From Micromonospora sp. WMMD882 (GTDB lineage: Bacteria; Actinomycetota; Actinomycetes; Mycobacteriales; Micromonosporaceae), in contig NZ_CP114903.1 in the NCBI RefSeq assembly GCF_027497255.1, positions 3,100,001 to 3,164,000 on the forward strand: a DNA stretch of 64,000 nucleotides, given 5' to 3'. Position 1 is the first letter of the stretch; the number at the start of each line of letters is the position of its first letter. The notes under the pieces were generated by a model that was not told the origin of the DNA, did not search any database, and worked only from the letters and a program-made list of their open reading frames with translations. Shown here one piece after another: positions 1-64,000 of this stretch. A program made the position numbers and the translations under genes.

Positions 1-795
1 CCAGCCCTCGAACCCGCCAGAGCCAACGCCGAAGAAGAGCAACGCGCACAGGCCGACGTCCTGGCGACCGACCTGTACCACGTCGTCGGAAGTGTTCTAC
101 TCAAGATGGGCGACCGAGGGATGGCCCTGGTCGCGGCCGAGCGAAGCACCCACGCCGCAACAGCGAGTCAAGACCCGGTGGCTATCGCCGCGAGCGCACG
201 GATCATGACCCACGCCCTCATGAGCAACGGCCACGACGACCAAGCCGTGACCCTCGCAGGGCATGCCGCCGGCGCCCTCGACCGGGACACCCGCCTCGAC
301 TCGACCGACGCGGTCGCCGTGTACGGCGCGCTCGTGCTCCGCGGCGCCGTCGCCGCCGCCCGCAAGGACGACCGGGACACCGCACACGCCATGCTCGACG
401 AGGCCACCCGCGCCGCCGCCCGACTCGGCTACGACGGCAACGACCGGTGGACCGGCTTCGGCGCCACCAACGTCCTGCTGCACCGCGTCAACATCGCCCT
501 GGCCCTCGGCGACGCGGGAACCGCCATCACGCTCGCCCGCACGGTGCCCCTGGACAAGATCACGCTCGCCGAACGCAGAGCCTCGCTGTACGTCGACGTC
601 GCCCGCGCCTACACCCAGTGGGGCCGCCACGAACAGGGCCTCAACGCGCTGCGCACCGCCTACGACGTAGCGCCCGAGGAGATCCGCTGCCGCCCGACCG
701 TCCAGCGCATCGCCGGCGACCTCGCCCTCCTCGCCAAAGGCCAGATCCGCACCGCCGTCATCGACTTCGCCCAGACCGCCGGGATCCCGCTGTGA
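1..795 (+). CDS. TPR-like regulator, 5'-truncated by window edge
   Basis: The frame is open from base 1, so the start and any N-terminal DNA-binding domain lie outside the window; 264 residues are visible. They are all helical with Ala-rich, TPR-like pairs, and the C-terminal pattern ERRASLYVDVARAY...APEEIRCRP is typical of the C-terminal half of actinobacterial XRE-type regulators with TPR sensor domains. The stop overlaps the GTG of the next gene by 4 bases (GTGA), so the two are probably translationally coupled. The HTH is inferred from family resemblance and is not seen here. Confidence 0.65.
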   Translation, partial: PALEPARANAEEEQRAQADVLATDLYHVVGSVLLKMGDRGMALVAAERSTHAATASQDPVAIAASARIMTHALMSNGHDDQAVTLAGHAAGALDRDTRLDSTDAVAVYGALVLRGAVAAARKDDRDTAHAMLDEATRAAARLGYDGNDRWTGFGATNVLLHRVNIALALGDAGTAITLARTVPLDKITLAERRASLYVDVARAYTQWGRHEQGLNALRTAYDVAPEEIRCRPTVQRIAGDLALLAKGQIRTAVIDFAQTAGIPL

Positions 796-1364
796 CCAAC
801 GGCCACCTACAGATCGTCGTCTGCGGCGCCGGCCCCGCCGCCGACGTGACCAAACTGATCAGCACCGCGCTGGACCGGTCCTGGACGGCAGTGGTCACCG
901 CCACACCCAGCGCTATGGACTTCCTCGACCTACCGGCCATCGAGGAACTGGCCGGCACCCCTGTGCGATCCAGTTACCGGGCCTCCCCTGGCCGCCGGCG
1001 CTCACTTCCCGCCGCCAGCGCTGTGGTCATCGCACCAGCTACCTACAACTCCATCAACAAGATCGCCCTCGGCCTCGCCGACAACTACGCCATGACCTCC
1101 GTCGCCGAACTCATCGGACGACACATACCCGCCGTCGTCGTTCCATTCGTCAACGCCGCACTCGCCACCCGACTCCCCTTCCGCCGCGCGGTAACCAGCC
1201 TCCGCGACGAAGGAGTCCACGTCCTGCTCGGCCCCGAACACAAGTGGGAACCACACCAACCCGGCAGCGGCAACGACCGACAGCGCGCCTTCCCCTGGAC
1301 GACGGCGTTCGAGACAGCCGCCAGACACGCCCACAAAGCGCAGACGCAGGCCCAACACCGATAG
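792..1364 (+). CDS. Flavoprotein (HFCD/PPC-decarboxylase-like fold)
   Basis: A 190-residue protein. The start is the GTG of the GTGA overlap with the upstream regulator; the frame is open further upstream but only as a shadow of that gene. It resembles the flavoprotein family (PF02441): an N-terminal beta strand and glycine turn (IVVCGAGPAA), a central region with VVIAPATYNSINKIALGLADNYA, where the PATYNSINK stretch matches the cofactor-binding PATANTIAK-type motif, and a conserved VVVPFVN. The substrate is unknown; coenzyme A biosynthesis is unlikely because the CoaB half is missing. Coupling to a TPR regulator suggests a regulated accessory oxidoreductase or decarboxylase. Confidence 0.7.
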   Translation: MTNGHLQIVVCGAGPAADVTKLISTALDRSWTAVVTATPSAMDFLDLPAIEELAGTPVRSSYRASPGRRRSLPAASAVVIAPATYNSINKIALGLADNYAMTSVAELIGRHIPAVVVPFVNAALATRLPFRRAVTSLRDEGVHVLLGPEHKWEPHQPGSGNDRQRAFPWTTAFETAARHAHKAQTQAQHR

Positions 1365-1371
1365 CCCCGAC

Positions 1372-2031
1372 TCAGACCAGCCGGCTCGTATAACCCGCCG
1401 CCACCAGACGATCGAACGCCGCCCGCACCTCGCCCGGCACCTCCTGCCGGATCGCGAAACCGCGCTCGGCGTACACCTCGATCCGCTGCGTGTCCCCCAC
1501 CAGCATGTCCACCACCCGCCGAGGGCCACCGATGCCACGCACGTACTCGTCGATCCCCAACGGGTTAGACGCGCACACCACGTCGACCTCCGGCCACATC
1601 AACCTGCACGTGGCGAAGGCCCGACGCTGCTGATACGGCCGAGACATGAGCAACACCGAACGCACCGGGATCCGGCGTTCCGCCAACAGTAGGCGCGAAT
1701 AGTCGAGGTTCTCCGCCGTGTTCGTCGCCCGCGGCTCCACGAGAATCGACTCCGCCGGCACACCATGCTCGACCGCGTACTCCCGGTAGTGCACCGCCTC
1801 ACCACGCGGAAACCGCTCCACCGTCGTCGGAGCGTTCGCACTGGTGAACACGATCCACGGGAACAGACCCTCATGAAACAGGCGGGTCGCGACCACCGCC
1901 ACACCGAGATCGTGACTACCGAGCCCGATCCCCACATCACAGGGGCGCAACTCGTGACCCAGATCGTGGTAGCGCCACAACGTCTCCACGTCAGCCCGGA
2001 TCCCGTCCGGTACCACCGCCGGCACCGACAC
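1372..2031 (-). CDS. YdcF family (DUF218) protein
   Basis: A 219-residue cytosolic protein with the DUF218 core: GLGSHDLGVA near residue 37, EPRATNTAENLDYS near residue 101 and SRPYQQRRAFAT near residue 130. Members bind S-adenosylmethionine (E. coli YdcF) or act in envelope metabolism (SanA/ElyC), but no reaction is established for this branch. The start is a GTG preceded by a GAGGGGG ribosome-binding site. It converges on the flavoprotein gene with only 7 bases between the stops. Confidence 0.75.
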   Translation of the reverse strand: MSVPAVVPDGIRADVETLWRYHDLGHELRPCDVGIGLGSHDLGVAVVATRLFHEGLFPWIVFTSANAPTTVERFPRGEAVHYREYAVEHGVPAESILVEPRATNTAENLDYSRLLLAERRIPVRSVLLMSRPYQQRRAFATCRLMWPEVDVVCASNPLGIDEYVRGIGGPRRVVDMLVGDTQRIEVYAERGFAIRQEVPGEVRAAFDRLVAAGYTSRLV

Positions 2032-2197
2032 CAGACCCCCTCACCGAACCGGCCCGGACGTCCACCACCACGCCACCAGTCCACCGGCAGCCGGAACGGT
2101 CCAACGGCTCCCGAGCACCCACCGAGCACCGGGCCACCAGCACGGAAACAAGAAAGGCTCTAACCCAGGGCATAACCCCAGGTCAGAGCCTTGCTGC

Positions 2198-2273
2198 TGG
2201 TGCGCCGCCAGGGACTCGAACCCCGAACCCGCGGATTAAGAGTCCGCTGCTCTGCCAGTTGAGCTAGCGGCGC
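2198..2273 (-). tRNA. tRNA-Lys (CTT)
   Basis: Read on the minus strand, the 5' end is at 2273 and the 7-bp acceptor stem is GCGCCGC/GCGGCGC. The anticodon loop CTCTTAA gives anticodon CTT, and the T-loop TTCGAGT is standard. A CCA tail is encoded at 2198-2200. A TAGGGT -10 box lies at 2292-2297 upstream. Confidence 0.93.
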
Positions 2274-2291
2274 TCGTTGGCAACGGAGAGA

Positions 2292-2297
2292 ACCCTA
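2292..2297 (-). promoter_or_regulatory. -10 box of tRNA-Lys
   Basis: TAGGGT on the minus strand, 18 bases before the mature tRNA 5' end, which allows a short 5' leader. No convincing -35 is visible. Confidence 0.4.
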
Positions 2298-2462
2298 GCA
2301 CGGGGTCTGAGGAGGGTTCCAATCCGATCCCCTCCTCACCTATTCGGACGGAGATTAAGCCGTGTAACCGGACGAACCTCGCATAATTTCCGGGTCCGGC
2401 GACCGGAGCCGTGCCCTGATGCGGCACGATGTCCGCCAGGGTCGCGAGAAACCGAGGTGGGG

Positions 2463-3740
2463 ATGGGCAGGTTCGCGCGAGCCGGGGCGATGGTGGGCGT
2501 CCTGGCTCTGACGGCGTCATTGGCGCTGACGGGGTGCGGTTCCGATCCGGCGGAGCCGCCGGCCTTCGTGGGCGGTGACCCGACGGGCGCTCCCCGGACG
2601 GGGGTCGCCGCTCCGGTGGACGACGAACGACCGGGGTCGTCGGGATCGCCAGGCACTCCGGTCACGGTCAGCCCGGCCGAGGGGGCGAAGAACCAGCCGG
2701 TGAGCGCGGAGATCGGCACGGCCGACCCGGGCGTGAAGATCACCGAGGTGACGCTGACGGCCGCCAACGGCGACAAGGTCGCGGGCACGCCCCGCGCCGA
2801 CGGTTCGTCGTGGGTGCCGGCCACCCCGTTGAAGTACGGCACGAAGTACACCGCCACGGTCACCGGCACCGGTTCGGCGGGCCCGGTCTCCGGCACGAGC
2901 ACCTTCACCACGATGCGCAAGCCGAAGTCGACGATCGGCTCCGGCCTCTACCTCTTCGACGACCGGACCTACGGCGTGGCGATGCCGGTGGTCACCGAGT
3001 TCTCCCCCGGTATTCCGAAGAAGGATCGCGCGGCGGTGCAGAAGCGGATGTTCGTCACGACCAACCCGCCGCAGCCGGGCGCCTGGCACTGGGTGTCCAA
3101 CGGCACCCAGGCGTACTACCGGGGGCCGGAGTACTGGCAGCCGGGCACCACGATCGCCGTCCGGATCGCCCTGGAGGGCATTCCGTTGAGCAACGGCCGG
3201 TACGGCAACGTCGACCGGAAGGCGACCGGGAAGATCGGCCGCTCCTTCGAGATGAAGGTCTCCAACGCCACCAAGCAGATGACGGTGATCGAGAACGGCC
3301 AGGTGACGCGCACTCTGCCGGTGAGCCTGGGCAAGAAGTCGACCCCTTCCTCCAGCGGCACGATGGTGGTGATGGAGAAGAAGGCGGCCACCGTATTCGA
3401 CACCCGCGACGATCCGGACCCGGCGAACCGGTACGTCACCGACATCGAGTTCGCCCAGCGGTTGACCTGGGGCGGCGAGTACATTCACGCGGCGCCCTGG
3501 TCGGTGCAGCACCAGGGGCGGCGCAACGTGTCGCACGGCTGTGTGAACGTCGCCACCGACAATGCCCGCTGGCTGTTCGACCGGACCATGGTCGGTGACC
3601 CGATCACGATCACCGGCACCGAGCGCAAGCTGGCCGCGGGCAACGGCTGGACGGCGTGGAACCTGAGCTGGGCGGAGTTCGTCAAGGGCAGCGCGCTGCC
3701 CGTACCGGAAGGTGGGTCCGGCCCGGCGCTGGCCGGCTGA
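2463..3740 (+). CDS. Lipoprotein L,D-transpeptidase (first of two)
   Basis: A 425-residue lipoprotein that should make 3-3 cross-links in peptidoglycan outside the membrane. It has a signal peptide with lipobox LTGC (about residues 14-27), a low-complexity linker, an Ig-like domain (about residues 75-155, ending in the TSTFTT pattern), and a YkuD catalytic domain with HAAPWS and the active-site motif SHGCVNV (Cys about 360). The architecture matches mycobacterial LdtMt2. ATG 2463 was chosen because it follows GAGGTGGGG and starts the signal peptide. A paralogue follows at 4003, so this is a tandem duplication. An AT-rich CATAAT at 2382-2387 may be its -10 box. Confidence 0.93.
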   Translation: MGRFARAGAMVGVLALTASLALTGCGSDPAEPPAFVGGDPTGAPRTGVAAPVDDERPGSSGSPGTPVTVSPAEGAKNQPVSAEIGTADPGVKITEVTLTAANGDKVAGTPRADGSSWVPATPLKYGTKYTATVTGTGSAGPVSGTSTFTTMRKPKSTIGSGLYLFDDRTYGVAMPVVTEFSPGIPKKDRAAVQKRMFVTTNPPQPGAWHWVSNGTQAYYRGPEYWQPGTTIAVRIALEGIPLSNGRYGNVDRKATGKIGRSFEMKVSNATKQMTVIENGQVTRTLPVSLGKKSTPSSSGTMVVMEKKAATVFDTRDDPDPANRYVTDIEFAQRLTWGGEYIHAAPWSVQHQGRRNVSHGCVNVATDNARWLFDRTMVGDPITITGTERKLAAGNGWTAWNLSWAEFVKGSALPVPEGGSGPALAG

Positions 3741-3761
3741 CCGACGCCGACTCCGACTCCG

Positions 3762-3802
3762 ACTCCGGGGCCGGGGCCGACTCTGGTCGCCGGCCCCGGA
3801 GT
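3762..3802 (+). terminator. Hairpin after the first L,D-transpeptidase
   Basis: A 13-bp stem (3762-3774 with 3790-3802, CTCCGGGGCCGG type) around a 15-base loop, beginning 22 bases after the stop. There is no U-tract, as is usual in high-GC actinomycetes. Confidence 0.5.
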
Positions 3803-3870
3803 TCGATGGGAGCTCCAGGTCGCCGGCTGCCGGAGTCGGCATGTCGACGGAACCGACCCCGACCACCCCG

Positions 3871-3896
3871 CAAAACGGATGATTTTACCAATATTC
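3871..3896 (+). promoter_or_regulatory. AT-rich candidate promoter of the second L,D-transpeptidase
   Basis: A stretch rich in A and T (containing GATTTTACCAATATT) in a very GC-rich genome, about 110 bases before ATG 4003. It is the only such patch in the 262-base gap. Exact -35/-10 boxes cannot be fixed by eye. Confidence 0.25.
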
Positions 3897-4002
3897 CCGT
3901 GATCGCGGACGGTGTTCCTCTTCACGCCCCGCAACGGGTACGAGGTCCCGCGCGTCTGGTGAGGGACGATGGACGTCGCGGGACCACGACTGTGAGGACA
4001 TC

Positions 4003-5283
4003 ATGCGAGCTGACCAGGACCGACTGATCCGGAGCAGGGGCGTCCGGAGCGGCAGGCGGCACGGCGCGTTCGCGGCGGCGGCGCTCGCCGTCACGTTGGC
4101 GTTGACCTCGGGTTGCACCGGTGGCGGTGATGGCGGATCCACCGGCTGGCAGGACGGCGGCGGTGACCAGGGGCCCGAGGCCGCGGTGACGATCACCACG
4201 CCGGCGGCGGACGCGAGGGACGTGCCGGCGTCGACCGGGGTCACCTTCGACGTGGAGCAGGCCGAGCAGGCCGCCGTCGAGGTGAAGGACCCGGCCGGGA
4301 CGCCTGTCGAGGGCGCGCTCGCCGCCGACGGCCGGAGCTGGCTGCCGGCCGGCGCGCTGGCGTACGGCACCACGTACACCGCGACGGTGACGGCGACCGG
4401 GGCGGACGGCAAGCCGGCGACCGCCACCCACACCTTCACCACCATGGCGAAGCCGGCCAACCAGGTGCGGGTGACCAGTTTCCTCGGCGACGGCCAGGTG
4501 GTCGGGGTCGGCATGCCGCTGATCGTCAAGTTCGGTCGGCCGATCCCGGAGGACTACCGGGACGACGTGCAGCGCCGGATGACGGTCCGTTCGACGCCGG
4601 CACAGGAGGGCGTCTGGCACTGGGTCAGCCCGACCGAGGTCCGCTACCGCCCGAAGGAGTTCTGGCAGGCCGGGAGCACCGTGCAGTACAAGGTGCAGAC
4701 CGGTGGGCTGCCGATGGACGACGGCTGGTACGGCCGGTCCGACCTGACCGTGGACATCAAGGTCGGCGCGGCCACCGTGATGACGGTGGACAACAAGACC
4801 AAGCGGATGACCGTCACCCGCGACGGCAAGGTGATCAAGACCATCCCGGTGAGTCTCGGTAAGAAGAGCACCCCGTCGTCCAGCGGCACCATGGTGGTGA
4901 TCGAGAAGCTGAAGGAGACGGTCTTCGACACCTTCGACGAGCTCGGCCCGGAGGACGGCTACCGCACCGACATCGACTTCGCCCAGCGGCTGACCTGGGG
5001 CGGCGAGTTCATCCACGCCGCGCCCTGGTCGGAGGGGCAGCAGGGCCGGGTCAACGTCTCGCACGGCTGCGTGAACGTCTCCATGAAGGACGGCGAGTGG
5101 CTGTTCGGGCAGACCCGCATCGGTGACCCGGTCACGGTCAAGGGCACCGAACGCAAGCTGAAGAACGGCAACGGCTGGACGGAGTGGAACATGAGCTGGT
5201 CGGAGTACGTCAAGGGCAGCGCCCTGCCGTACGAGCCGGCGGCTTCCGGCACGCCGGAGGCGAGCCCGTCGGTCACCGGGTGA
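4003..5283 (+). CDS. Lipoprotein L,D-transpeptidase (second of two)
   Basis: A 426-residue paralogue of the 2463-3740 protein with the same order: lipobox LTSGC (about residue 38), Gly/Asp linker, Ig-like domain, YkuD domain with HAAPWS and SHGCVNV (Cys about 356). The linker differs strongly while the catalytic domain is conserved, down to a shared PVSLGKKSTPSSSGTMVV stretch. It is expected to form or remodel 3-3 cross-links at the cell surface. The 3' end overlaps the convergent small membrane gene by 11 bases. Two adjacent copies may differ in timing or in beta-lactam sensitivity; that is an inference. Confidence 0.93.
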   Translation: MRADQDRLIRSRGVRSGRRHGAFAAAALAVTLALTSGCTGGGDGGSTGWQDGGGDQGPEAAVTITTPAADARDVPASTGVTFDVEQAEQAAVEVKDPAGTPVEGALAADGRSWLPAGALAYGTTYTATVTATGADGKPATATHTFTTMAKPANQVRVTSFLGDGQVVGVGMPLIVKFGRPIPEDYRDDVQRRMTVRSTPAQEGVWHWVSPTEVRYRPKEFWQAGSTVQYKVQTGGLPMDDGWYGRSDLTVDIKVGAATVMTVDNKTKRMTVTRDGKVIKTIPVSLGKKSTPSSSGTMVVIEKLKETVFDTFDELGPEDGYRTDIDFAQRLTWGGEFIHAAPWSEGQQGRVNVSHGCVNVSMKDGEWLFGQTRIGDPVTVKGTERKLKNGNGWTEWNMSWSEYVKGSALPYEPAASGTPEASPSVTG

Positions 5284-5614
5284 CCCTGGCGAACCACTGA
5301 CGGGACCGCGGGAGCAGCAGCAGCACGATCAGGACGAGACCGGTGACGAGCGACAGCCAGTCGCCGTTGACGATGCTGAGCAGGGCCAGCACGCCGCCGA
5401 TCAGGGCCAGGATCCAGGCGACGTGGTTGCCCTGCCACAACCCGTACGCGACGGTGAGGTAGAGCGCCGCGCCGATCAGGGCGACGATGACGGCGACCAC
5501 GCCGTTGTCGAGGGTCTGGTACATGCGGGCGATCGCCTGGAGCCCGACCAGCAGGACCACCACGGCAGCCAGGATCACGGTCAGCGGCGCCCGGCGAGGG
5601 GTAACCGTAGTCAT
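5273..5614 (-). CDS. Small four-helix membrane protein
   Basis: A 113-residue protein, almost entirely hydrophobic, with about four membrane segments (APLTVILAAVVVLLVGLQAI; GVVAVIVALIGAALYLTVAYGLW; WILALIGGVLALLSIV; LVTGLVLIVLLLL) and a basic C-terminus. No catalytic motif is visible. The start is ATG 5614, because it lies 7 bases after TACCGT, a leaderless-type promoter; upstream in-frame codons run back into tRNA-His sequence and are not plausible. Function unknown. Confidence 0.7.
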   Translation of the reverse strand: MTTVTPRRAPLTVILAAVVVLLVGLQAIARMYQTLDNGVVAVIVALIGAALYLTVAYGLWQGNHVAWILALIGGVLALLSIVNGDWLSLVTGLVLIVLLLLPRSRQWFARVTR

Positions 5615-5621
5615 GCCACGC

Positions 5622-5627
5622 ACGGTA
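5622..5627 (-). promoter_or_regulatory. Leaderless-type -10 box (TACCGT)
   Basis: TACCGT on the minus strand with 7 bases to ATG 5614, the spacing expected when transcription starts at the start codon. Confidence 0.4.
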
Positions 5628-5710
5628 CCGGCCCGGTTACCGCGCCACACTCCCCCTGATCGACAGCTTTCGTCGCGCTTCGGCTCGGGGCCGCGGGTGG
5701 TCGGCACGAC

Positions 5711-5745
5711 GACGTGAGCCCCGTCCGTCGGACGGGGCTCACGTC
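5711..5745 (-). terminator. Perfect 16-bp hairpin downstream of tRNA-His
   Basis: Arms 5711-5726 and 5730-5745 are perfect complements around a 3-base loop. It lies 12 bases beyond the 3' end of tRNA-His on the minus strand, so it is the likely terminator of that gene. No U-run follows. Confidence 0.7.
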
Positions 5746-5757
5746 GTTTCCGAATGG

Positions 5758-5831
5758 GGTGACTGATGGGATTTGAACCCACGACACCCGGGACCACAAC
5801 CCGGTGCTCTGCCTACTGAGCTACAGCCACC
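5758..5831 (-). tRNA. tRNA-His (GTG)
   Basis: On the minus strand the gene starts GGTGGCTGTAGCTC, with the extra G(-1) at 5831 and the matching C73 at 5758 that identify tRNA-His. The anticodon is GTG inside the loop TTGTGGT. The T-loop is TTCAAAT. No CCA is encoded directly after C73. Confidence 0.93.
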
Positions 5832-5938
5832 ATGCGCGTACCGCCCGGATCATCGACCCGGCCGGGCGTGCTGACCAATGATAGCCACACCCGGGCCGTC
5901 CCCGTCGAGCGGGTTCCCCAGCCGGACGGGCCGACTGC

Positions 5939-6529
5939 CTACAGCTCGGCGGCGATCGCCTTGGCGGTGTCCACGTCCGGGCCGGGCAGCGGGACGAAGA
6001 GGGTACGCCGGTAGTACTCCAGCTCGCGGATGCTCTCCCGGACGTCGGCCAGCGCACGGTGGGCGAGCCCCTTGGTGGGCTGGCCGAAGTAGACCCGGGG
6101 GTACCAGCGGCGGCACAGCTCCTTGATCGAGGAGACGTCGATCATGCGGTAGTGCAGGTGCCCGTCGAGGCGGGGCATGTCGCGGGCGAGGAAGCCCCGG
6201 TCGGTGGCGATCGAGTTGCCGCACAGCGGCGCGGTGCGCGGCTCCTTGACGTACGTGGTGACGTAGTCGAGGACCATCTCCTCGGCCTCGGCGAGGGTGA
6301 CGGTGGAGCGGCGCACCTCCTCGGTGAGCCCGGACTTGCCGTGCATGGTCCGGACGATCTCCGGCATGCCCGCCAGCTTCTCCTCGTCGGCGTGGACGAC
6401 CACGTCCACGCCGTCGCCGAGCACGTTGAGGTCGGGGTCGGTGACGAGCGCGGCGACCTCGATCAGCGCGTCCCGCCCGAGGTCCAGCCCGGTCATCTCA
6501 CAATCGATCCAGACGAGAAGATCAGCCAC
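5939..6529 (-). CDS. orn: Oligoribonuclease
   Basis: A 196-residue DEDDh 3'-5' exonuclease that degrades di- to pentaribonucleotides, including pGpG. Exo motifs are visible: [10 protein letters not shown] (residues 8-17), the central [10 protein letters not shown] and [11 protein letters not shown] (ExoIII His and Asp). Length and sequence are normal for the family. The start is GTG 6529, which lies exactly 6 bases after TAGTCT with no ribosome-binding site, so the mRNA is probably leaderless. It is divergent from the GT87 gene. Confidence 0.96.
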
Positions 6530-6535
6530 CGGAAC

Positions 6536-6541
6536 AGACTA
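6536..6541 (-). promoter_or_regulatory. Leaderless -10 box of orn (TAGTCT)
   Basis: TAGTCT on the minus strand followed by 6 bases and GTG 6529. Same geometry as several other genes in the window. Confidence 0.5.
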
Positions 6542-6591
6542 CGCGCAGCACAGGCCGCCCGCGCCTGCGCACCGTCCCCGCCGCCGCCCGC

Positions 6592-6597
6592 TAGGGT
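6592..6597 (+). promoter_or_regulatory. Leaderless -10 box of the GT87 gene (TAGGGT)
   Basis: TAGGGT followed by 6 bases and GTG 6604. It forms a compact divergent promoter pair with the orn box about 50 bases away. Confidence 0.5.
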
Positions 6598-6603
6598 TTC
6601 CCC

Positions 6604-7938
6604 GTGCCAGCCGAACCCGCCATCCCGCCCGACCTCGTCGAGGACGACCCGGGCGCCCGCAGGGTTCGCCGGCTGCTCACGGCGCTGGCGCTCACCGCCG
6701 TGCTGCCGGCGCTCTACCTGCCGGGGCTCACCCACGACTTCTTCGACCTGAAGATCTACATGCGGGCGATGCGGTGGTGGGCGGAGGGCAACCCGCTGTA
6801 CGACTACAGCCAGCCGGACCGGGTGCAGGGCGAGCTGTACTTCACGTACCCGCCGTTCAGCGCGTTGCTGCTGCGGCCGTTCGCGGCGCTGCCCCTCGGG
6901 GCCACCATCGCCGTCTTCACGGCGCTCACCGCGCTCGGCGTGCTGGTGACGACCCGCTGGCTGATCCGGCCGACGATCGCCCGGCACGGTCTGCCCCGGC
7001 TGTTCACGCTGACCGTGGCGGTCCTGTTGGTCTTCGCGGTGGAGAGCACCCGCGAGACGATCACCTTCGGTCAGATCAACATGCTGCTGGTGGTGCTGAT
7101 CCTGGCCGACCTGCTGTTCGCCGTACCCGAGGGACGACGCTGGGCCGGGGTGGGCGTCGGCCTGGCGACGGCGCTCAAGCTGTTCCCGGGCATCTTCATC
7201 GTCTACCTGCTGGTGACCCGGCGGTGGCGGGCGGCGATCGTGGCCAGCGCGACGGCCGCGGTGGCGACGCTGCTGGCGGCGGCGTTCGCGCCCCGCGACT
7301 CGTGGCGGTTCTGGACGCACGAGCTGTGGGCCACCGACCGGGTGGGGCGCACCGACTACACCGGCAACCAGTCGTTGTTCGGGCTGCTCAGCCGGTTCAC
7401 CGTGCCGGAGAAGCCGGACCGGCTGGTGTGGTTGCTGCTGGTGGCGGTGGTCGCCGGGTACGGGCTGTGGCGGGCCGGGCGGGCGGCCCGGGCCGGTGAC
7501 GCGTTGACCGGGCTGACCCTGACCGGTCTGGTCGGCGGCCTGGTCAGCCCGATCACCTGGACCCACCACATCTACTGGTTCGTGCCGGCCGTGGTGATCC
7601 TGGTCGACGCCGGGCTCGACGAGCGGACCCGACGCCGGGGGCGGGTGCTGCTGGTGTCGGCCGCCGCGACGTACCTGGTGATCACGTACGGGGTGGTGTC
7701 GTTCCAGGACTGGGGGGCGGGCGCGGCGCGCACCGACGATCCGGTGGACGTGCTGACCCGCAACGCGTACGTGTGGCTGTCGTTGTTGCTGCTGGTGGTG
7801 CTGCCGGTGCGACCGGCCCGCGGTGAGCGGTTGGCCGCGGCCGGCGCGGACGTACCGCCGGGCCGTCCCGTCGCCGGCCCCGGCCGACGGTTGCGGCGGC
7901 GACTTGATTCAAAACTTGCATCAAATGGACAGAACTGA
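6604..7938 (+). CDS. GT87 (DUF2029) polyprenol-dependent mannosyltransferase
   Basis: A 444-residue integral membrane protein of the GT-C type with about ten membrane segments. The family signature is present: the first-loop acidic pair in DFFDLKIYMRAMRWWAEG, YTYPPFSALLLRP-like FTYPPFSALLLRP, FGQINMLLVVLI and the ATALKLFPGIF stretch. GT87 enzymes transfer alpha-1,2-linked mannose from polyprenyl-phosphate-mannose to lipoglycans on the outer membrane face. The start GTG is 6 bases from TAGGGT. The last 15 codons enter an AT-rich stretch (SKLASNGQN) unlike the rest, suggesting recent change at the 3' end. Confidence 0.85.
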   Translation: MPAEPAIPPDLVEDDPGARRVRRLLTALALTAVLPALYLPGLTHDFFDLKIYMRAMRWWAEGNPLYDYSQPDRVQGELYFTYPPFSALLLRPFAALPLGATIAVFTALTALGVLVTTRWLIRPTIARHGLPRLFTLTVAVLLVFAVESTRETITFGQINMLLVVLILADLLFAVPEGRRWAGVGVGLATALKLFPGIFIVYLLVTRRWRAAIVASATAAVATLLAAAFAPRDSWRFWTHELWATDRVGRTDYTGNQSLFGLLSRFTVPEKPDRLVWLLLVAVVAGYGLWRAGRAARAGDALTGLTLTGLVGGLVSPITWTHHIYWFVPAVVILVDAGLDERTRRRGRVLLVSAAATYLVITYGVVSFQDWGAGAARTDDPVDVLTRNAYVWLSLLLLVVLPVRPARGERLAAAGADVPPGRPVAGPGRRLRRRLDSKLASNGQN

Positions 7939-7952
7939 CGAGTAGGGATTTT

Positions 7953-8048
7953 TAGGTTAATCTGGCACCAACTACCTCGACGTTCGCTCAGGTAGCACCG
8001 ATCCCCCGGTGAAGGTGGCCCTCCGTATCGGCAGCGCGGAGGGCCACC
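7953..8048 (+). ncRNA. Candidate small RNA between GT87 gene and 8136
   Basis: The 197-base gap starts with an unusually AT-rich patch containing TAGGTT at 7953-7958. It then holds a CTACCT/AGGTAG stem-loop (about 7971-7996), a CACCG/CGGTG stem-loop with a C-rich loop, and a strong terminator hairpin at 8014-8048. No ORF fits. The order promoter-like patch, structured middle, terminator is what a small RNA gene looks like, but no convincing -35 was found. Confidence 0.3.
8014..8048 (+). terminator. 12-bp hairpin
   Basis: GGTGGCCCTCCG (8014-8025) pairs perfectly with CGGAGGGCCACC (8037-8048) across an 11-base loop. It lies between convergent genes and may serve both strands. Confidence 0.65.
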
Positions 8049-8135
8049 CGCCGTGCGGCCACCCGTAGCGGCGTCCACCGTCGCGGAACCCGCCGGCCGG
8101 GCACCGCCCACCGGGTGGCGGGAGCGGGCAGCCGG

Positions 8136-9320
8136 TCACCGCGCGCCGGGGCGGGAGCCGTCGGTCGGCTCGTCCGGCCGGTCGGGCCGCTCACCGGACG
8201 CCCGGCCGACCAGCCGGGGTGGCCAGGTCAGTGGGCCCGACCGCGTCGCCTCCGCCGCCCCGCCCTGCTCCGCGAAGAACCCGCCCTGCTCCGCCGAGAA
8301 CCCGCTCTGCTCCGTCGCGGCGGCGGGCGGCCTGCCGGTCGCGGTCACCTCGCCTCCGCTGGTCACCCCGCTCCCGCTGGCCAGGTCGGCCAGGCTGGAC
8401 GGGCGCCCGGCCGCCCCCGTCCCCACGCCACCGACGCGACCGACCTCCTCCGCCGCGACACCGACGCGACCGACCTCCTCCGCCGTGACGTCGGGGCGGC
8501 CGGTCGGGGTGGCGGCGACCGCCACCAGCGGGCGGACGGGCAGCGCCGGCACGTCGTCGCCGGCTGGGCGGGACGCCGCGCCGAGGGCGCTGAGCGAGGT
8601 CACGCCGAGCCGCTGGGCGAGCACCGGGACCTGGTCGGGCTCGACCACGAAGACCACCTCACGGGGGCGCGGCGGGCGGAGCGGAAGCAGCAGCAGGGCC
8701 AGCGCGACGAACAGCATCCCGGCCGGCGGCAGCGCCCAACGGGCCGGGCCGAGCCAGCCGGCCCGCAGGTCGACCCGGACGTCCAGGGCCAGGTCGCCCC
8801 GGCCGTCGGGGCGCATGAGCACCAGACTCGTCGGCCGGTCGCCGAACTCGGCCGGGTCCCACTCCAGCCAGCCGACGCCCTCGCGGACCCAGAACGCCCC
8901 ACCGACGGGGTCGGGCGCTGTCGCCACGGGCGCGTCCCCGCCGGCCCGGCTCAGCCGGACCGGCAGCGGGCCACGGGTCACCGCCACCCGGTCGACGGTG
9001 ACGTGCGGCGTGTCGGCCAGCCAGTCCCGTACCTGGTCGGTGGGGGCGAGCCCGAGGAAGACCGGACCGTCGGCGGTCCGCGCGGTCAGCCGGAGCCGGT
9101 CCACCCCGGCCGGGACGAACGGGGCGTCCCGACGCAGCAGGGCGGCCAGGTCGGTGACGACCACCGCGTGCCCGGTCGTGGCGACCGGCTCGAACCGGGC
9201 GCGGAAGCCGTGGTCGGGGTCGGCGTACCGGGTCGCCGCCCAGAGCGCGCCTGCGGCGACGAGCGCCACGATCGCGATGACCAGCAACAGTGTTCCGGCG
9301 AGCGCCCGTGCGAAACGCAT
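8136..9320 (-). CDS. Hypothetical two-TM membrane protein
   Basis: A 394-residue protein I do not recognise. It has an N-terminal membrane segment (residues 8-30, LAGTLLLVIAIVALVAAGAL), an exported domain of about 200 residues rich in Asp and Val, a second membrane segment (ALPPAGMLFVALALLLLPL), then a long disordered cytosolic tail. The tail contains short internal repeats (two EEVGRVG units; EQSGF/EQGGF units). It lies 236 bases downstream of ycnI on the same strand and may belong to the copper/redox cluster. The start is ATG 9320, giving the basic N-terminus expected before a membrane anchor. Confidence 0.6.
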   Translation of the reverse strand: MRFARALAGTLLLVIAIVALVAAGALWAATRYADPDHGFRARFEPVATTGHAVVVTDLAALLRRDAPFVPAGVDRLRLTARTADGPVFLGLAPTDQVRDWLADTPHVTVDRVAVTRGPLPVRLSRAGGDAPVATAPDPVGGAFWVREGVGWLEWDPAEFGDRPTSLVLMRPDGRGDLALDVRVDLRAGWLGPARWALPPAGMLFVALALLLLPLRPPRPREVVFVVEPDQVPVLAQRLGVTSLSALGAASRPAGDDVPALPVRPLVAVAATPTGRPDVTAEEVGRVGVAAEEVGRVGGVGTGAAGRPSSLADLASGSGVTSGGEVTATGRPPAAATEQSGFSAEQGGFFAEQGGAAEATRSGPLTWPPRLVGRASGERPDRPDEPTDGSRPGAR

Positions 9321-9461
9321 CCGTGTCGTCCTCCTCGTGCCGAGTACCTGGACGACCTTACCCAGACAAGCGGCACATTCCCCGGATATCCGGGCCAAGT
9401 GGACAATCACCCCGCCGGGAACGGCGTCGGCCCGTCGGAAAACCGACGGGCCGACGCGCCG

Positions 9462-9526
9462 ACCGCCACCCCAGGAAGATCCACCACCCCAGAAAGATCG
9501 CCACCCCAGAAGGGTCGCCACCCACG
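9462..9526. repeat. Short tandem repeat, about 17-18 bp period
   Basis: Three to four imperfect copies of a CCACCCCAGAAAGATCG-type unit in the gap between ycnI and the 8136 gene. No coding role is apparent. Confidence 0.6.
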
Positions 9527-9556
9527 GAAGCGGCAGCTCACGAAGGAGACGAGAGC

Positions 9557-10285
9557 TCAGGACGACCTGGTCGGCTCCCGACGGGTACGCGCGAACGCCG
9601 CGCCGCCCAGCCCCAGGCCGGCGAGCCCGGCGACCAGCCCGGCCACCCCGAGGCCGACGGAGAGCCCGCCGCCGTCGGACCCGGAGTCGGCTTCGGAGTC
9701 GGCGGCGGCCTCCGGCTCGGCCGACGGCTCCGCGCCCGACGCGGTCAGGGTCAGCACCGGAGCGGGGCTGTCCGGCTCCTCGCCGCCGGGGGTCGGCTCC
9801 TCGATCCACCGCTGCACGTTGCCGTCCGAGTAGGTCTGGAGGGTCTTGAAGACCATCGTGTCCACCTGCGGCAGCGGCCCCATCGACACCGGGAACTCCT
9901 GGAACTCGCCCGGTTTGACCCCGCCGCCCGCCGCCGCCGTCCAGGTCAGCTTGGACACCACCTCGGTGAGCTGGCTGCCGTGCACCTCCACCGGCGGGTC
10001 GACCGTTCGCTTCTCCACCGCTACCGTCCACCCGGACACCGGCATCGTGGACACCGAGCCGACCGGCGCGTTCTCCGGGAGCACCACCTCCACCTTGGTG
10101 GTGGCGGCGGTGTCGCTCTCGTTCGGCACGCGGAACGCGAACCGACCGTAGCCGCCCTGGGTGGCCTCCTTCGGGTTCACCGTGACGTGCGCCGAGGCCG
10201 ACGCGGCGAAGCCGAGAACGGCGACGGCGACAGCGCCGAGGGTGAGGCTGGCGGCGACGCTTGCGGAACGCCGATGACGGATCAT
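9557..10285 (-). CDS. ycnI: YcnI-type (DUF1775) copper-binding membrane protein
   Basis: A 242-residue exported protein. The signal peptide ends ASASA and the mature chain would begin HVTVNPKEA, placing a histidine at position 1; in B. subtilis YcnI this His helps bind Cu(II) together with Trp and a monohistidine brace. The DUF1775 core includes RFAFRVPNESDTA and a conserved Trp in VSGWTV. An acidic Glu/Asp/Ala/Ser linker (about residues 180-205) leads to a C-terminal membrane anchor and TRREP tail. The start follows an AAAGG site. It is 16 bases downstream of the copC-copD fusion, so the two form an operon. Confidence 0.9.
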   Translation of the reverse strand: MIRHRRSASVAASLTLGAVAVAVLGFAASASAHVTVNPKEATQGGYGRFAFRVPNESDTAATTKVEVVLPENAPVGSVSTMPVSGWTVAVEKRTVDPPVEVHGSQLTEVVSKLTWTAAAGGGVKPGEFQEFPVSMGPLPQVDTMVFKTLQTYSDGNVQRWIEEPTPGGEEPDSPAPVLTLTASGAEPSAEPEAAADSEADSGSDGGGLSVGLGVAGLVAGLAGLGLGGAAFARTRREPTRSS

Positions 10286-10301
10286 GGAATCAGGACCTTT
10301 C

Positions 10302-11981
10302 CTAACGTACGGGCACGGTGGCGGTCACCGTGGCCTGGTCGATGTCGGACGTGCGTACGGTGAACCGGAACTGCCAGTCCCCGGCGGCCGGCAGGCTGAT
10401 CTCCCCGGTGGCGTGGTTGTCGGTCAGCGGCAGCAGCGGCACCTCGATCGCCTCGATCCCGGCCGCCGGCAGCGCCGCCGTGACCCGCCACTCGGCCACC
10501 GGCTGCGGCGAGCCGTCCGGCGCGTACGCGTACAGGTGCACCGAGTTGTTGCCCCGTTCGGCCGGGGTCACCTCCACCTGGAGCGAGTAGATCGGGCTGG
10601 TCAACGTGGTGCTGAACGAGGTGACCGCCGAGCCGCCGGAGTCGGCGGCGGTGGTCCGCGCCGGTGGGGTCTGCACCAGCGTCGCAGAGACCCCGAGCAC
10701 CACCGCCGCGACCGCCAGCTCCAGCCACAGCGCCCGCCGCAGCGGCCGGGGCCGGGCCGCCGCGCTCCACCTGCGGACGAGCTGACGGGAGACCGCGGCC
10801 ACCCCGATCACCAGCACGAACAGCACGATCTTGACGAGCAGCAGCCGACCGTAGGTGGTGCTCACCAGCTTCTCCGGGGAGCCCACCTCGATCAGGCCGT
10901 TCACCGTGCCGGCCAGCAGCAGGGCGGTCACCGCGAGCGCCGCCCAGCGCGACCAGACCGGCAGGATCGCGCCCAACTCCCGCTCGTCGGCCCGGGGCAG
11001 CAGGAACACCGCGAGCACGACCAGCCCACCCAGCCAGACGGCCATGCCTCCCAGGTGCACCGCATCCACGAAGATGGTCAGCGGCGGGGCCGGCGAGGCC
11101 GCCGCGTGCCCGGCCAACGGCCAGGTGAGCAGCGCCGCCCCGCCGAGGATCGCCAGGATCACCCGGTCGGCCCGGCCGCCCCGGCCGGACAACACCGGCC
11201 GCAGCAGCAGCGCCGAGGCCGCCAACAGCCCCAACCGGACCAGATGGGTCACCCCGAAGTCGCTGCCCAGCACGTCCCGGAAGCCGGCGCCGTCCACGTC
11301 GAACAGGCCGCCGCCGACGGTGTACGGCACCTGCGTCCAGAGGCCGGCCAGGGTGCCCAGCAGCAGCACCCCGAGCCCGGCCCAGGCGACCCGGGCCGGA
11401 CCGCGCCGGTCGAGCCGGCCCGGCCAGAACACCCCGAGCATCAACAGCGGCCCGACCAGCAGGAGCAGACCCGCGTACGTGAGGAATCTGGCGACCTTGA
11501 CCGCGACGCCCACCGCCGGGTCGGCGCGGCTGTCCGTGCCGGTGTCCACCGGCACGGTCGACGGCGCGCCGACCGAGTACGTGAACGCCCCCGAGACGGG
11601 GTGGCTGTCCGCCGACACCACCCGGTAGCTGACCAGGTACGTCCCGCGCGCGCCGGCCGGGTCGACGGCCACCGTGACCAGGCTGCCGGAGAAGTTCGGC
11701 TCCCCCCGGTCGGCCCGCGACCCGTCCGGCGCGATCACCCGGATCCGGTCGGGCACCTTGCGGACCGCCTCGCTGAACGTCAGCACCACCTCGGCCGGCG
11801 GGCTCGGCACCACCGTCTCGGCGGCCGGACTGCTGCTCACCAGCACCGCGTGCGCGCTCGCCGGACTGGCCGGCGCGAGCAGCAGGGCGACCAGGGTGAC
11901 CAGCAGCCCGGCGGCGGCGACCAGCCGGGCCAGGGGTCGGGGGACCGTACGGCGGGGGTTCACGGCAGTCATACCGCTCAT
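10302..11981 (-). CDS. CopC-CopD fusion, copper resistance/import protein
   Basis: A 559-residue fusion. After a signal peptide ending in ASA comes a CopC domain whose mature end starts HAVLVSSSPA and which contains the paired motif SADSHPVSG. Then about eight membrane segments of a CopD domain (His-bearing HAAAS and DAVHLGGMAVWLGGL), and a C-terminal exported beta domain (about residues 440-555). CopC binds periplasmic copper and CopD carries it through the membrane. ATG 11972 is an alternative start three codons in. It is followed by ycnI and preceded by the anti-sigma gene, all on the minus strand. Confidence 0.9.
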   Translation of the reverse strand: MSGMTAVNPRRTVPRPLARLVAAAGLLVTLVALLLAPASPASAHAVLVSSSPAAETVVPSPPAEVVLTFSEAVRKVPDRIRVIAPDGSRADRGEPNFSGSLVTVAVDPAGARGTYLVSYRVVSADSHPVSGAFTYSVGAPSTVPVDTGTDSRADPAVGVAVKVARFLTYAGLLLLVGPLLMLGVFWPGRLDRRGPARVAWAGLGVLLLGTLAGLWTQVPYTVGGGLFDVDGAGFRDVLGSDFGVTHLVRLGLLAASALLLRPVLSGRGGRADRVILAILGGAALLTWPLAGHAAASPAPPLTIFVDAVHLGGMAVWLGGLVVLAVFLLPRADERELGAILPVWSRWAALAVTALLLAGTVNGLIEVGSPEKLVSTTYGRLLLVKIVLFVLVIGVAAVSRQLVRRWSAAARPRPLRRALWLELAVAAVVLGVSATLVQTPPARTTAADSGGSAVTSFSTTLTSPIYSLQVEVTPAERGNNSVHLYAYAPDGSPQPVAEWRVTAALPAAGIEAIEVPLLPLTDNHATGEISLPAAGDWQFRFTVRTSDIDQATVTATVPVR

Positions 11982-12016
11982 GCTCGCCGAAAAGATCCCG
12001 ATCGGACCACCCCGTC

Positions 12017-12661
12017 TCACCCGTGCGCCGCCACGGCAGGTGTCGACAGCGGCCGATCGAGTTGGCGGGTGACCCGGCCCAGCGCCCAGAGCAGACCGGC
12101 CTGGACCACCGCCGCCAGGTGACCGATCTCGTGCACCAGGGCGGTGGTCGAGTTGGCGATGTCGACCGCGCTGGTGCCGGCCAGGCAGACGGCGAGCACG
12201 AACGCGACCGGGACGAACGCCTGGGCCCGCTCCGGCCGGTACGCGGCCAGCGCGAAGCCCACCGCGAGCGCCACGTCGAAGGAGGCCATCTCCCGGCTGA
12301 CGTGCGGATCCACCCCCATGCCGAGGCCGGCGAGAAGGATCGGCAACGCCACCGCGAGCTGGGCCGCGGCGGCCACCGCCACCGCCACCCGCAGCACCTG
12401 CCGGCGGGCCCGGACGGCGGCTGTGGCGGCGGCACGCGCCGCCGCCGCCTCGGCGGCCACCGCCGCCAGCACCCCGGCGGTCAGATCGGGTACGGCCACC
12501 GGCTGCACCCGGACCAGTCGGGTCACCTGCTCGGCCCGGGTCAGCCAGCCCCGGCAGCCGGGGCAGGAATCCGTGTGCGCGTCGAGCGTGGCCGGCGGGG
12601 CGCCCGGGTCCTCGCCGTCGAGCCGCGCCGACAGCGCCGCGCGTACGTCGTCGCATGTCAT
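12017..12661 (-). CDS. Zinc-finger anti-sigma factor, multi-TM
   Basis: A 214-residue protein with the anti-sigma zinc motif His29-x3-Cys33-x2-Cys36 (AHTDSCPGC) at the N-terminus, followed by an Ala-rich linker and about five membrane segments rather than the usual single one. It should bind and hold the sigma factor encoded divergently at 12768. The position of a conserved His in LVHEIGHLAAV within the membrane part suggests it could sense a metal or redox state; that is inference. It is followed on the same strand by copC-copD with a 35-base gap. Confidence 0.8.
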   Translation of the reverse strand: MTCDDVRAALSARLDGEDPGAPPATLDAHTDSCPGCRGWLTRAEQVTRLVRVQPVAVPDLTAGVLAAVAAEAAAARAAATAAVRARRQVLRVAVAVAAAAQLAVALPILLAGLGMGVDPHVSREMASFDVALAVGFALAAYRPERAQAFVPVAFVLAVCLAGTSAVDIANSTTALVHEIGHLAAVVQAGLLWALGRVTRQLDRPLSTPAVAAHG

Positions 12662-12753
12662 GGTCGGATAGTCGGCCGGGGTTCCGGAAAAGTTCCCGAC
12701 GTGGCGCATGCCATGGCCGGCCGAAGGAGCCCGTCCCGCCCCCGCCGTCCGCG

Positions 12754-12759
12754 TAACCT
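12754..12759 (+). promoter_or_regulatory. -10 box of the ECF sigma gene (TAACCT)
   Basis: TAACCT 8 bases before GTG 12768, suggesting a leaderless or nearly leaderless mRNA. Confidence 0.35.
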
Positions 12760-12767
12760 GGGGTGTC

Positions 12768-13472
12768 GTGATCCCCGCACCGCGTGACACCACCGAGGTC
12801 GCCCCCGACGGCGACCCGGTCGACGCCGTCCCGGCCCCCCGGGAGGCCACCGGCGGGTCCCGGGAGGCCGGCGGTTCCGGCGGGGCCGGCGGTTCCGGTG
12901 GGGCACGCGCGGCCGGCGGGGTGGACGCGACCAGGGCCGGCGGGGCGGACGCGGCGACGGCGTGGGCGCTGACCGCGCGCGGCGGAGACCCGGTCGCCCA
13001 GGCGGCCCTCGTCCGGCTCACCCAGGCCGAGGTGTGGCGGTTCGTGGCCGCGCTGACCGGGCCGGGCGACGCGGACGACCTCACCCAGGAGACCTACCTG
13101 CGGGCGTTCCGGGCGCTGCCGTCGTTCGAGGGTCGGGCGAGCGCCCGCACCTGGCTGCTCGGCATCGCCCGGCGGGCCTGCGCCGACCACCTGCGGACCG
13201 TGGTCCGCCGCCGGCGACTCGACGACCGGCTCACCGCCCAGGCGCACACCGACCGGCCGCACCCCGACCCGGCCGGGCACCTCGGCGCGAGCGACCTGCT
13301 GCGCCGCCTGCCCGACGACCGGCGGGAGGCGTTCGTGCTGACCCAGGTCCTCGGCCTGTCGTACGCGGAGGCCGCGGCGGTGGCGGGCGTGCCGGTGGGC
13401 ACGATCCGCTCCCGGGTGGCCCGGGCCCGCGGCGAGCTGGTCGAGGCGGTCGGCGAGGCCCTCACCAGTTGA
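12768..13472 (+). CDS. ECF RNA polymerase sigma factor
   Basis: A 234-residue group 4 sigma factor. A disordered Gly/Ala/Ser extension (about residues 1-65) precedes sigma region 2 (DADDLTQETYLRAFRALPSFEG with ARTWLLGIARRACADHLR) and region 4 (LPDDRREAFVLTQVLGLSYAEAAAV, VGTIRSRVARAR). GTG 12768 was chosen because of the -10 box just upstream and because upstream codons add nothing conserved. Its anti-sigma partner is divergent; downstream are thiol-redox membrane genes with 32 bases between. It probably controls both arms of this exported copper/redox cluster. Confidence 0.9.
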   Translation: MIPAPRDTTEVAPDGDPVDAVPAPREATGGSREAGGSGGAGGSGGARAAGGVDATRAGGADAATAWALTARGGDPVAQAALVRLTQAEVWRFVAALTGPGDADDLTQETYLRAFRALPSFEGRASARTWLLGIARRACADHLRTVVRRRRLDDRLTAQAHTDRPHPDPAGHLGASDLLRRLPDDRREAFVLTQVLGLSYAEAAAVAGVPVGTIRSRVARARGELVEAVGEALTS

Positions 13473-13504
13473 CCGGGGAACTTCCCGCCGGATCGGAGCG
13501 ACAA

Positions 13505-14029
13505 ATGAGCGTGACCGCGACCCGAGACGCCCGACCCGTACGCTGGCCCGTCCTGCGACCGTGGCTGGGTCTCGCCTGCCGGCTCGGACTGGCCCTGGTG
13601 TGGTTCCTCGCCGGCGGCAGCAAGGTCGGTGACCTGGCCGCGTCCGGTCGCGCGGTGCACGCGTACCAGGTCATGCCGTACGACGTGGCGACCGTGGTCG
13701 GCGCGGCGCTGCCCTTCGTGGAGCTGGCGCTCGGCGTGCTGCTGCTGGTCGGGCTGGCCACCCGGCTCGCCGCCGGGGTCTCCGCGGCGCTGCTGCTGGT
13801 CTTCGTGGCGGGCATCGCCTCGGCCTGGGCGCGCGGGCTCGCCATCGACTGCGGGTGCTTCGGCGAGGGCGGCCAGCTCGCCGCCGGCCAGAGCCCCACC
13901 TACGGCCCGGAGATCCTCCGGGACCTGGGCTTCCTGGCGCTCGCCGGGTTCCTGCTGATCTGGCCCCGTACCCCCGCCTCGGTCGACGGCTGGCTGGCCG
14001 GGGCGCCCGTGGAGGACGACGATGAGTAG
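13505..14029 (+). CDS. MauE/DoxX family membrane protein
   Basis: A 174-residue protein with four membrane segments and the MauE pattern: GLALVWFLAGGSKVGDL, FVELALGVLLLVGL and a vicinal cysteine motif DCGCFGEGG (about residues 117-125). MauE-like proteins supply electrons or disulfides to DsbA/thioredoxin-fold partners, acting like a minimal VKOR/DsbB. The gene overlaps the next one by 8 bases, and that gene encodes a thioredoxin-fold protein with CPAC, which fits such a pair. Confidence 0.85.
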   Translation: MSVTATRDARPVRWPVLRPWLGLACRLGLALVWFLAGGSKVGDLAASGRAVHAYQVMPYDVATVVGAALPFVELALGVLLLVGLATRLAAGVSAALLLVFVAGIASAWARGLAIDCGCFGEGGQLAAGQSPTYGPEILRDLGFLALAGFLLIWPRTPASVDGWLAGAPVEDDDE

Positions 14030-14738
14030 TCGCAAGGGACGTAACGAAGCGGCCCGGGTGGTCCGCGAGCAGCTCGCCCGGGAGCAGCGGCGACGCCGGG
14101 CCGTCTGGGTCTCCGCCGCCGCGGTGGCGGTGCTGGTGATCGCCGGTCTGATCGGCTGGAGCGTCTTCGCCGGCCAGCGGTCCGCCGACTACACCGCCCC
14201 GACCGGCGCGAACGACGCCGGCACCGGGATCGTCGCCGGCTCCGGGCCGGTCACCGTCGACGTCTACGAGGATTTCATCTGCCCGGCGTGCAAGCAGTTC
14301 GAGGAGACCACCGGCCCGACCCTGGCCACGCTCGTCGCCGAGGGCAGGGCCCGGGTGATCTACCACCCGGTGGCCTACCTCGACCGGTTCTCCACCACCC
14401 GGTACTCCACCCGCGCGTCGGCGGCCTCCGGCTGCGCCGCCGAGGGCGGCCGGTACCGGGAGTACGCCGCGGCGCTGTTCGCCCGGCAGCCGCCGGAGGG
14501 CGGCCCCGGGCTCGACGACGACACGCTGGTCGAGATCGCCGCCGAGGTCGGCATCGACCGGGACGGGTTCGCCTCCTGCCTGCGGGAGGGTACGTTCACG
14601 CCGTGGACCGAGCACGTCACCGAGGAGGCGAGCCGGGCCGGCGTCACCAGCACCCCGACCGTCCGGGTCGACGGCGAGCCGGTCGCCGACCGCAGCCCGG
14701 CCGGGATCACCGCGGCCGTCGAGGCGGCCGGCCGGTGA
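14022..14738 (+). CDS. Membrane-anchored DsbA-like thiol oxidoreductase
   Basis: A 238-residue protein with a basic N-terminus, one membrane anchor (residues 29-50) and an extracytoplasmic thioredoxin/DsbA_4 fold. The active site is C87-P-A-C90 in YEDFICPACKQFE, and the cis-Pro loop is TSTPTVRV. It should make or reshuffle disulfides in exported proteins. Extra cysteines (GCAAEGG and FASCLREG) form the second pair common in actinobacterial DsbA homologues. It is coupled to the MauE gene before it and overlaps the next gene (GTGA). Confidence 0.9.
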   Translation: MSSRKGRNEAARVVREQLAREQRRRRAVWVSAAAVAVLVIAGLIGWSVFAGQRSADYTAPTGANDAGTGIVAGSGPVTVDVYEDFICPACKQFEETTGPTLATLVAEGRARVIYHPVAYLDRFSTTRYSTRASAASGCAAEGGRYREYAAALFARQPPEGGPGLDDDTLVEIAAEVGIDRDGFASCLREGTFTPWTEHVTEEASRAGVTSTPTVRVDGEPVADRSPAGITAAVEAAGR

Positions 14739-16003
14739 GTCGACGCCGGCCCTTCCGGCACGTGCCGCCGGCGGTCGGGCCGCCGATCGCCACCGCGGCC
14801 CTGGTCCGCGCGGGCGTCGTGGCCCGCGCCGTCGCCGCTGTCCTCGTCACCACCGTCGCCGTGCTGCTGGGCGCCGCCGGGCCGGCCGCCGCGCACGGCG
14901 CGGACGCCCCGAACGGCAGCGACTACCGGGTCGCGGTGACCGCCCTCACGCCCGCCCGGCCGGGAATCGACGTCCGGGTGGTCGAGGCGGGCGCCCGGCT
15001 GGAGCTGCGCAACGACACCGACCGGACGGTCACCGTGCTCGGCTACTCCGGCGAGCCCTACCTCCAGGTACGCCCCGACGGGGTGTACGAGAACACCCGC
15101 TCCCCCGCCACGTACCTGAACCGGACCCTCGCCGGGGAGACCACCGTGCCCGCCGGGGTCGACCCGGCCGCCACGCCGTCCTGGCAGCGGGTCTCCGGTC
15201 AGCCGGTGGCCCGCTGGCACGACCAACGGGCGCTGTGGCGGCAGGCCGCGCCGCCCCCACAGGTCGCCGCCGCCCCCGACCGGGAACACCGGGTACGGGA
15301 CTGGGTGGTGCCGCTGCGCGACGGGGACACCGCCGTGGAGCTGACCGGCGTCCTGGACTGGGTGCCGCCGCCGGACCCGTTCCTGTGGTGGGTGGCGATC
15401 GCCATCGGCGCGCTCGCGCTCGGCGCGCTCGGTCTGCTGCCGGCCGGCCGGCGGGCGGGCCGGCGGGCGCTGGTCGGCCTGGGCGCGCTGCTCGCCGTCG
15501 GCGGGGCCGCCGCCGTGGCGGTCGCGGTGGGCCGGGCCGCCGACACCGGCGCGCAGGGCGTCGGGGAGCTGCTCGGCGCGTTGCTGACCGGGCAGGTGTG
15601 GGCGTTGATCACCGGGCTGGGCGCGGTCGCCGCCGGAGGCTGGGCGGTGACCCGCCGGGCGGCGGCGGACTTCGCGCTGACCCTGGCCGGGGTGTGTCTG
15701 GCCCTGATCGTCGGGGTGACCAACGCCGCCGTCCTCGCCCGGTCGGTGCCCCCGCTGCCCTGGCCCCCCGGCATGTCCCGGGTGGTGGTCACGGTGGTCC
15801 TGCTCACCGGCGCGGGCGCAGCCCTGGCCGGGCTGTTCCGCCTGCACGCCGAGAGCCGGACGGTCGGCGCCCGGACCGCCGCGGTCGACCCCGACCCGTC
15901 CGACGTCGTCCCGCCGCACGCCGGCCCGACGCGCGCCGCCCCGACGAACGCCGGTCCGGCCGGCGCCACCCCGGCCGGGGGCGGTCCGGTCAGCGACGGA
16001 TGA
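14735..16003 (+). CDS. Exported polytopic protein of copper/redox cluster, unknown function
   Basis: A 422-residue protein, no family named with certainty. The signal peptide ends AAA and the mature chain would begin HGADAPNGSDY, like the His-1 of CopC and YcnI. An extracytoplasmic beta-rich domain of about 170 residues (EAGARLELRNDTDRTVTV) contains a conserved-looking YLQVRPDGVYEN and RWHDQRALW. Then come about six membrane segments and an Ala/Pro/Thr-rich tail. Co-transcription with the sigma, MauE and DsbA genes and the N-terminal His suggest a metal-binding membrane protein. Its 3' end overlaps cbiO by 14 bases, converging. Confidence 0.7.
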   Translation: MSRRRPFRHVPPAVGPPIATAALVRAGVVARAVAAVLVTTVAVLLGAAGPAAAHGADAPNGSDYRVAVTALTPARPGIDVRVVEAGARLELRNDTDRTVTVLGYSGEPYLQVRPDGVYENTRSPATYLNRTLAGETTVPAGVDPAATPSWQRVSGQPVARWHDQRALWRQAAPPPQVAAAPDREHRVRDWVVPLRDGDTAVELTGVLDWVPPPDPFLWWVAIAIGALALGALGLLPAGRRAGRRALVGLGALLAVGGAAAVAVAVGRAADTGAQGVGELLGALLTGQVWALITGLGAVAAGGWAVTRRAAADFALTLAGVCLALIVGVTNAAVLARSVPPLPWPPGMSRVVVTVVLLTGAGAALAGLFRLHAESRTVGARTAAVDPDPSDVVPPHAGPTRAAPTNAGPAGATPAGGGPVSDG

Positions 16004-16769
16004 CGAAGCCGTACGGCAGTTCGAGGCGGTGCCGGGCCAGCAGCTCCTCGTCGGCGAGCAGGTCCACCGTCGGCGCCTCGGCGACCACCCGCCCCCCGTC
16101 CAGGATCACCGACCGGTCGCAGAGCTCCAGCGCGTAGGGCAGGTCGTGGGTGACCATCAGCAGGGTCACCGGCAGGGCGCGCAGGATCCCGGCCAGCTCG
16201 CGCCGGGACGCCGGATCCAGGTTCGAGGAGGGCTCGTCCAGCACCAGGATCTCCGGGCGCATCGCCAGCACCGTGGCCACCGCCACCCGGCGGCGCTGCC
16301 CGAAGGAGAGATGGTGCGGGGCCCGGTCGCGGTGGTCGGTCATCCCGACGGCGGCGAGCGCCTCGTCCACCCGGGCGGCCAGCTCCGCGCCACGCAACCC
16401 CAGGTTGGCCGGGCCGAACGCCACGTCCTCCGCGACCGTGGGCAGGAAGAGCTGGTCGTCCGGGTCCTGGAAGACGATGCCCACCCGACGACGGATCTCG
16501 GCCAGCGTCGCCCGGTCCCGGGTGACCGGCAACCCGCCGACCGTCACCGTCCCCCCGGTCGCGGCGAGAATGCCGTTGAGGTGCAGCACCAGCGTGGTCT
16601 TGCCGGCGCCGTTCGGGCCGAGCAGGGCCACCCGGTCCCCGCGCGGCACGGTCAGGTTCACCCCGTCCAGGGCGACATGGCCGTCGGGGTAGGCGTACCG
16701 GACGTCACGCACGTCCAGCGAGGGCGGCTGGGTCGACACGCCCCCGATGATGTCAGGCCGCCGGTTCAC
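15990..16769 (-). CDS. cbiO: Energy-coupling-factor ATPase CbiO/NikO
   Basis: A 259-residue ABC ATPase with Walker A GPNGAGKTT, Q-loop FQDPDDQLF, signature LSFGQRRRVAVA and Walker B ILVLDEPSSNLD. The ending RLELPYGFVIRR is typical of CbiO. It powers uptake of Co2+ or Ni2+ by the CbiMNQ complex encoded just upstream on the same strand. ATG 16769 gives a non-conserved ten-residue lead; GTG 16739, after GGGGGCG, is a good alternative start. Confidence 0.93.
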   Translation of the reverse strand: MNRRPDIIGGVSTQPPSLDVRDVRYAYPDGHVALDGVNLTVPRGDRVALLGPNGAGKTTLVLHLNGILAATGGTVTVGGLPVTRDRATLAEIRRRVGIVFQDPDDQLFLPTVAEDVAFGPANLGLRGAELAARVDEALAAVGMTDHRDRAPHHLSFGQRRRVAVATVLAMRPEILVLDEPSSNLDPASRRELAGILRALPVTLLMVTHDLPYALELCDRSVILDGGRVVAEAPTVDLLADEELLARHRLELPYGFVIRR

Positions 16770-16802
16770 GGCAGAACGACGGCGTCACGTCAGGACGACG
16801 GC

Positions 16803-17627
16803 TCACGTCAGGACGACGGCGGTGGCGGCGATACCGGCCGCCAGCAGCGGCACCGTCGCCGCCGCCGCCCACTGCCCGACCGTCGCCGCGCCGCCGCCGT
16901 AGAGCGCCACCGGCATCCGGCCCGTGTAACCCCGGGAGAGCATCGCCAGGTAGACCCGCTCGCCCCGTTCGAAGGCGCGCAGGAACAACGCGCCGACGCC
17001 GGCCGCGAAGCCCCGCAACTGCCACAGGAACCGGGGGTCGTCGCCCCGGGAGACCCGGGCCACCCGCATCCGCCGGGCCTCCCCGACCAGGACGTCGAGG
17101 TAGCGCAGCATGAACGTGGCGATCTGGGTGAACACCTGCGGGCAGCGCAGCCGGTCCAGGCCGACGATCAGGTCCCGGACCGTGGTGGTCGCGGCGAGCA
17201 GCAGCGACGCGAGCACGCCGAGGGTCCCCTTGGCGAGGATGTTCCACGCCCCGTACAGGCCCTCGACGGCCAGCGGCAGGCCGAGCACGTCGACCCGGTC
17301 ACCGGCGGCGAGGAAGGGCAACGCGAAGGCGAACAGCACGAACGGCAGCTCGATCATCGACCGGGTGAGCAGCCAGCCCGGACCGATCCGGGCCAACGCG
17401 GCGACGGCGGCCACCAGCGCCGCGTACCCGCCGAAGGCCCAGAACGCCTCGCGCGGGGTGGCGACCACCGCCACGGTGAACACCACCATCGCCACGATCT
17501 TGACCTCGGGGGGCAGCCGGTGCACCGGCGACGTGCCGGCCCGGTGCAGGACGTGCGTGTGCCCGGCGCCCACCGCGTACCCCTGCTCAGCCGACCGGAC
17601 CGGCGGTGGCCGCGCCGCCCCGGTCAC
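16803..17627 (-). CDS. cbiQ: ECF transporter transmembrane protein CbiQ/NikQ
   Basis: A 274-residue T-component with about five to six membrane segments and the cytoplasmic coupling-helix motifs with Ala-Arg-Gly: EARRMRVARVSRG and LAMLSRGYTGRMP. It links CbiO to the CbiM substrate subunit. The N-terminal lead (to about residue 35) is variable, so the start is uncertain; the chosen one overlaps cbiN by 41 bases. Confidence 0.92.
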   Translation of the reverse strand: MTGAARPPPVRSAEQGYAVGAGHTHVLHRAGTSPVHRLPPEVKIVAMVVFTVAVVATPREAFWAFGGYAALVAAVAALARIGPGWLLTRSMIELPFVLFAFALPFLAAGDRVDVLGLPLAVEGLYGAWNILAKGTLGVLASLLLAATTTVRDLIVGLDRLRCPQVFTQIATFMLRYLDVLVGEARRMRVARVSRGDDPRFLWQLRGFAAGVGALFLRAFERGERVYLAMLSRGYTGRMPVALYGGGAATVGQWAAAATVPLLAAGIAATAVVLT

Positions 17628-18033
17628 CGGCCCGGCCGGCGGTGTCGGCGGGGTGGTCCTCTGCCGCCGGGTGGTCGTCGGCGGGATCGTCGGCGGCGTT
17701 CGGTGAGCGGCGACGCAGCAGCCAGAAGCCGCCCGCGCCGACGGCGAAGGTGAGCAGCACGCCGAGCACCCCGGACAGGCCGGTGGAGAGGAAGTCGTTG
17801 TCGACGCCGCTGATGCCGTAGTCGGCCAGCGGGCCGCCGATCTCGTGCTCCTTCTCCTGCCGGGCCGGGCAGTCCCCGCCGGTGATGGTGTCGTCGGCGT
17901 CGAACGTGCAGCCCTCGCGCAGCGACGAGTCGAGGCCGTCCGGGTGGCCGGACGCGAAGTTGCTGACCACCCCGGCCAGCAGCAGGGCCACCAGCAGCCC
18001 GCCGACGAGGAACCCCCAGGAACGCTTTCTCAC
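17587..18033 (-). CDS. cbiN: Cobalt/nickel transport accessory protein CbiN
   Basis: A 148-residue two-helix membrane protein: helix 1 (SWGFLVGGLLVALLLAGVVSNFA), an extracytoplasmic loop with the family hallmark SGHPDGLD (PDGLE/PDGKN class), a pair of Cys in the loop (GCTF, GDCP), helix 2 (GLSGVLGVLLTFAVGAGGFWLL), then a long acidic His/Asp-rich tail (DDPADDHPAAEDHPAD) that could bind metal. CbiN stimulates loading of the CbiM channel. The GTG start at 18033 overlaps the cbiM stop. Confidence 0.85.
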   Translation of the reverse strand: MRKRSWGFLVGGLLVALLLAGVVSNFASGHPDGLDSSLREGCTFDADDTITGGDCPARQEKEHEIGGPLADYGISGVDNDFLSTGLSGVLGVLLTFAVGAGGFWLLRRRSPNAADDPADDHPAAEDHPADTAGRAGDRGGAATAGPVG

Positions 18034-18731
18034 CGCACACCTCCGACGGTCGGCACCGGGCGCGCCGGCGCGGACCGCAGCCCGCGCAGCGCGTAGACGA
18101 GATCGGGTCGCACCTTGGCGACGGTGACCACGGTGGTCGCGGTGATCAGGCCCTCGCCGATGCCGATCAGCAGGTGCGATCCGGCCATCGTGGCGGCCAG
18201 GCCGCCGAGGTTGCCGCCCAGGTCCGTGGTGCCGCCGAGCCAGTACTGGACGACGAAGCCCATGGCCGCCACCACCACGCTGAGCAGGGCGGAGACGAAC
18301 GCGGTCACGGCGAGGCCGGTCGGGTTGCGGGGCAGCACCCGCAGCAGGGCGGCGATCAGCAGGTACGCCGCCGCGGTGCCGATGATCGCCATGTTGGTGA
18401 TGTTCAGGCCGAGCATCGCCACGCCGCCGTCGCTGAAGACCAACGCCTGCACGACCAGCACCACCGCCACGCAGAGCGCGCCGACCCACGGGCCGACCAG
18501 CATCGCGGCGAGCGCGCCGCCGAGCAGGTGGCCGCTGACCCCCGCCGTGAAGATCGGGAAGTTGAGCATCTGCACCGCGAAGATGAAGGCGGCCACCAGG
18601 CCGGCCATCGGCGCGAGCCGGTCGTCGAGGTCGCGTCGGCCGCGCAGGACGCAGAAGGTCAGCGCCGCCAACGCCACGGCCGCGAAGACCGCGGCCACGG
18701 GACCGTTGATGATCCCGTTCGAGATGTGCAT
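18030..18731 (-). CDS. cbiM: Cobalt/nickel ECF substrate-binding membrane protein CbiM/NikM
   Basis: A 233-residue S-component with six to seven membrane segments. ATG 18731 is chosen over the upstream GTG 18746 because it gives the N-terminus MHISNGIING: in solved NikM/CbiM structures the metal is held by the Met1 amine, His2 and a further His, so translation must begin exactly here. HLLGG carries a further conserved His. The GTG has a better ribosome-binding site (GGAGG), a real conflict noted here. The operon is cbiM-cbiN-cbiQ-cbiO. Its promoter contains a Nur-like palindrome, pointing to nickel. Confidence 0.92.
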   Translation of the reverse strand: MHISNGIINGPVAAVFAAVALAALTFCVLRGRRDLDDRLAPMAGLVAAFIFAVQMLNFPIFTAGVSGHLLGGALAAMLVGPWVGALCVAVVLVVQALVFSDGGVAMLGLNITNMAIIGTAAAYLLIAALLRVLPRNPTGLAVTAFVSALLSVVVAAMGFVVQYWLGGTTDLGGNLGGLAATMAGSHLLIGIGEGLITATTVVTVAKVRPDLVYALRGLRSAPARPVPTVGGVR

Positions 18732-18789
18732 CGCCAGGCTGTCCACGCCACCTCCCCGGTAGGGCGACGGGAGGTCCCGCCGACGCCTC

Positions 18790-18819
18790 ACCCTATTTCC
18801 GGGCAGGTGTTGTTGCCAA
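18790..18819 (-). promoter_or_regulatory. Promoter of cbiMNQO
   Basis: On the minus strand TTGGCA (18814-18819) and TAGGGT (18790-18795) are 18 bases apart, a good sigma-70-type promoter reading toward cbiM with about 50 bases of leader. Confidence 0.55.
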
Positions 18820-18832
18820 CCGTTGGCAACAA
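18810..18832. promoter_or_regulatory. 23-bp perfect palindrome, Nur-like operator
   Basis: TTGTTGCCAAC-C-GTTGGCAACAA: two perfect 11-base arms around one base. It contains TTGC-N9-GCAA, the same spacing as the Streptomyces Nur box (tTGCaa-N5-ttGCAA). It covers the -35 element of the cbiM promoter, so a bound repressor would block transcription. Regulator identity is inferred. Confidence 0.6.
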
Positions 18833-18894
18833 GGTGATGACCTCGGTCACCCTGCGCGGACGCCGCCGTACCGGGATCCGGGCGGGGTCGGCGG

Positions 18895-18900
18895 TAGGGT
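18895..18900 (+). promoter_or_regulatory. Leaderless -10 box of bcp (TAGGGT)
   Basis: TAGGGT, 6 bases, then ATG 18907. Confidence 0.5.
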
Positions 18901-18906
18901 CACCGC

Positions 18907-19383
18907 ATGACCGCGCCGCACCGTCTCAGCCCCGGCGACCCCGCGCCGGAGTTCACCCTGACCACCGACACCGGCAGCACCCTCACCCTGGCCGACCTAC
19001 GGGGCCGCCGGGTGATCCTGTACGCCTACCCGGCCGCGATGACCCCCGGCTGCACCAGGCAGGCCTGCGACTTCCGCGACTCGCTCGCCTCGCTCCGGGC
19101 CGCCGGGTACGAGGTGGTCGGCATCTCCCCCGACAAGCCGGAGAAGCTGGCGAAGTTCCGCGACCGGGACGCGGTCACCTTCCCGCTGGTGTCCGACCCG
19201 GACCGGGCGGTGCTCACCGCGTACGGGGCGTACGGCGAGAAGCAGTCGTACGGCCGGACGGTCACCGGCGTGATCCGCTCCACCTTCGTGGTGGACGAGG
19301 ACGGGAAGATCGAACGGGCGCTCTACAACGTCAAGGCCACCGGTCACGTCGCCAAACTGCGCCGCGACCTCGGGCTGGACTGA
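18907..19383 (+). CDS. bcp: Thioredoxin-dependent thiol peroxidase (Bcp/PrxQ)
   Basis: A 158-residue atypical 2-Cys peroxiredoxin that reduces hydroperoxides in the cytosol. The peroxidatic Cys49 sits in MTPGCTRQACDF with the resolving Cys54 five residues on, the PrxQ arrangement. GISPDKPEKLAKF and STFVVDEDGKI match the fold. It starts 6 bases after TAGGGT without a ribosome-binding site. Confidence 0.95.
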   Translation: MTAPHRLSPGDPAPEFTLTTDTGSTLTLADLRGRRVILYAYPAAMTPGCTRQACDFRDSLASLRAAGYEVVGISPDKPEKLAKFRDRDAVTFPLVSDPDRAVLTAYGAYGEKQSYGRTVTGVIRSTFVVDEDGKIERALYNVKATGHVAKLRRDLGLD

Positions 19384-19402
19384 GACCGTCACACCGGGCC
19401 AC

Positions 19403-19408
19403 TACGGT
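19403..19408 (+). promoter_or_regulatory. Leaderless -10 box of the HNH gene (TACGGT)
   Basis: TACGGT, 6 bases, then GTG 19415. Confidence 0.45.
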
Positions 19409-19414
19409 GCGTAC

Positions 19415-20323
19415 GTGGTCCGGTACCGGTACACCCCCGAGGCGCTCGCCGACGCGGCGGCGCGTTCCCGCAACGTCACCGAGGTCCTGCGCCTGCTCGG
19501 CGTTCGCCTCAGTGGCGGCTCGCACGCGCACGTCAGCCGCCAGCTCAAACGCTTCGGCATCGACACGTCCCACTTCAGCCGCCGCCCTCTCCACCGGGTC
19601 TCCCGGGGCCGCCGTACCTCCGCCGCCGACCTGCTGGTCCGGCTGGCCGACGGCTCTCGACGCACGCCCGGCGTCCGGCTCAAATGGGCGCTGTCCACCA
19701 TCGGTGTCCCCGAGCAGTGCGAGGAGTGCGGCCTCGGGCCGCGCTGGCAGGGTCGGCCGCTGATTCTGCACGTCGACCACGTCAACGGTGACTTCCTCGA
19801 CAACCGGCCACCGAACCTGCGCCTGCTCTGTCCGAACTGTCACAGCCAGACCGCGACGTACGCCGGCCGGAACCGGCGACCCGCGCCCCTCCCCCTCGGC
19901 CCGCCGGGCCCCGGCGGGAAGATCGAGCCGAGCGGGCCGGTCCGACCTCTCACCCCGCCGGAGATCGAGGCGCTGATCCGTCAGGTGGCGGCCGGTGAGG
20001 TCACAGCGGTGGAGGCCGCGCGACGGATCGGCTGCCACCGCAACCACGTGTACCGGATCCGTCACCGCCTCGACGAGACGGGCACGGTGACCCCGCGGCC
20101 CCGCGTCGCCGGACGGAACGCGGAGGACGCGCAGCTCGTGGTCCGCTTCGCGCTGGCGAACCCCACCCTGGGGCCGCGGAAGCTCGCCGAGCTGATCCGG
20201 ACGACCACCGGTGGTCGGGCTCGCCCCAGTCACGGAACGGTGTCGAACGTCCTGCGGGACGCCGGTCTCAACACCGTCAAGGCACGACGCACTAGACTCT
20301 CCGGTCAGGCGGGAGTGGTGTAA
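19415..20323 (+). CDS. HNH endonuclease with terminal HTH-like regions
   Basis: A 302-residue protein. The N-terminal part (residues 7-50) looks like a small helix-turn-helix (ALADAAARSRNVTEVLRLLG). The centre is a zinc-supported HNH nuclease: Cys102/Cys105 (CEEC) and Cys139/Cys142 (CPNC) as zinc ligands, with His122, Asn134 and His143 as H-N-H residues. The C-terminal part (about 180-290) carries two further HTH-like segments (VEAARRIGCHRNHVYRI; HGTVSNVLRDAG). This layout is found in phage and homing-type nucleases and in DNA repair contexts. Its last 15 bases, including the stop, lie inside tRNA-Leu, and the tRNA -10 box is inside its coding sequence. Confidence 0.85.
   Translation: MVRYRYTPEALADAAARSRNVTEVLRLLGVRLSGGSHAHVSRQLKRFGIDTSHFSRRPLHRVSRGRRTSAADLLVRLADGSRRTPGVRLKWALSTIGVPEQCEECGLGPRWQGRPLILHVDHVNGDFLDNRPPNLRLLCPNCHSQTATYAGRNRRPAPLPLGPPGPGGKIEPSGPVRPLTPPEIEALIRQVAAGEVTAVEAARRIGCHRNHVYRIRHRLDETGTVTPRPRVAGRNAEDAQLVVRFALANPTLGPRKLAELIRTTTGGRARPSHGTVSNVLRDAGLNTVKARRTRLSGQAGVV
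20293..20298 (+). promoter_or_regulatory. -10 box of tRNA-Leu inside the HNH gene
   Basis: TAGACT ending 10 bases before the tRNA 5' end. It is within the last codons of the HNH reading frame. Confidence 0.4.
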
Positions 20324-20391
20324 CTAGGCAGCCACGCAGGATTTAGGTTCCTGTGCCTTCGGGCGTAGGGGTTCGAGTCCCCTCTCCCGCA
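20309..20391 (+). tRNA. tRNA-Leu (TAG)
   Basis: An 83-base class II tRNA: acceptor GCGGGAG/CTCCCGC, anticodon stem CAGGA/TCCTG with loop TTTAGGT (anticodon TAG), a variable arm TGCCTTCGGGCGT, T-loop TTCGAGT and discriminator A. No CCA is encoded. The first 15 bases overlap the 3' end of the HNH gene. Confidence 0.92.
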
Positions 20392-20415
20392 CGAGGATGC
20401 CGGCGCCGTGCGCGC

Positions 20416-20451
20416 CCCCGGGCGTCAGGAAGCGCTTCCTGACGCCCGGGG
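20416..20451. terminator. 36-base perfect palindrome, bidirectional terminator
   Basis: Arms of 18 bases (CCCCGGGCGTCAGGAAGC type) are perfect complements centred between 20433 and 20434. It lies 24 bases after tRNA-Leu and covers the stop codon of the convergent MOSC gene, so it can end both transcripts. Confidence 0.75.
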
Positions 20452-21279
20452 CGGGTCGTCGGTGGCGAGCCGGACGGGGTCGCCGACGGCGACCGTGCCG
20501 ACCGCGACGGGCACCAGGTTGAGTCCGAACACGACGGCCCGGTCGATCCGGCGGTGCCGGGCCAGCGTGCGCAGAGGCTCCTGCCCGGTCCGCGTCCCGG
20601 TCTCCTGGTCGACGGTGGTGACGGCGCAGCGGTCGCAGCCGCCGGCGGCGCGGAAGACGCTGTCGCCGATGCGCAGGTCGCGTCCGGTCCAGCCGTCCTC
20701 GGCCCAGGCGGGCGCGCCCTCGACCACCAGGTTCGGCCGGAACCTGGCCATCGGCGCCGGCGCGGCGTCGGCCTCGGCCAGCCATCCGTTGAGCGCGTCC
20801 AGCGAGGCGGTGACGGTCAGCAGCAGCGGGTACGCGTCGGCGAAGCTGACCTGGTCGCCCGGGTCGTGCCGGCGGTCGCCGCGCGCGATGTGCCGGGTGG
20901 GGCGGGCGAGCCAGACCAGCCGGACGGGGTGGCCGAGGGCGGTGGTGAGCCAGGCGTCGGCGGCGGGGCCGGCGGCCCGCGCCTCGACGTCGAACTTCCG
21001 GTGCCGGAAGGTACGCGCCGGCGTCGGCTCGCCGCCGGTGGGTTCCGGCACGTCCAGGTCGGGGTGGCCGGGGCCGCGCAGCACGAGTCCGCCGGACCGG
21101 AGCGTGGGTCGCAGCGTGGCGAGCGCGGGGTGCCGCCGCTGGGTCACCCCGACGCCGTCGGCGTCGACGATCATCCAGCGCCGGTCGCCGGCCAGGCCCC
21201 ACGGCTCGACCCGGGCCGCGTCGTGGTCGAGCCGGTGGCACCCCTTGACCGGGTACGTGTGCAGCGCGGCGACCCTCAC
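20425..21279 (-). CDS. MOSC domain protein (YcbX-like)
   Basis: A 284-residue protein with an N-terminal beta-barrel MOSC_N domain (ALHTYPVKGCHRLD, GDRRWMIVDADG, TQRRHPALATL) and a C-terminal MOSC domain including RFRPNLVVEG and the molybdenum-cofactor cysteine in GGCDRCAVTTVDQETG. Related YcbX/mARC proteins use Moco to reduce N-hydroxylated compounds. The cysteine that would ligate Mo is present. GTG 21279 overlaps the 3' end of the methyltransferase gene, so the two are co-transcribed. Confidence 0.88.
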   Translation of the reverse strand: MRVAALHTYPVKGCHRLDHDAARVEPWGLAGDRRWMIVDADGVGVTQRRHPALATLRPTLRSGGLVLRGPGHPDLDVPEPTGGEPTPARTFRHRKFDVEARAAGPAADAWLTTALGHPVRLVWLARPTRHIARGDRRHDPGDQVSFADAYPLLLTVTASLDALNGWLAEADAAPAPMARFRPNLVVEGAPAWAEDGWTGRDLRIGDSVFRAAGGCDRCAVTTVDQETGTRTGQEPLRTLARHRRIDRAVVFGLNLVPVAVGTVAVGDPVRLATDDPPRASGSAS

Positions 21280-22109
21280 CAGGCGACGCCGATGCCGTCT
21301 CCGGGGTACCAGTGGTTGATCGGGGTCTCCCGGTAGGCGAGGAACCGCCGCCCGGTGCGTTCGGCGTGGTCGGCGAGGACGTTGGTGGCGGTGACGTTGT
21401 CGGTGAGCAGCATGGCGCCGGGGGCGAGTTTCGGCTCGACGGCGTCGAACTCGCGCTTCTCGTGGGCTTTGCTGTGGTCGCTGTCGTGCAGGAAGAGGTC
21501 GACCGGGCGGTCCATCGCCTGGATGGAGGCGATGGAGTCGCCGATGACCAGGTCGACGACCTGGGACCAGGGCGCGGTGCGGGCGAGGTAGCCGGCCTCG
21601 GGGTTGATGTCCAGCGAGCTGACCCGGCCGGGGTCGCCCTCGGCGGTGTTGCGCAGCAGGGCGGCGGCTAGGACGCAACTGCCGAGGCCCTTGTCGACGC
21701 CGGTCTCGACGATGTGCTGCGGTTTGCGGGCGCGGACGATGGCGTACCAGCCGACCCGGCGCGCGTACCGGACCTGCCGGTCGGCGAGGCCGCGGCGGGC
21801 GGCGCCCCGGGTGGCCTGCTCGATGTGCCGGCGCAGGGTGTCGTCGCCCTCGATCTCCTGGAAGTACGCCTTGACCTGCTTGACGGGGGTGTCGCAGACG
21901 ACGCTGACGAACCAGGCGAGGTGGCTCTTGCTGAGCCAGGTGAGGTCGTACGTGTAGTTGTGGTGCTCCCGGGAGGTCACCAGCCAGCGGGCGGAGACCT
22001 TCAACAGCCTGGTGTCGTGCCGGGCGACCCGGACCAGCCGCTTGGGGAAGGCCGCCACGGGGGCGAGCGGGGTACGGGCGATCGCCCGCCGAAGCTTGGT
22101 TGCGTCCAC
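21276..22109 (-). CDS. Class I SAM-dependent methyltransferase
   Basis: A 277-residue protein. An N-terminal helical region of about 110 residues precedes a Rossmann methyltransferase domain (Methyltransf_24 type): motif I HIVETGVDKGLGSCVLAAAL, acidic strand-2 end SLDIN, and DLFLHDSDHSKAHEKREF, a metal-binding-like D-x-D-H pattern seen in O-methyltransferases of this group. The acceptor is unknown. ATG 22109 is the first Met with no better upstream start. It is divergent from the hut regulator. Confidence 0.8.
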   Translation of the reverse strand: MDATKLRRAIARTPLAPVAAFPKRLVRVARHDTRLLKVSARWLVTSREHHNYTYDLTWLSKSHLAWFVSVVCDTPVKQVKAYFQEIEGDDTLRRHIEQATRGAARRGLADRQVRYARRVGWYAIVRARKPQHIVETGVDKGLGSCVLAAALLRNTAEGDPGRVSSLDINPEAGYLARTAPWSQVVDLVIGDSIASIQAMDRPVDLFLHDSDHSKAHEKREFDAVEPKLAPGAMLLTDNVTATNVLADHAERTGRRFLAYRETPINHWYPGDGIGVAW

Positions 22110-22165
22110 GGAAGGGTTTTACCACCCGTACCTGGGGCGAGCGCCAGCATCAGTTTGCCGTCGTC

Positions 22166-22192
22166 GGGTTCGGGTTCGGGGTCGGGGGTGGG
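22166..22192 (+). other. G-quadruplex-capable G-run cluster
   Basis: Five runs of three to five G separated by one to three bases (GGGTTCGGGTTCGGGGTCGG and onward) in the 182-base gap between the methyltransferase and hut regulator genes. It lies upstream of the rpiR promoter. Confidence 0.4.
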
Positions 22193-22255
22193 TGCGGGCG
22201 GGTCGCCCGGTCGATGATCGTCCTGCTCATCACCGGTGTCGGGGGCGGGTGACCC

Positions 22256-22285
22256 TTGCCTGGTGAAAGTTTCCATGCATAGAGT
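22256..22285 (+). promoter_or_regulatory. rpiR promoter with operator in the spacer
   Basis: TTGCCT (22256-22261) and TAGAGT (22280-22285) are 18 bases apart, followed by 6 bases and GTG 22292, so the mRNA is leaderless. Between the boxes lies the palindrome GAAAGTTTC (22265-22273), well placed for autorepression by the RpiR-type regulator; the link is inferred. Confidence 0.5.
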
Positions 22286-22291
22286 CAGTCC

Positions 22292-23158
22292 GTGAATGAA
22301 ACGGCTACCGTGGGGCCGGCGCCGGGTGACCGGCTGCTGGACCTGTTCCACGGTGTCCGGCTCACCCCGACCCAGCGGCGGATCGCCCAGTGTCTGGTGC
22401 GGCACGCCGCCACGGTGGCGTACCTCTCCGCCGCCGAGGTCGCCGAGCTGGCCGGGGTCAGTCAGCCGTCGGTGACCCGGTTCGCGGTGGCGCTCGGCCA
22501 CGACGGCTATCCCGCGCTGCGCCGCCGGCTGCGGGCGCTGACCGCGACCGGGTCGGCCGGGCCGACCCCGTCGACCGCCGGCGACAACGAGTTGCAGCGC
22601 GCCGTCCGGGCCGAGATCGGCAACCTGGACCGGCTGGCCGGGCAGCTCGCCGACCGGGACCGGATCGCCGCGGCCGGCCGCCTGCTCGCCGCCAGCCGGC
22701 CGCTGCCGGTGCTCGGGCTGCGCGCCGCCGCGCCGCTGGCCGCGTACTTCGCCTTCTTCGCCGCGAAGGTGCACCCGGACGTGCGGGTGCTCGACACCGG
22801 TGGCAGCCTGCTCGCCGACCGGCTCGACCAGGCCGCCGCCGCCGGGGCGGGGGCCCTGCTGGCCCTGGTGCTGCCCCGCTACCCCCGGGAGACCCTGGAC
22901 GCGCTGCGGGCGGCCCGCGAGGCCGGGCTGCGGGTGGTGGCGATCACCGACTCGCCGGTCAGCCCGGCGACCGAGCACGCCGACGTGGTGCTGCCCGCCG
23001 CGGTCGGCACCGACCTGGTCTTCGACCTGCACACCGCGCCGATGGCGCTGGCCATGGTGGTGCTCCAGGCGATCTGCGACGCCACGCCGGCCGAGACGCA
23101 GGCCCGACTGGAGGCGTTCGAGGCGTCCGCCGCCCGCCGGCAGGTGTTCCTCGGATGA
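22292..23158 (+). CDS. MurR/RpiR family regulator of histidine utilisation
   Basis: A 288-residue regulator: N-terminal HTH_6 (residues 20-80, LTPTQRRIAQCLVRHA, SAAEVAELAGVSQPSVTRFAVALG) and C-terminal SIS domain (about 120-265, PLPVLGLRAAAPLAAYF, VVAITDSPVSPATEHADVVL). SIS domains usually bind phosphosugars; here the neighbours are hut genes, so the ligand may be a histidine-pathway intermediate. The canonical GntR-type HutC is absent from the window. It starts leaderless and is followed by hutU after a 147-base repeat-rich gap. Confidence 0.88.
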   Translation: MNETATVGPAPGDRLLDLFHGVRLTPTQRRIAQCLVRHAATVAYLSAAEVAELAGVSQPSVTRFAVALGHDGYPALRRRLRALTATGSAGPTPSTAGDNELQRAVRAEIGNLDRLAGQLADRDRIAAAGRLLAASRPLPVLGLRAAAPLAAYFAFFAAKVHPDVRVLDTGGSLLADRLDQAAAAGAGALLALVLPRYPRETLDALRAAREAGLRVVAITDSPVSPATEHADVVLPAAVGTDLVFDLHTAPMALAMVVLQAICDATPAETQARLEAFEASAARRQVFLG

Positions 23159-23290
23159 TTGTCCGCCGACCGACGTCGCGTCGACAGTTGTTCCTCGGGA
23201 CGACCGCCCGCCGACCCCGGCGTCGCGGGGTGGCCGTCCGCCGACCGTCGTCGCCCGGGGCGCGGCGACACCGACCGTTGTTCCACGGGT
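23147..23290. repeat. Imperfect tandem repeats between rpiR and hutU
   Basis: TTCCTCGG recurs at 23147 and 23191 and as TTCCACGG at 23281; GTCCGCCGAC recurs at 23161, near 23206 and at 23236. The unit is about 45 bases and starts inside the rpiR 3' end, indicating local duplication. Confidence 0.65.
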
Positions 23291-23292
23291 GA
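23155..23292 (+). CDS. Possible 45-aa Arg-rich ORF over the repeat
   Basis: ATG 23155 overlaps the rpiR stop (ATGA) and the frame stays open for 45 codons to 14 bases before hutU. The product is very Arg-rich ([16 protein letters not shown]) and repeats the end of the RpiR protein (RRQVFLG) in another frame, so it may just reflect the DNA duplication. Weakly supported; coupling toward hutU is possible. Confidence 0.2.
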
Positions 23293-23305
23293 GAGGGGAT
23301 CCGAC

Positions 23306-24951
<1,646 letters not shown>

Positions 24952-24955
<4 letters not shown>

Positions 24956-26157
24956 GCAGCGCCGTGGTGGCGGACCGGTTCCGCGAGTTGTGGGACGAGA
25001 TCGCGCCGATCGGGCGGGACGCGCGCACCGGCGGCTACCTGCGGTACGCGCTGACCGAGCCGGAGCGCCGGCTGCGGGAGTGGTTCCGGGCGCAGGCGGA
25101 CCGGCGGGGCATGCCGGTCACCGACGACGGCAACGGCAACCTCTTCGCCCGCTGGGGCGACCCGGACGCCCCCGGGGCGGTGCTCACCGGCAGCCACTTC
25201 GACTCGGTGCCGCACGGCGGGGCGTACGACGGGCCGCTGGGCGTCGTCAGCGCCCTGCTCGCCGTGGACGAGCTGCGCGCCGCCGGGGTCACCCCGGCCC
25301 GACCGGTCGTGGTGGCCGCGTTCGTGGAGGAGGAGGGGGCCCGGTTCGGTGTGCCGTGTCTGGGGTCGCGGCTGCTCACCGGGGCGATCCCGGTCCAGCG
25401 GGCGGCCGGGCTGCGCGACGCCGACGGGGTGAGCTTCGCCGAGGCGCTCGGTGACCGCCCGGCGGGCGCCCGGCCGGAGCTGCTCGCCGGGTGCTCGGCG
25501 TTCGTGGAGCTGCACGTGGAGCAGGGGCGGGCGCTGGTCGACCGGGACGCGCCGGTCGGGGTGGCCACCGCGATCTGGCCGCACGGCCGCTGGCGGTTCA
25601 ACGTGACAGGCGAGGGCAACCACGCCGGCACCACCCGGATGGCCGACCGCCGCGACCCGATGCTGACCTGGGCGTTCACCGTCCTCGCCGCGAACAAGGA
25701 GGCCCGGCTGCGGGGCGCGCACGCCACCGTCGGGCGGATCCTGGTCGAGCCGAACGCGACGAACGCGGTCCCGTCCCGGGTGACCGGCTGGCTGGACGCC
25801 CGCGCCGCCGAGCCGGGCCCGCTCGCCGAGCTGGTCGAGGCGGTACGCGGCAAGGCCACCGAGCGGGCCCGCCGGGACGGCACCGAGGTCACCGTGACCG
25901 AGGAGTCGACCACCCCGCTCGTCGGTTTCGACGCGGAGCTGGGTCGCCGGTTGGCGGCGCTGCTGGACGCGCCGACCCTGCCCACCGCCGCCGGGCACGA
26001 CGCCGGGGTGCTGGCCGGGGCGCTGCCGACGGCGATGCTGTTCGTGCGCAACCCGACCGGGGTGTCGCACTCCCCCGCCGAGTCCGCCGGCGACGACGAC
26101 TGCGCCGCCGGGGTGACCGCCCTGGCCCGGGTGCTGGAGGAGCTGACGTGCCGGTGA
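24952..26157 (+). CDS. M20 amidohydrolase (allantoate/N-carbamoyl type) in hut operon
   Basis: A 401-residue di-metal hydrolase of the AllC/beta-ureidopropionase branch of peptidase M20. Metal ligands are His82 ([11 protein letters not shown]), Asp93 (AYDGPLG), Glu127/128 (FVEEEGARF), His188 (ELHVEQG) and a C-terminal His in GVSHSPAES. The lid/dimerisation domain has [11 protein letters not shown] and [11 protein letters not shown]. It sits between hutU and hutF with overlaps at both ends. HutF releases N-formimino-nitrogen to give N-formylglutamate, and no HutG deformylase is seen, so this enzyme may hydrolyse N-formyl-L-glutamate. Allantoate hydrolysis is the alternative, but no purine genes are near. 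Confidence 0.85.
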
Positions 26158-27509
26158 CCCGCTGGCTGGCCGAGCACGCCTGGCTGCCCGACCGCCCCGA
26201 GCCCACCCCGGACGTGCTGATCGAGACCGACGGCGGTCGGATCACCGCGGTCACCCCGCTGACCGGCCGCCGGCCGCCCACCGCCGGGGTCGAGGTGCTC
26301 GCCGACGCGGTACGGCTGCCCGGGCTGACCCTGCCCGGCCTGGCGAACGCCCACTCGCACGCCTTCCACCGGGCGTTGCGCGGGCGCACCCACGCCGGTC
26401 GGGGTGACTTCTGGAGCTGGCGGGACGCCATGTACGCGGTGGCCGACCGGCTCGACCCGGACACGTACCTGGCGTTGGCCCGGGCGGTCTACGCGGAGCT
26501 GGCGCTGGCCGGGGTGACGGTCGTCGGCGAGTTCCACTATTTGCACCACCGCCCGGACGGCGGCCGGTACGCCGACCCGAACGCGATGGGCGCGGCGCTT
26601 GTCGAGGCCGCCGCGCAGGCCGGCGTCCGGATCACCCTGCTGGACGCCTGCTACCTGACGGCGGGGGTGGACGGCGCGCCGCTGGTCGGGGCGCAGCGCC
26701 GCTTCGGTGACGGGGACGCGGACCGCTGGGCCGAGCGGGTCGACGGGTTCCGGCCGGCCGGCGGGCACGTCCGGGTCGGCGCGGCCGTGCACTCGGTGCG
26801 GGCGGTCCCGGCCGACCAGCTCGGCACGGTCGCCGGGTGGGCCCGCCGGCACGACGCCCCGCTGCACGTGCACCTGTCCGAGCAGCCGGCCGAGAACGAC
26901 GCCTGCCGGGCCGCGTACGGGCGGACGCCGGCCGGGTTGCTGGCCGAGCGCGGGGTGCTCGGGCCGACCGTCACGGCGGTGCACGCCACCCACCTGACCA
27001 GCGCCGACGTGGGTCTGCTCGGCGCCAGTGGCGCCGGGGTGTGCCTCTGCCCCACCACCGAACGGGACCTCGCCGACGGGATCGGCCCGGCCCGTCGGAT
27101 CGCCGACGCGGGCAGCCCGCTCAGCCTCGGCAGCGACAGTCACGCGGTGGTCGACCTGTTCGAGGAGGCCCGCGCGGTGGAGCTGGACGAGCGGCTGCGC
27201 ACCCGCCGACGTGGCCACTTCCCGCCGGTCGAGCTGCGGGACGCGGCGACCGTGGCCGGGCACGCCGCGCTGGGCTGGGACGACGCCGGCCGGCTCGCCC
27301 CCGGGGCGCGCGCCGACCTGGTCACCGTACGGCTGGACAGTCCCCGGACGGCCGGCGTACCGCCGGTGGGGGTGTTCTTCGCGGCCGGCGCGGCCGATGT
27401 CACGCAGGTGGTGGTGGACGGCCGGGTGGTGGTCCGCGACGGTCGGCACGTCGACGTCGACGTGCCGACCGCCCTCGCCGAAACGATCGAGGCGGTGCTG
27501 CACCGGTGA
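26148..27509 (+). CDS. hutF: Formimidoylglutamate deiminase
   Basis: A 453-residue amidohydrolase that turns N-formimino-L-glutamate into N-formyl-L-glutamate and ammonia. Zn motifs: GLANAHSHAFHRALRG (HxH with the HutF-type AFHR continuation), HVHLSEQPAENDAC, a mid-barrel His in AVHATHL, and catalytic Asp in LGSDSHAVVDLFEEAR. GTG 26148 is chosen for the GGAGGAG site 5 bases upstream; GTG 26154 is close by. It overlaps the M20 gene by 10 bases. Confidence 0.93.
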   Translation: MPVTRWLAEHAWLPDRPEPTPDVLIETDGGRITAVTPLTGRRPPTAGVEVLADAVRLPGLTLPGLANAHSHAFHRALRGRTHAGRGDFWSWRDAMYAVADRLDPDTYLALARAVYAELALAGVTVVGEFHYLHHRPDGGRYADPNAMGAALVEAAAQAGVRITLLDACYLTAGVDGAPLVGAQRRFGDGDADRWAERVDGFRPAGGHVRVGAAVHSVRAVPADQLGTVAGWARRHDAPLHVHLSEQPAENDACRAAYGRTPAGLLAERGVLGPTVTAVHATHLTSADVGLLGASGAGVCLCPTTERDLADGIGPARRIADAGSPLSLGSDSHAVVDLFEEARAVELDERLRTRRRGHFPPVELRDAATVAGHAALGWDDAGRLAPGARADLVTVRLDSPRTAGVPPVGVFFAAGAADVTQVVVDGRVVVRDGRHVDVDVPTALAETIEAVLHR

Positions 27510-27567
27510 GCGCGAGGAGTGAGCCGGTCCTGCGAGCCCCGCAGTCGCGAACGAAAGGCGGCCCCGC
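27510..27567 (+). other. 58-base spacer, possible dispersed element
   Basis: The only non-overlapping junction among the hut structural genes. It contains GCGAGGAGTGAGCC and CGAGCCCCGCAGTCGCGAACG, which from memory resemble a sequence found ahead of many Micromonosporaceae genes. It ends in AAAGG, usable as a ribosome-binding site for hutI. Not tested here. Confidence 0.3.
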
Positions 27568-28767
27568 GTGAACAGTCTGCTGGTGGACAACATCGGGGAG
27601 CTGGTCACGAACGTGGCCGGCAGCGGCGAGGGCGGCCCGTTGGGCATCCGCCGGCGGGCGGCGGTGCTGGTCGAGGAGGACCGGATCGCCTGGATCGGGC
27701 CCGCCGCGATCGCGCCGGCCGCCGCCCGCCGGATCGACGTCGACGGGGCGGCGGCGCTGCCCGGTTTCGTGGACAGCCACGCGCACCTGGTCTTCGCCGG
27801 GGACCGGGCCGCCGAGTTCGCCGCCCGGATGGCCGGTCAGCCGTACACCGGGGGCGGCATCCGGACCACTGTCGGCGCGACCCGGGCCGCCTCCGACGAC
27901 ACGCTGCGCGCCACCGTGCGCCGGCTCCGCGCGGAGGCGCTGCGCCAGGGCACCACCACCATCGAGATCAAGAGCGGGTACGGCCTCACTGTCGCCGACG
28001 AGGCCCGCTCGCTGCGGATCGCCGCCGAGGTGACCGGGGAGACCACCTTCCTCGGCGCGCACGTCGTGCCGACCGAGTACGCCGACCGGCCCGACGACTA
28101 CGTCGGCCTGGTCTGCGGGCCGATGCTGCGCGCCGCCGCCCCGTACGCGAAGTGGATCGACGTGTTCTGCGAGCGGGGCGCGTTCGACGTGGACCACGCG
28201 CGGGCCATCCTGGCCTGCGGTCAGGCGCTCGGGCTGGGCGTACGGGTGCACGCCAACCAGCTCGGGCCGGGGCCCGGGGTGCAGCTCGGGGTGGAGTTGG
28301 GGGCGGCCAGCGTTGACCACTGCACCCACCTCGACGACGCCGACGTCGAGGCGCTCGCCTCGACCGGGACCCCGGAAACCGGCACCGGCACGGTGGCCAC
28401 CCTGCTGCCCGGGGTGGAGTTCTCCACCCGGTCGCCGTACCCGGACGCGCGGCGGCTGCTCGACGCGGGCGTGACCGTGGCGCTGGCCACCGACTGCAAC
28501 CCCGGCTCGTCGTACACGTCGTCGATGCCGTTCTGCGTGGCGCTCGCCGTACGCGAGATGGGGATGACCCCGGCGGAGGCGGTGTGGGCCGCGACCGCCG
28601 GTGGCGCGCGGGCGTTGCGCCGTACCGACGTCGGGGTGCTGCGGGTCGGGGCGCGCGCCGACCTGACCATCCTCGACGCCCCGTCCCACCTGCACCTGGC
28701 CTACCGGCCGGGGGTGCCGCTGATCCGCCAGGTCCTGCACAACGGAGTGCCGACATGTCGACCGTGA
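27568..28767 (+). CDS. hutI: Imidazolonepropionase
   Basis: A 399-residue metal-dependent amidohydrolase that opens 4-imidazolone-5-propionate to N-formimino-L-glutamate. Motifs: [15 protein letters not shown] (HxH plus substrate Arg), [40 protein letters not shown] and [11 protein letters not shown] (catalytic Asp). The GTG start follows AAAGGCGG. Its end overlaps hutH by 13 bases. Confidence 0.96.
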
Positions 28768-30293
28768 CCGTCCGACCCACCGGAATCTCCGCCGCCGACG
28801 TGCTGGCGGTCGCCCGCGGCCCGGCCCGGGTCGTCCTCGACCCGGCGACGGTGGCGACGATGGCCGCCAGCCGGACGATCGTGGACGGCATCGAGGCCGC
28901 GGGCCGGCCCGTCTACGGGGTGTCCACCGGGTTCGGGGCGCTGGCGTCCACGTTCGTCGCGCCGGAGCGCCGGGCCGAGCTCCAGCACGCGCTGATCCGC
29001 TCGCACGCCGCCGGCATCGGCGCGCCGATGCCCCGCGAGGTGGTCCGGGCGATGATGCTGCTGCGGGTACGCTCGCTCGCCCTCGGCCGGTCCGGGGTGC
29101 GCCCGCTGCTCGCGCAGGCCCTGGTCGACCTGCTCAATTACGACGTCACGCCGTGGGTGCCGGAGCACGGCTCGCTCGGCGCCTCCGGTGACCTGGCGCC
29201 GCTGGCGCACTGCGCGCTGGCGCTGCTCGGCGAGGGCTGGACGCTCGGCCCGGACGGCGCGCGGGCGCCGGCCGCCGACGCGCTGCGCGCCGCCGGGCTG
29301 GCCCCGGTCGGGCTGGCCGCCAAGGAGGGACTGGCGTTGATCAACGGCACCGACGGCATGCTCGGCATGCTGCTGCTCGCCGCCCACGACGCCGCGCACC
29401 TGTTCACCATGGCGGACGTGACCGCCGCGCTGGCGATCGAGGCGATGCTCGGCTCGGAACGACCGTTCCTGCCGGAGCTGCACGCGATCCGGCCGCACCC
29501 CGGGCAGGCCGCCTCGGCGGCGAACATCCACCGGCTGCTCCAGGGCTCGACGGTGATGGACTCGCACCGCGACGACCTGGCGCACGCGGTGCAGGACGCC
29601 TACTCGATGCGCTGCGCGCCGCAGGTGGCCGGCGCGGCCCGGGACACCCTGGCCTTCGTCGAGCAGGTGGCCGCCCGGGAGCTGGTGTCCGTGGTGGACA
29701 ACCCGGTGGTGCTGCCGGACGGGAGGGTCGAGTCGACAGGCAACTTCCACGGCGCGCCGCTCGGCTTCGCCGCCGACTTCCTGGCCATCGCCGCGTCCGA
29801 GGTCGGCGCGATCGCCGAACGCCGGGTGGACCGGCTGCTCGACGTGACCCGGTCCCGGGACCTGCCGGCGTTCCTCTCTCCCGACGCCGGGGTGAACTCC
29901 GGGTTGATGATCGCCCAGTACACGGCGGCCGGGATCGTCGCGGAGAACCGCCGGCTGGCCGCGCCCGCCTCGGTGGACTCCCTGCCGACCAGCGGCATGC
30001 AGGAGGACCACGTGTCGATGGGCTGGGCGGCGACGAAGAAGCTGCGCACGGTGCTGGACAACCTGACCAGCCTGCTCGCCGTGGAGCTGCTCGCCGCGGT
30101 ACGCGGACTGCAACTGCGCGCCCCGCTGACCCCGTCCCCGGCCGGTCGGGCCGCGATCGCCGCGCTGGGCGGGGCGGCCGGGGAGCCCGGCCCGGACGTG
30201 TTCCTCGCCCCGGTGCTGGAAGCCGCCCGCGACGTGGTCCGCGGGCCGGGGCTGCGCGCCGCGATCGAACGCGAGCTCGGCCCGCTCGCCTGA
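28755..30293 (+). CDS. hutH: Histidine ammonia-lyase
   Basis: A 512-residue enzyme making urocanate and ammonia from L-histidine, the entry step. The MIO cofactor triad is Ala143-Ser144-Gly145 in [15 protein letters not shown]. The lid tyrosine lies in [10 protein letters not shown], and [14 protein letters not shown] and [10 protein letters not shown] are family blocks. It closes the operon hutU-M20-hutF-hutI-hutH; no histidine permease is linked. Confidence 0.96.
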
Positions 30294-30346
30294 GCGCCGC
30301 CGCCCGCCCGGGAGGCGGAGTCCACGGGTCGGGACGGCCCGCGCTG

Positions 30347-31274
30347 TCAGGGGGCGGCGAGCAGCGCCACGCCGACGAGCACCGGCGCCGCCACGGCCGT
30401 GGACAGCAGCACCGCGTCCCGGGCCAGCACGACCCCCCGGTCGTAGCGGGCCGCGTAGACGAAGACGTTCTGCGCGGTGGGCAGGGCGGCGGTGACCGTG
30501 CCGGCCAGCACCGCCGGCTGCGGCAGGCCCAACGCGTACCGGGCGACCAGGTACGCCACCAGCGGCTGGACCACCGCTTTCAGGACCACGGCGAGCCGGA
30601 CGTCGGGTCCGGTCACGCCGCTGGCGGGCCTGGGCGCGCCGGCCAGCGACAACCCGTACGCGAGCAGGGCGGTCGGGACGGCCATCGGCGCCACGAGTTC
30701 GACCGGCCGCAACACCGGCCCGGGTGGCAGCCAGCCGGTCAGCGCGCAGGTCACCCCGAGCGCGCAGGCGACGGTGACCGGGTTGGTCAGCGGCCGGACG
30801 ACCACCCGGGCCAGGGAACGGCGCGGCCCGCCACCGGCCGTCTCCAGGACGGTGAAGGCCAGCGGCGTCATCACCAGGAGCTGGAACAGGATCACCGGCG
30901 CGACGATCGAGGCGTCCCCGAGGACGTACACCGCGATCGGGATGCCGATGTTCGCCGCGTTCACGTACGACGAGGCGAGCGCGCCGACGGTGGTCTCCGC
31001 CGCGGGTCGGCCGCCAGCGCAGCCGCGCCACGGCCACGAACGTCCCCGCCACCACGGCGGCGCTCACCACCGTGACCAGCAGGGCGGACGAGAACAGCCC
31101 GAGCACGTCGGCCCGCGACAGGGTGCCGAACAGCAGCGCCGGGGTGGCCACGAAGAACGCCACCCGGGACAGCACGGTGGACGCCTCCGGCCCGAGCACG
31201 CCGCCCCGGCCGAGCAGCCACCCGACGGCGACGACGGCCACGATGACGGCGAATCCGGTCAGGACACCCGGCAC
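30347..31274 (-). pseudogene. AEC-family permease split by a 1-base frameshift
   Basis: Two frames together give a complete AEC (auxin efflux carrier/MdcF type) transporter of about 308 residues. The first part starts at GTG 31274 after GGAGGAG (VPGVLTGFAVIVAVVAVGWLLG) and runs to LRWRPTR. The rest continues one frame away as AAETTVGALASSYVNAANIGIPIAVYVLG to the stop at 30347. The shift falls in the G-run at 31004-31006 (CCC on the coding strand); removing one base restores LRWRPTAAETTVGAL. About ten membrane segments are visible across the two parts. It may be a true recent mutation or a sequencing error. Substrates of this family are small carboxylates. Confidence 0.8.
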
Positions 31275-31314
31275 GTCGCTCCTCCCCGGGTGGCGTGGCG
31301 TTCCCGCCGCCGGG

Positions 31315-31932
31315 TCAGGTGGCCGGCGGCAGCACCTTGGCGACCAGCTTGGCCAGGTCACGCAACGCCTTGCCGCGGTGGCTGATCGCGTCCTTCTCCG
31401 CCGGGGTCAACTCGGCGTTCGTCCGGGTCTGCCCCTCGCCCAGGAAGATCGGGTCGTACCCGAAGCCGCCCTCGCCGCGCGGGGCCCGCAGCAGCCGGCC
31501 GGGCTGCCGGCCGTCGACCAGGTGCTCCTTGCCGCCGGGCAGGACCAGGGCGACGGTGCAGACGAACGCCGCGCCCCGGTGCTCGTCGGGCACGTCACCG
31601 ATCTGGTCGAGCACCAGTTGCAGGTTGGCCTGGTCGTCGCCGTGCCGCCCGGCCCAGCGGGCGCTGAACACCCCGGGCATGCCGTTGAGGGCGTCCACGG
31701 CGAGACCGGAGTCGTCGGCGATGGTCGGCAGGGTGGTCCGCCGGCAACCCTCCCGCGCCTTGATCAGCGCGTTCTCGCCGAAGGTGAGGCCCGTCTCGGG
31801 CAGCTCGGGGTAGTCCTCGACGTCGTCGAGACCGAGCAGCGCGATCCGGTGCGCGCCGAGCGCGCCGTCGAGGATCCGCTGCAACTCGATGAGCTTCTTC
31901 TGGTTACGGGTCGCGAGCAGGACCTTGTTCAC
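31315..31932 (-). CDS. rdgB: XTP/dITP pyrophosphatase
   Basis: A 205-residue HAM1/RdgB enzyme that removes inosine and xanthosine triphosphates. Motifs: LLATRNQKKLIELQRIL, the substrate loop FGENALIKA, PTIADDSGLAVDAL and GGFGYDPIF, then SHRGKAL. GTG 31932 is used because it follows AAAGGCG and gives the conserved VNKVLLATRN start. It is 52 bases downstream of rph, a conserved actinobacterial pair. Confidence 0.95.
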   Translation of the reverse strand: MNKVLLATRNQKKLIELQRILDGALGAHRIALLGLDDVEDYPELPETGLTFGENALIKAREGCRRTTLPTIADDSGLAVDALNGMPGVFSARWAGRHGDDQANLQLVLDQIGDVPDEHRGAAFVCTVALVLPGGKEHLVDGRQPGRLLRAPRGEGGFGYDPIFLGEGQTRTNAELTPAEKDAISHRGKALRDLAKLVAKVLPPAT

Positions 31933-31984
31933 GCTGTTTCGCCTTTCGTCACGGCTTACGGTCACGCCTCGTCACGGACTGCGG

Positions 31985-32710
31985 TCACGCCAGCGCCGAC
32001 CGCTGGGCCTCGGCGAGGTCCGCGCAGCCCGCCACGGCCAGGTCGAGCAGGGCGTCGAGCTGGTCCCGGGCGAAGACGCCGGACTCGCCGGTGCCCTGCA
32101 CCTCGACGAAGTCACCCGCGCCGGTGCAGACGACGTTCATGTCGACCTCGGCGACGACGTCCTCCGCGTAGTCCAGGTCGAGGCGGGCCTCGCCGGCGAT
32201 CACGCCGACGCTGACCGCCGCCACCGAGCGGCGCATGACCTTCTCCGGTTTGGCGGTCAGCGACTTGCGGGCGGCCAGCCAGGTCACCGCGTCGTACAGG
32301 GCGACGTACGCGCCGGTGATCGAGGCGGTGCGGGTGCCGCCGTCGGCCTGCAGGACGTCGCAGTCGAGCACGATCGAGTTCTCGCCGAGCGCCTTGAGGT
32401 CCACGCAGGCCCGCAGGCTGCGGCCGATCAGCCGGGAGATCTCGTGGGTACGCCCGCCGACCTTCCCCCGGATGCTCTCCCGGTCGGAGCGGGTGTTGGT
32501 GGCCCGGGGCAGCATGGCGTACTCGGCGGTCACCCAACCCAGCCCGGAGCCCTTCCGCCAGCGGGGCACCCCCTCGGTCACGCTCGCCGTGCAGAGCACC
32601 CGGGTGCCGCCGAACTCCACCAGGACCGAGCCCTCGGGATGGGTGCTCCAGCCCCGGGTCAGCGTCACCGGTCGGAGTTGATCGGGCCGCCGCCCGTCAG
32701 GTCGCGCCAT
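31985..32710 (-). CDS. rph: Ribonuclease PH
   Basis: A 241-residue phosphorolytic 3'-5' exoribonuclease trimming tRNA 3' ends. Family blocks: [30 protein letters not shown], the phosphate-binding [17 protein letters not shown], and [18 protein letters not shown]. The start ATG is 6 bases after TAGAGT, so it is probably leaderless. It is followed by rdgB. Confidence 0.96.
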
Positions 32711-32716
32711 GCAGGC

Positions 32717-32722
32717 ACTCTA
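32717..32722 (-). promoter_or_regulatory. Leaderless -10 box of rph (TAGAGT)
   Basis: TAGAGT on the minus strand, 6 bases, then ATG 32710. Confidence 0.5.
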
Positions 32723-32815
32723 TGCGGTCGCGTGATCGACCTCGCCCGGGGTCTCCCGGCCGGTGGACGGTGGGACCGCGGCAGGGCCGCCCGGCAGCGG
32801 AGCACGACCGCCCGG

Positions 32816-34045
32816 TTACGGGACGGGACGGGGCGCGGGGGCGTCGAGCGCGCGGAGGAAACCGGTGACGGCGGCGGGCCACCCGAACTGTTCCGCCCGG
32901 GCCCGGGCGGCGGCCCGACGGTCGCCGGCCGGTCGGTCGAGCAGCCGGCGGACCGCGTCGGCCAGCGCCCCGGGCATCCCGTACGCGGCCAGGCCGGCCG
33001 GCCCGACCACCTCCGGCAGCGCGCTGGCCGCGTGGCACACCACCGGCGTGCCGCAGGCCAGCGCTTCCAGCCCGGCCAGCCCGAAGGTCTCCACCGGCCC
33101 GGGCGCGAGCGCCACGTCGGCGCTGGCCAGCAGGGCGGCCACCGCCGACCGGTCGGGCAGGAACCCGGTGAACCGCACCGGCAGGCCGGCGGCGCGACGT
33201 TCCAGGGCCGGACGCAGCGGGCCGTCACCGGCCACCACCAGCACCGCCGGCACGCCCGCGCGCCGCAGCTCGGCGAGCGTGTCGACGCTGAGGTCCGGTC
33301 GCTTCTCCACGGACAGCCGGCCGCAGTGCGCCAACAGCACCTCGTCCCCGGTGACGTGCCGGGCCCGCAGCCCCGGATCGTGACGGGACGGGTGGAAGGC
33401 GCCCAGGTCCACGCCGAGCGGCACCAGGTCCACGTTCGTCGCGCCGATCCGGTGGAACTCCTCCGCCGCCCACCGGGTGGTGCAGACGATCCGGTCGTAC
33501 GTGTCGGCGGTGCGGCCGTTGAGCCGGTCGGCGAGCCGCCGGGCGGCGGGCGCCCGCCACTGCCCGAGCAGGCCGGTCAGGCACTCGTGGGAGACCATCG
33601 CCGACCGGACGCCGTGCGCCCGGGCCCAGTCGCCGGTCCACCGCAGGGTGGCGCGGTCGGACACCTCCAGCCGGTCCGGGGCCAGCCGCTCCAGCAGGCG
33701 GGCCAGCGCACGGCGACCGGTCAGCAGCCGGTAGCCGCCGGAACGCGGCAGCGGCGGGCCGGGCAGGGTGATGATCCGGCCGGCGTCGGTCAGCTCGTCA
33801 CCGGCACGCGCGCCCGGCGTCACCAGCACCGGCTGGTGTCCGGCGGCCCGGTAGCCGACCCCCAGGTTCCACAACGCGGTCCGCAGGCCGCCCGAGCGGT
33901 CGGTGACGAAGTTCGCCAGCCGGACGACCCGCAGTCCCGGCCCACCCGTCACCGGTGACGTGCCCCCGTTCACACGCCCGCCACCAGCCCGGTCGTCGCC
34001 GGCGAAGTCTTCCCGCGCACCAGCCCGCCGCGTCCCGCCGCTCAC
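32816..34045 (-). CDS. GT-B glycosyltransferase (GT4 type), second of pair
   Basis: A 409-residue protein. After a variable Gly/Arg lead, VVRLANFVTDRSGGLRTALWNLG starts a GT-B fold; the C-terminal domain has HCGRLSVEKRPDL, VVAGDGPLR, and the GT4 E-x7-E region PVETFGLAGLEALACGTPVV. GT4 enzymes of this type use GDP-mannose or other NDP sugars to build phosphatidylinositol mannosides or lipoglycans. GTG 34045 overlaps the stop of the upstream glycosyltransferase (GTGA); a 72-base duplication creates a second, equally good GTG at 33973, so the start is uncertain. Confidence 0.82.
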   Translation of the reverse strand: MSGGTRRAGAREDFAGDDRAGGGRVNGGTSPVTGGPGLRVVRLANFVTDRSGGLRTALWNLGVGYRAAGHQPVLVTPGARAGDELTDAGRIITLPGPPLPRSGGYRLLTGRRALARLLERLAPDRLEVSDRATLRWTGDWARAHGVRSAMVSHECLTGLLGQWRAPAARRLADRLNGRTADTYDRIVCTTRWAAEEFHRIGATNVDLVPLGVDLGAFHPSRHDPGLRARHVTGDEVLLAHCGRLSVEKRPDLSVDTLAELRRAGVPAVLVVAGDGPLRPALERRAAGLPVRFTGFLPDRSAVAALLASADVALAPGPVETFGLAGLEALACGTPVVCHAASALPEVVGPAGLAAYGMPGALADAVRRLLDRPAGDRRAAARARAEQFGWPAAVTGFLRALDAPAPRPVP

Positions 34046-34080
34046 GCGCCCGCCACCAGCCCGCTGGTCGCCGGGGCGGC
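33971..34080. repeat. 72-bp-spaced direct repeat at the glycosyltransferase junction
   Basis: The block CGCCCGCCACCAGCCCG and its flanks, including the stop/start junction, occurs at 33973 onward and again at 34045 onward, 72 bases apart. It places two in-frame GTG codons before the downstream gene. Confidence 0.6.
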
Positions 34081-35184
34081 GCGCACCGCCCGGTAGTGGC
34101 CGAGCAGCTCGTCGCCGATCGCGGCCCAACTGCGTCGGCTCACCGCCGCCCGTCCGGCTTCCCCGTACTCGCGGCGGCGTCGCGGGTCGGCGGCCAGGTC
34201 GGCCACGGCCGCCGCGAGCGCCGTGCCGTCCCCGGGTGGCACCAGCAGTCCGGTCCGGCCCGACTGGACCAGGTCCACCGGCCCCCCGGCGGCCGGGGCG
34301 ACCACCGGCACGCCGCTGGCCAACGCCTCCTGCACCGTCTGCCCGAAGGTCTCGTACGGGCCGGTGTGCGCGAACACGTCCAGGCTGGCGTAGATGCGGG
34401 CCAGCTCGTCGCCGTGCCGGGCGCCGAGAAACAGCACCCCGGGCAGGGCGCGGGTCAGCTCCCGCCGGGACGGGCCGTCCCCGACCACCACCACCCGTAC
34501 CCCGGGCAGCCGGGCGGTTTCGGCCAGCAGCTCGATCCGCTTCTCCGACGCGAGCCGCCCGACGTAGCCGACCAGGACCTGCCCGTCCGGGGCGAGCCGA
34601 CGCCGGATCGCCGGGTCCCGCCGGGCCGGTTGGAAGCGTTCCGCGTCGACGCCGCGCCGCCACAGCCAGATCCGTTCCACGCCGTTGGCGATCAGGTCGG
34701 CGGCGGCCCGGGTGGACGGCGCGAGGGTACGGCCCGCGCTGTTGTGGATCTCGCGGATCCGCCGCCAGGCCGCCGCCTCACCCCATCCGAGCCGGTACTC
34801 CCGCGCGTACGAGGCCACGTCGGTCTGGTAGACGGCCACCGTCGGCAGCCGGTGCCGGGCGGCCAGCGTCGCCGCCCGCCCACCGAGCACGAACGGGCTG
34901 GCCAGATGCACCACGTCCGGCGCGTACGTCAGCAGGGTGTCGGCGAGCCGGCTGCCGGGCAGCCCCAGCCGGAAACTCTGGTAGCGGGGCATCGGCACGC
35001 TCGGGATACGGACCACCGGGTACGGCTGGTCGTCGACCGTCCGACGTCGGCCGCCGGGTGGGGCGGGCGCGACGACCAGCAGCTCGTGCCCCCGTGCCAG
35101 CAGGTGCTCGGCGACCCGGACGACGGAGTGCGCCACGCCGTTGACGTCCGGCGGGAACGACTCCGTCACGATGGCGATCCGCAT
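34042..35184 (-). CDS. GT-B glycosyltransferase (GT4, MgtA/PimB-like)
   Basis: A 380-residue GT4 enzyme. N-terminal domain: MRIAIVTESFPPDVNGVAHSV (glycine loop) and DVVHLASPF. C-terminal domain: VGYVGRLASEKRIELL, VVVGDGPSRREL and the nucleotide-sugar E-x7-E motif GPYETFGQTVQEALASG. The pattern is close to mycobacterial MgtA (GDP-mannose-dependent alpha-mannosyltransferase acting on glycolipids), so a cell-envelope mannosylation role is likely but the acceptor is not certain. It heads a two-gene unit with the next glycosyltransferase. Confidence 0.87.
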   Translation of the reverse strand: MRIAIVTESFPPDVNGVAHSVVRVAEHLLARGHELLVVAPAPPGGRRRTVDDQPYPVVRIPSVPMPRYQSFRLGLPGSRLADTLLTYAPDVVHLASPFVLGGRAATLAARHRLPTVAVYQTDVASYAREYRLGWGEAAAWRRIREIHNSAGRTLAPSTRAAADLIANGVERIWLWRRGVDAERFQPARRDPAIRRRLAPDGQVLVGYVGRLASEKRIELLAETARLPGVRVVVVGDGPSRRELTRALPGVLFLGARHGDELARIYASLDVFAHTGPYETFGQTVQEALASGVPVVAPAAGGPVDLVQSGRTGLLVPPGDGTALAAAVADLAADPRRRREYGEAGRAAVSRRSWAAIGDELLGHYRAVRAAPATSGLVAGA

Positions 35185-35266
35185 GCTCCCACCGTGGGGC
35201 TGCCAACGGTGCTCCGGTCGACCGGCCGTTGACCGGCCGACGAACAGTACGGCACGAATCGGTGGG

Positions 35267-36016
35267 TCAGACCTCGTAGCGGCAGCCCGGACGGACGACC
35301 TCCAGCGGCCCGGCGAACGCGGCGCCGGCCGCCTCGACGGTCTGCGCCTCACTGCCCCAGGCGGTGACCAGGTGGGTGAGGAGCAGCCGGCCCACGCCGG
35401 CCTTGGTGGCCGCCTCACCGGCCTCCCGTCCGGTCAGGTGCAGGTCCGGCGGGTTGTCCACCCCGTCGAGGTAGCTGGCCTCGCAGAGGAACACGTCGGC
35501 GTCCTGGGCCAGCCGCAGCAGTGGCTCGCAGGGGGCGGTGTCCGAGGAGTAGCACAACGTCCGACCGTCGTGTTCCAGCCGGACGCCGTACGTCTCGACG
35601 GGGTGGTTGACCCGGTCGACGGTGACGGTGAACGGGCCGATCGGGAAGGTGCCCGGTTCGAGGGCGTAGAACTGGTAGACGTCGTCGACGCCGGCTTCCT
35701 CCTGGTGGCCGTACACGGCCTGCAACCGGTCGGGGGCGCCGGCCGGGGCGTACACCGGCAACGGCGGGTACGGGCCGTCCGGGCCGTACCGACGCACCAC
35801 CACGTACGAGGCGGCGTCGAGAATGTGGTCGCAGTGCAGGTGGGACAGGACGATCGCGTCCGGGGCGTGCAGCCCGGCGTACCGCTGGAGGGCGGAGAGC
35901 GAGCCGGTGCCGAAATCCAGCAGCAGCCGGAAACCGGCGGCCTCCACCAGGTACGCGGAACAGGCGGACTCGGGGCCGGGAAAGCTGCCCGCACAGCCCA
36001 GCACGGTCAATCTCAT
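35267..36016 (-). CDS. MBL-fold hydrolase, Rv1339-like (cyclic-nucleotide phosphodiesterase candidate)
   Basis: A 249-residue metallo-beta-lactamase-fold protein: LTVLGCAGSFPGPES start, zinc motif HLHCDH (about residues 60-65), NHPVETYGVRLEHDG, SDTAPCEPL, FLCEASYLDG, and late His in LLLTHL. It matches mycobacterial Rv1339, a cAMP phosphodiesterase, and like it lies near rph and rdgB. Two glycosyltransferase genes separate them here. The start codon overlaps the stop of a 27-codon upstream ORF (ATGA), so translation is likely coupled. Confidence 0.88.
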   Translation of the reverse strand: MRLTVLGCAGSFPGPESACSAYLVEAAGFRLLLDFGTGSLSALQRYAGLHAPDAIVLSHLHCDHILDAASYVVVRRYGPDGPYPPLPVYAPAGAPDRLQAVYGHQEEAGVDDVYQFYALEPGTFPIGPFTVTVDRVNHPVETYGVRLEHDGRTLCYSSDTAPCEPLLRLAQDADVFLCEASYLDGVDNPPDLHLTGREAGEAATKAGVGRLLLTHLVTAWGSEAQTVEAAGAAFAGPLEVVRPGCRYEV

Positions 36017-36096
36017 GCGGTCGCCCCGTCGCCACTGCCGGTAGTCGAACCGTCGAGACCCGCCCCGCCGATGATCTCTACCGACGCGTACGCCAC
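36013..36096 (-). CDS. 27-aa leaderless upstream ORF coupled to the MBL gene
   Basis: GTG 36096 lies 7 bases after TAGGCT; the frame runs 27 codons (Gly/Ala/Thr-rich, start VAYASVEIIGG) and its TGA overlaps the MBL ATG as ATGA. This is too short for standard gene callers. It may be a leader peptide that lets ribosomes reach the MBL start, or the remnant of a longer gene. In mycobacteria murI precedes this gene, and it is absent here. Confidence 0.45.
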   Translation of the reverse strand: MAYASVEIIGGAGLDGSTTGSGDGATA

Positions 36097-36103
36097 GGTG
36101 CGC

Positions 36104-36109
36104 AGCCTA
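36104..36109 (-). promoter_or_regulatory. Leaderless -10 box (TAGGCT) for leader ORF and MBL gene
   Basis: TAGGCT on the minus strand, 7 bases, then GTG 36096. Confidence 0.45.
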
Positions 36110-36171
36110 CGCCGGAGGGACCGGCGGCAAGAATGATCTGATGGAAGTTGTCGCCAACGTGACACCCCTCC

Positions 36172-37008
36172 ATGTCCCGCCTTCGCCCACCGTCACGAGC
36201 GACCGGCCGGACCGTTGCACACGGTGAGGACCTGCCGGCCGGCGGCGGCGTCACCACGGGGACGGGGCGGATCGTGCGCATCGAGACGGAGCAGCCACCG
36301 GCCAGCCCACCGGGGGAACGGTCCGCCGTCGGCCCCACCCCGCCGGGTGCGGCGCGCGCCGCCCCGGACGACCGGGCCCGGCCAGGCCCGGCGCACACCG
36401 GCCCACACGACCGGACCGCGCTGCACGGACCAGCCGGGCCAGGTGGACCAATCGGGCCAGGTGGACCAGCCGGGCCGGGTGGACCAATCGGGCCGGGTGG
36501 ACCAACCGGGCCAGGTGGACCAGCCGGGCCGGGGGAAATGCGCGCTGGGGCGGGAGGCGGGTCAGCGGAACGACCCGCCGGGTCAGGGGGACGACGCGCC
36601 AGGGCGGGGGGACAACAGGCCAGGGCGGGGGGACAACAGGCCGGGGCGCGGGAACGACGCGCCGGGGCGGGGGGACGACAGGCCGGGGCGGGGCCGGGAG
36701 GACGACACCGGTCGGCCGCGTCGACGGCTTTCGCGGGTGACGGTCGGCGACTGCTGGTCGCGTGTGGCTGGGCTACCGCCCTGGGCGTGGTGGCCCTCGC
36801 CTCCGGCCTGCGTGGCCTGGTGCTGGTGCTCGCCGGGCAGGCGCCGCCGTGGTACCAGCCGACCGTCACCGCGCTGGGTCTCGGCGGGATCGCTCTCGGG
36901 GTGCTCGCGTTGGGCGGCCACCGCCGTCCCGCCCTGTCGTGGACCGCCCTCGGGCTGGCGAACCTGGCGGTCGCCGTGAGCGCCGGCCTCACCGCCAACC
37001 TGCCCTGA
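36172..37008 (+). CDS. Membrane protein with collagen-like GPxGPG repeats
   Basis: A 278-residue hypothetical. Residues 86-121 are six 6-residue units (GPAGPG, GPIGPG, GPTGPG), a collagen-like Gly-x-y run. Residues about 140-180 are a second repeat of Arg/Gly/Gln units (ARAGGQQ). The C-terminal third has two to three membrane segments (LLVACGWATALGVVALASGL; LGLGGIALGVLALGG; TALGLANLAVAVSAGL). The start is uncertain; a later GTG at 36273 is possible. No enzyme motif. DNA repeat number could vary between strains. Confidence 0.5.
   Translation: MSRLRPPSRATGRTVAHGEDLPAGGGVTTGTGRIVRIETEQPPASPPGERSAVGPTPPGAARAAPDDRARPGPAHTGPHDRTALHGPAGPGGPIGPGGPAGPGGPIGPGGPTGPGGPAGPGEMRAGAGGGSAERPAGSGGRRARAGGQQARAGGQQAGARERRAGAGGRQAGAGPGGRHRSAASTAFAGDGRRLLVACGWATALGVVALASGLRGLVLVLAGQAPPWYQPTVTALGLGGIALGVLALGGHRRPALSWTALGLANLAVAVSAGLTANLP
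36427..36534 (+). repeat. 18-bp coding minisatellite, six copies
   Basis: Exactly 108 bases: six units of a GGACCAGCCGGGCCAGGT-type sequence coding GP(A/I/T)GPG. Copies differ at one to three positions. Confidence 0.85.
36595..36705 (+). repeat. About 21-bp coding repeat, five copies
   Basis: GCCAGGGCGGGGGGACAACAG-type units, degenerate, coding ARAGGQQ-like heptads in the same gene. Confidence 0.6.
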
Positions 37009-37082
37009 GCCCACCCTGATCCACTCCAGATCAGGGTTAACGCGGCCTCGGCCCGCCACGACACCGCGATATCACGGATGTC

Positions 37083-37136
37083 GGGGCGGGCCGAGGGCAG
37101 GACAGGCCCGGGGCGGGCCGAGGGCAGGACAGGCCC
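37083..37136. repeat. Two direct copies of a 27-bp unit
   Basis: GGGGCGGGCCGAGGGCAGGA and its continuation to ACAGGCCC occurs twice in tandem in the gap between the collagen-like gene and cysM. No coding or hairpin role is clear. Confidence 0.6.
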
Positions 37137-37152
37137 CGGGCGGGGTGGGTCG

Positions 37153-38473
<1,321 letters not shown>

Positions 38474-38547
38474 GGTGTCGTGACTCCTCGTTCGGGTGGG
38501 GCGGTGGCGTACGGGACGGACGGCTGCGCCGGGCGCTGAGGTGCTGC

Positions 38548-39036
38548 TCAGCGGTCGGAACACTCGTAGTCGACCGTGGCCGGGCTCTGCCCGAACATGT
38601 AGGACTGGACGGCGTGCGGGTCGACGGTGGCGTCCACGACCCGGACCGGCTCCTCGGTCACCACGCCGTCCACGATGCGGAAGGAGCGGATCTCCTCCGT
38701 GTCGGGATCGCGGGTGGAGACGAGGAGGTAGTGTGCGCCCGGCTCACCGGCGAACGAGATGTCCGTCCGGGACGGGTACGCCTCGGTCGCGGTGTGCGAG
38801 TGGTAGATGACCAGCGGCTCCTCGTCGCGGTCGTCCATCTCGCGCCAGACCCGCAGGTGCTCCATCGAGTCGAACTCGTAGAACGTCATCGAGCGGGCGG
38901 CGTTCTCCATCGGGATGTGCCGGGTCGGGGTGTCACTGCCGGCGGGGCCGGCGACGACGCCACACGCCTCGTCGGGGTGGTCCCGGCGCGCGTGCGCGAC
39001 GATCGCGTCGACGATCGACCGGTCGATGCTCAGCAC
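38548..39036 (-). CDS. mec: Mec, JAMM/M67 CysO-cysteine peptidase
   Basis: A 162-residue Zn metallopeptidase with the full JAMM motif: Glu23 (DEACGVV), His79-x-His81-x7-Ser89-x2-Asp92 in YHSHTATEAYPSRTD. In M. tuberculosis Mec releases cysteine from the CysO-cysteine adduct. It may also trim the CysO tail found here, as QbsD does for QbsE. GTG 39036 lies 7 bases after TAGGCT, so it is probably leaderless and is the first gene of the mec-cysO-cysM operon. Confidence 0.93.
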   Translation of the reverse strand: MLSIDRSIVDAIVAHARRDHPDEACGVVAGPAGSDTPTRHIPMENAARSMTFYEFDSMEHLRVWREMDDRDEEPLVIYHSHTATEAYPSRTDISFAGEPGAHYLLVSTRDPDTEEIRSFRIVDGVVTEEPVRVVDATVDPHAVQSYMFGQSPATVDYECSDR

Positions 39037-39043
39037 GCCGACC

Positions 39044-39049
39044 AGCCTA
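39044..39049 (-). promoter_or_regulatory. Leaderless -10 box of mec (TAGGCT)
   Basis: TAGGCT on the minus strand, 7 bases, then GTG 39036. Confidence 0.45.
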
Positions 39050-39169
39050 CCGCCTGTCCGCGCCGGACCACAGGTGGCAGCCGTCACCATCGGCGCGCGG
39101 GCGCGGCTCGGTTTCCCCGGTCCGCCCACCGGGGATGCTGTCCGGACAACCGGCACGAGGAGGTCGACC

Positions 39170-40030
39170 ATGCAGTACCGCCGTATCGGATCGGTCGAGG
39201 TGAGCGCGATCGGGCTCGGCGCCATGCCGTTGTCGGTCCAGGGCCGCCCCGACACCGAGCGTGCCGTCCGGACCATCCACGCCGCGCTGGACGCGGGCGT
39301 CACGCTGATCGACACCGCCGACGCGTACTCGTTGGGATCGGACGACTTCGGGCACAACGAGTCGCTGATCGCCAGCGCCCTCGCCGGGTACGGCGGGGAC
39401 ACCTCGGGCGTCCTGGTCGCCACCAAGGGCGGGCACACCCGTCCCGGCGGCGAGGAGTGGGCCCGCGACGGTTCGCCGGAGCACCTGCGCGCCGCCTGCA
39501 ACGCGTCGCTGAAGCGGCTCGGGGTGGACGCGATCGGGCTCTACCAGTTCCACCGGCCCGACCCGACCGTCCCGTACGCCGAGTCGATCGGGGCGCTGCG
39601 GGAGCTGGCCGACGCCGGCAAGATCCGGATGGCCGGCATCTCGAACGCCGACCCGGAGCAGATCCGACTGGCCCGGGACATCCTCGGCGAGCACCTGGTC
39701 TCGGTGCAGAACGAGTTCTCCCCCGCCTTCCGCAGCAGCGAGCCGGAGCTGCGCCTCTGCGCCGAGCTGGGGTTGGCGTTCCTGCCCTGGTCGCCGCTCG
39801 GCGGCATCGGCCGGGCCGGCTCGCTGGGCGAACGGTTCGCGCCGTTCGCCCGGGTCGCCGAGCGGCACGGGGTCAGCCCGCAGCAGGTCTGTCTCGCCTG
39901 GCAGCTCGCGCTCGCCCCGGTGGTGATCCCGATCCCGGGCGCGAGCCGCCCGGAGACCATCCGCGACTCCGCGGCCGCCGCCCACCTGACCCTCACCGCC
40001 GAGGAGGTGGCCACCCTCAGCGGCGACTGA
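39170..40030 (+). CDS. Aldo/keto reductase
   Basis: A 286-residue NADPH-dependent TIM-barrel oxidoreductase. Family signals: GLGAMPLSVQG, LIDTADAYSLGSDDFGHNESLI (catalytic Asp and Tyr), ATKGGH (catalytic Lys), YQFHRPDP (His) and the C-terminal PIPGASRPETIRDSAAAA cofactor loop. The start ATG follows GAGGAGG. The substrate is unknown. It is divergent from mec, with 133 bases between. Confidence 0.92.
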   Translation: MQYRRIGSVEVSAIGLGAMPLSVQGRPDTERAVRTIHAALDAGVTLIDTADAYSLGSDDFGHNESLIASALAGYGGDTSGVLVATKGGHTRPGGEEWARDGSPEHLRAACNASLKRLGVDAIGLYQFHRPDPTVPYAESIGALRELADAGKIRMAGISNADPEQIRLARDILGEHLVSVQNEFSPAFRSSEPELRLCAELGLAFLPWSPLGGIGRAGSLGERFAPFARVAERHGVSPQQVCLAWQLALAPVVIPIPGASRPETIRDSAAAAHLTLTAEEVATLSGD

Positions 40031-40108
40031 CCCGCCGCGCGGGGGCGCGGTCCGGGGGCAGGCTCCTCGGGTACGCGTCCCCGGGCGGGCCCGGTCGACG
40101 GGGCGGTT

Positions 40109-40603
40109 TCAGTCGAGGAGCGCGTTGAGCAGCGACTCCTGGAGGTAGCCCAGGTAGGCGTACACGGAGAGCTGGAAGACGCGGGTCGAGGTGGGGTCCA
40201 CGGCCACCGCCTCGTCCAACTCGTCGCCGAGGTCGGTGCCCTCCTGGACGCCCAGCCGTACGCCCATCGCGAGCCGGGCGTCGTTGAGCGCCCGCAGCCA
40301 CGCCTCGGCCGCCTCCGCGTCCAGGCGTACCTCGCCGCCGTGCTCGTCGGGCAGGGCGGCGAGGATCGCGCCCGCCTGGTCGATCTTCGCGGTCTTGAGG
40401 TCGCCCTCGGTGTACCGGCGGAACTCGGCCGAGCTGGCCGCGTCGTCGGCGTACACCTCGGGGAAGAGCCGGCCCACCACCGGGTCGGTGTGGTCGAAGC
40501 CGTCGGTGAGCAGGCCCACCACCTCGGAGGCGACCTTGCGCAGCACGCGGACCTCGTCCACGGCGAAGGTGGCGACGTACTGGCCGCCCCGGCGACGGAA
40601 CAT
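40109..40603 (-). CDS. DUF2017 protein
   Basis: A 164-residue soluble helical protein of the actinobacterial DUF2017 family, which is almost always next to clpS, as here. FRRRGGQYVATFAVDEVRVLRKVASEVVGLL starts it and DPTSTRVFQLSVYAYLGYLQESLL ends it. No catalytic motif is seen. GTG 40609 (GTGAGCATG, overlapping the clpS stop) is an alternative start, so the genes are translationally coupled. A role with the Clp system is suggested only by context. Confidence 0.85.
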   Translation of the reverse strand: MFRRRGGQYVATFAVDEVRVLRKVASEVVGLLTDGFDHTDPVVGRLFPEVYADDAASSAEFRRYTEGDLKTAKIDQAGAILAALPDEHGGEVRLDAEAAEAWLRALNDARLAMGVRLGVQEGTDLGDELDEAVAVDPTSTRVFQLSVYAYLGYLQESLLNALLD

Positions 40604-40605
40604 GC

Positions 40606-40896
40606 TCACGCGCGGTCCACCGTCGCCCACAGGCCGTACGCGTGCAGTTGCGACGCGTCATGCTCCATCCGTTCCCGCGCGCCGGTGGAGACCACCGCCC
40701 GGCCCTTGTGGTGCACGTCCAGCATCAACTGCTCGGCCCTCTCCCGGCTGTAGCCGAAGAGCTTCTGGAAGACCCAGGTCACATACGTCATCAAATTGAC
40801 CGGATCGTCCCACACGATCGTCACCCATGGCCGGTCCGAGACCGGCACCTCTTCGGTGTCCGGCGTCTCGACCGGTGCCACCTGTGGAGCCGCCAT
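40606..40896 (-). CDS. clpS: ATP-dependent Clp protease adaptor ClpS
   Basis: A 96-residue adaptor that delivers N-degron substrates to ClpC/ClpA-ClpP. Core pattern: [45 protein letters not shown], with the substrate-pocket DDP and the VHH region. The disordered acidic N-terminus is typical. ATG 40905 is an alternative start three codons earlier. Confidence 0.95.
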
Positions 40897-40988
40897 GCCA
40901 CCCATCGTGCCACCGGAATCCCGATTGCGATGAACCGGAACGCCGGGTGGAACCGGATCATCGGTCGACCGTCCCGCCCGGGTGGTGG

Positions 40989-42698
40989 TCAGGCGAGCAG
41001 GATGCCGTGGTCGACGGCATCTAGCAGGATCCCCTCCAGCGCCAGGCGCACCGCCTCGATCCGGCGGGTGATCTCCGCCTGGAGTTCCCGGTCGACCTCG
41101 CGCAGCACGCGCTGCGCCCACGACCGGGCCTCGTCCTGGTCCGCGCCGCCCGGCGAGACCGCCACGTCCGCCCGGCCCGGCGTCCGCCAGTGCAGGTAAC
41201 ACCCGGCGGAGAGGGCCACCGCCACCGGCGGCAGGACGGCCTCCCGGCGCGCGGCGGGAGGGCCGTCGAGGGCCCGGACCGCGCCGTCGCCGCCCAGCTC
41301 GGCCACGCCGCCGGTGCTGGTGACCAGCAGCACCCGCGCCAGCCCCCGGCCGGGCCGGTGATCGGCCAGCCCGGTCCGCACGGCGGCGCACACCCGCCGG
41401 TACGCCGGCACGTCCGGCGCGACGCCGAAGACGTCGGTGAAGGCGTCGGTGACGATCCGCCGTACCGCCTCGTCACACCACCCGGTGGCGGCCAGGGACA
41501 GGGCGTGCATCTCCCGGTCGAGCGCGCCCGGCAGACCGTCGCGGCCGGCCCCGAAGACGATCTCCTGCACCACCCGCAGGTGCGCCTCGGCCAGCTCCAG
41601 CCCGACGTCCTGACGGATCCGGCGGGCGTGGGCACGGGCCTGCCGGGCGAGCCGGTCGGCCCATTCCCGGGTGTCGGGGCCGACCCGCACCGGCACCCGC
41701 CGGTGGCCCGGGGTGGTGGCCGGCGGGCCACCGTCCCGGCGGCGGGCCCCGACGGCGGCCCGCCCGACGAGCGCTCCCCGGAGCGCCGCCAGCCCGTCCG
41801 CACCGCCGGTGTCACCACCGCCCGTTTCGTCACCGCCCGCGTGACCCCCGGCCGGGTCAGGACCGCCCGGGTCAGGACCGCCGGCCGGGTCAGGACCGCC
41901 GGCCGGGTCAGGACCGCCGGCCGGGTCAGGACCGCCGGCCGGGTCAGGACCGCCGGCCGGGTCAGGACCGCCGGCCGGGTCAGGACCACCGGCCGGGTCA
42001 GGACCGGGCGCTGGAGCCGGGCCCGACGGTGGTAGCGCGAACCACCGGGCTCCGGTCAGCTCCGGGACGGCCGCGAGCAGCGCCGACCGGAACGCGGCCA
42101 CGGCGTCGGCGGACGGGCCGGAGGGCTCCGCCGACGCCGGGGTCACCCCGACGAACACCGTGGCGTCCGCCCGGGCCGCCCCGGCCAGCAGGTCCCGCTC
42201 GACGGGGGTGAGGGCCCGGTCGGCGGGGACGACGAAAAGCAGCGCGCCGGCCCGTTCGACGGCGTCGAGCAGCACCCGGACGCCGGCCGTCCCGAGCGAG
42301 TCGGTGTCCGGCGCGACGACCATCGTGGCGTGCCGCAGCAGCGGGGCGGGCAGGTCGAGCTCGACCCGGCGCGGCGGCCGGGACAGCGCGGGCGCGTCGG
42401 TGCCGTAGGCGTGCGGCTGCCGGTAGCCGGGCACCCACGCGACCCGGGTACGCGTCCGCGCGTGCCGGATCACCAGATAACTCCCGTCCGGCACGGTCAG
42501 CGCAGCGGTCCGTACGTCGAGCAGGGCCGCCAGCGTCTCCCGCCGCGCCGGACCGGACGGCCCGGTGACCACCACGCCCGACGGCTCCTGCGCAGCCGCG
42601 GTCGCGCCGCCGGGCGCGGTGTCCTCGCCCGGCACGGTGTCCTCGCCCGGCAGGGCGTCCTCCGGCAGGGCGTCCTCCGGACGGCGGGCCGACCTCAT
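40989..42698 (-). CDS. Hypothetical protein with PDPAGG repeat linker
   Basis: A 569-residue protein, no family assigned. The N-terminal domain (about residues 40-225) contains [19 protein letters not shown] in a P-loop-like position but lacks a GxxxxGK[ST], and [35 protein letters not shown] looks like a small-GTPase or dynamin-like core that has lost nucleotide-binding residues. A Gly/Pro linker of about nine PDPAGG units follows. The C-terminal domain (about 310-569) is helical, with [24 protein letters not shown]. It is divergent from the AAA-LuxR regulator. Confidence 0.6.
41851..42008 (-). repeat. 18-bp coding minisatellite, about nine copies
   Basis: GGTCAGGACCGCCGGCCG-type units, nearly identical, coding the PDPAGG linker of the 40989 gene. 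One copy is shortened to PDPGG. Confidence 0.9.
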
Positions 42699-42943
42699 CG
42701 TGAAACGGTCTCCTGGCGGTGTCGGGCCGGCAAGAGGGCCGGCGGTACGGGTCGGCGGTACGGGTCGGGCCGGCAGGAGGCCGGGCAGGCGTCGGCGGTG
42801 GCTCGCGTCGCCCCGGGCGGGCGACCGCGGGAAGACTACGAGGGGCGACGACCCGGCGACCGGCCGCGTCCATACTCATCCGCCACTGACCGGCTACTCA
42901 ACTTCGATGCGTCACCACGGCAACGCGGAGCGAACCGGGTGGA

Positions 42944-42949
42944 TATGCT
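42944..42949 (+). promoter_or_regulatory. Leaderless -10 box of the AAA-LuxR gene (TATGCT)
   Basis: TATGCT, 6 bases, then ATG 42956. The rest of the 257-base gap holds only short GGCGGTACGGGTC-type repeats (about 42740-42770). Confidence 0.45.
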
Positions 42950-42955
42950 GCCTCG

Positions 42956-45658
42956 ATGAGTCGGTGGGGATTCGTCGGCCGGTCGGAGGAGCTCGGCCGG
43001 CTGGCCACGGCGGTGGCCGGCGGCGCCGGTCGGGGGCTCTTCTTCAGCGGGACGGCGGGCATCGGCAAGAGCCGGCTGCTCCGCGAGGGGGTCGCGGCGC
43101 TGCCCGCCGACCGGTACGCGATCTGGTCGGTCGCGGCCAGCGCGACCACCGCGGCGCTGCCGTACGGCGGGCTGGCGCAGATCCTCCCCGCCGACCAGCC
43201 GCCGGGGCTGTCGCCGGCCGGCATCCTGCGCTGGGCGGTGGACGCCCTGCGTCAGCGGGCCGCCGGACGGCCGATCGTGCTGGCGGTGGACGACGCGCAC
43301 CTGCTGGACCCGCCGTCCGCCGCGCTGGTCCACCTGATCGCCCGGGCCGAGAACGCCACCGTGCTCGGCACGCTGCGTAACGGCGAGCGGGTGCCCCTGC
43401 CGATTCGCGCGCTCTGGACCGACGACCTGGTCGACCACGCCGAGTTGAGTCCGCTGGCCCGGGCCGACACCGCCGGGTTGCTGGCGGCGGTTCTCGGCGG
43501 CCCGCCCGACGCCAGTTCCGCGGACCGGCTGTGGCGGCTCTCCGCCGGCAATCCGCTGCTGCTGCGGGAGCTGGTGCTCGCCGCGCTCGGCAGCGGCGAG
43601 CTGACCGAGACGTACGGGATCTGGCACTGGACCGGTCGACTCGACCTGGCCCCGAGCCTCACCGACCTGATCGACGTCCGGATCGGCCGGCTCACCGCGG
43701 GCGTCCGTACGGTGGTCGAGCTGGTCGCCTTCGGTGAGCCGCTGGGGTTTGAGCTGCTGCTCCGGGCCTGCGCGCCGGCCGACGTGGAGGCCGCCGAGGA
43801 GCGCGGCCTGATCTCGGTGGTCCGCGACGACCGGCGGCTCGGGGTCCGTCTCGGCCATCCGTTGTACGGGGAGGTGCTGCGCCGGCGCTGTCCGGTGAGC
43901 CGGGCCCGGCGGCTGCGCGCCCAGCTCGCCGGCCTGGTCGAGGCGGTCGGGAAACGTCGTCGGGACGACCTGCTGCGGGTGGCCGTGTGGCGGCTCGACT
44001 CCGGCACCGCCCAGGATCCGGCGTTGCTGCTCGGCGCGGCCGGCGAGGCGTTCGCCAGGTACGACGTGCCGCTGGCGACCCGGCTGGCCCGCGCGGCGCT
44101 GGACGCCGGCGGCGGTTACCCCGCCGCCGAGCTGCTCGCCACCATCCTGATGTTCGCCGACCGGCCGGACGAGGCGATCGAGGTGCTCGACTCGGTCGCC
44201 GACCAGGTGGACGGCGACGGGCGGCACAGCCGGTGGCTGACCGTGCGGGGCATGCTCAGCTACTGGGGGCTGCGCCGGTTGTCCACCGTGGACGAGCTGG
44301 CCGCCCGGGCGGCGGAGCTGACCGACGTCGCCGATCAGAGCCGGGTCCGCGCGTTCGAGGCGATCATGCGGTTGCACCGGCTCGACCTGGCCGCCGCGCG
44401 TCGGCTCGGTTGCGCGGTGCTGGACCGGCCGGCGGCTCCGGTGGCCTCCCGGGAGCTGGCCCGGTGTGTCCTGGCCCACCTGCAGGCCGCCGAGGGCCGG
44501 CTGGCGCTCAGCGGCTCGGCGATCACGGCGGTCGAGGCGGAGGTCGCCCAGTGGCGTGCCGACATGCCGTACCTGCAACTGGCGTTGGAGCTGGCCCGGG
44601 GCACCCGGTTGATGCTCGCCGGGGACGTCGCCGGCATCGACGCGATCGTGGCCGCCGAGTTCGCCGACCTCGCCGGCGCCGGTGACTTCCGGCTCGGCAC
44701 CGGCTATCTGGACATCCTCCGGTCGTACGCGGCCCGGTTGCGGGGTCGCGGGGCCGAGGCGGCGACCGCCAGCCTGGGCGCGTGCGCGACGCTGGCCTCC
44801 AGTGGGGTCTACGCCGGTCTGGCGCACGCCGAGCGGGCCCAGGTGGCGGCGTTGCGCGGTGACGCCGGGCAGGCGTCCCGGGCGATGGCGGACGCCGACC
44901 GGGCCCACGCGCCCGGGATGGCGGTGCTGTACCCGTGGCTTGAGCAGGCGCGGGCCGCGGTGCTGGCGGTCACCGGTGACCTGCCGGGCGCGGCGAAGCA
45001 CCTCGGCGAGCTGGCCGAGCGGCTCCGCGAGGACGGGTTGGCCGGGCACGAGGTGCTGGTCCTGCACGATCTGGTCCGGCTGGGTCAGGCCGGGTACCTG
45101 GTCGGTCCGGTCTGCCCCGACGGCGACCGACGGACGGTCGCGCAGCGGCTCACCGAGCTGACCGAGCAGGTGGACGGGGCGCTGCCGCCGTTGCTGGCCC
45201 GGCACGCCCGGGCCGTCGTGGACGACCCGACCCGGTCGGTCGCCGCGGCGTCCGCCGCCGAGCTGTCGGCGGTCGCCGACGAGTTCGCCGCGCGGGAGCT
45301 GCACGTCTTCGCGGCGGAGGCGGCGGCCCTGGCGCTGCACCGGTTGCGTCGGCGGCGGGCGGCGGGCGCGACGGCCGCCAACGACCGGCTCGCCGAGCTG
45401 CTGGGCCGGTGCGACCTGGTACGTACCCCGGCGTTGCGGTGGGGGCAGCCCGCGCTGACCGGGCGGGAGTGGCAGATCGCCCGCCTCGCCGCCGACGGCG
45501 TGGCCAGCCGTCGGATCGCCGAACGTCTCTACCTGTCGCCCCGTACGGTGGAGAACCATCTCCAGCGGGTCTACGGCAAGATCGGGGTCACCGGGCGGGC
45601 CGAGCTGGGCGTGGCGCTGCGCGGCATCCCGGGCCACGACGACACGCCGGACCGGTGA
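42956..45658 (+). CDS. Large AAA-LuxR (LAL) transcriptional regulator
   Basis: A 900-residue regulator. N-terminal STAND-like ATPase: FVGRSEELGRL, Walker A SGTAGIGKSRL, Walker B PIVLAVDDAHLLD. A long TPR-like middle (about residues 300-830) and a C-terminal LuxR HTH: LTGREWQIARLAADGVASRRIAERLYLSPRTVENH. LAL proteins activate pathways in response to unknown ligands and are common beside biosynthetic genes; none is obvious here. It starts leaderless and is followed 17 bases on by pncB. Confidence 0.92.
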   Translation: MSRWGFVGRSEELGRLATAVAGGAGRGLFFSGTAGIGKSRLLREGVAALPADRYAIWSVAASATTAALPYGGLAQILPADQPPGLSPAGILRWAVDALRQRAAGRPIVLAVDDAHLLDPPSAALVHLIARAENATVLGTLRNGERVPLPIRALWTDDLVDHAELSPLARADTAGLLAAVLGGPPDASSADRLWRLSAGNPLLLRELVLAALGSGELTETYGIWHWTGRLDLAPSLTDLIDVRIGRLTAGVRTVVELVAFGEPLGFELLLRACAPADVEAAEERGLISVVRDDRRLGVRLGHPLYGEVLRRRCPVSRARRLRAQLAGLVEAVGKRRRDDLLRVAVWRLDSGTAQDPALLLGAAGEAFARYDVPLATRLARAALDAGGGYPAAELLATILMFADRPDEAIEVLDSVADQVDGDGRHSRWLTVRGMLSYWGLRRLSTVDELAARAAELTDVADQSRVRAFEAIMRLHRLDLAAARRLGCAVLDRPAAPVASRELARCVLAHLQAAEGRLALSGSAITAVEAEVAQWRADMPYLQLALELARGTRLMLAGDVAGIDAIVAAEFADLAGAGDFRLGTGYLDILRSYAARLRGRGAEAATASLGACATLASSGVYAGLAHAERAQVAALRGDAGQASRAMADADRAHAPGMAVLYPWLEQARAAVLAVTGDLPGAAKHLGELAERLREDGLAGHEVLVLHDLVRLGQAGYLVGPVCPDGDRRTVAQRLTELTEQVDGALPPLLARHARAVVDDPTRSVAAASAAELSAVADEFAARELHVFAAEAAALALHRLRRRRAAGATAANDRLAELLGRCDLVRTPALRWGQPALTGREWQIARLAADGVASRRIAERLYLSPRTVENHLQRVYGKIGVTGRAELGVALRGIPGHDDTPDR

Positions 45659-45662
45659 ACTC

Positions 45663-45668
45663 TAGGCT
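45663..45668 (+). promoter_or_regulatory. Leaderless -10 box of pncB (TAGGCT)
   Basis: TAGGCT, 7 bases, then GTG 45676. It begins 5 bases after the stop of the LAL gene, so pncB can be transcribed on its own. Confidence 0.45.
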
Positions 45669-45675
45669 GGTGGAC

Positions 45676-46962
45676 GTGAGCATCCTTCGCCCCGCGCTGC
45701 TGACCGACCACTACGAGCTGACGATGGTCAGCGCCGCGCTGCGGGACGGCGCCGCCGACCGCCGGTGCGTCTTCGAGGTGTTCAGCCGTCGGCTGCCGAC
45801 CGGCCGGCGGTACGGGGTGGTGGCCGGCACCGGCCGGCTGGTGGACCTGGTCCGCGACTTCCGCTTCGACCCGGCCGAGATCGACTTCCTGCGCCGGACC
45901 GGGGTGGTGGACGACGCGGGCGCCGACTGGCTGGCCGGTTACCGCTTCACCGGCGACATCGACGGGTACGCCGAGGGTGAGCTGTTCTTCCCGGGCTCGC
46001 CGATCCTCACCGTCTCGGGCAGCTTCGCCGAGTGCGTGGTGCTGGAGACGCTGGTGCTGTCGGTGCTCAACCACGACTGCGCGATCGCCGCGGCGGCGGC
46101 CCGGATGGTCACCGCCGCCCGGGGTCGCACGTTGATCGAGATGGGCTCCCGGCGTACCCACGAGGAGGCGGCGGTGGCCGCGGCGCGGGCCGCGTACCTG
46201 GCCGGGTTCGGGTTCACCTCGAACCTGGCGGCCGGGCAGCGGTACGGCATCCCGACGGCGGGCACCGCGGCGCACGCGTTCACCCTGCTGCACGACGACG
46301 AGCGGACGGCGTTCGCCTCGCAGGTGGAGACGCTGGGCAAGGACACCACGCTGCTGGTCGACACGTACGACATCAGCCAGGGCATCCGCAACGCGATCGC
46401 GGTGGCCGGCCCGGAGCTGCGCGCGGTGCGGATCGACTCGGGTGACCTGGCGGTGATCGCCCAGCAGTCCCGTGAGCTGCTGGACTCGCTCGGCGCCACC
46501 GAGACCAAGATCATCGTCTCGGGTGACCTGGACGAGTACGCCATCGCCGCGCTCGCCGCCGAGCCGGTCGACATGTACGGCGCGGGCACCGCCGTGGTGA
46601 CCGGCTCCGGCGCCCCCACCGCCGGGCTGGTCTACAAGCTGGTAGAGGTGGAGGGGCGGCCGGTGGTCAAGCGTTCCGAGCAGAAGGCCACCATCGGCGG
46701 GCGCAAGGTGGCCGTCCGCCGGCACAAGCCGACCGGCACCGCCACCGAGGAGGTCGTCGTCCCGCAGGGCGTGCCCGACCACCTGCCGCACGACCGGCTG
46801 CTGCAACGGGAGTACGTCATCGGCGGCGAGCCGGTCACGGCGCCCGCCCTGGCCGAGTCGCGGGAGCACCTGCGGCAGTGCCTGATCTCCATTCCCTGGG
46901 AGGGGCTCAAGCTCTCCGCCGGCGACCCGGCCGTCCCGCTGACCGTCGTCCCGGCGGGCTGA
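45676..46962 (+). CDS. pncB: Nicotinate phosphoribosyltransferase
   Basis: A 428-residue enzyme of NAD salvage joining nicotinate and PRPP. Family blocks: LLTDHYELTMVSAAL start, FEVFSRRLPTGRRYGVVAG, MGSRRTHEEAAVAAARAAYLAGF with the autophosphorylated-type His, VRIDSGDLAVIAQQSRELLD and IIVSGDLDEYAI (PRPP site). GTG 45676 fits TAGGCT; GTG 45655 is in frame but overlaps the previous stop. pncA follows, so the two convert nicotinamide to NaMN. Confidence 0.95.
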   Translation: MSILRPALLTDHYELTMVSAALRDGAADRRCVFEVFSRRLPTGRRYGVVAGTGRLVDLVRDFRFDPAEIDFLRRTGVVDDAGADWLAGYRFTGDIDGYAEGELFFPGSPILTVSGSFAECVVLETLVLSVLNHDCAIAAAAARMVTAARGRTLIEMGSRRTHEEAAVAAARAAYLAGFGFTSNLAAGQRYGIPTAGTAAHAFTLLHDDERTAFASQVETLGKDTTLLVDTYDISQGIRNAIAVAGPELRAVRIDSGDLAVIAQQSRELLDSLGATETKIIVSGDLDEYAIAALAAEPVDMYGAGTAVVTGSGAPTAGLVYKLVEVEGRPVVKRSEQKATIGGRKVAVRRHKPTGTATEEVVVPQGVPDHLPHDRLLQREYVIGGEPVTAPALAESREHLRQCLISIPWEGLKLSAGDPAVPLTVVPAG

Positions 46963-47001
46963 CCGGCCGTCCCGTCCCTCCCCGACACCGAAGGAGCAAC
47001 C

Positions 47002-47586
47002 GTGGCCAGGAACGCGCTGATCATCGTCGACGTGCAGAACGACTTCTGTGAGGGCGGCTCGCTCGCCGTGGCGGGCGGGGCCGGGGTGGCCGCCGGGATC
47101 TCCCGGCTGCTCGCCACCGAGCCGGACCGCTGGGACCACGTGGTCGCCACGAAGGACTACCACGTCGACCCGGGGGCGCACTTCGGTGACCCGCCGGACT
47201 TCGTCGACTCCTGGCCCCGGCACTGCGTGGTGGGCACCGCCGGCTCGGAGTTCCACCCCGAGCTGGACACCTCCCGGATCGAGGCGGTCTTCCACAAGGG
47301 CGAGCACGCCGCCGCGTACTCGGGTTTCGAGGGGCACGCCGCCGACGGTGAGCGCCTGGCCGACTGGCTGCGCCGGCACGGGGTGGACCGGGTCGACCTG
47401 GTCGGCATCGCCACCGACCACTGCGTACGGGCCACCGCGCTGGACGCCGCCCGGGAGGGTTTCGCCACCCGCGTGCTGTTGGAGCTGACCGCCGCGGTCG
47501 CCCCGGCCACCACCGACGTGGCGCTGCGGGCGATGGACGGCGCCGGGGTGACCCTGCACGGCGACCCTGTGATCAACGCCGCATAG
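47002..47586 (+). CDS. pncA: Nicotinamidase (isochorismatase fold)
   Basis: A 194-residue hydrolase giving nicotinate from nicotinamide; the same enzyme activates pyrazinamide in mycobacteria. Catalytic triad: Asp10 (IIVDVQNDF), Lys in VVATKDYH (start of the metal site DYHVDPGAHF) and Cys in ATDHCVRATALDA. The GTG start follows AAGGAG. It lies 39 bases after pncB, forming a salvage operon. Confidence 0.95.
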   Translation: MARNALIIVDVQNDFCEGGSLAVAGGAGVAAGISRLLATEPDRWDHVVATKDYHVDPGAHFGDPPDFVDSWPRHCVVGTAGSEFHPELDTSRIEAVFHKGEHAAAYSGFEGHAADGERLADWLRRHGVDRVDLVGIATDHCVRATALDAAREGFATRVLLELTAAVAPATTDVALRAMDGAGVTLHGDPVINAA

Positions 47587-47650
47587 CTGGTATTCCGTTG
47601 GCGGTTACCGCCCCGGGGAACGACGATGTGCGCCGGAGGTACGGACCGTC

Positions 47651-48949
47651 ATGAACCTGAAGCCTTACCGGGCCGCGCTCGCGTTACCCGGCATCCGGCC
47701 GCTGCTGCTGGTGTCGGTGCTCGCCCGCGTCCCGCACACCGCCGCGGGCGTGGCGCTCACCTTCTACGTCCTGCTGGAGCTCGACCGCGGGTACGGCGCG
47801 GCCGGTCTGGTCGGCGCCGCCGCGACGGTCGGCGCGGCGTTCGGCGCGCCGCTGCTGGGGCGGCTGGTCGACCGGCGGGGCCTGACCCCCGTCCTGGTGC
47901 TGACCACGTCCGCCGAGGCGGCGTTCTGGGCGACCGCGCCCCAGTTGCCGTACCCGCTGCTGCTTCCGGCGGCGTTCGTCGCCGGGCTGCTCGCCCTGCC
48001 GATCTTCTCGGTGATCCGGCAGTCCATCGCGGCGCTCGTACCCGAGGACCGCCGACGTCCCGCGTACGCGCTGGACTCCATGTCGGTGGAGTTGTCGTTC
48101 ATGGTCGGGCCGGCCCTGGCGGTGGCGCTGTCCACCGCCGTCTCGCCCCGGCTGACCCTCTACGCGGTGGGCGGCGGCATCGTCGTCGCCGGGCTCGCGC
48201 TGCTCGCGTTGAACCCGCCGATCCGCACCGCCGACGAGGAGCGCGCCGGGCCGCCCGCCCGGGTGCCCCGCCGGCAGTGGCTGACCCCCCGGCTGGTCGC
48301 CGTGCTGGCCGTCAGCTCCGCCAGCACGGTGGTGCTCGGTGGCACCGACGTCGCCGTGGTGGCGGTGCTGCGCGACGGCGGCGAGGTGGGCTGGACGGGG
48401 GTCGTGCTGACCGTCTGGGCGGTCGCCTCGCTGCTCGGCGGGTTCGCGTACGGCGCGTTGAGCCGCCCGGCGTCACCGGCGCTGCTGCTCGCCGCGCTGG
48501 GCGCGTGCACCGTGCCGATCGGGTTGGCCGGGTCGCACTGGTGGCTGGTCTGTCTGGCCCTGTTCCCCGCCGGGATGCTCTGCGCGCCGACCATGGCGGC
48601 GACCGCCGACGCGGTGAGCCGGCTCACCCCGGCCGCGGTACGCGGCGAGGCGATGGGCCTGCACGGTTCGGCGATCACCGTGGGCGTCGCCGTCGGCGCG
48701 CCGCTGGCCGGCGCGGTCATCGACCGGTCCGCGCCCGCCTGGGGGTTCGCGGTGACCGGGCTGATCGGGTTGCTGGTCGCCCTGGCCGTCCTCCCGACCG
48801 TCCTGCGCCACCGCGAGCCCACCACCGCACCGGCCGCCACCGGGTCGACCGCCACGGGGCCCGCCGCCGAGCCGACCACCACCGGGTCCGCCGCCGTCGG
48901 GGCGTCCGGTGACGAGCCCGCCGGGATCGGGACCGCCGCCACCCGCTGA
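47651..48949 (+). CDS. MFS transporter
   Basis: A 432-residue major facilitator with about 12 membrane segments. Loop 2-3 contains GRLVDRRGL, the motif A position. There is no domain beyond the MFS fold; the last 50 residues are a Thr/Ala/Gly-rich disordered tail (PAATGSTATGPAAEPTTTG). Substrate unknown; sugar-efflux-like or drug-efflux-like. ATG follows GGAGG. It lies 64 bases after pncA. Confidence 0.88.
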   Translation: MNLKPYRAALALPGIRPLLLVSVLARVPHTAAGVALTFYVLLELDRGYGAAGLVGAAATVGAAFGAPLLGRLVDRRGLTPVLVLTTSAEAAFWATAPQLPYPLLLPAAFVAGLLALPIFSVIRQSIAALVPEDRRRPAYALDSMSVELSFMVGPALAVALSTAVSPRLTLYAVGGGIVVAGLALLALNPPIRTADEERAGPPARVPRRQWLTPRLVAVLAVSSASTVVLGGTDVAVVAVLRDGGEVGWTGVVLTVWAVASLLGGFAYGALSRPASPALLLAALGACTVPIGLAGSHWWLVCLALFPAGMLCAPTMAATADAVSRLTPAAVRGEAMGLHGSAITVGVAVGAPLAGAVIDRSAPAWGFAVTGLIGLLVALAVLPTVLRHREPTTAPAATGSTATGPAAEPTTTGSAAVGASGDEPAGIGTAATR

Positions 48950-49095
48950 GCCGGCCGCCGGCACCACGGGGACATCCAGGTGGCCTCGACGCCCGCAGGC
49001 GCGGTCTTCCGCGTCCTGCTCCCCCTGACCGGCGGCGGCGACGCGCCGACGGCCGGCCGCCCGGGCTGAAGCCCCACGCGGCCCGCAGCCCGGCC

Positions 49096-49123
49096 GGGCG
49101 GTCCGAGCCCCCTGGGACCGCCC
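49096..49123. terminator. Hairpin between convergent MFS and antiporter genes
   Basis: GGGCGGTCC (49096-49104) pairs with GGACCGCCC (49115-49123). A second GGTCCG/CGGACC stem follows at once. No U-tract. Confidence 0.45.
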
Positions 49124-49186
49124 GCGGTCCGGCGCGGACCGGGCCGACGGTCTCGGGGCCCAGAATCGGGCCGACGGGCTCGGGGC

Positions 49187-50677
49187 TCAGCCCGGCGAGA
49201 CGGGCGGGGCGTCCCGGCGCGGGCCCGTCGCCCCGGGAGCCAGGACCTTGTCGACGTAGCAGTAGCGCCAGGACTCGCCCGGCTCGATCGAGACGATGGC
49301 CGGGTGCCCCGTCGTCTCGTGGTGCCGGGTGGCGTGCGTGTTCGGCGAGTCGTCGCAGCAGCCGACGTACCCGCAGGTCAGGCAGGACCGCAGGTGCACC
49401 CACGAGTCGCCGGTGGCCCGGCAGTCCGCGCAGCCGTCGGAGACCGGCTCGGCCGCTGCCACCTCGGTGTGGACGCAGGAACGCACCATCGTCTCCTGCC
49501 CCACGTAGCGGAAGCTGCCGCCGAGCAGCCAGTTGGGCAGCACCACGGACAGCCGGTGGGAGCGGGCCGCGAGGATCGGCCCGACCAGGGCGAGCACCAG
49601 CACGTAGAGCGCCACGAACGGCCCGATCCGCTCGTCCAGCCCGGCGGTGATCGCCAGGGTGGCCAGGATCAGCGAGAACTCGCCCCGGCCGAGCAGCACC
49701 AGCGCCGCGTTGGCGGCGGACCGCTGGTTGAGCCCGTGCGAGCGGGCCAGCACCACGCCGCCGAGCACGTTCATCACCAGGGACAACGCCACCGCCGCGG
49801 CGACCGGCAGCAGGACCGGCCCGAGGGCGTCGAGCTGGATGGTCGCCCCGAAGACCACGAAGAAGATCGCGGCGAACGCGTCCCGGACCGGCAGGATCAG
49901 CCGCTCGATCTGGTGCTTGGCCGCGGTGCGGGACACCACCAGGCCGATCATCAGCGCGCCGATCGCGTCGGAGACCCCGAGTTGCTCGGCGAACCCGGCG
50001 ACCAGGATGGCCAGGCCGATGGCGATGACGGTGACCAGCTCGTCCTCGTCCGAGCGGACGATCGCGTGCACGGCGCGGGCGCCGAAGCGGGCCAGCAGCA
50101 GCAGACCGAGGATGAAGCCGAAGGTCAGGCCGAGCTCGCCGAGCATCGCCGCCGGGGAGGTGGCGCCGCCGAGCACCGGCCCGAGCAGCCCCAGGTAGAG
50201 CGCGAGGAAGATGTCCTCGACGACGATGACCCCGAGGATGACCGGGGTCTCCGCGTTGGTCAGCCGTCTCAGCTCGACGAGCAGTTTCGTCACGATCGCC
50301 GAGGACGAGATGCCCACCGCGCCGGCGATGACCAGCGCCTCGGGGGCGCCCCAGCCGATGCCGAAGCCCAGCGCCAGGCCGCCGCCGACGTTGAGACCGA
50401 TGTAGGCGAAGGCGGCCAGCAGCATCCGTCGGCCGCTGGCGAGCACCTGCTCGGCCGGGAAATCGATGCCGAGGTGGAACAGGAGCACCACCAGGCCGAT
50501 CTTGGCGACCAGCTCGATGTCCTCCGGGTGGCCGACGATCCCGGTCACCGAGGGCCCGAGGATGATGCCGGCGGCCATGAAGGCCGGGATGGTCGGCAAC
50601 GCGAGCCGCCGTCCGCCCCGGGCGAGCAGACCGGCGGCGACCCCGGCCGCCCCCAGGGCGACGAGTTCGGCGCTCAT
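49187..50677 (-). CDS. Kef-type (CPA2) antiporter fused to a UBP zinc finger
   Basis: A 496-residue fusion. Residues 1-390 are a cation:proton antiporter with about 12-13 membrane segments: GIILGPSVTGIV, VLLFHLGIDF, GAVGISSSAIVTKLL (GxxSSxxV filter), VVEDIFLALYL, GLVVSRTAAKH, RGEFSLILATLA. Residues about 405-480 form a ZnF-UBP domain: CVHTE..., CADC, HLRSCLTCGYVGCCDDSPNTHATRHHETTGHP, with all Cys/His zinc ligands in UBP order, then WRYCYVD, the ubiquitin-carboxy-terminus-binding-type aromatic region. The zinc finger replaces the usual RCK/TrkA regulatory domain. The partner gene follows the start by 7 bases upstream. Confidence 0.92.
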   Translation of the reverse strand: MSAELVALGAAGVAAGLLARGGRRLALPTIPAFMAAGIILGPSVTGIVGHPEDIELVAKIGLVVLLFHLGIDFPAEQVLASGRRMLLAAFAYIGLNVGGGLALGFGIGWGAPEALVIAGAVGISSSAIVTKLLVELRRLTNAETPVILGVIVVEDIFLALYLGLLGPVLGGATSPAAMLGELGLTFGFILGLLLLARFGARAVHAIVRSDEDELVTVIAIGLAILVAGFAEQLGVSDAIGALMIGLVVSRTAAKHQIERLILPVRDAFAAIFFVVFGATIQLDALGPVLLPVAAAVALSLVMNVLGGVVLARSHGLNQRSAANAALVLLGRGEFSLILATLAITAGLDERIGPFVALYVLVLALVGPILAARSHRLSVVLPNWLLGGSFRYVGQETMVRSCVHTEVAAAEPVSDGCADCRATGDSWVHLRSCLTCGYVGCCDDSPNTHATRHHETTGHPAIVSIEPGESWRYCYVDKVLAPGATGPRRDAPPVSPG

Positions 50678-50684
50678 CGGCGGC

Positions 50685-50945
50685 TCAGTCCTGGAAGTAG
50701 GTGCCGAGGAGCACGGCGGCCACCCGACGCGCCTCGTCCTCGTCGAGATGGATCACGGCGCTCGGCTCGTCCGCGTTGCCGCCGTCCTCGAAGGCGTACA
50801 GCTCGCGGCGGCCGTCCTTGAGATGCACGATCGTCAGCCGTTGCCGCCGGCTGCACGCGATCTCGTACTTCGTGCCGATGCCGAACAGCTCGGTCACCTC
50901 GATGCCGTGGCCCACGCGGCGACTATTCCACAACCGCGTCGCCAT
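50685..50945 (-). CDS. KhtT-like antiporter regulator, N-terminal domain only
   Basis: An 86-residue protein matching the N-terminal domain of B. subtilis KhtT: VTELFGIGTKYEIACSRRQRLTIVHLKDGRRELYAFED and VIHLDEDEARRVAAVLLG. The RCK_C/TrkA-C half that binds cyclic di-AMP is missing: the frame stops 7 bases before the antiporter start. The start ATG follows GAGGTGG. With the antiporter it forms an operon in the KhtT-KhtU order. It may bridge the channel and the fused zinc finger. Confidence 0.82.
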   Translation of the reverse strand: MATRLWNSRRVGHGIEVTELFGIGTKYEIACSRRQRLTIVHLKDGRRELYAFEDGGNADEPSAVIHLDEDEARRVAAVLLGTYFQD

Positions 50946-51000
50946 GGTCCACCTCACGTCCGATCCGTCACCCCCGGACACCGCACGGGCTCGACGGCGA

Positions 51001-51032
51001 CGGGCGCCGTACCCGGGTGGGTACGACGCCCG
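51001..51032 (-). terminator. Terminator hairpin of ctaD
   Basis: CGGGCG-C-CGTACCC pairs with GGGTACG-A-CGCCCG around the loop GGGT, one mismatch. It begins 17 bases past the ctaD stop. Confidence 0.65.
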
Positions 51033-51049
51033 TGCGCGAGCTGGTCGGG

Positions 51050-52807
51050 TCAGTGCCGGTCGATGTCGCTCTCGACGTCCTCGCGGTACCGCGCGCCACC
51101 GTCGGACTCGCTGGTCAGCGGCTTGGCGCCGCCCTCGGGCGGGCCGGCGAGGGACTGCCCGGCGGCCAGCTCGGGGAACTTCGCGTCGAACGCCGGCCGC
51201 TCGGAGCGGATCCGGGGCATCCGGTCGAAGTTGCGCAGCGGCGGCGGGCAGCTCGTCGCCCACTCCAGCGAGTTGCCGTGACCCCACGGGTCGTCCACCT
51301 CGACCACCGGGCCGGTCTTGTACGACTTCCAACAGTTGTAGATGAACGGCAGGGTCGACACGCCGGTGATGAACGCGCCGATGGTGGAGATCATGTTCAG
51401 CGTGGTGAAGCCGTCGGTGGCCAGGTAGTCGGCGTACCGCCGGGGCATGCCCTCGTTGCCCAGCCAGTGCTGCACCAGGAACGTGGTGTGGAAGCCGATC
51501 GTGGTCAGCCAGAAGTGCACCTTGCCGAGCCGGTCGTCGAGCATCCGGCCGAACATCTTCGGGAACCAGAAGTAGATGCCGCCGAACACCGCGAACACGA
51601 TCGTGCCGAACAGCACGTAGTGGAAGTGCGCCACCACGAAGTACGAGTCGTGCAGGTGGAAGTCCAGCGGCGGGCTGGCCAGGATGACGCCGGTCAGGCC
51701 ACCGAAGAGGAAGGTGACCAGGAAGCCCAGCGCGAACAGCATCGGCGTCTCGAAGCTGATCTGGCCCCGCCACATGGTGCCGATCCAGTTGAAGAACTTC
51801 ATGCCGGTCGGCACGGCGATCAGGAAGCTCAGGAAGCTGAAGAACGGCAGCAGCACCTGGCCGGTGGCGAACATGTGGTGCGCCCAGACGCTCATCGACA
51901 GGCCGGCGATGGCGATGGTCGCCGCGACCAGGCCCTTGTAACCGAAGATCGGCTTGCGGGAGAAGACCGGGATGATCTCGGTGATGATGCCGAAGAACGG
52001 CAGCGCGATGATGTACACCTCGGGGTGCCCGAAGAACCAGAAGAGGTGCTGCCACAGCATCGGGCCGCCGGTCTCGGGGGCGAACACGTGCGCGCCGAGG
52101 ATGCGGTCGGCGGCCAGCGCGAAGAGCGCGGCGGCCAGCAGCGGGAAGACCAGGATCACCAGGAGGCTGGTGACCAGCATGTTCCAGGTGAAGATCGGCA
52201 TCCGGAACATGGTCATGCCCGGGGCGCGCAGGGTCAGGATCGTGGTGATCAGGTTCACCGCGCCGAGGATCGAGCCCAGACCCGAGATGGCCAGACCGAC
52301 GACCCACATGTTCGCGCCGATGCCGGGCGAGTGGGCCTCGGTGCTCAGCGGCGTGTACGCCGTCCAGCCGAAGTCGGCCGCGCCACCGGGGCTGAGGAAG
52401 CCGGCCACGGCCATCGTGCCGCCGAAGAGGAACAGCCAGTAGGCGAAGCTGTTGAGCCGGGGGAACGACACGTCCGGCGCGCCGATCTGCAACGGCACCA
52501 CGTAGTTCGCGAAGGCGAACACGATGGGCGTCGCGAAGAACAGCAGCATGACCGTGCCGTGCATGGTGAAGAGCTGGTTGTACTGCTCAGGCGAGAGGAA
52601 CTGCAGCCCGGGGCGGGCCAGCTCGGCACGCAGGATCAGGGCCATCAGGCCACCGATCATGAAGAACGCGAACGCGGTGACCATGTACATGATCCCGATC
52701 TGCTTCGCGTCCGTGGTTCGCAGCATCCGCGCGAGGGCCGAGCCCTTCACCGGCTCCCGGACCGGCCAGGGCCGGGTCACGACCGGCTTCGGTGCGACGG
52801 TGGTCAC
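51050..52807 (-). CDS. ctaD: Cytochrome c oxidase subunit I
   Basis: A 585-residue heme-copper oxidase subunit with 12 membrane segments, the proton-pumping terminal oxidase of the bc1-aa3 chain. Ligands: low-spin heme His in [10 protein letters not shown], CuB site HPEVYI and HHMF, heme a3/heme a in HFHYVLFG. The C-terminal 60 residues after YKTG are a hydrophilic extension common in actinobacteria. GTG 52807 is chosen over in-frame 52843 because GGAGG lies 6 bases upstream. Other ctaC/ctaE/ctaF genes are not in the window. Confidence 0.95.
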
Positions 52808-52921
52808 GAGTGGCCTCCGGTTCTCGTTCGTCCCGCTCGGCACGCGCTGGTAATAGCGAGCCGTAGTCCGATGGAAGGATAGTCCCCGGCAGGTGGGCGT
52901 GCCCCGCCGGGTGGCGGGAGG

Positions 52922-54028
52922 TCAGAGCGGGTCCACCAGCAGCCGGTAGTGCTCCTGGAAGATCCGGCCACCCCGGCCGCGCAGCAACGGGTCGCGCAGG
53001 GCCGGCGGCACGTCCCGGGTGCGGTCCCGGTCCCGGGTACGGTCGCGCACCCACTTGGTCCGGGGCCGCCGCCGACTCTCGTACGCGATCAGGGCCGCCT
53101 CGACGCTGGGCGTGGCGGCCAGCGACTCGGCCAGCACCACCGCGTCCTCCAGCGCCATCGCCGCGCCCTGGGCCAGGGTGGGCGTGGTGGCGTGCGCCGC
53201 GTCCCCGACCAGCACCACCCGGCCCCGGGACCAGCGTCCCAGCTCGACCTCGCAGGTGACGCCGACGTGCACGTCGGTCAGCGCGTCGAGCACCCGGGGC
53301 GCCGGTCCGCCGTACCCGCCGAAGACCTCGCGCAGCCGGGCCGTCGGGTCGGCCGGCGGCCGGACGCCGGCCTCGTCGGCGTACCAGTAGAGCCGGCCGC
53401 CGCCGACCGGCATCACCACGAGACCGGCCCGCTGGCCGAGCAGGGCGGTCCACTCGGCGAGCGGCGGGCCGCCCCGGACCATGCCCCGGTAGACGATCTG
53501 CCCGGCCGGGCGGGCCGGGCCACCCAGCGCGGCCAGCGCGCGTACCGCCGAGCGTGGCCCGTCCGCCCCGATCACCAGGTCGTACTCGGCGACGGCGTCG
53601 TCGTGGAAGGTCACGGTGACCGTGCCGGCAGCCACCTCGAGGGTACGGACCTCGACGCCGTGCCGGACCGCGCCGCCGGCCCCGGTGAGCAGCACCCGGT
53701 GCAGGTCGCCGCGGGGCAGGGCCCGGCACTCGCCGACGCCCGCCCAGAGACCGGTCAGGTCGACCTCGCAGAGCGGGCTGCCGGTCGAGTCGAGGAACCG
53801 CTGCCGGTGGATCACCTGCCCGAGGGGTCGTACCGGCAGGTCGAGGCCGAGTCCGCGGAGCGCGCGGGCGGCGTTGCCGGGCAGGTAGAGGCCGCTGTCG
53901 TGGGGTTCGCCGGTGGGCAGTTTCTCGATCACGTCCGGGCGGAAGCCCGCCAACCGCAGCGCCCGGGCCACCGCCAGGCCGGCGATGCCCGCGCCGACGA
54001 CGAGAATGCGCAGGGGGGATCCAGCCAT
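52922..54028 (-). CDS. FAD-dependent monooxygenase
   Basis: A 368-residue group A flavoprotein monooxygenase: GxGxxG in LVVGAGIAGLAVARAL, DG motif in LVIGADGPRSAVR and the second FAD motif GDAAHATTPTLAQGAAMALEDAVVL. Such enzymes hydroxylate small aromatics or tailor antibiotics, and some inactivate tetracyclines or rifamycins; the substrate cannot be told. ATG 54028 gives the fold directly; longer upstream frame is low complexity. Confidence 0.9.
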   Translation of the reverse strand: MAGSPLRILVVGAGIAGLAVARALRLAGFRPDVIEKLPTGEPHDSGLYLPGNAARALRGLGLDLPVRPLGQVIHRQRFLDSTGSPLCEVDLTGLWAGVGECRALPRGDLHRVLLTGAGGAVRHGVEVRTLEVAAGTVTVTFHDDAVAEYDLVIGADGPRSAVRALAALGGPARPAGQIVYRGMVRGGPPLAEWTALLGQRAGLVVMPVGGGRLYWYADEAGVRPPADPTARLREVFGGYGGPAPRVLDALTDVHVGVTCEVELGRWSRGRVVLVGDAAHATTPTLAQGAAMALEDAVVLAESLAATPSVEAALIAYESRRRPRTKWVRDRTRDRDRTRDVPPALRDPLLRGRGGRIFQEHYRLLVDPL

Positions 54029-54217
54029 GCTGGTGTACGCCTCCGAGGGGAGCGGCACGCGTTGAAGGCAAGAGACTACTCCCCGCAATCGACGCAGGGA
54101 AGATCCGATCGGATGGCGCGGATCTTCCCTTCCGGCGGGCGGACGGGCCGGTCCCGCGCCCGCCGCCCGGGTCCGGTTGCGTAGCCGTTTCAGCCATGTA
54201 AATCTGTCGACAGACAC

Positions 54218-54231
54218 TGGGAGCGCTCCCG
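54218..54231 (+). promoter_or_regulatory. CebR box upstream of GH12 gene
   Basis: TGGGAGCGCTCCCG, matching the Streptomyces CebR consensus TGGGAGCGCTCCCA at 13 of 14 bases. It lies 62 bases before the ATG, just after a possible -10 region, so a cellobiose-sensitive LacI-type repressor likely controls this gene. Confidence 0.8.
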
Positions 54232-54292
54232 CAGCCTCACCACCACCGGCAGGCTCCGGCGCCCCCACGCCGAGTCAAGGAGCTACGAACAG

Positions 54293-55414
54293 ATGAAACG
54301 TACCCTCCGCGCCCTCGCGGCGGCCGGGCTGCTCGCGGCCGGCTCGATCGTCGCCGTCGCCCTCGGCGGCAGCGCGTCCGCCGACACCCAGATCTGCGAG
54401 CAGTACGGCTCGACCGTGATCCAGAACCGGTACGTGGTGCAGAACAACCGCTGGGGCACCACCGCCCAGCAGTGCCTCAACGTCACCAGCACCGGCTTCC
54501 AGATCACCCGCCAGGACGGCAGCGCCCCCACCAACGGCGCGCCCACCGCGTACCCGTCGGTCTTCTTCGGCTGCCATTACACCAACTGCTCCCCCGGCAC
54601 CAACCTGCCGATGCAGGTCAGCCAGATCAGCAGCGCGACCAGCAACATCAGCTACAACTACGTCAGCGGGGCCACCTACAACGCCTCGTACGACATCTGG
54701 CTCGACCCGTCGCCCAAGCGGGACGGGGTGAACCAGATGGAGATCATGATCTGGCTGAACCGGCAGGGCTCGATCCAGCCGATCGGCTCGCGCGTCGGCA
54801 GCACCAACCTGGTCGGTCGGACCTGGGAGGTCTGGCAGGGCAGCAACGGCAGCAACAACGTCATCTCGTACGTCGCGCCGTCGGCCATCAGCAGCCTGAA
54901 CTTCAGCGTCCTGGACTTCATCAACGACACGCGCAACCGGGGCGCGATCACCAACTCGTGGTACCTGACCAGCATCCAGGCCGGTTTCGAGCCGTGGTCC
55001 GGCGGTGTCGGCCTGGCGGTGAACTCCTTCTCGGCCAACGTCAACGGCGGCGGCAACACCAACCCGAACCCGACCACCCCGCCGCCGTCCGGCGGTGGCT
55101 CCTGCGCGGTGAAGTGGGTCGCCAACACCTGGAACAACGGCTACACCGCCGAGGTGACCGTCACCAACAACGGCTCCAACGCGATCAACGGCTGGACCCT
55201 GACCTACGCCCTGCCGTCCGGGCACCAGGTCACCAGCGCGTGGAACGCCACGGTGACCCAGAGCGGCAGCACGGTGACCGCCCGACCGGTGAGCCACAAC
55301 AGCAGCATCCCCGCCCGGTCGTCGGTCAACTTCGGCCACCAGGTGTCGATGAGCGGCGGCTACTCCGCGCCGGGCAGCTTCAGCCTCAACGGCGCCGCCT
55401 GCTCCCGCGCCTGA
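54293..55414 (+). CDS. Secreted GH12 endoglucanase with CBM2
   Basis: A 373-residue secreted enzyme: signal peptide (residues 1-30, ends SASA), GH12 domain (about 33-255) with nucleophile Glu in QMEIMIWLN and acid/base Glu in AGFEPWSGG, a Thr/Pro/Asn linker (NPNPTTPPPSGGG) and a C-terminal CBM2 (CAVKWVANTWNNGYTAEVTV, two conserved Trp, Cys pair). It cuts beta-1,4-glucan. The start follows AAGGAG. Regulated by the CebR box. Confidence 0.95.
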   Translation: MKRTLRALAAAGLLAAGSIVAVALGGSASADTQICEQYGSTVIQNRYVVQNNRWGTTAQQCLNVTSTGFQITRQDGSAPTNGAPTAYPSVFFGCHYTNCSPGTNLPMQVSQISSATSNISYNYVSGATYNASYDIWLDPSPKRDGVNQMEIMIWLNRQGSIQPIGSRVGSTNLVGRTWEVWQGSNGSNNVISYVAPSAISSLNFSVLDFINDTRNRGAITNSWYLTSIQAGFEPWSGGVGLAVNSFSANVNGGGNTNPNPTTPPPSGGGSCAVKWVANTWNNGYTAEVTVTNNGSNAINGWTLTYALPSGHQVTSAWNATVTQSGSTVTARPVSHNSSIPARSSVNFGHQVSMSGGYSAPGSFSLNGAACSRA

Positions 55415-55419
55415 CGGCT

Positions 55420-55454
55420 GACGGGGGGACCCGGCCGATCCGGGTCCCCCCGTC
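55420..55454. terminator. 15-bp hairpin, bidirectional terminator
   Basis: GACGGGGGGACCCGG (55420-55434) pairs perfectly with 55440-55454 across a 5-base loop. It lies 5 bases after the GH12 stop and touches the stop of the convergent gene. Confidence 0.75.
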
Positions 55455-56232
55455 ACGCCCCCAGCGCGTCGACGGCGCGCAGCTCGTCGGGGGTGAGGGA
55501 GAAGGTGAAGATCTCGGCGTTGGCGCGGATCCGGTCGGGCGTGGCCGACTTCGGAATCACCACGATCTCGTGGTCGACGTGCCAGCGCAGCACCACCTGG
55601 GCCGGGGTGACCCCGTGCGCCTCGGCGATCCGGGTCAGCGCCGGGTCACCCAGGTCGGTGGACCTGAACGGGCTGTAGCCCTCCAGCACGATGCCGCGTT
55701 CCCGGTGCTCGGCCAGCCGCGCGGCGTCGTACAGCGCCGGCGCCCAGCGGATCTGGTTGACCGCGGGCGCCTCGGCGGTCCGCCCGATCAGCTCGTCCAG
55801 TTGCGTGGTGGCGTAGTTGCTCACCCCGACCGCCCGGGTCAGCCCCTCGTCCCGCAGCTCCAGCAGCCGCTGCCACATGCCCACCCCGTCGTCGGCCGGG
55901 GGCCAGTGGATCAGCCAGAGGTCGAGGTGGTCGACGCCGAGCGCGGCCAGGCTCGCCTCCAGCGTCTCCCGTTCCCGGCCCACCCGTTCGGCCGGGATCT
56001 TGGTGGTGACGAAGACGTCCTCCCGCCGCAGGCCGCTGTCCCGCAGCGCCTGGCCGACCTCGGACTCGTTGCCGTACATGGTGGCGGTGTCGAGGTGCCG
56101 GTAGCCGGCGTCCAGGGCGGCCAGGACGGCGTCCCGCCCGGCCGACCCGGTCAACTGCCAGGTGCCGAAGCCGAGCAGCGGCATCCGGACCTCGCCGGAG
56201 AGCGTGACGGTGGGCTGGTCGGAGTCGTTCAT
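55453..56232 (-). CDS. Aldo/keto reductase (2,5-diketogluconate reductase-like)
   Basis: A 259-residue NADPH reductase: GFGTWQLTG, YRHLDTATMYGNE (Asp and Tyr), TTKIP (Lys), LWLIHWP (His), GVSNYATTQLDEL and IPKSATPDRIRAN, all tetrad and cofactor residues. This subfamily reduces 2,5-diketo-D-gluconate or short aldehydes; the exact substrate is uncertain. Confidence 0.93.
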   Translation of the reverse strand: MNDSDQPTVTLSGEVRMPLLGFGTWQLTGSAGRDAVLAALDAGYRHLDTATMYGNESEVGQALRDSGLRREDVFVTTKIPAERVGRERETLEASLAALGVDHLDLWLIHWPPADDGVGMWQRLLELRDEGLTRAVGVSNYATTQLDELIGRTAEAPAVNQIRWAPALYDAARLAEHRERGIVLEGYSPFRSTDLGDPALTRIAEAHGVTPAQVVLRWHVDHEIVVIPKSATPDRIRANAEIFTFSLTPDELRAVDALGA

Positions 56233-56370
56233 GGCCCCGACGTACCCGGGACGTGCCCGCCCATGCCGGCAGAGTGGCCGCCGGTTCCGCCGGGCCGCCC
56301 GGCGAGCCCGGCCGCCGGCAGCGCCGACCGGCCGCCACGGGCAGCGCCGTGCCACCTAGTCGGCGGGCGG

Positions 56371-58152
56371 TCAGTCAGCCCCGGGCTCGGTGAGCCGCCA
56401 GGCCGCGTTGACCAGCCCGATGTGGGACAACGCCTGGGGGAAGTTGCCGAGCTGAGCGCCGGTGACCGGGTCCACCTGCTCGGCGAGCAGCCCGACGTCG
56501 TTGGCGTGCCCGACGGCCCCGGCGAAGACCGCCTCGGCCCCGGTCCGCTCACCGGCCAACGCCAGGCACTGCGTCAGCCAGAACGAGCAGAGCAGGAACC
56601 CGCCCGGGTCCCCGGCCCAGCGCCGGACCAGCCCGCCCGGCGCGCCGAGCTGCCGTTGCACCGCCGCGACGGTGGCCCGCATCCGGGGGTCGGTGGCCGG
56701 CAGGAACCGCACCACGGGCAGGTAGAGGACGGAGGCGTCCAGCTCGTCGGAGCCGAACGCGCCGGTGTACGCGCCGACCCGCTCGTTCCAGCCGCGTTCC
56801 AGCACCGTCGCCCGGATCTCGTCGCGGACCGCCGCCCACCGGGCCGGGTCGGCCCCGCGTCCGAGGCGCGGCGCGAGCCGTACCGCGAGGTCCATGGTCA
56901 CCCAGCACAACGCCTTGGACGACAGGTGGTGCCGCTCGTCGTCCCGCAGCTCCCACATGCCCCGGTCGGGCAGCCGCCAGGTCGCGGCGACCTGCTCGGT
57001 CAACCCGACCACCATCTCCCGCACCTCCGGGTCCAGCCGCTCGCCGAGCTGGTCGCGCAGCCGCCACACCGCCGACACCAGCTCACCGGGCACGTCCAGT
57101 TGCCGCTGCCGCCAGGCGTCGTTGCCGACCCGCACCGGCCGGCTGCCCGCGAAGCCGCGCAGTTGCGCGTAGTCGTGCTCGGCCAGCTCCCGTTCCCCCT
57201 CCAGGCCGAACAGCACCGGCACCGGAGCCGACCCGAGCCGGCCGATCGACCGGGCCGCCCAGGCGAAGAGGCGGGACGTCTCGTCCGGGCAGGCGGCCAC
57301 CCAGAGCGCGTGCAGGGTCATCGCGAAGTCGCGCAGCCACGAGTAGCGGTAGTCGTAGTTGCGGTCCCCGCCGAGCCGCTCGGGCAGCGACGTGGTGAGA
57401 GCGGCGGCCGCCGCGCCGCTGCGGGCGTACGTGAGCCCCTGCAACACGGTGGCGCTGTGCCGGACCAGCCCGGCGTGCCGGCCCCGGTAGTGGTGCGTCG
57501 CGCGGAACGCCTGCCAGGCCAGCACGGTGTCGGCGAGCGCGGCGACCGGGTCCAGCCGGGCCGGCTCACCCCGGTAGACCGACGCGTACGCCAGGTCGAA
57601 GCCGATCCGCTGACCGGCGGAGACGGCGAAGTCGGCGCGGACCCGGTCGTGGTCGGCCCGCAGCGGGACCCCGCCGCGCAGCACCAGCGCCACCGGGCCG
57701 GCCTCGGCGCGCACCCCGCCGTCGGGCAGTTCCCGCAGGTACGGCGTGAGCAGCCCGTACTCGGGGCGGGGGGTGAGGTCCAGCCGCATCGGCACCCGGC
57801 CGGTCAGGCCCTCGACCACCCGGACCAGCACGGCCGGCGAGTTCAGGCCGAGCTGGTGCCCGCGGGCCCCCGGCTCGGCGGCCAGCGCGTCGGTGACCGC
57901 CACGCTGCCCTCCGGGGTGTGGTGGACGGTCCGCAGCACCAGGGTGTCCGCCAGGTACGCCCGCTCCACCCGGCTCGGGGCGACCGGGGCGAGCCGCCAC
58001 GACCCGGCGGCGTCGTCGAGGAGCCGGCCGAGCACCGCCGGCGAGTCGAACCGGTCCGGGCACCACCAGTCGACCGAGCCGTCCCGACCGACCAGCGCGC
58101 CGGAGCGGCAGTCGGAGAGGAAGCCGTAGTCGGAGATGGCCGGCCGGTCCAC
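56371..58152 (-). CDS. GH15-type glucoamylase/trehalase-like protein
   Basis: A 593-residue cytosolic protein (no signal peptide). N-terminal beta domain (ISDYGFLSDCRSGALVGRDGSVDWW) and (alpha/alpha)6 barrel with GDRNYDYRYSWLRDFAMTL, DRGMWELRDDERHH (catalytic Glu) and FLLCSFWLTQCLALAGE (second acid region). Mycobacterial homologues of this group are trehalases, so trehalose cleavage is as likely as glucan hydrolysis. GTG start. Confidence 0.9.
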   Translation of the reverse strand: MDRPAISDYGFLSDCRSGALVGRDGSVDWWCPDRFDSPAVLGRLLDDAAGSWRLAPVAPSRVERAYLADTLVLRTVHHTPEGSVAVTDALAAEPGARGHQLGLNSPAVLVRVVEGLTGRVPMRLDLTPRPEYGLLTPYLRELPDGGVRAEAGPVALVLRGGVPLRADHDRVRADFAVSAGQRIGFDLAYASVYRGEPARLDPVAALADTVLAWQAFRATHHYRGRHAGLVRHSATVLQGLTYARSGAAAAALTTSLPERLGGDRNYDYRYSWLRDFAMTLHALWVAACPDETSRLFAWAARSIGRLGSAPVPVLFGLEGERELAEHDYAQLRGFAGSRPVRVGNDAWRQRQLDVPGELVSAVWRLRDQLGERLDPEVREMVVGLTEQVAATWRLPDRGMWELRDDERHHLSSKALCWVTMDLAVRLAPRLGRGADPARWAAVRDEIRATVLERGWNERVGAYTGAFGSDELDASVLYLPVVRFLPATDPRMRATVAAVQRQLGAPGGLVRRWAGDPGGFLLCSFWLTQCLALAGERTGAEAVFAGAVGHANDVGLLAEQVDPVTGAQLGNFPQALSHIGLVNAAWRLTEPGAD

Positions 58153-58191
58153 CCGGCCGGCGTACCCCGATCCGCCGCGTTCAGGCCCGCC

Positions 58192-58584
58192 TCAGGCGGT
58201 GGGTGGCTCGTCCCTGCCGGCGGCCTCCATCTCGTCGGCCTCCTCCTTGGTCCGGTGCACGGCCTGGTCGGCGTGCTCGGGCGGACCGTAGACGGTGTAC
58301 AGGACCAGCGGGTTCGGCCCGGTGTTGACGAAGTTGTGCCGGGTGCCGGCCGGCACCACCACCAGGTCGCCCTGGACGACGGCCTTCGTCTCGCCGCCGA
58401 CCCGCGCCTCGGCCGTGCCGCTGACGAAGGTCAGGATCTGGTCGATGCCCTCGTGCACCTCCTCGCCGATCTCCCCGCCCGGTGGGATGGTCATGATGAC
58501 GAGTTGGGTCTGCTCACCGGTCCACAGCACCCGCCGGAAGTCCGGGCTCTGCTCGGCGACGGTGGCGATCGTGTAGTGCTCCAT
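58192..58584 (-). CDS. Cupin domain protein
   Basis: A 130-residue single-domain cupin: motif 1 GGEIGEEVHEGIDQILTFVSG (His and Glu ligands), motif 2 LVVVPAGTRHNFVNTG (His). It probably binds one divalent metal. The C-terminus is acidic and charged (RTKEEADEMEAAG). No substrate can be given. ATG 58584; TATGGG lies 6 bases upstream, a weak leaderless promoter. Confidence 0.88.
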   Translation of the reverse strand: MEHYTIATVAEQSPDFRRVLWTGEQTQLVIMTIPPGGEIGEEVHEGIDQILTFVSGTAEARVGGETKAVVQGDLVVVPAGTRHNFVNTGPNPLVLYTVYGPPEHADQAVHRTKEEADEMEAAGRDEPPTA

Positions 58585-58942
58585 GCCCGCCCCATACCCG
58601 GCGACGGCCGGGTCCACGCCGGGACCACCGAAGGGTGGAGTTCTCCACACCTACCAGGTTTGGCCGACCCGGAAGCGGGCATCATGCGAAGCAGCACGGA
58701 CCGACGGCGCAGGCCGGTTCGGTCGAGCCAGGTCCCCGCTGGCGTACCGCCCGAAGGCTGCGACGGTGGGAGACGGTCAGAGCGGCGGCGACGTGCCGGC
58801 GGCAGCCGGACGCCGCCGCACGCTCATGTCCGCCGCCGGTCGCTCCGCACGCGCCACCTCCGGTATCGTATCCACGTTGGCAAATACGATCGGGTGCTCG
58901 CGCCTGCCGGGCGCAGCGGTCCGGCGTCGAAGGAGAGTCCCC
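58585..58942. other. 358-base gap upstream of the GH30 gene
   Basis: No credible ORF. It holds an ATCGTAT...ATACGAT inverted repeat (58865-58890) about 55 bases before the GH30 start, and short GC-rich stretches. Nothing else recognised. Confidence 0.5.
58865..58890. promoter_or_regulatory. Inverted repeat, candidate operator of GH30
   Basis: ATCGTAT (58865-58871) and ATACGAT (58884-58890) are perfect inverted arms 12 bases apart, in an AT-richer patch. A regulator site or an alternative hairpin; the regulator is unknown. Confidence 0.35.
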
Positions 58943-60352
58943 GTGCTCCGCTCCCCCAGCCTGGTGACCGCCGTCGTGGTCGCCGCCGTCCTGACGACCG
59001 CGCCCGCGCACGCCGGCCCCCCGGCCGGCATCGACCTCGACCGCGGTGAGCGGCACCAGACCATCGACGGCTTCGGCTACTCGATCGCCTTCCAGCGCGG
59101 CTCGCTGGTGCACAACCTGTCCGAGCAGAAGCGGGAGGCCGCCCTCGACCTGCTCCTGGACCGCCGCGTCGGCGCGGCCCCGACCATCCTGCGCCTCGGC
59201 ATCGGCTCGTCGGCGACCACCGAGTACGACAAGATGCTGTCCATCCAGCCCACCGACCCCGGCGGCCCGGACGCCACCCCGGACTACCGGTGGGACGGCT
59301 GGGACGGCGGCCAGGTCTGGTACGTCAAGGAGGCCCGCAGGCGCGGCGTCGACCGGTTCTACGCCGACGCCTGGAGCGCCCCCGGGTACATGAAGGACAA
59401 CGGCGTCGACATCAACGGCGGCCAGCTCTGCGGCCTCCAGGGCGTCTCCTGCGCCAGCGGCGACTGGCGCGAGGCGTACGCCCGCTACCTGGTGCAGTAC
59501 ACCCGGTTCTACCGCCAGGAAGGCATCCGGATCGACGAGCTCGGGTTCACCAACGAGCCCGACTGGACCGCCCCGTACGCCTCGATGCGGTTCACCCCGG
59601 CCCAGGCCACCGAGTTCCTCAAGGTGCTCGGCCCGATCGCCCGGTCCGCCGGGGTACGGGTGGCCTGCTGCGACTCGTTCGGCTGGCAGCAGTCCGACCC
59701 GTACGCCCGGGCCGTCGAGGCGGACCCGGAGGCCCGCCGGCACCTGTCCCTGTTCACCGGGCACGGCTACGCCAGCCCGGCGGACCGGCCGCTGCCCACC
59801 ACCGCCCGGACCTGGATGTCGGAGTGGGCCCCGTCCAGTGTCGCCGACGGCTGGAACGAGGCCTGGGACAGCGGCAAGGAGACCGACGGCATCCGGGTCG
59901 CGCTGCGGATCCACGACACCCTGGCGCTGGCCGACAGCAGCGCCTTCGTCTACTGGCTCGGGTCCTCCCGGGGCGCGACGGCCGCCCTGATCCAGGTCGA
60001 CGACGCCAACGACACCTTCCGCGTGTCGTCCCGCCTCTACGCGTTCGCCGCGTACAGTCGGTTCGTCCGCCCCGGCGCGGTCCGGATCGGAGCGCACGGC
60101 CCGCAGGACGGCCTGAAGGTCTCCGCGTACCGCAACGTCGACGGCTCCGAGGTCGTCCAGGTCGTCAACACCACCGACACGACCGTCTCCACCACCGTCG
60201 ACCTGGCCCGGCCGACCGTCTACCGGACCGACGCCAGCCACGACCTCGCGCCCGTGCCCGACGCGGTCACCCGGCGCGGACCCCACCCGACGGTCGAGCT
60301 GGCGCCCCGCTCGCTGACCACGCTGGTCAGCCGGCGGCCCGGCCGGGACTGA
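58943..60352 (+). CDS. Secreted GH30 glycoside hydrolase
   Basis: A 469-residue exported enzyme. Signal peptide (residues 1-24, ends AHA), then a TIM barrel with GFGYSIAFQRGS, RLGIGSS, acid/base Glu in GFTNEPDW and nucleophile Glu in TWMSEWAP, then a C-terminal beta domain (VVQVVNTTDTTV). GH30 enzymes cut xylan, beta-1,6-glucan or galactan; the subfamily is not clear. The GTG start follows AAGGAGAG. Confidence 0.9.
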   Translation: MLRSPSLVTAVVVAAVLTTAPAHAGPPAGIDLDRGERHQTIDGFGYSIAFQRGSLVHNLSEQKREAALDLLLDRRVGAAPTILRLGIGSSATTEYDKMLSIQPTDPGGPDATPDYRWDGWDGGQVWYVKEARRRGVDRFYADAWSAPGYMKDNGVDINGGQLCGLQGVSCASGDWREAYARYLVQYTRFYRQEGIRIDELGFTNEPDWTAPYASMRFTPAQATEFLKVLGPIARSAGVRVACCDSFGWQQSDPYARAVEADPEARRHLSLFTGHGYASPADRPLPTTARTWMSEWAPSSVADGWNEAWDSGKETDGIRVALRIHDTLALADSSAFVYWLGSSRGATAALIQVDDANDTFRVSSRLYAFAAYSRFVRPGAVRIGAHGPQDGLKVSAYRNVDGSEVVQVVNTTDTTVSTTVDLARPTVYRTDASHDLAPVPDAVTRRGPHPTVELAPRSLTTLVSRRPGRD

Positions 60353-60433
60353 CCCTCCGGCCCCTCCCCCGACCAGTCGTCGCCGACCACAATGGAAGGT
60401 CGACGACCGGGACCGGCAGCGGGGAGGACCAGG

Positions 60434-61552
60434 GTGAGTCAGGAGAGCGGGCCACCACCGGCGGGCACGGTTCCGGCGGGCACGGCGTGGGCGCGCGCGC
60501 CCCGGCTCCGGCTGGTGGCGTTGACGGTCGTGCTGACCCTGCTGGCGGTGGCCCTGGTCCCGGTCGTGCTCGGCTTCGGCCCGCCCACCCGGGACGAGCT
60601 GCTGGAGCAGGCCGGTCTCAAGGGCAAACACGAGCTGCTGATCGGCGTCAAGGACGACCAGCCCGGCGTCGCGCAGTCCCTCGCCGGCGGCGGCTGGCGC
60701 GGGTTCGACATCGACATCGCCTACCTGATCGCCGGCTACCTCGGCTTCGAGCGCAGCCAGGTGGTGCTGCTGCCGATCGAGAGCGAGGACCGGGCCCGCC
60801 GCCAGGCCTTCTACCGGGACCGGTTCGTCGCCGTCGACCTGGTGATCGCCTCCTACAGCATCACCGAGGAACGCGAGAAGGAGGGCGCGCTGTTCTCCGC
60901 GCCGTACCTGCACACCGAGCAGTCGGTGATCACGGCCGCCACCGAGAAGGGCCCGGTGAGCAGCCTGGAGGACCTCCAGGGTCGGCGGGTGTGCACGCTG
61001 ACCACCTCGACCTCGCAGGCCCGGCTCCGGGAGGCCGGCACCCGGCCGGTCGGTCGCAACCGGATCAGCGAGTGCGTCCAGGCCCTCTACGACGGCGCCG
61101 TCGACGCGGTCACCACGGACGCGGCGATCCTGGCCGGTTTCGTCACCGGCCGGCAGGGCGACAACCCGTTCCCCGCCACCCTGGTCGGCCCCAAACCACT
61201 GCGCCACTGGGACATCGGCTCGTCCCCGCAGGAAAAATGGGGGGTCAACGCCGCCAACCGGCCCCTGCGTGATCTGGTGGATCTCGCGCTGCACGCCTCG
61301 GGCACCGACCCCGCCGACCGGAGCTGGGAGGACGCGTACGACGCCAACCTGCGCTGGCAGCAGCCGTACAACCTGCCCCAGCCGGTGGCGGAGGAGCAGC
61401 AGCCCGAGCCGAGGAACGTGGAGGTACGGCAGTGGCCGTGGGAGAGGTTCGCGCTACCGCCGCCGGGTCACCCCGGATCACCGCCGGCCCCGGCAAGAGC
61501 GCCCGCCCGCGCCGTGCCGCCGGGGCGCGGCAGGCGCAACAGTGGCTGCTGA
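60434..61552 (+). CDS. Membrane-anchored GlnH-like solute-binding protein
   Basis: A 372-residue protein with a membrane anchor (about residues 20-40, no lipobox Cys) and a type 3 solute-binding fold: LLIGVKDDQPGVAQ, GFDIDIAYLIAGYLG, DLVIASYSITEEREKEGALFSAPYL, SLEDLQGRRVCTLTTSTSQ, VDAVTTDAAILAGF. Its pattern is close to mycobacterial GlnH, which senses Asp/Glu together with GlnX. No ABC permease or ATPase is near. GTG 60434 follows GGGGAGG. The last 121 bases overlap the next gene. Confidence 0.85.
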   Translation: MSQESGPPPAGTVPAGTAWARAPRLRLVALTVVLTLLAVALVPVVLGFGPPTRDELLEQAGLKGKHELLIGVKDDQPGVAQSLAGGGWRGFDIDIAYLIAGYLGFERSQVVLLPIESEDRARRQAFYRDRFVAVDLVIASYSITEEREKEGALFSAPYLHTEQSVITAATEKGPVSSLEDLQGRRVCTLTTSTSQARLREAGTRPVGRNRISECVQALYDGAVDAVTTDAAILAGFVTGRQGDNPFPATLVGPKPLRHWDIGSSPQEKWGVNAANRPLRDLVDLALHASGTDPADRSWEDAYDANLRWQQPYNLPQPVAEEQQPEPRNVEVRQWPWERFALPPPGHPGSPPAPARAPARAVPPGRGRRNSGC

Positions 61553-62517
61553 CGCTCCTGCCGGCGTTCCCCGTCCTGCTGCTGGTGCTGCGGCTGTGGC
61601 AGCTCAGCCGGCAGGACATGTCCACGATGCTGCTGCTGGTGCAGTACGTCAGTCCGCTCGGGATGCTCAGCGCCCTGCTCATCGCGCTGGTCTGGGCGGG
61701 GCCGCTGGCCGTGCTGGTGGTCGGGGTGCTCGGCCGGCTGCTGCGGCTGAGCGCGCCGGAACGGTTCGACCCGGAACGTTCGCTGCTGGCCTCCGGCACC
61801 GCCCGCACCCCCGGCTGGGTGCTCACCGGGGCGGTGGTGCTGGCCGCGCTCACCTGGCAACTGCGTTTCCTGCCGACGCTGCTGATGCTCGCCCTCTGGC
61901 TGCTCGCCCTGCGCACCCGCTACCTGTACCCGGAGCACCCCACCCGGCTCCTGCTGGTCGGCACGGCGCTGCCGGTGGCGGCGGGCGTGCTGACGTACGC
62001 GGTGCTCGGCCCGGCCGTCTGGGCGGCGGCGACGACGGGTGAATGGACCACCGCCGTGCTGCTCGCGGTGCCGCCGGCCGCCGGTCCGGTGCTGACCGGG
62101 CCGATCCCGGGCTGGATCGCGCCGGCGCTCACCCACGGCCTGGCCTACACGGTCGCCGCGGCCCTGCCGCTGGTGATGGGCGCGGTGTTCCTGCGCGTCC
62201 CGGTGCTGCCGGACGCCGCGGTGGAGGTGGCGGCGACCGACAGCGACCAGATGCCGGACGAGGTCGCGCTCGGTCAGTTGATCACCATGACCGACACCGC
62301 GACGGTGCTGCTGGACCAGGGCGGCACGGTGCGGTTCCTGCCCAACGGTCGGGTCCGGACGCAGACCCTCTGCCCGGAGGTCGCCCGCGCGCCGTTCAGC
62401 GTGGTGTCGGTGCACGGCTGGCCGGTGGAGGAGACCACCCTGGACTGGATGACGCCCCGCCGGCCGGTCGCCGCCCAGGATCCGCGCTGCGCCGGCCGCC
62501 CGGCCGGCGGCTCCTGA
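61432..62517 (+). CDS. Polytopic membrane protein, unknown
   Basis: A 361-residue protein with about seven membrane segments and an extracytoplasmic C-terminal part of about 100 residues (VAATDSDQMPDEVALGQLITMTD). No known family recognised. Its frame overlaps the binding protein by 121 bases, longer than usual, so the true start may be later; the first credible membrane helix begins near residue 38. With the solute-binding protein it may form a two-protein sensor, as GlnH-GlnX does; that is inference. Confidence 0.65.
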   Translation: MAVGEVRATAAGSPRITAGPGKSARPRRAAGARQAQQWLLTLLPAFPVLLLVLRLWQLSRQDMSTMLLLVQYVSPLGMLSALLIALVWAGPLAVLVVGVLGRLLRLSAPERFDPERSLLASGTARTPGWVLTGAVVLAALTWQLRFLPTLLMLALWLLALRTRYLYPEHPTRLLLVGTALPVAAGVLTYAVLGPAVWAAATTGEWTTAVLLAVPPAAGPVLTGPIPGWIAPALTHGLAYTVAAALPLVMGAVFLRVPVLPDAAVEVAATDSDQMPDEVALGQLITMTDTATVLLDQGGTVRFLPNGRVRTQTLCPEVARAPFSVVSVHGWPVEETTLDWMTPRRPVAAQDPRCAGRPAGGS

Positions 62518-62637
62518 CCGCCGGCGGTACCGGCTCAGGCCGGGTCGGTGGCGGCGCCGGAGCGCCCGGGGCGGCCGGCGTCGGACGGGAGCGATACGGT
62601 CGGCACCGCGGAACCGTCGACATCGGAGAGGGCGGCA

Positions 62638-62868
62638 ATGGTCGAGGTGGGCGCCGTCGCGTTCGGCTTCGTGCTGGGCTGGTGGCTGGGCTCGCGTACC
62701 GGCCGGCTCGCCGCCACCTGGCCGGGGTTGGCGCTGCTGGTCGCGGCCGGCCTGGTGGTGCAGGCCAACACCGGCCCGTCCGGGCTGCCGTGGGCGGCGC
62801 TCGGCCTGCTCACCGGCGTCGGCGCGGTCGTGTCGTTCCGCTGGGCGGTCCGGTCCGCCGGATCCTGA
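62638..62868 (+). CDS. Small three-TM membrane protein
   Basis: A 76-residue protein with three hydrophobic stretches (VGAVAFGFVLGWWLGS; WPGLALLVAAGLVV; PWAALGLLTGVGAVVSF). No motif. The start ATG follows GAGAGGG. It is followed by another small membrane gene after 12 bases. Confidence 0.55.
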   Translation: MVEVGAVAFGFVLGWWLGSRTGRLAATWPGLALLVAAGLVVQANTGPSGLPWAALGLLTGVGAVVSFRWAVRSAGS

Positions 62869-62880
62869 CGAGGGTGAGGG

Positions 62881-63252
62881 GTGCTCATGGTCCTGGCGCA
62901 GTGGGGAGCGCTGGCGTTCGGTGTGGTGATCGGGTGGTTCACGTACTTCGTGAACCGGCACCGGGCCGAGATACGGCTCGCCGACGTCGCCTCGATCCTG
63001 GGCGCGCTGGGCGGGGGCGTGGCGCTCACCCTCTTCCCCGAGCAGACCGACCTGTTCGCCGCGTACGGCCTGGGGCTGGCGATCGGCTTCTTCGGGTACT
63101 TCCTCCTGCTGGTCGTGCTGGTGCTGACCCAGCGGGGCTGGACGATGGCGTGGTTCCTGGACGGCCGACGGCCACCGCTGGACGGCCAGCTCGGCAGCGA
63201 CGGCAGCCGCCCGATGGACGCCCCGGAGATCAACCGGCGGGCCCGGGGCTGA
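62881..63252 (+). CDS. Small membrane protein, unknown
   Basis: A 123-residue protein with about three membrane segments (QWGALAFGVVIGWFTYFVN; ILGALGGGVALTLF; GLGLAIGFFGYFLLLVVLVL) and a soluble tail (GRRPPLDGQLG). The 3' end overlaps the convergent CHAT gene by 23 bases. Paired with 62638-62868. Function unknown. Confidence 0.6.
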   Translation: MLMVLAQWGALAFGVVIGWFTYFVNRHRAEIRLADVASILGALGGGVALTLFPEQTDLFAAYGLGLAIGFFGYFLLLVVLVLTQRGWTMAWFLDGRRPPLDGQLGSDGSRPMDAPEINRRARG

Positions 63253-64000
63253 CCCCGACCGGCCCGTCGAGCCGCAGGTTCGGCGGGGCGTACGCGACGT
63301 AGATCAGCCCGAGCGGGTTACCGGCCGCGAGCAGGGCCAGCCGGGCGGAGCGCACCGCCCGACCGATCGACTCCCGCCGGTTGACGAAGGCGTCCAGGAC
63401 CAGCCGGCCGAACGTCTCGGCCAGCGACTCGTACGTGACGATCTCGGTGCCGATGACGCCGGAGGCGAGCGCCCGGGTGACGAACGCGTCCACGAAGGAC
63501 ATCGCGTAGCGGGGCTCGACGGCGGCCGTCCGGCAGCCGTTGAGGAACACCAGTGGCCGCCCCTCGGGCCAGTACACGTCGCCGTCGGCGATCTGCAGGT
63601 AGCTGATCCCGGACGCCTCCGGCGGACCGACCAGCAGCAGCGGCTCCCCGTCGACGATCGCCCCGTGACAGAAGAAGTAGACGAGCTGGGTCACCGGCTC
63701 CGCCGCCCGCAACGCGGCGAGCATGCCCTCCCGGTCGGCGTGCAGTTGCGACTCCGGGCTGCCCAGGCCGCGCACCCAGCTCGGGTGGGGGCCGGCGAAC
63801 TCCTGCGAGATGCCCACCACGCACCGGGGCCGCCCGCCGCACCGGATGAGGTGCCCGCCGCTACCCACGTCGTGCGGCTTTCCCCGGGCCGGGTGCGCCG
63901 ACAGGGCCGAACGGGGCAGGCCGAGCTCGTGCCGGAAGCCCCAGAACCCGGCCGGGCAGACCACCGACCGGTCCCCGTACGAGGGACACTCGCCCTGGAA
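63230..64000 (-). CDS. CHAT-domain protein, 5'-truncated by window end
   Basis: The frame is open to base 64000, so the N-terminus is missing; 256 residues are visible. It is a CHAT (caspase-HetF-associated) domain: the lead CPSYGDRSVVCPAGFWGFRHELGLP, the catalytic His in YFFCHGAIVDGE and the catalytic Cys in FLNGCRTAAVEP, then MSFVDAFVTRALASGVIGTE. Both dyad residues are intact, so protease activity is plausible. CHAT proteins act in bacterial immunity and cell-death modules. Upstream partners would be outside the window. Confidence 0.88.
   Translation of the reverse strand, partial: FQGECPSYGDRSVVCPAGFWGFRHELGLPRSALSAHPARGKPHDVGSGGHLIRCGGRPRCVVGISQEFAGPHPSWVRGLGSPESQLHADREGMLAALRAAEPVTQLVYFFCHGAIVDGEPLLLVGPPEASGISYLQIADGDVYWPEGRPLVFLNGCRTAAVEPRYAMSFVDAFVTRALASGVIGTEIVTYESLAETFGRLVLDAFVNRRESIGRAVRSARLALLAAGNPLGLIYVAYAPPNLRLDGPVGVSPGPAG

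Follow-up and report, generated by a model that had tools for sequence, protein, structure and literature searches.

The M20-family amidohydrolase encoded between hutU and hutF in Micromonospora sp. WMMD882, here termed M20-A, probably is the working HutG (N-formylglutamate deformylase) of this bacterium. It also appears likely, on comparative grounds, that the HutG step of histidine degradation in actinobacteria is an exchangeable slot, which is occupied by M20-A, by a second M20 clade (M20-B) in one family, or by a peptide deformylase (PDF) paralogue taken from protein maturation; on the HutF tree, the PDF label changed three or more times. The idea that an M20 protein serves as the deformylase is old and comes from SEED; the comparative evidence for M20-A, notably the exchange with PDFs, is new.

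The hut operon and the missing HutG

The window, a stretch of 64,000 nucleotides of the host genome, contains the gene order rpiR-hutU-M20-hutF-hutI-hutH (Table 1). The hut genes were assigned with NCBIfam profiles and their curated cut-offs, and hutU, hutF, hutI and hutH all exceed these, so that every other step from histidine to N-formylglutamate is present, as the original prediction had it. The M20 gene is intact, with 401 codons and a GTG start, and its reported overlap with both neighbours was confirmed: it shares a 4-base GTGA with the hutU stop at 24952-24955 and another with the hutF start at 26154-26157. In 63 of 80 related loci a relative of the RpiR-type regulator is likewise found upstream, in the same orientation.

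Table 1. Features of the window, the host purine cluster and the hut-linked peptide deformylases (profile scores in bits, curated cut-offs in brackets)
Feature	Position	Strand	Evidence or remark
RpiR-type regulator (HTH_6 + SIS)	22292..23158	+	Pfam PF01418 47 bits, PF01380 25.4 bits; upstream of the hut operon
hutU, urocanate hydratase	23306..24955	+	TIGR01228 887 (375)
M20-A amidohydrolase (holder of the HutG slot; putative N-formyl-L-glutamate deformylase)	24952..26157	+	NF006770 609 (372), TIGR01879 272 (204)
Clade signature H211-G212-R213	25582..25590	+	H 114/115, G 114/115, R 115/115 hutF-linked rows
Clade signature R366-N367-P368-T369-G370	26047..26061	+	just before metal ligand H373
hutF, formimidoylglutamate deiminase (product N-formylglutamate)	26154..27509	+	TIGR02022 464 (413)
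hutI, imidazolonepropionase	27568..28767	+	TIGR01224 377 (298)
hutH, histidine ammonia-lyase	28755..30293	+	TIGR01225 625 (539)
Purine cluster	L234:7644-8816 to L235:3381 (genome 592643-608281)		M20 allantoate amidohydrolase, XdhC-like protein, urate oxidase, XDH-like subunit, allantoinase
Hut-linked PDFs in hutF operons without M20-A	L166:6407-6982, L169:8291-8866, L171, L173, L175, L177, L179, L180, L165, L197		

No HutG had been seen in the window, and the same result was obtained genome-wide. In the host genome (one contig of 6.37 Mb, 99.25% complete), the best match to the HutG profile PF05013 reached 13.8 bits against a cut-off of 28.9, TIGR02017 gave zero matches at an E value of 10, and the arginase-type HutG profile TIGR01227 reached 163.7 against 229.15. 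The hutG elsewhere in the genome that had been named in advance as grounds for giving up the M20 assignment was thus not found above any curated cut-off. FTCD_N likewise stayed below its cut-off in the host genome (best 11.4 versus 27).

Linkage of M20-A to hutF

Of the 80 closest loci from GTDB representative genomes, a biased sample in that they were picked by similarity, 79 have hutF downstream of M20-A. Linkage is more fairly judged from 326 genomes sampled evenly across the phylum, with counts that ignore kinship. M20-A exceeded its cut-off in 38 of these genomes, with a clear gap in score between 445 and 329 bits, and 36 of the 38 possess a hutF of at least 288 bits, located within 300 bases in 35 and at 1.3 kb in one. 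The two M20-A genomes without such a hutF (G198 and G237) belong to a side branch of the M20 tree, and one genome (G028) carries an extra M20-A copy away from hutF. The expectation that M20-hutF pairs would recur in actinobacteria lacking hutG is therefore borne out for the pairing and only partly for the lack of hutG: an unlinked PF05013 protein occurs in 15 of the 38 M20-A genomes and, within family f4, in 12 of 14. The arginase-type HutG was set aside as a candidate; it exceeded its cut-off in 2 of the 326 genomes (G214 and G008), both of which are without M20-A and without hutF.

Two M20-A genes from genomes without hutF have different surroundings. Close to that of locus L121 are a type III glutamine synthetase gene and an ORF that by eye resembles an ammonium transporter, and close to that of L130 are another such ORF and an amine-oxidase-like gene; these two M20-A proteins perhaps act on another N-acyl amino acid.

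Peptide deformylases and a second M20 clade in the same position

Peptide deformylases are removers of N-formyl groups. Among 36 hutF loci (20 + 16) fetched from genomes in which no M20-A exceeds the cut-off, seven at first showed a PDF homologue in the gap beside hutF, two of them confirmed by Pfam scans (PF01327, 154 and 151 bits versus a cut-off of 22.8), and a tblastn screen added three more (L165, L177 and L197), giving 10 genomes in five families (f17, f30, f32, f35 and f43). In eight of these the gene separates hutU from hutF; in L171 it follows hutF, and in L165 it follows hutI. PF01327 is over its cut-off at all 10 hut places, the three catalytic motifs are present in all 10 proteins, and every one of these genomes has at least one further PDF. 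A family unrelated to M20-A thus fills the same place in other hutF operons. Within flanks of 6-7 kb, neither a PDF nor a PF05013 homologue was found at any of 118 M20-A loci.

The hut-linked PDFs form a separate group. An RYPYKP segment and a C-terminal TTW are found in 10 of 10 and are absent from all 21 other PDFs compared, which come from 15 genomes (L220, checked by eye, is without RYPYKP), and in the PDF tree the hut-linked proteins group at 99/99, apart from these 21; a smaller tree, built with a strict motif filter and 10 other PDFs, gave 92/88. The looser pattern RYP..P was rejected as unique to the group, as a similar segment occurs in the solved PDFs 1sv2 and 5t8z. A hut-PDF query matched 12 of the 326 genomes at an E value of 1e-30, and 11 copies carry RYPYKP, 10 of them in hut operons. 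A hut-type PDF of genome G108 (L248:3400-3957; 53% identity, RYPYKP) has no hut gene in the 12 kb fetched, and the weak hutF of this genome sits on another contig; G159 gave a weak match without RYPYKP. An ORF that by eye resembles phytanoyl-CoA dioxygenase lies between hutU and the hut-linked PDF in two operons (L179:8945-9766 and L180:5546-6400), and a similar stretch is found upstream of the PDF in L173, a possible hint of a further substrate.

The third holder of the slot, M20-B, is a separate M20 clade seen in six hut operons of family f19. An M20-B query (L184) matched seven of the 326 genomes at an E value of 1e-70, six in hut operons and the seventh being G164. In the M20 tree, which includes 46 of 119 M20-A rows and whose deep branches are weak, M20-A and M20-B do not group as sisters, so that two recruitments are likely.

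Taken over the 64 genomes whose hutF scores 288 bits or more, the slot is held by M20-A in 37 (counting G124, whose M20 is cut by a contig end), by a PDF in 10 and by M20-B in six, with none found in 11. Among these 11, G115, G184, G196, G215 and G224 lie at contig ends or on short contigs, and in G017 the contig stops just past hutI; five have flanks of at least 3 kb on each side and yet no candidate near hutF, which implies that the deformylation step can be unlinked. The tally leaves out 8 of 72 hutF genomes, which score at about 210-270 bits (G001, G032, G108, G150, G166, G189, G268 and G313), and none of these eight has M20-A or a hut-linked PDF beside hutF. Mapped onto the HutF tree, the PDF label has to change no fewer than three times along branches with strong support, a count that may mix gains and losses and in which rows with no holder or at contig ends were scored as not PDF. 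The PDF operon of G202 is sister to the M20-A operons of family f4 in this tree (100/95).

Sequence features of M20-A

The original prediction that the M20 enzyme has intact metal ligands and belongs to the hydantoinase/carbamoylase branch is upheld on both counts. H82, D93, E128, H188 and H373, which correspond to the metal ligands of the M20 family, and E127, presumably the catalytic base, are identical in all 115 hutF-linked rows, the window protein included; E127 aligns with a residue that is Ala in 4pxd. The protein exceeds the TIGR01879 cut-off (Table 1) and has the two-domain fold of that family, and its only Pfam matches at an E value of 0.001 are to Peptidase_M20 and M28, with none to the HutG family (PF05013/TIGR02017). 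HutG would carry out the same reaction at the same pathway step, but is unrelated to M20-A in sequence.

Among solved structures, the best sequence match (221 bits, 36% identity) is 3n5f, the L-N-carbamoylase of Geobacillus stearothermophilus, which we assume to be the same enzyme as the L-carbamoylase of the tandem reactions discussed below. It has the fold and metal ligands in common with the window protein, whereas the HGR, W280 and N367 signature is replaced by L-I-W, V and S. Escherichia coli AllC (1z2l, 4pxd) is 30% identical, and the window protein falls far under the AllC cut-off (TIGR03176, 191.8 bits versus 597.75). ErtE, from ergothioneine use, is by its NCBIfam name likewise an M20 enzyme acting on an N-acyl-L-glutamate, with a carbamoyl group in place of the formyl group proposed for M20-A; here too the window protein is below the cut-off (NF058540, 260 bits versus 520). 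The nearest named matches listed for it are Micromonospora proteins, at 89% identity.

Two signatures mark the clade (Table 1). Of the 21 other actinobacterial M20 rows used for comparison, none has H211 and eight have R213, and N367, present in all 115 hutF-linked rows, is replaced by S or C in all 21. M20-A members without an adjacent hutF (L084, L121, L130 and L134) carry the signature residues too, so that the signature is no proof of a hut function.

Proposed reaction and the earlier proposal

We propose that an M20 amidohydrolase with a dimetal site, from the hydantoinase/carbamoylase branch, became the N-formyl-L-glutamate deformylase M20-A, which would perform the last of the five steps of the histidine pathway in place of HutG. 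HutF, judged by the function of its family, would convert formiminoglutamate to N-formylglutamate and ammonia, and M20-A would next hydrolyse the formamide bond with a metal-activated water, E127 being the base, to give L-glutamate and formate, as its family membership suggests. The clade-specific residues H211 and R366-N367-P368, together with R213, are candidate readers of the glutamate side chain. That either M20-A or a peptide deformylase fills the slot favours hydrolysis of an N-formyl group over that of allantoate or a carbamoyl group, and this exchange with PDF paralogues makes the old deformylase idea testable again.

The same proposal was made in SEED, where a COG0624 protein associated with histidine catabolism was called "N-formylglutamate deformylase, alternative form" (Gerdes et al. 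2011, case 20, PMC3223725). In that paper it stands among four invalidated predictions, the Streptomyces avermitilis protein having shown no deformylase activity; the passages on this protein are silent on its locus, on the metal of the assay and on any exchange with peptide deformylases. The negative result may reflect a wrong metal or the assay of a different paralogue, or the proposal may not hold for Streptomyces. With an L-carbamoylase of G. stearothermophilus coupled to a racemase, N-formyl amino acids are reported to be converted more efficiently than N-carbamoyl amino acids, and one reaction with the L-carbamoylase used CoCl2 (PMC7431475), which suggests that formamide chemistry would be allowed to M20-A. 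The original prediction of a non-orthologous HutG therefore draws support from the linkage in 36 of 38 genomes, the absence of a HutG over cut-off in the host genome and the PDF exchange in 10 operons; it is weakened by the published negative, and its novelty is forfeited to the SEED proposal. Among the PMC papers searched, none was found on hut-linked peptide deformylases.

If this assignment is correct, many records named allantoate amidohydrolase are misnamed, a missing step of histidine use is filled in Micromonospora, Streptomyces and their relatives, and a hypothesis abandoned after a single negative assay is reopened. The hut-linked PDFs would be an example of an enzyme of protein maturation diverted to the degradation of an amino acid, and the name "peptide deformylase" in their records would need to be changed.

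Alternative functions of M20-A

Public records name M20-A an allantoate amidohydrolase, in which case shared nitrogen regulation could account for its place in a hut operon. The window protein passes NF006770, the model of that name, most named rows among the 120 matches listed for it bear this name, and R213 is common to it and the E. coli enzyme. Yet passing NF006770 is a property of the hut-linked clade itself, the AllC score is far too low, and the purine cluster of the host, which spans 16 kb and includes genes for urate oxidase and allantoinase, contains another M20, which passes NF006775 (514 versus 479). Moreover, the recurrent partner of M20-A is hutF, and one would not expect an allantoate hydrolase to be replaced by a peptide deformylase. 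With a separate M20 in the purine cluster and the AllC and ErtE cut-offs missed, we rejected this annotation as highly improbable. It is also unlikely that M20-A acts in the manner of ErtE on N-carbamoyl-L-glutamate, arising as a side product of imidazolonepropionate or ergothioneine. The nearest solved relatives are indeed carbamoylases, and ErtE, named an N-carbamyl-L-glutamate amidohydrolase in NCBIfam, is matched at 260 bits; nevertheless its cut-off is missed, and a carbamoyl role would both leave the N-formylglutamate made by HutF unprocessed in a genome without a HutG over cut-off and sit poorly with the exchange of the slot with peptide deformylases.

We give little credence to a further alternative, that an unlinked enzyme, for example a housekeeping PDF or an orphan member of PF05013, deformylates N-formylglutamate while M20-A does something else. 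The PF05013 proteins of 15 M20-A genomes, the negative assay of the S. avermitilis protein (PMC3223725), the six PDF homologues of the host genome and the 11 of 64 hutF genomes without a linked candidate speak for it. On the other hand, the host genome has no PF05013 protein over the cut-off, and a host PDF was rejected as the deformylase, since none of the six has the hut-type segment or matches the hut-PDF query at an E value of 1e-30. No hut gene was present in the fetched flanks of 10 PF05013 loci drawn from 29 genomes, a result that was repeated with a positive-control locus, and three actinobacterial PF05013 proteins, of which the one from family f4 (L095) was entered as the matched stretch only, scored 39-72 bits against a HutG cut-off of 278.75. 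On these grounds the orphan PF05013 proteins were rejected as the true HutG in general; in family f4 they could carry out the deformylation step in M20-A genomes. PF05013 occurs in 29 of the 326 genomes and is commoner in those with hutF (17 of 64 versus 12 of 262), mostly by way of family f4 and with kinship ignored. The host genome has six PF01327 places, none of hut type; each of the 14 further genomes searched has between one and three.

HutF beside the three slot holders

The closest solved relative of the window HutF is 3mdu, an N-formimino-L-glutamate iminohydrolase. Ten of 11 compared residues are the same in the window protein, and Q61 of 3mdu is His. The same 10 of 11 residues agree with Pseudomonas HutF beside all three slot holders. 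The exception, position 61, is either Gln or His, with His in 36 of 37 HutF proteins linked to M20-A and in 10 of 10 linked to a PDF, and Gln in six of six linked to M20-B. Divergent HutF-like proteins of family f10 (L185, L192 and L194; 28-30% identity) are encoded near hut genes and have His in place of the Arg that aligns with R209 of Pseudomonas HutF; they may act on a different substrate.
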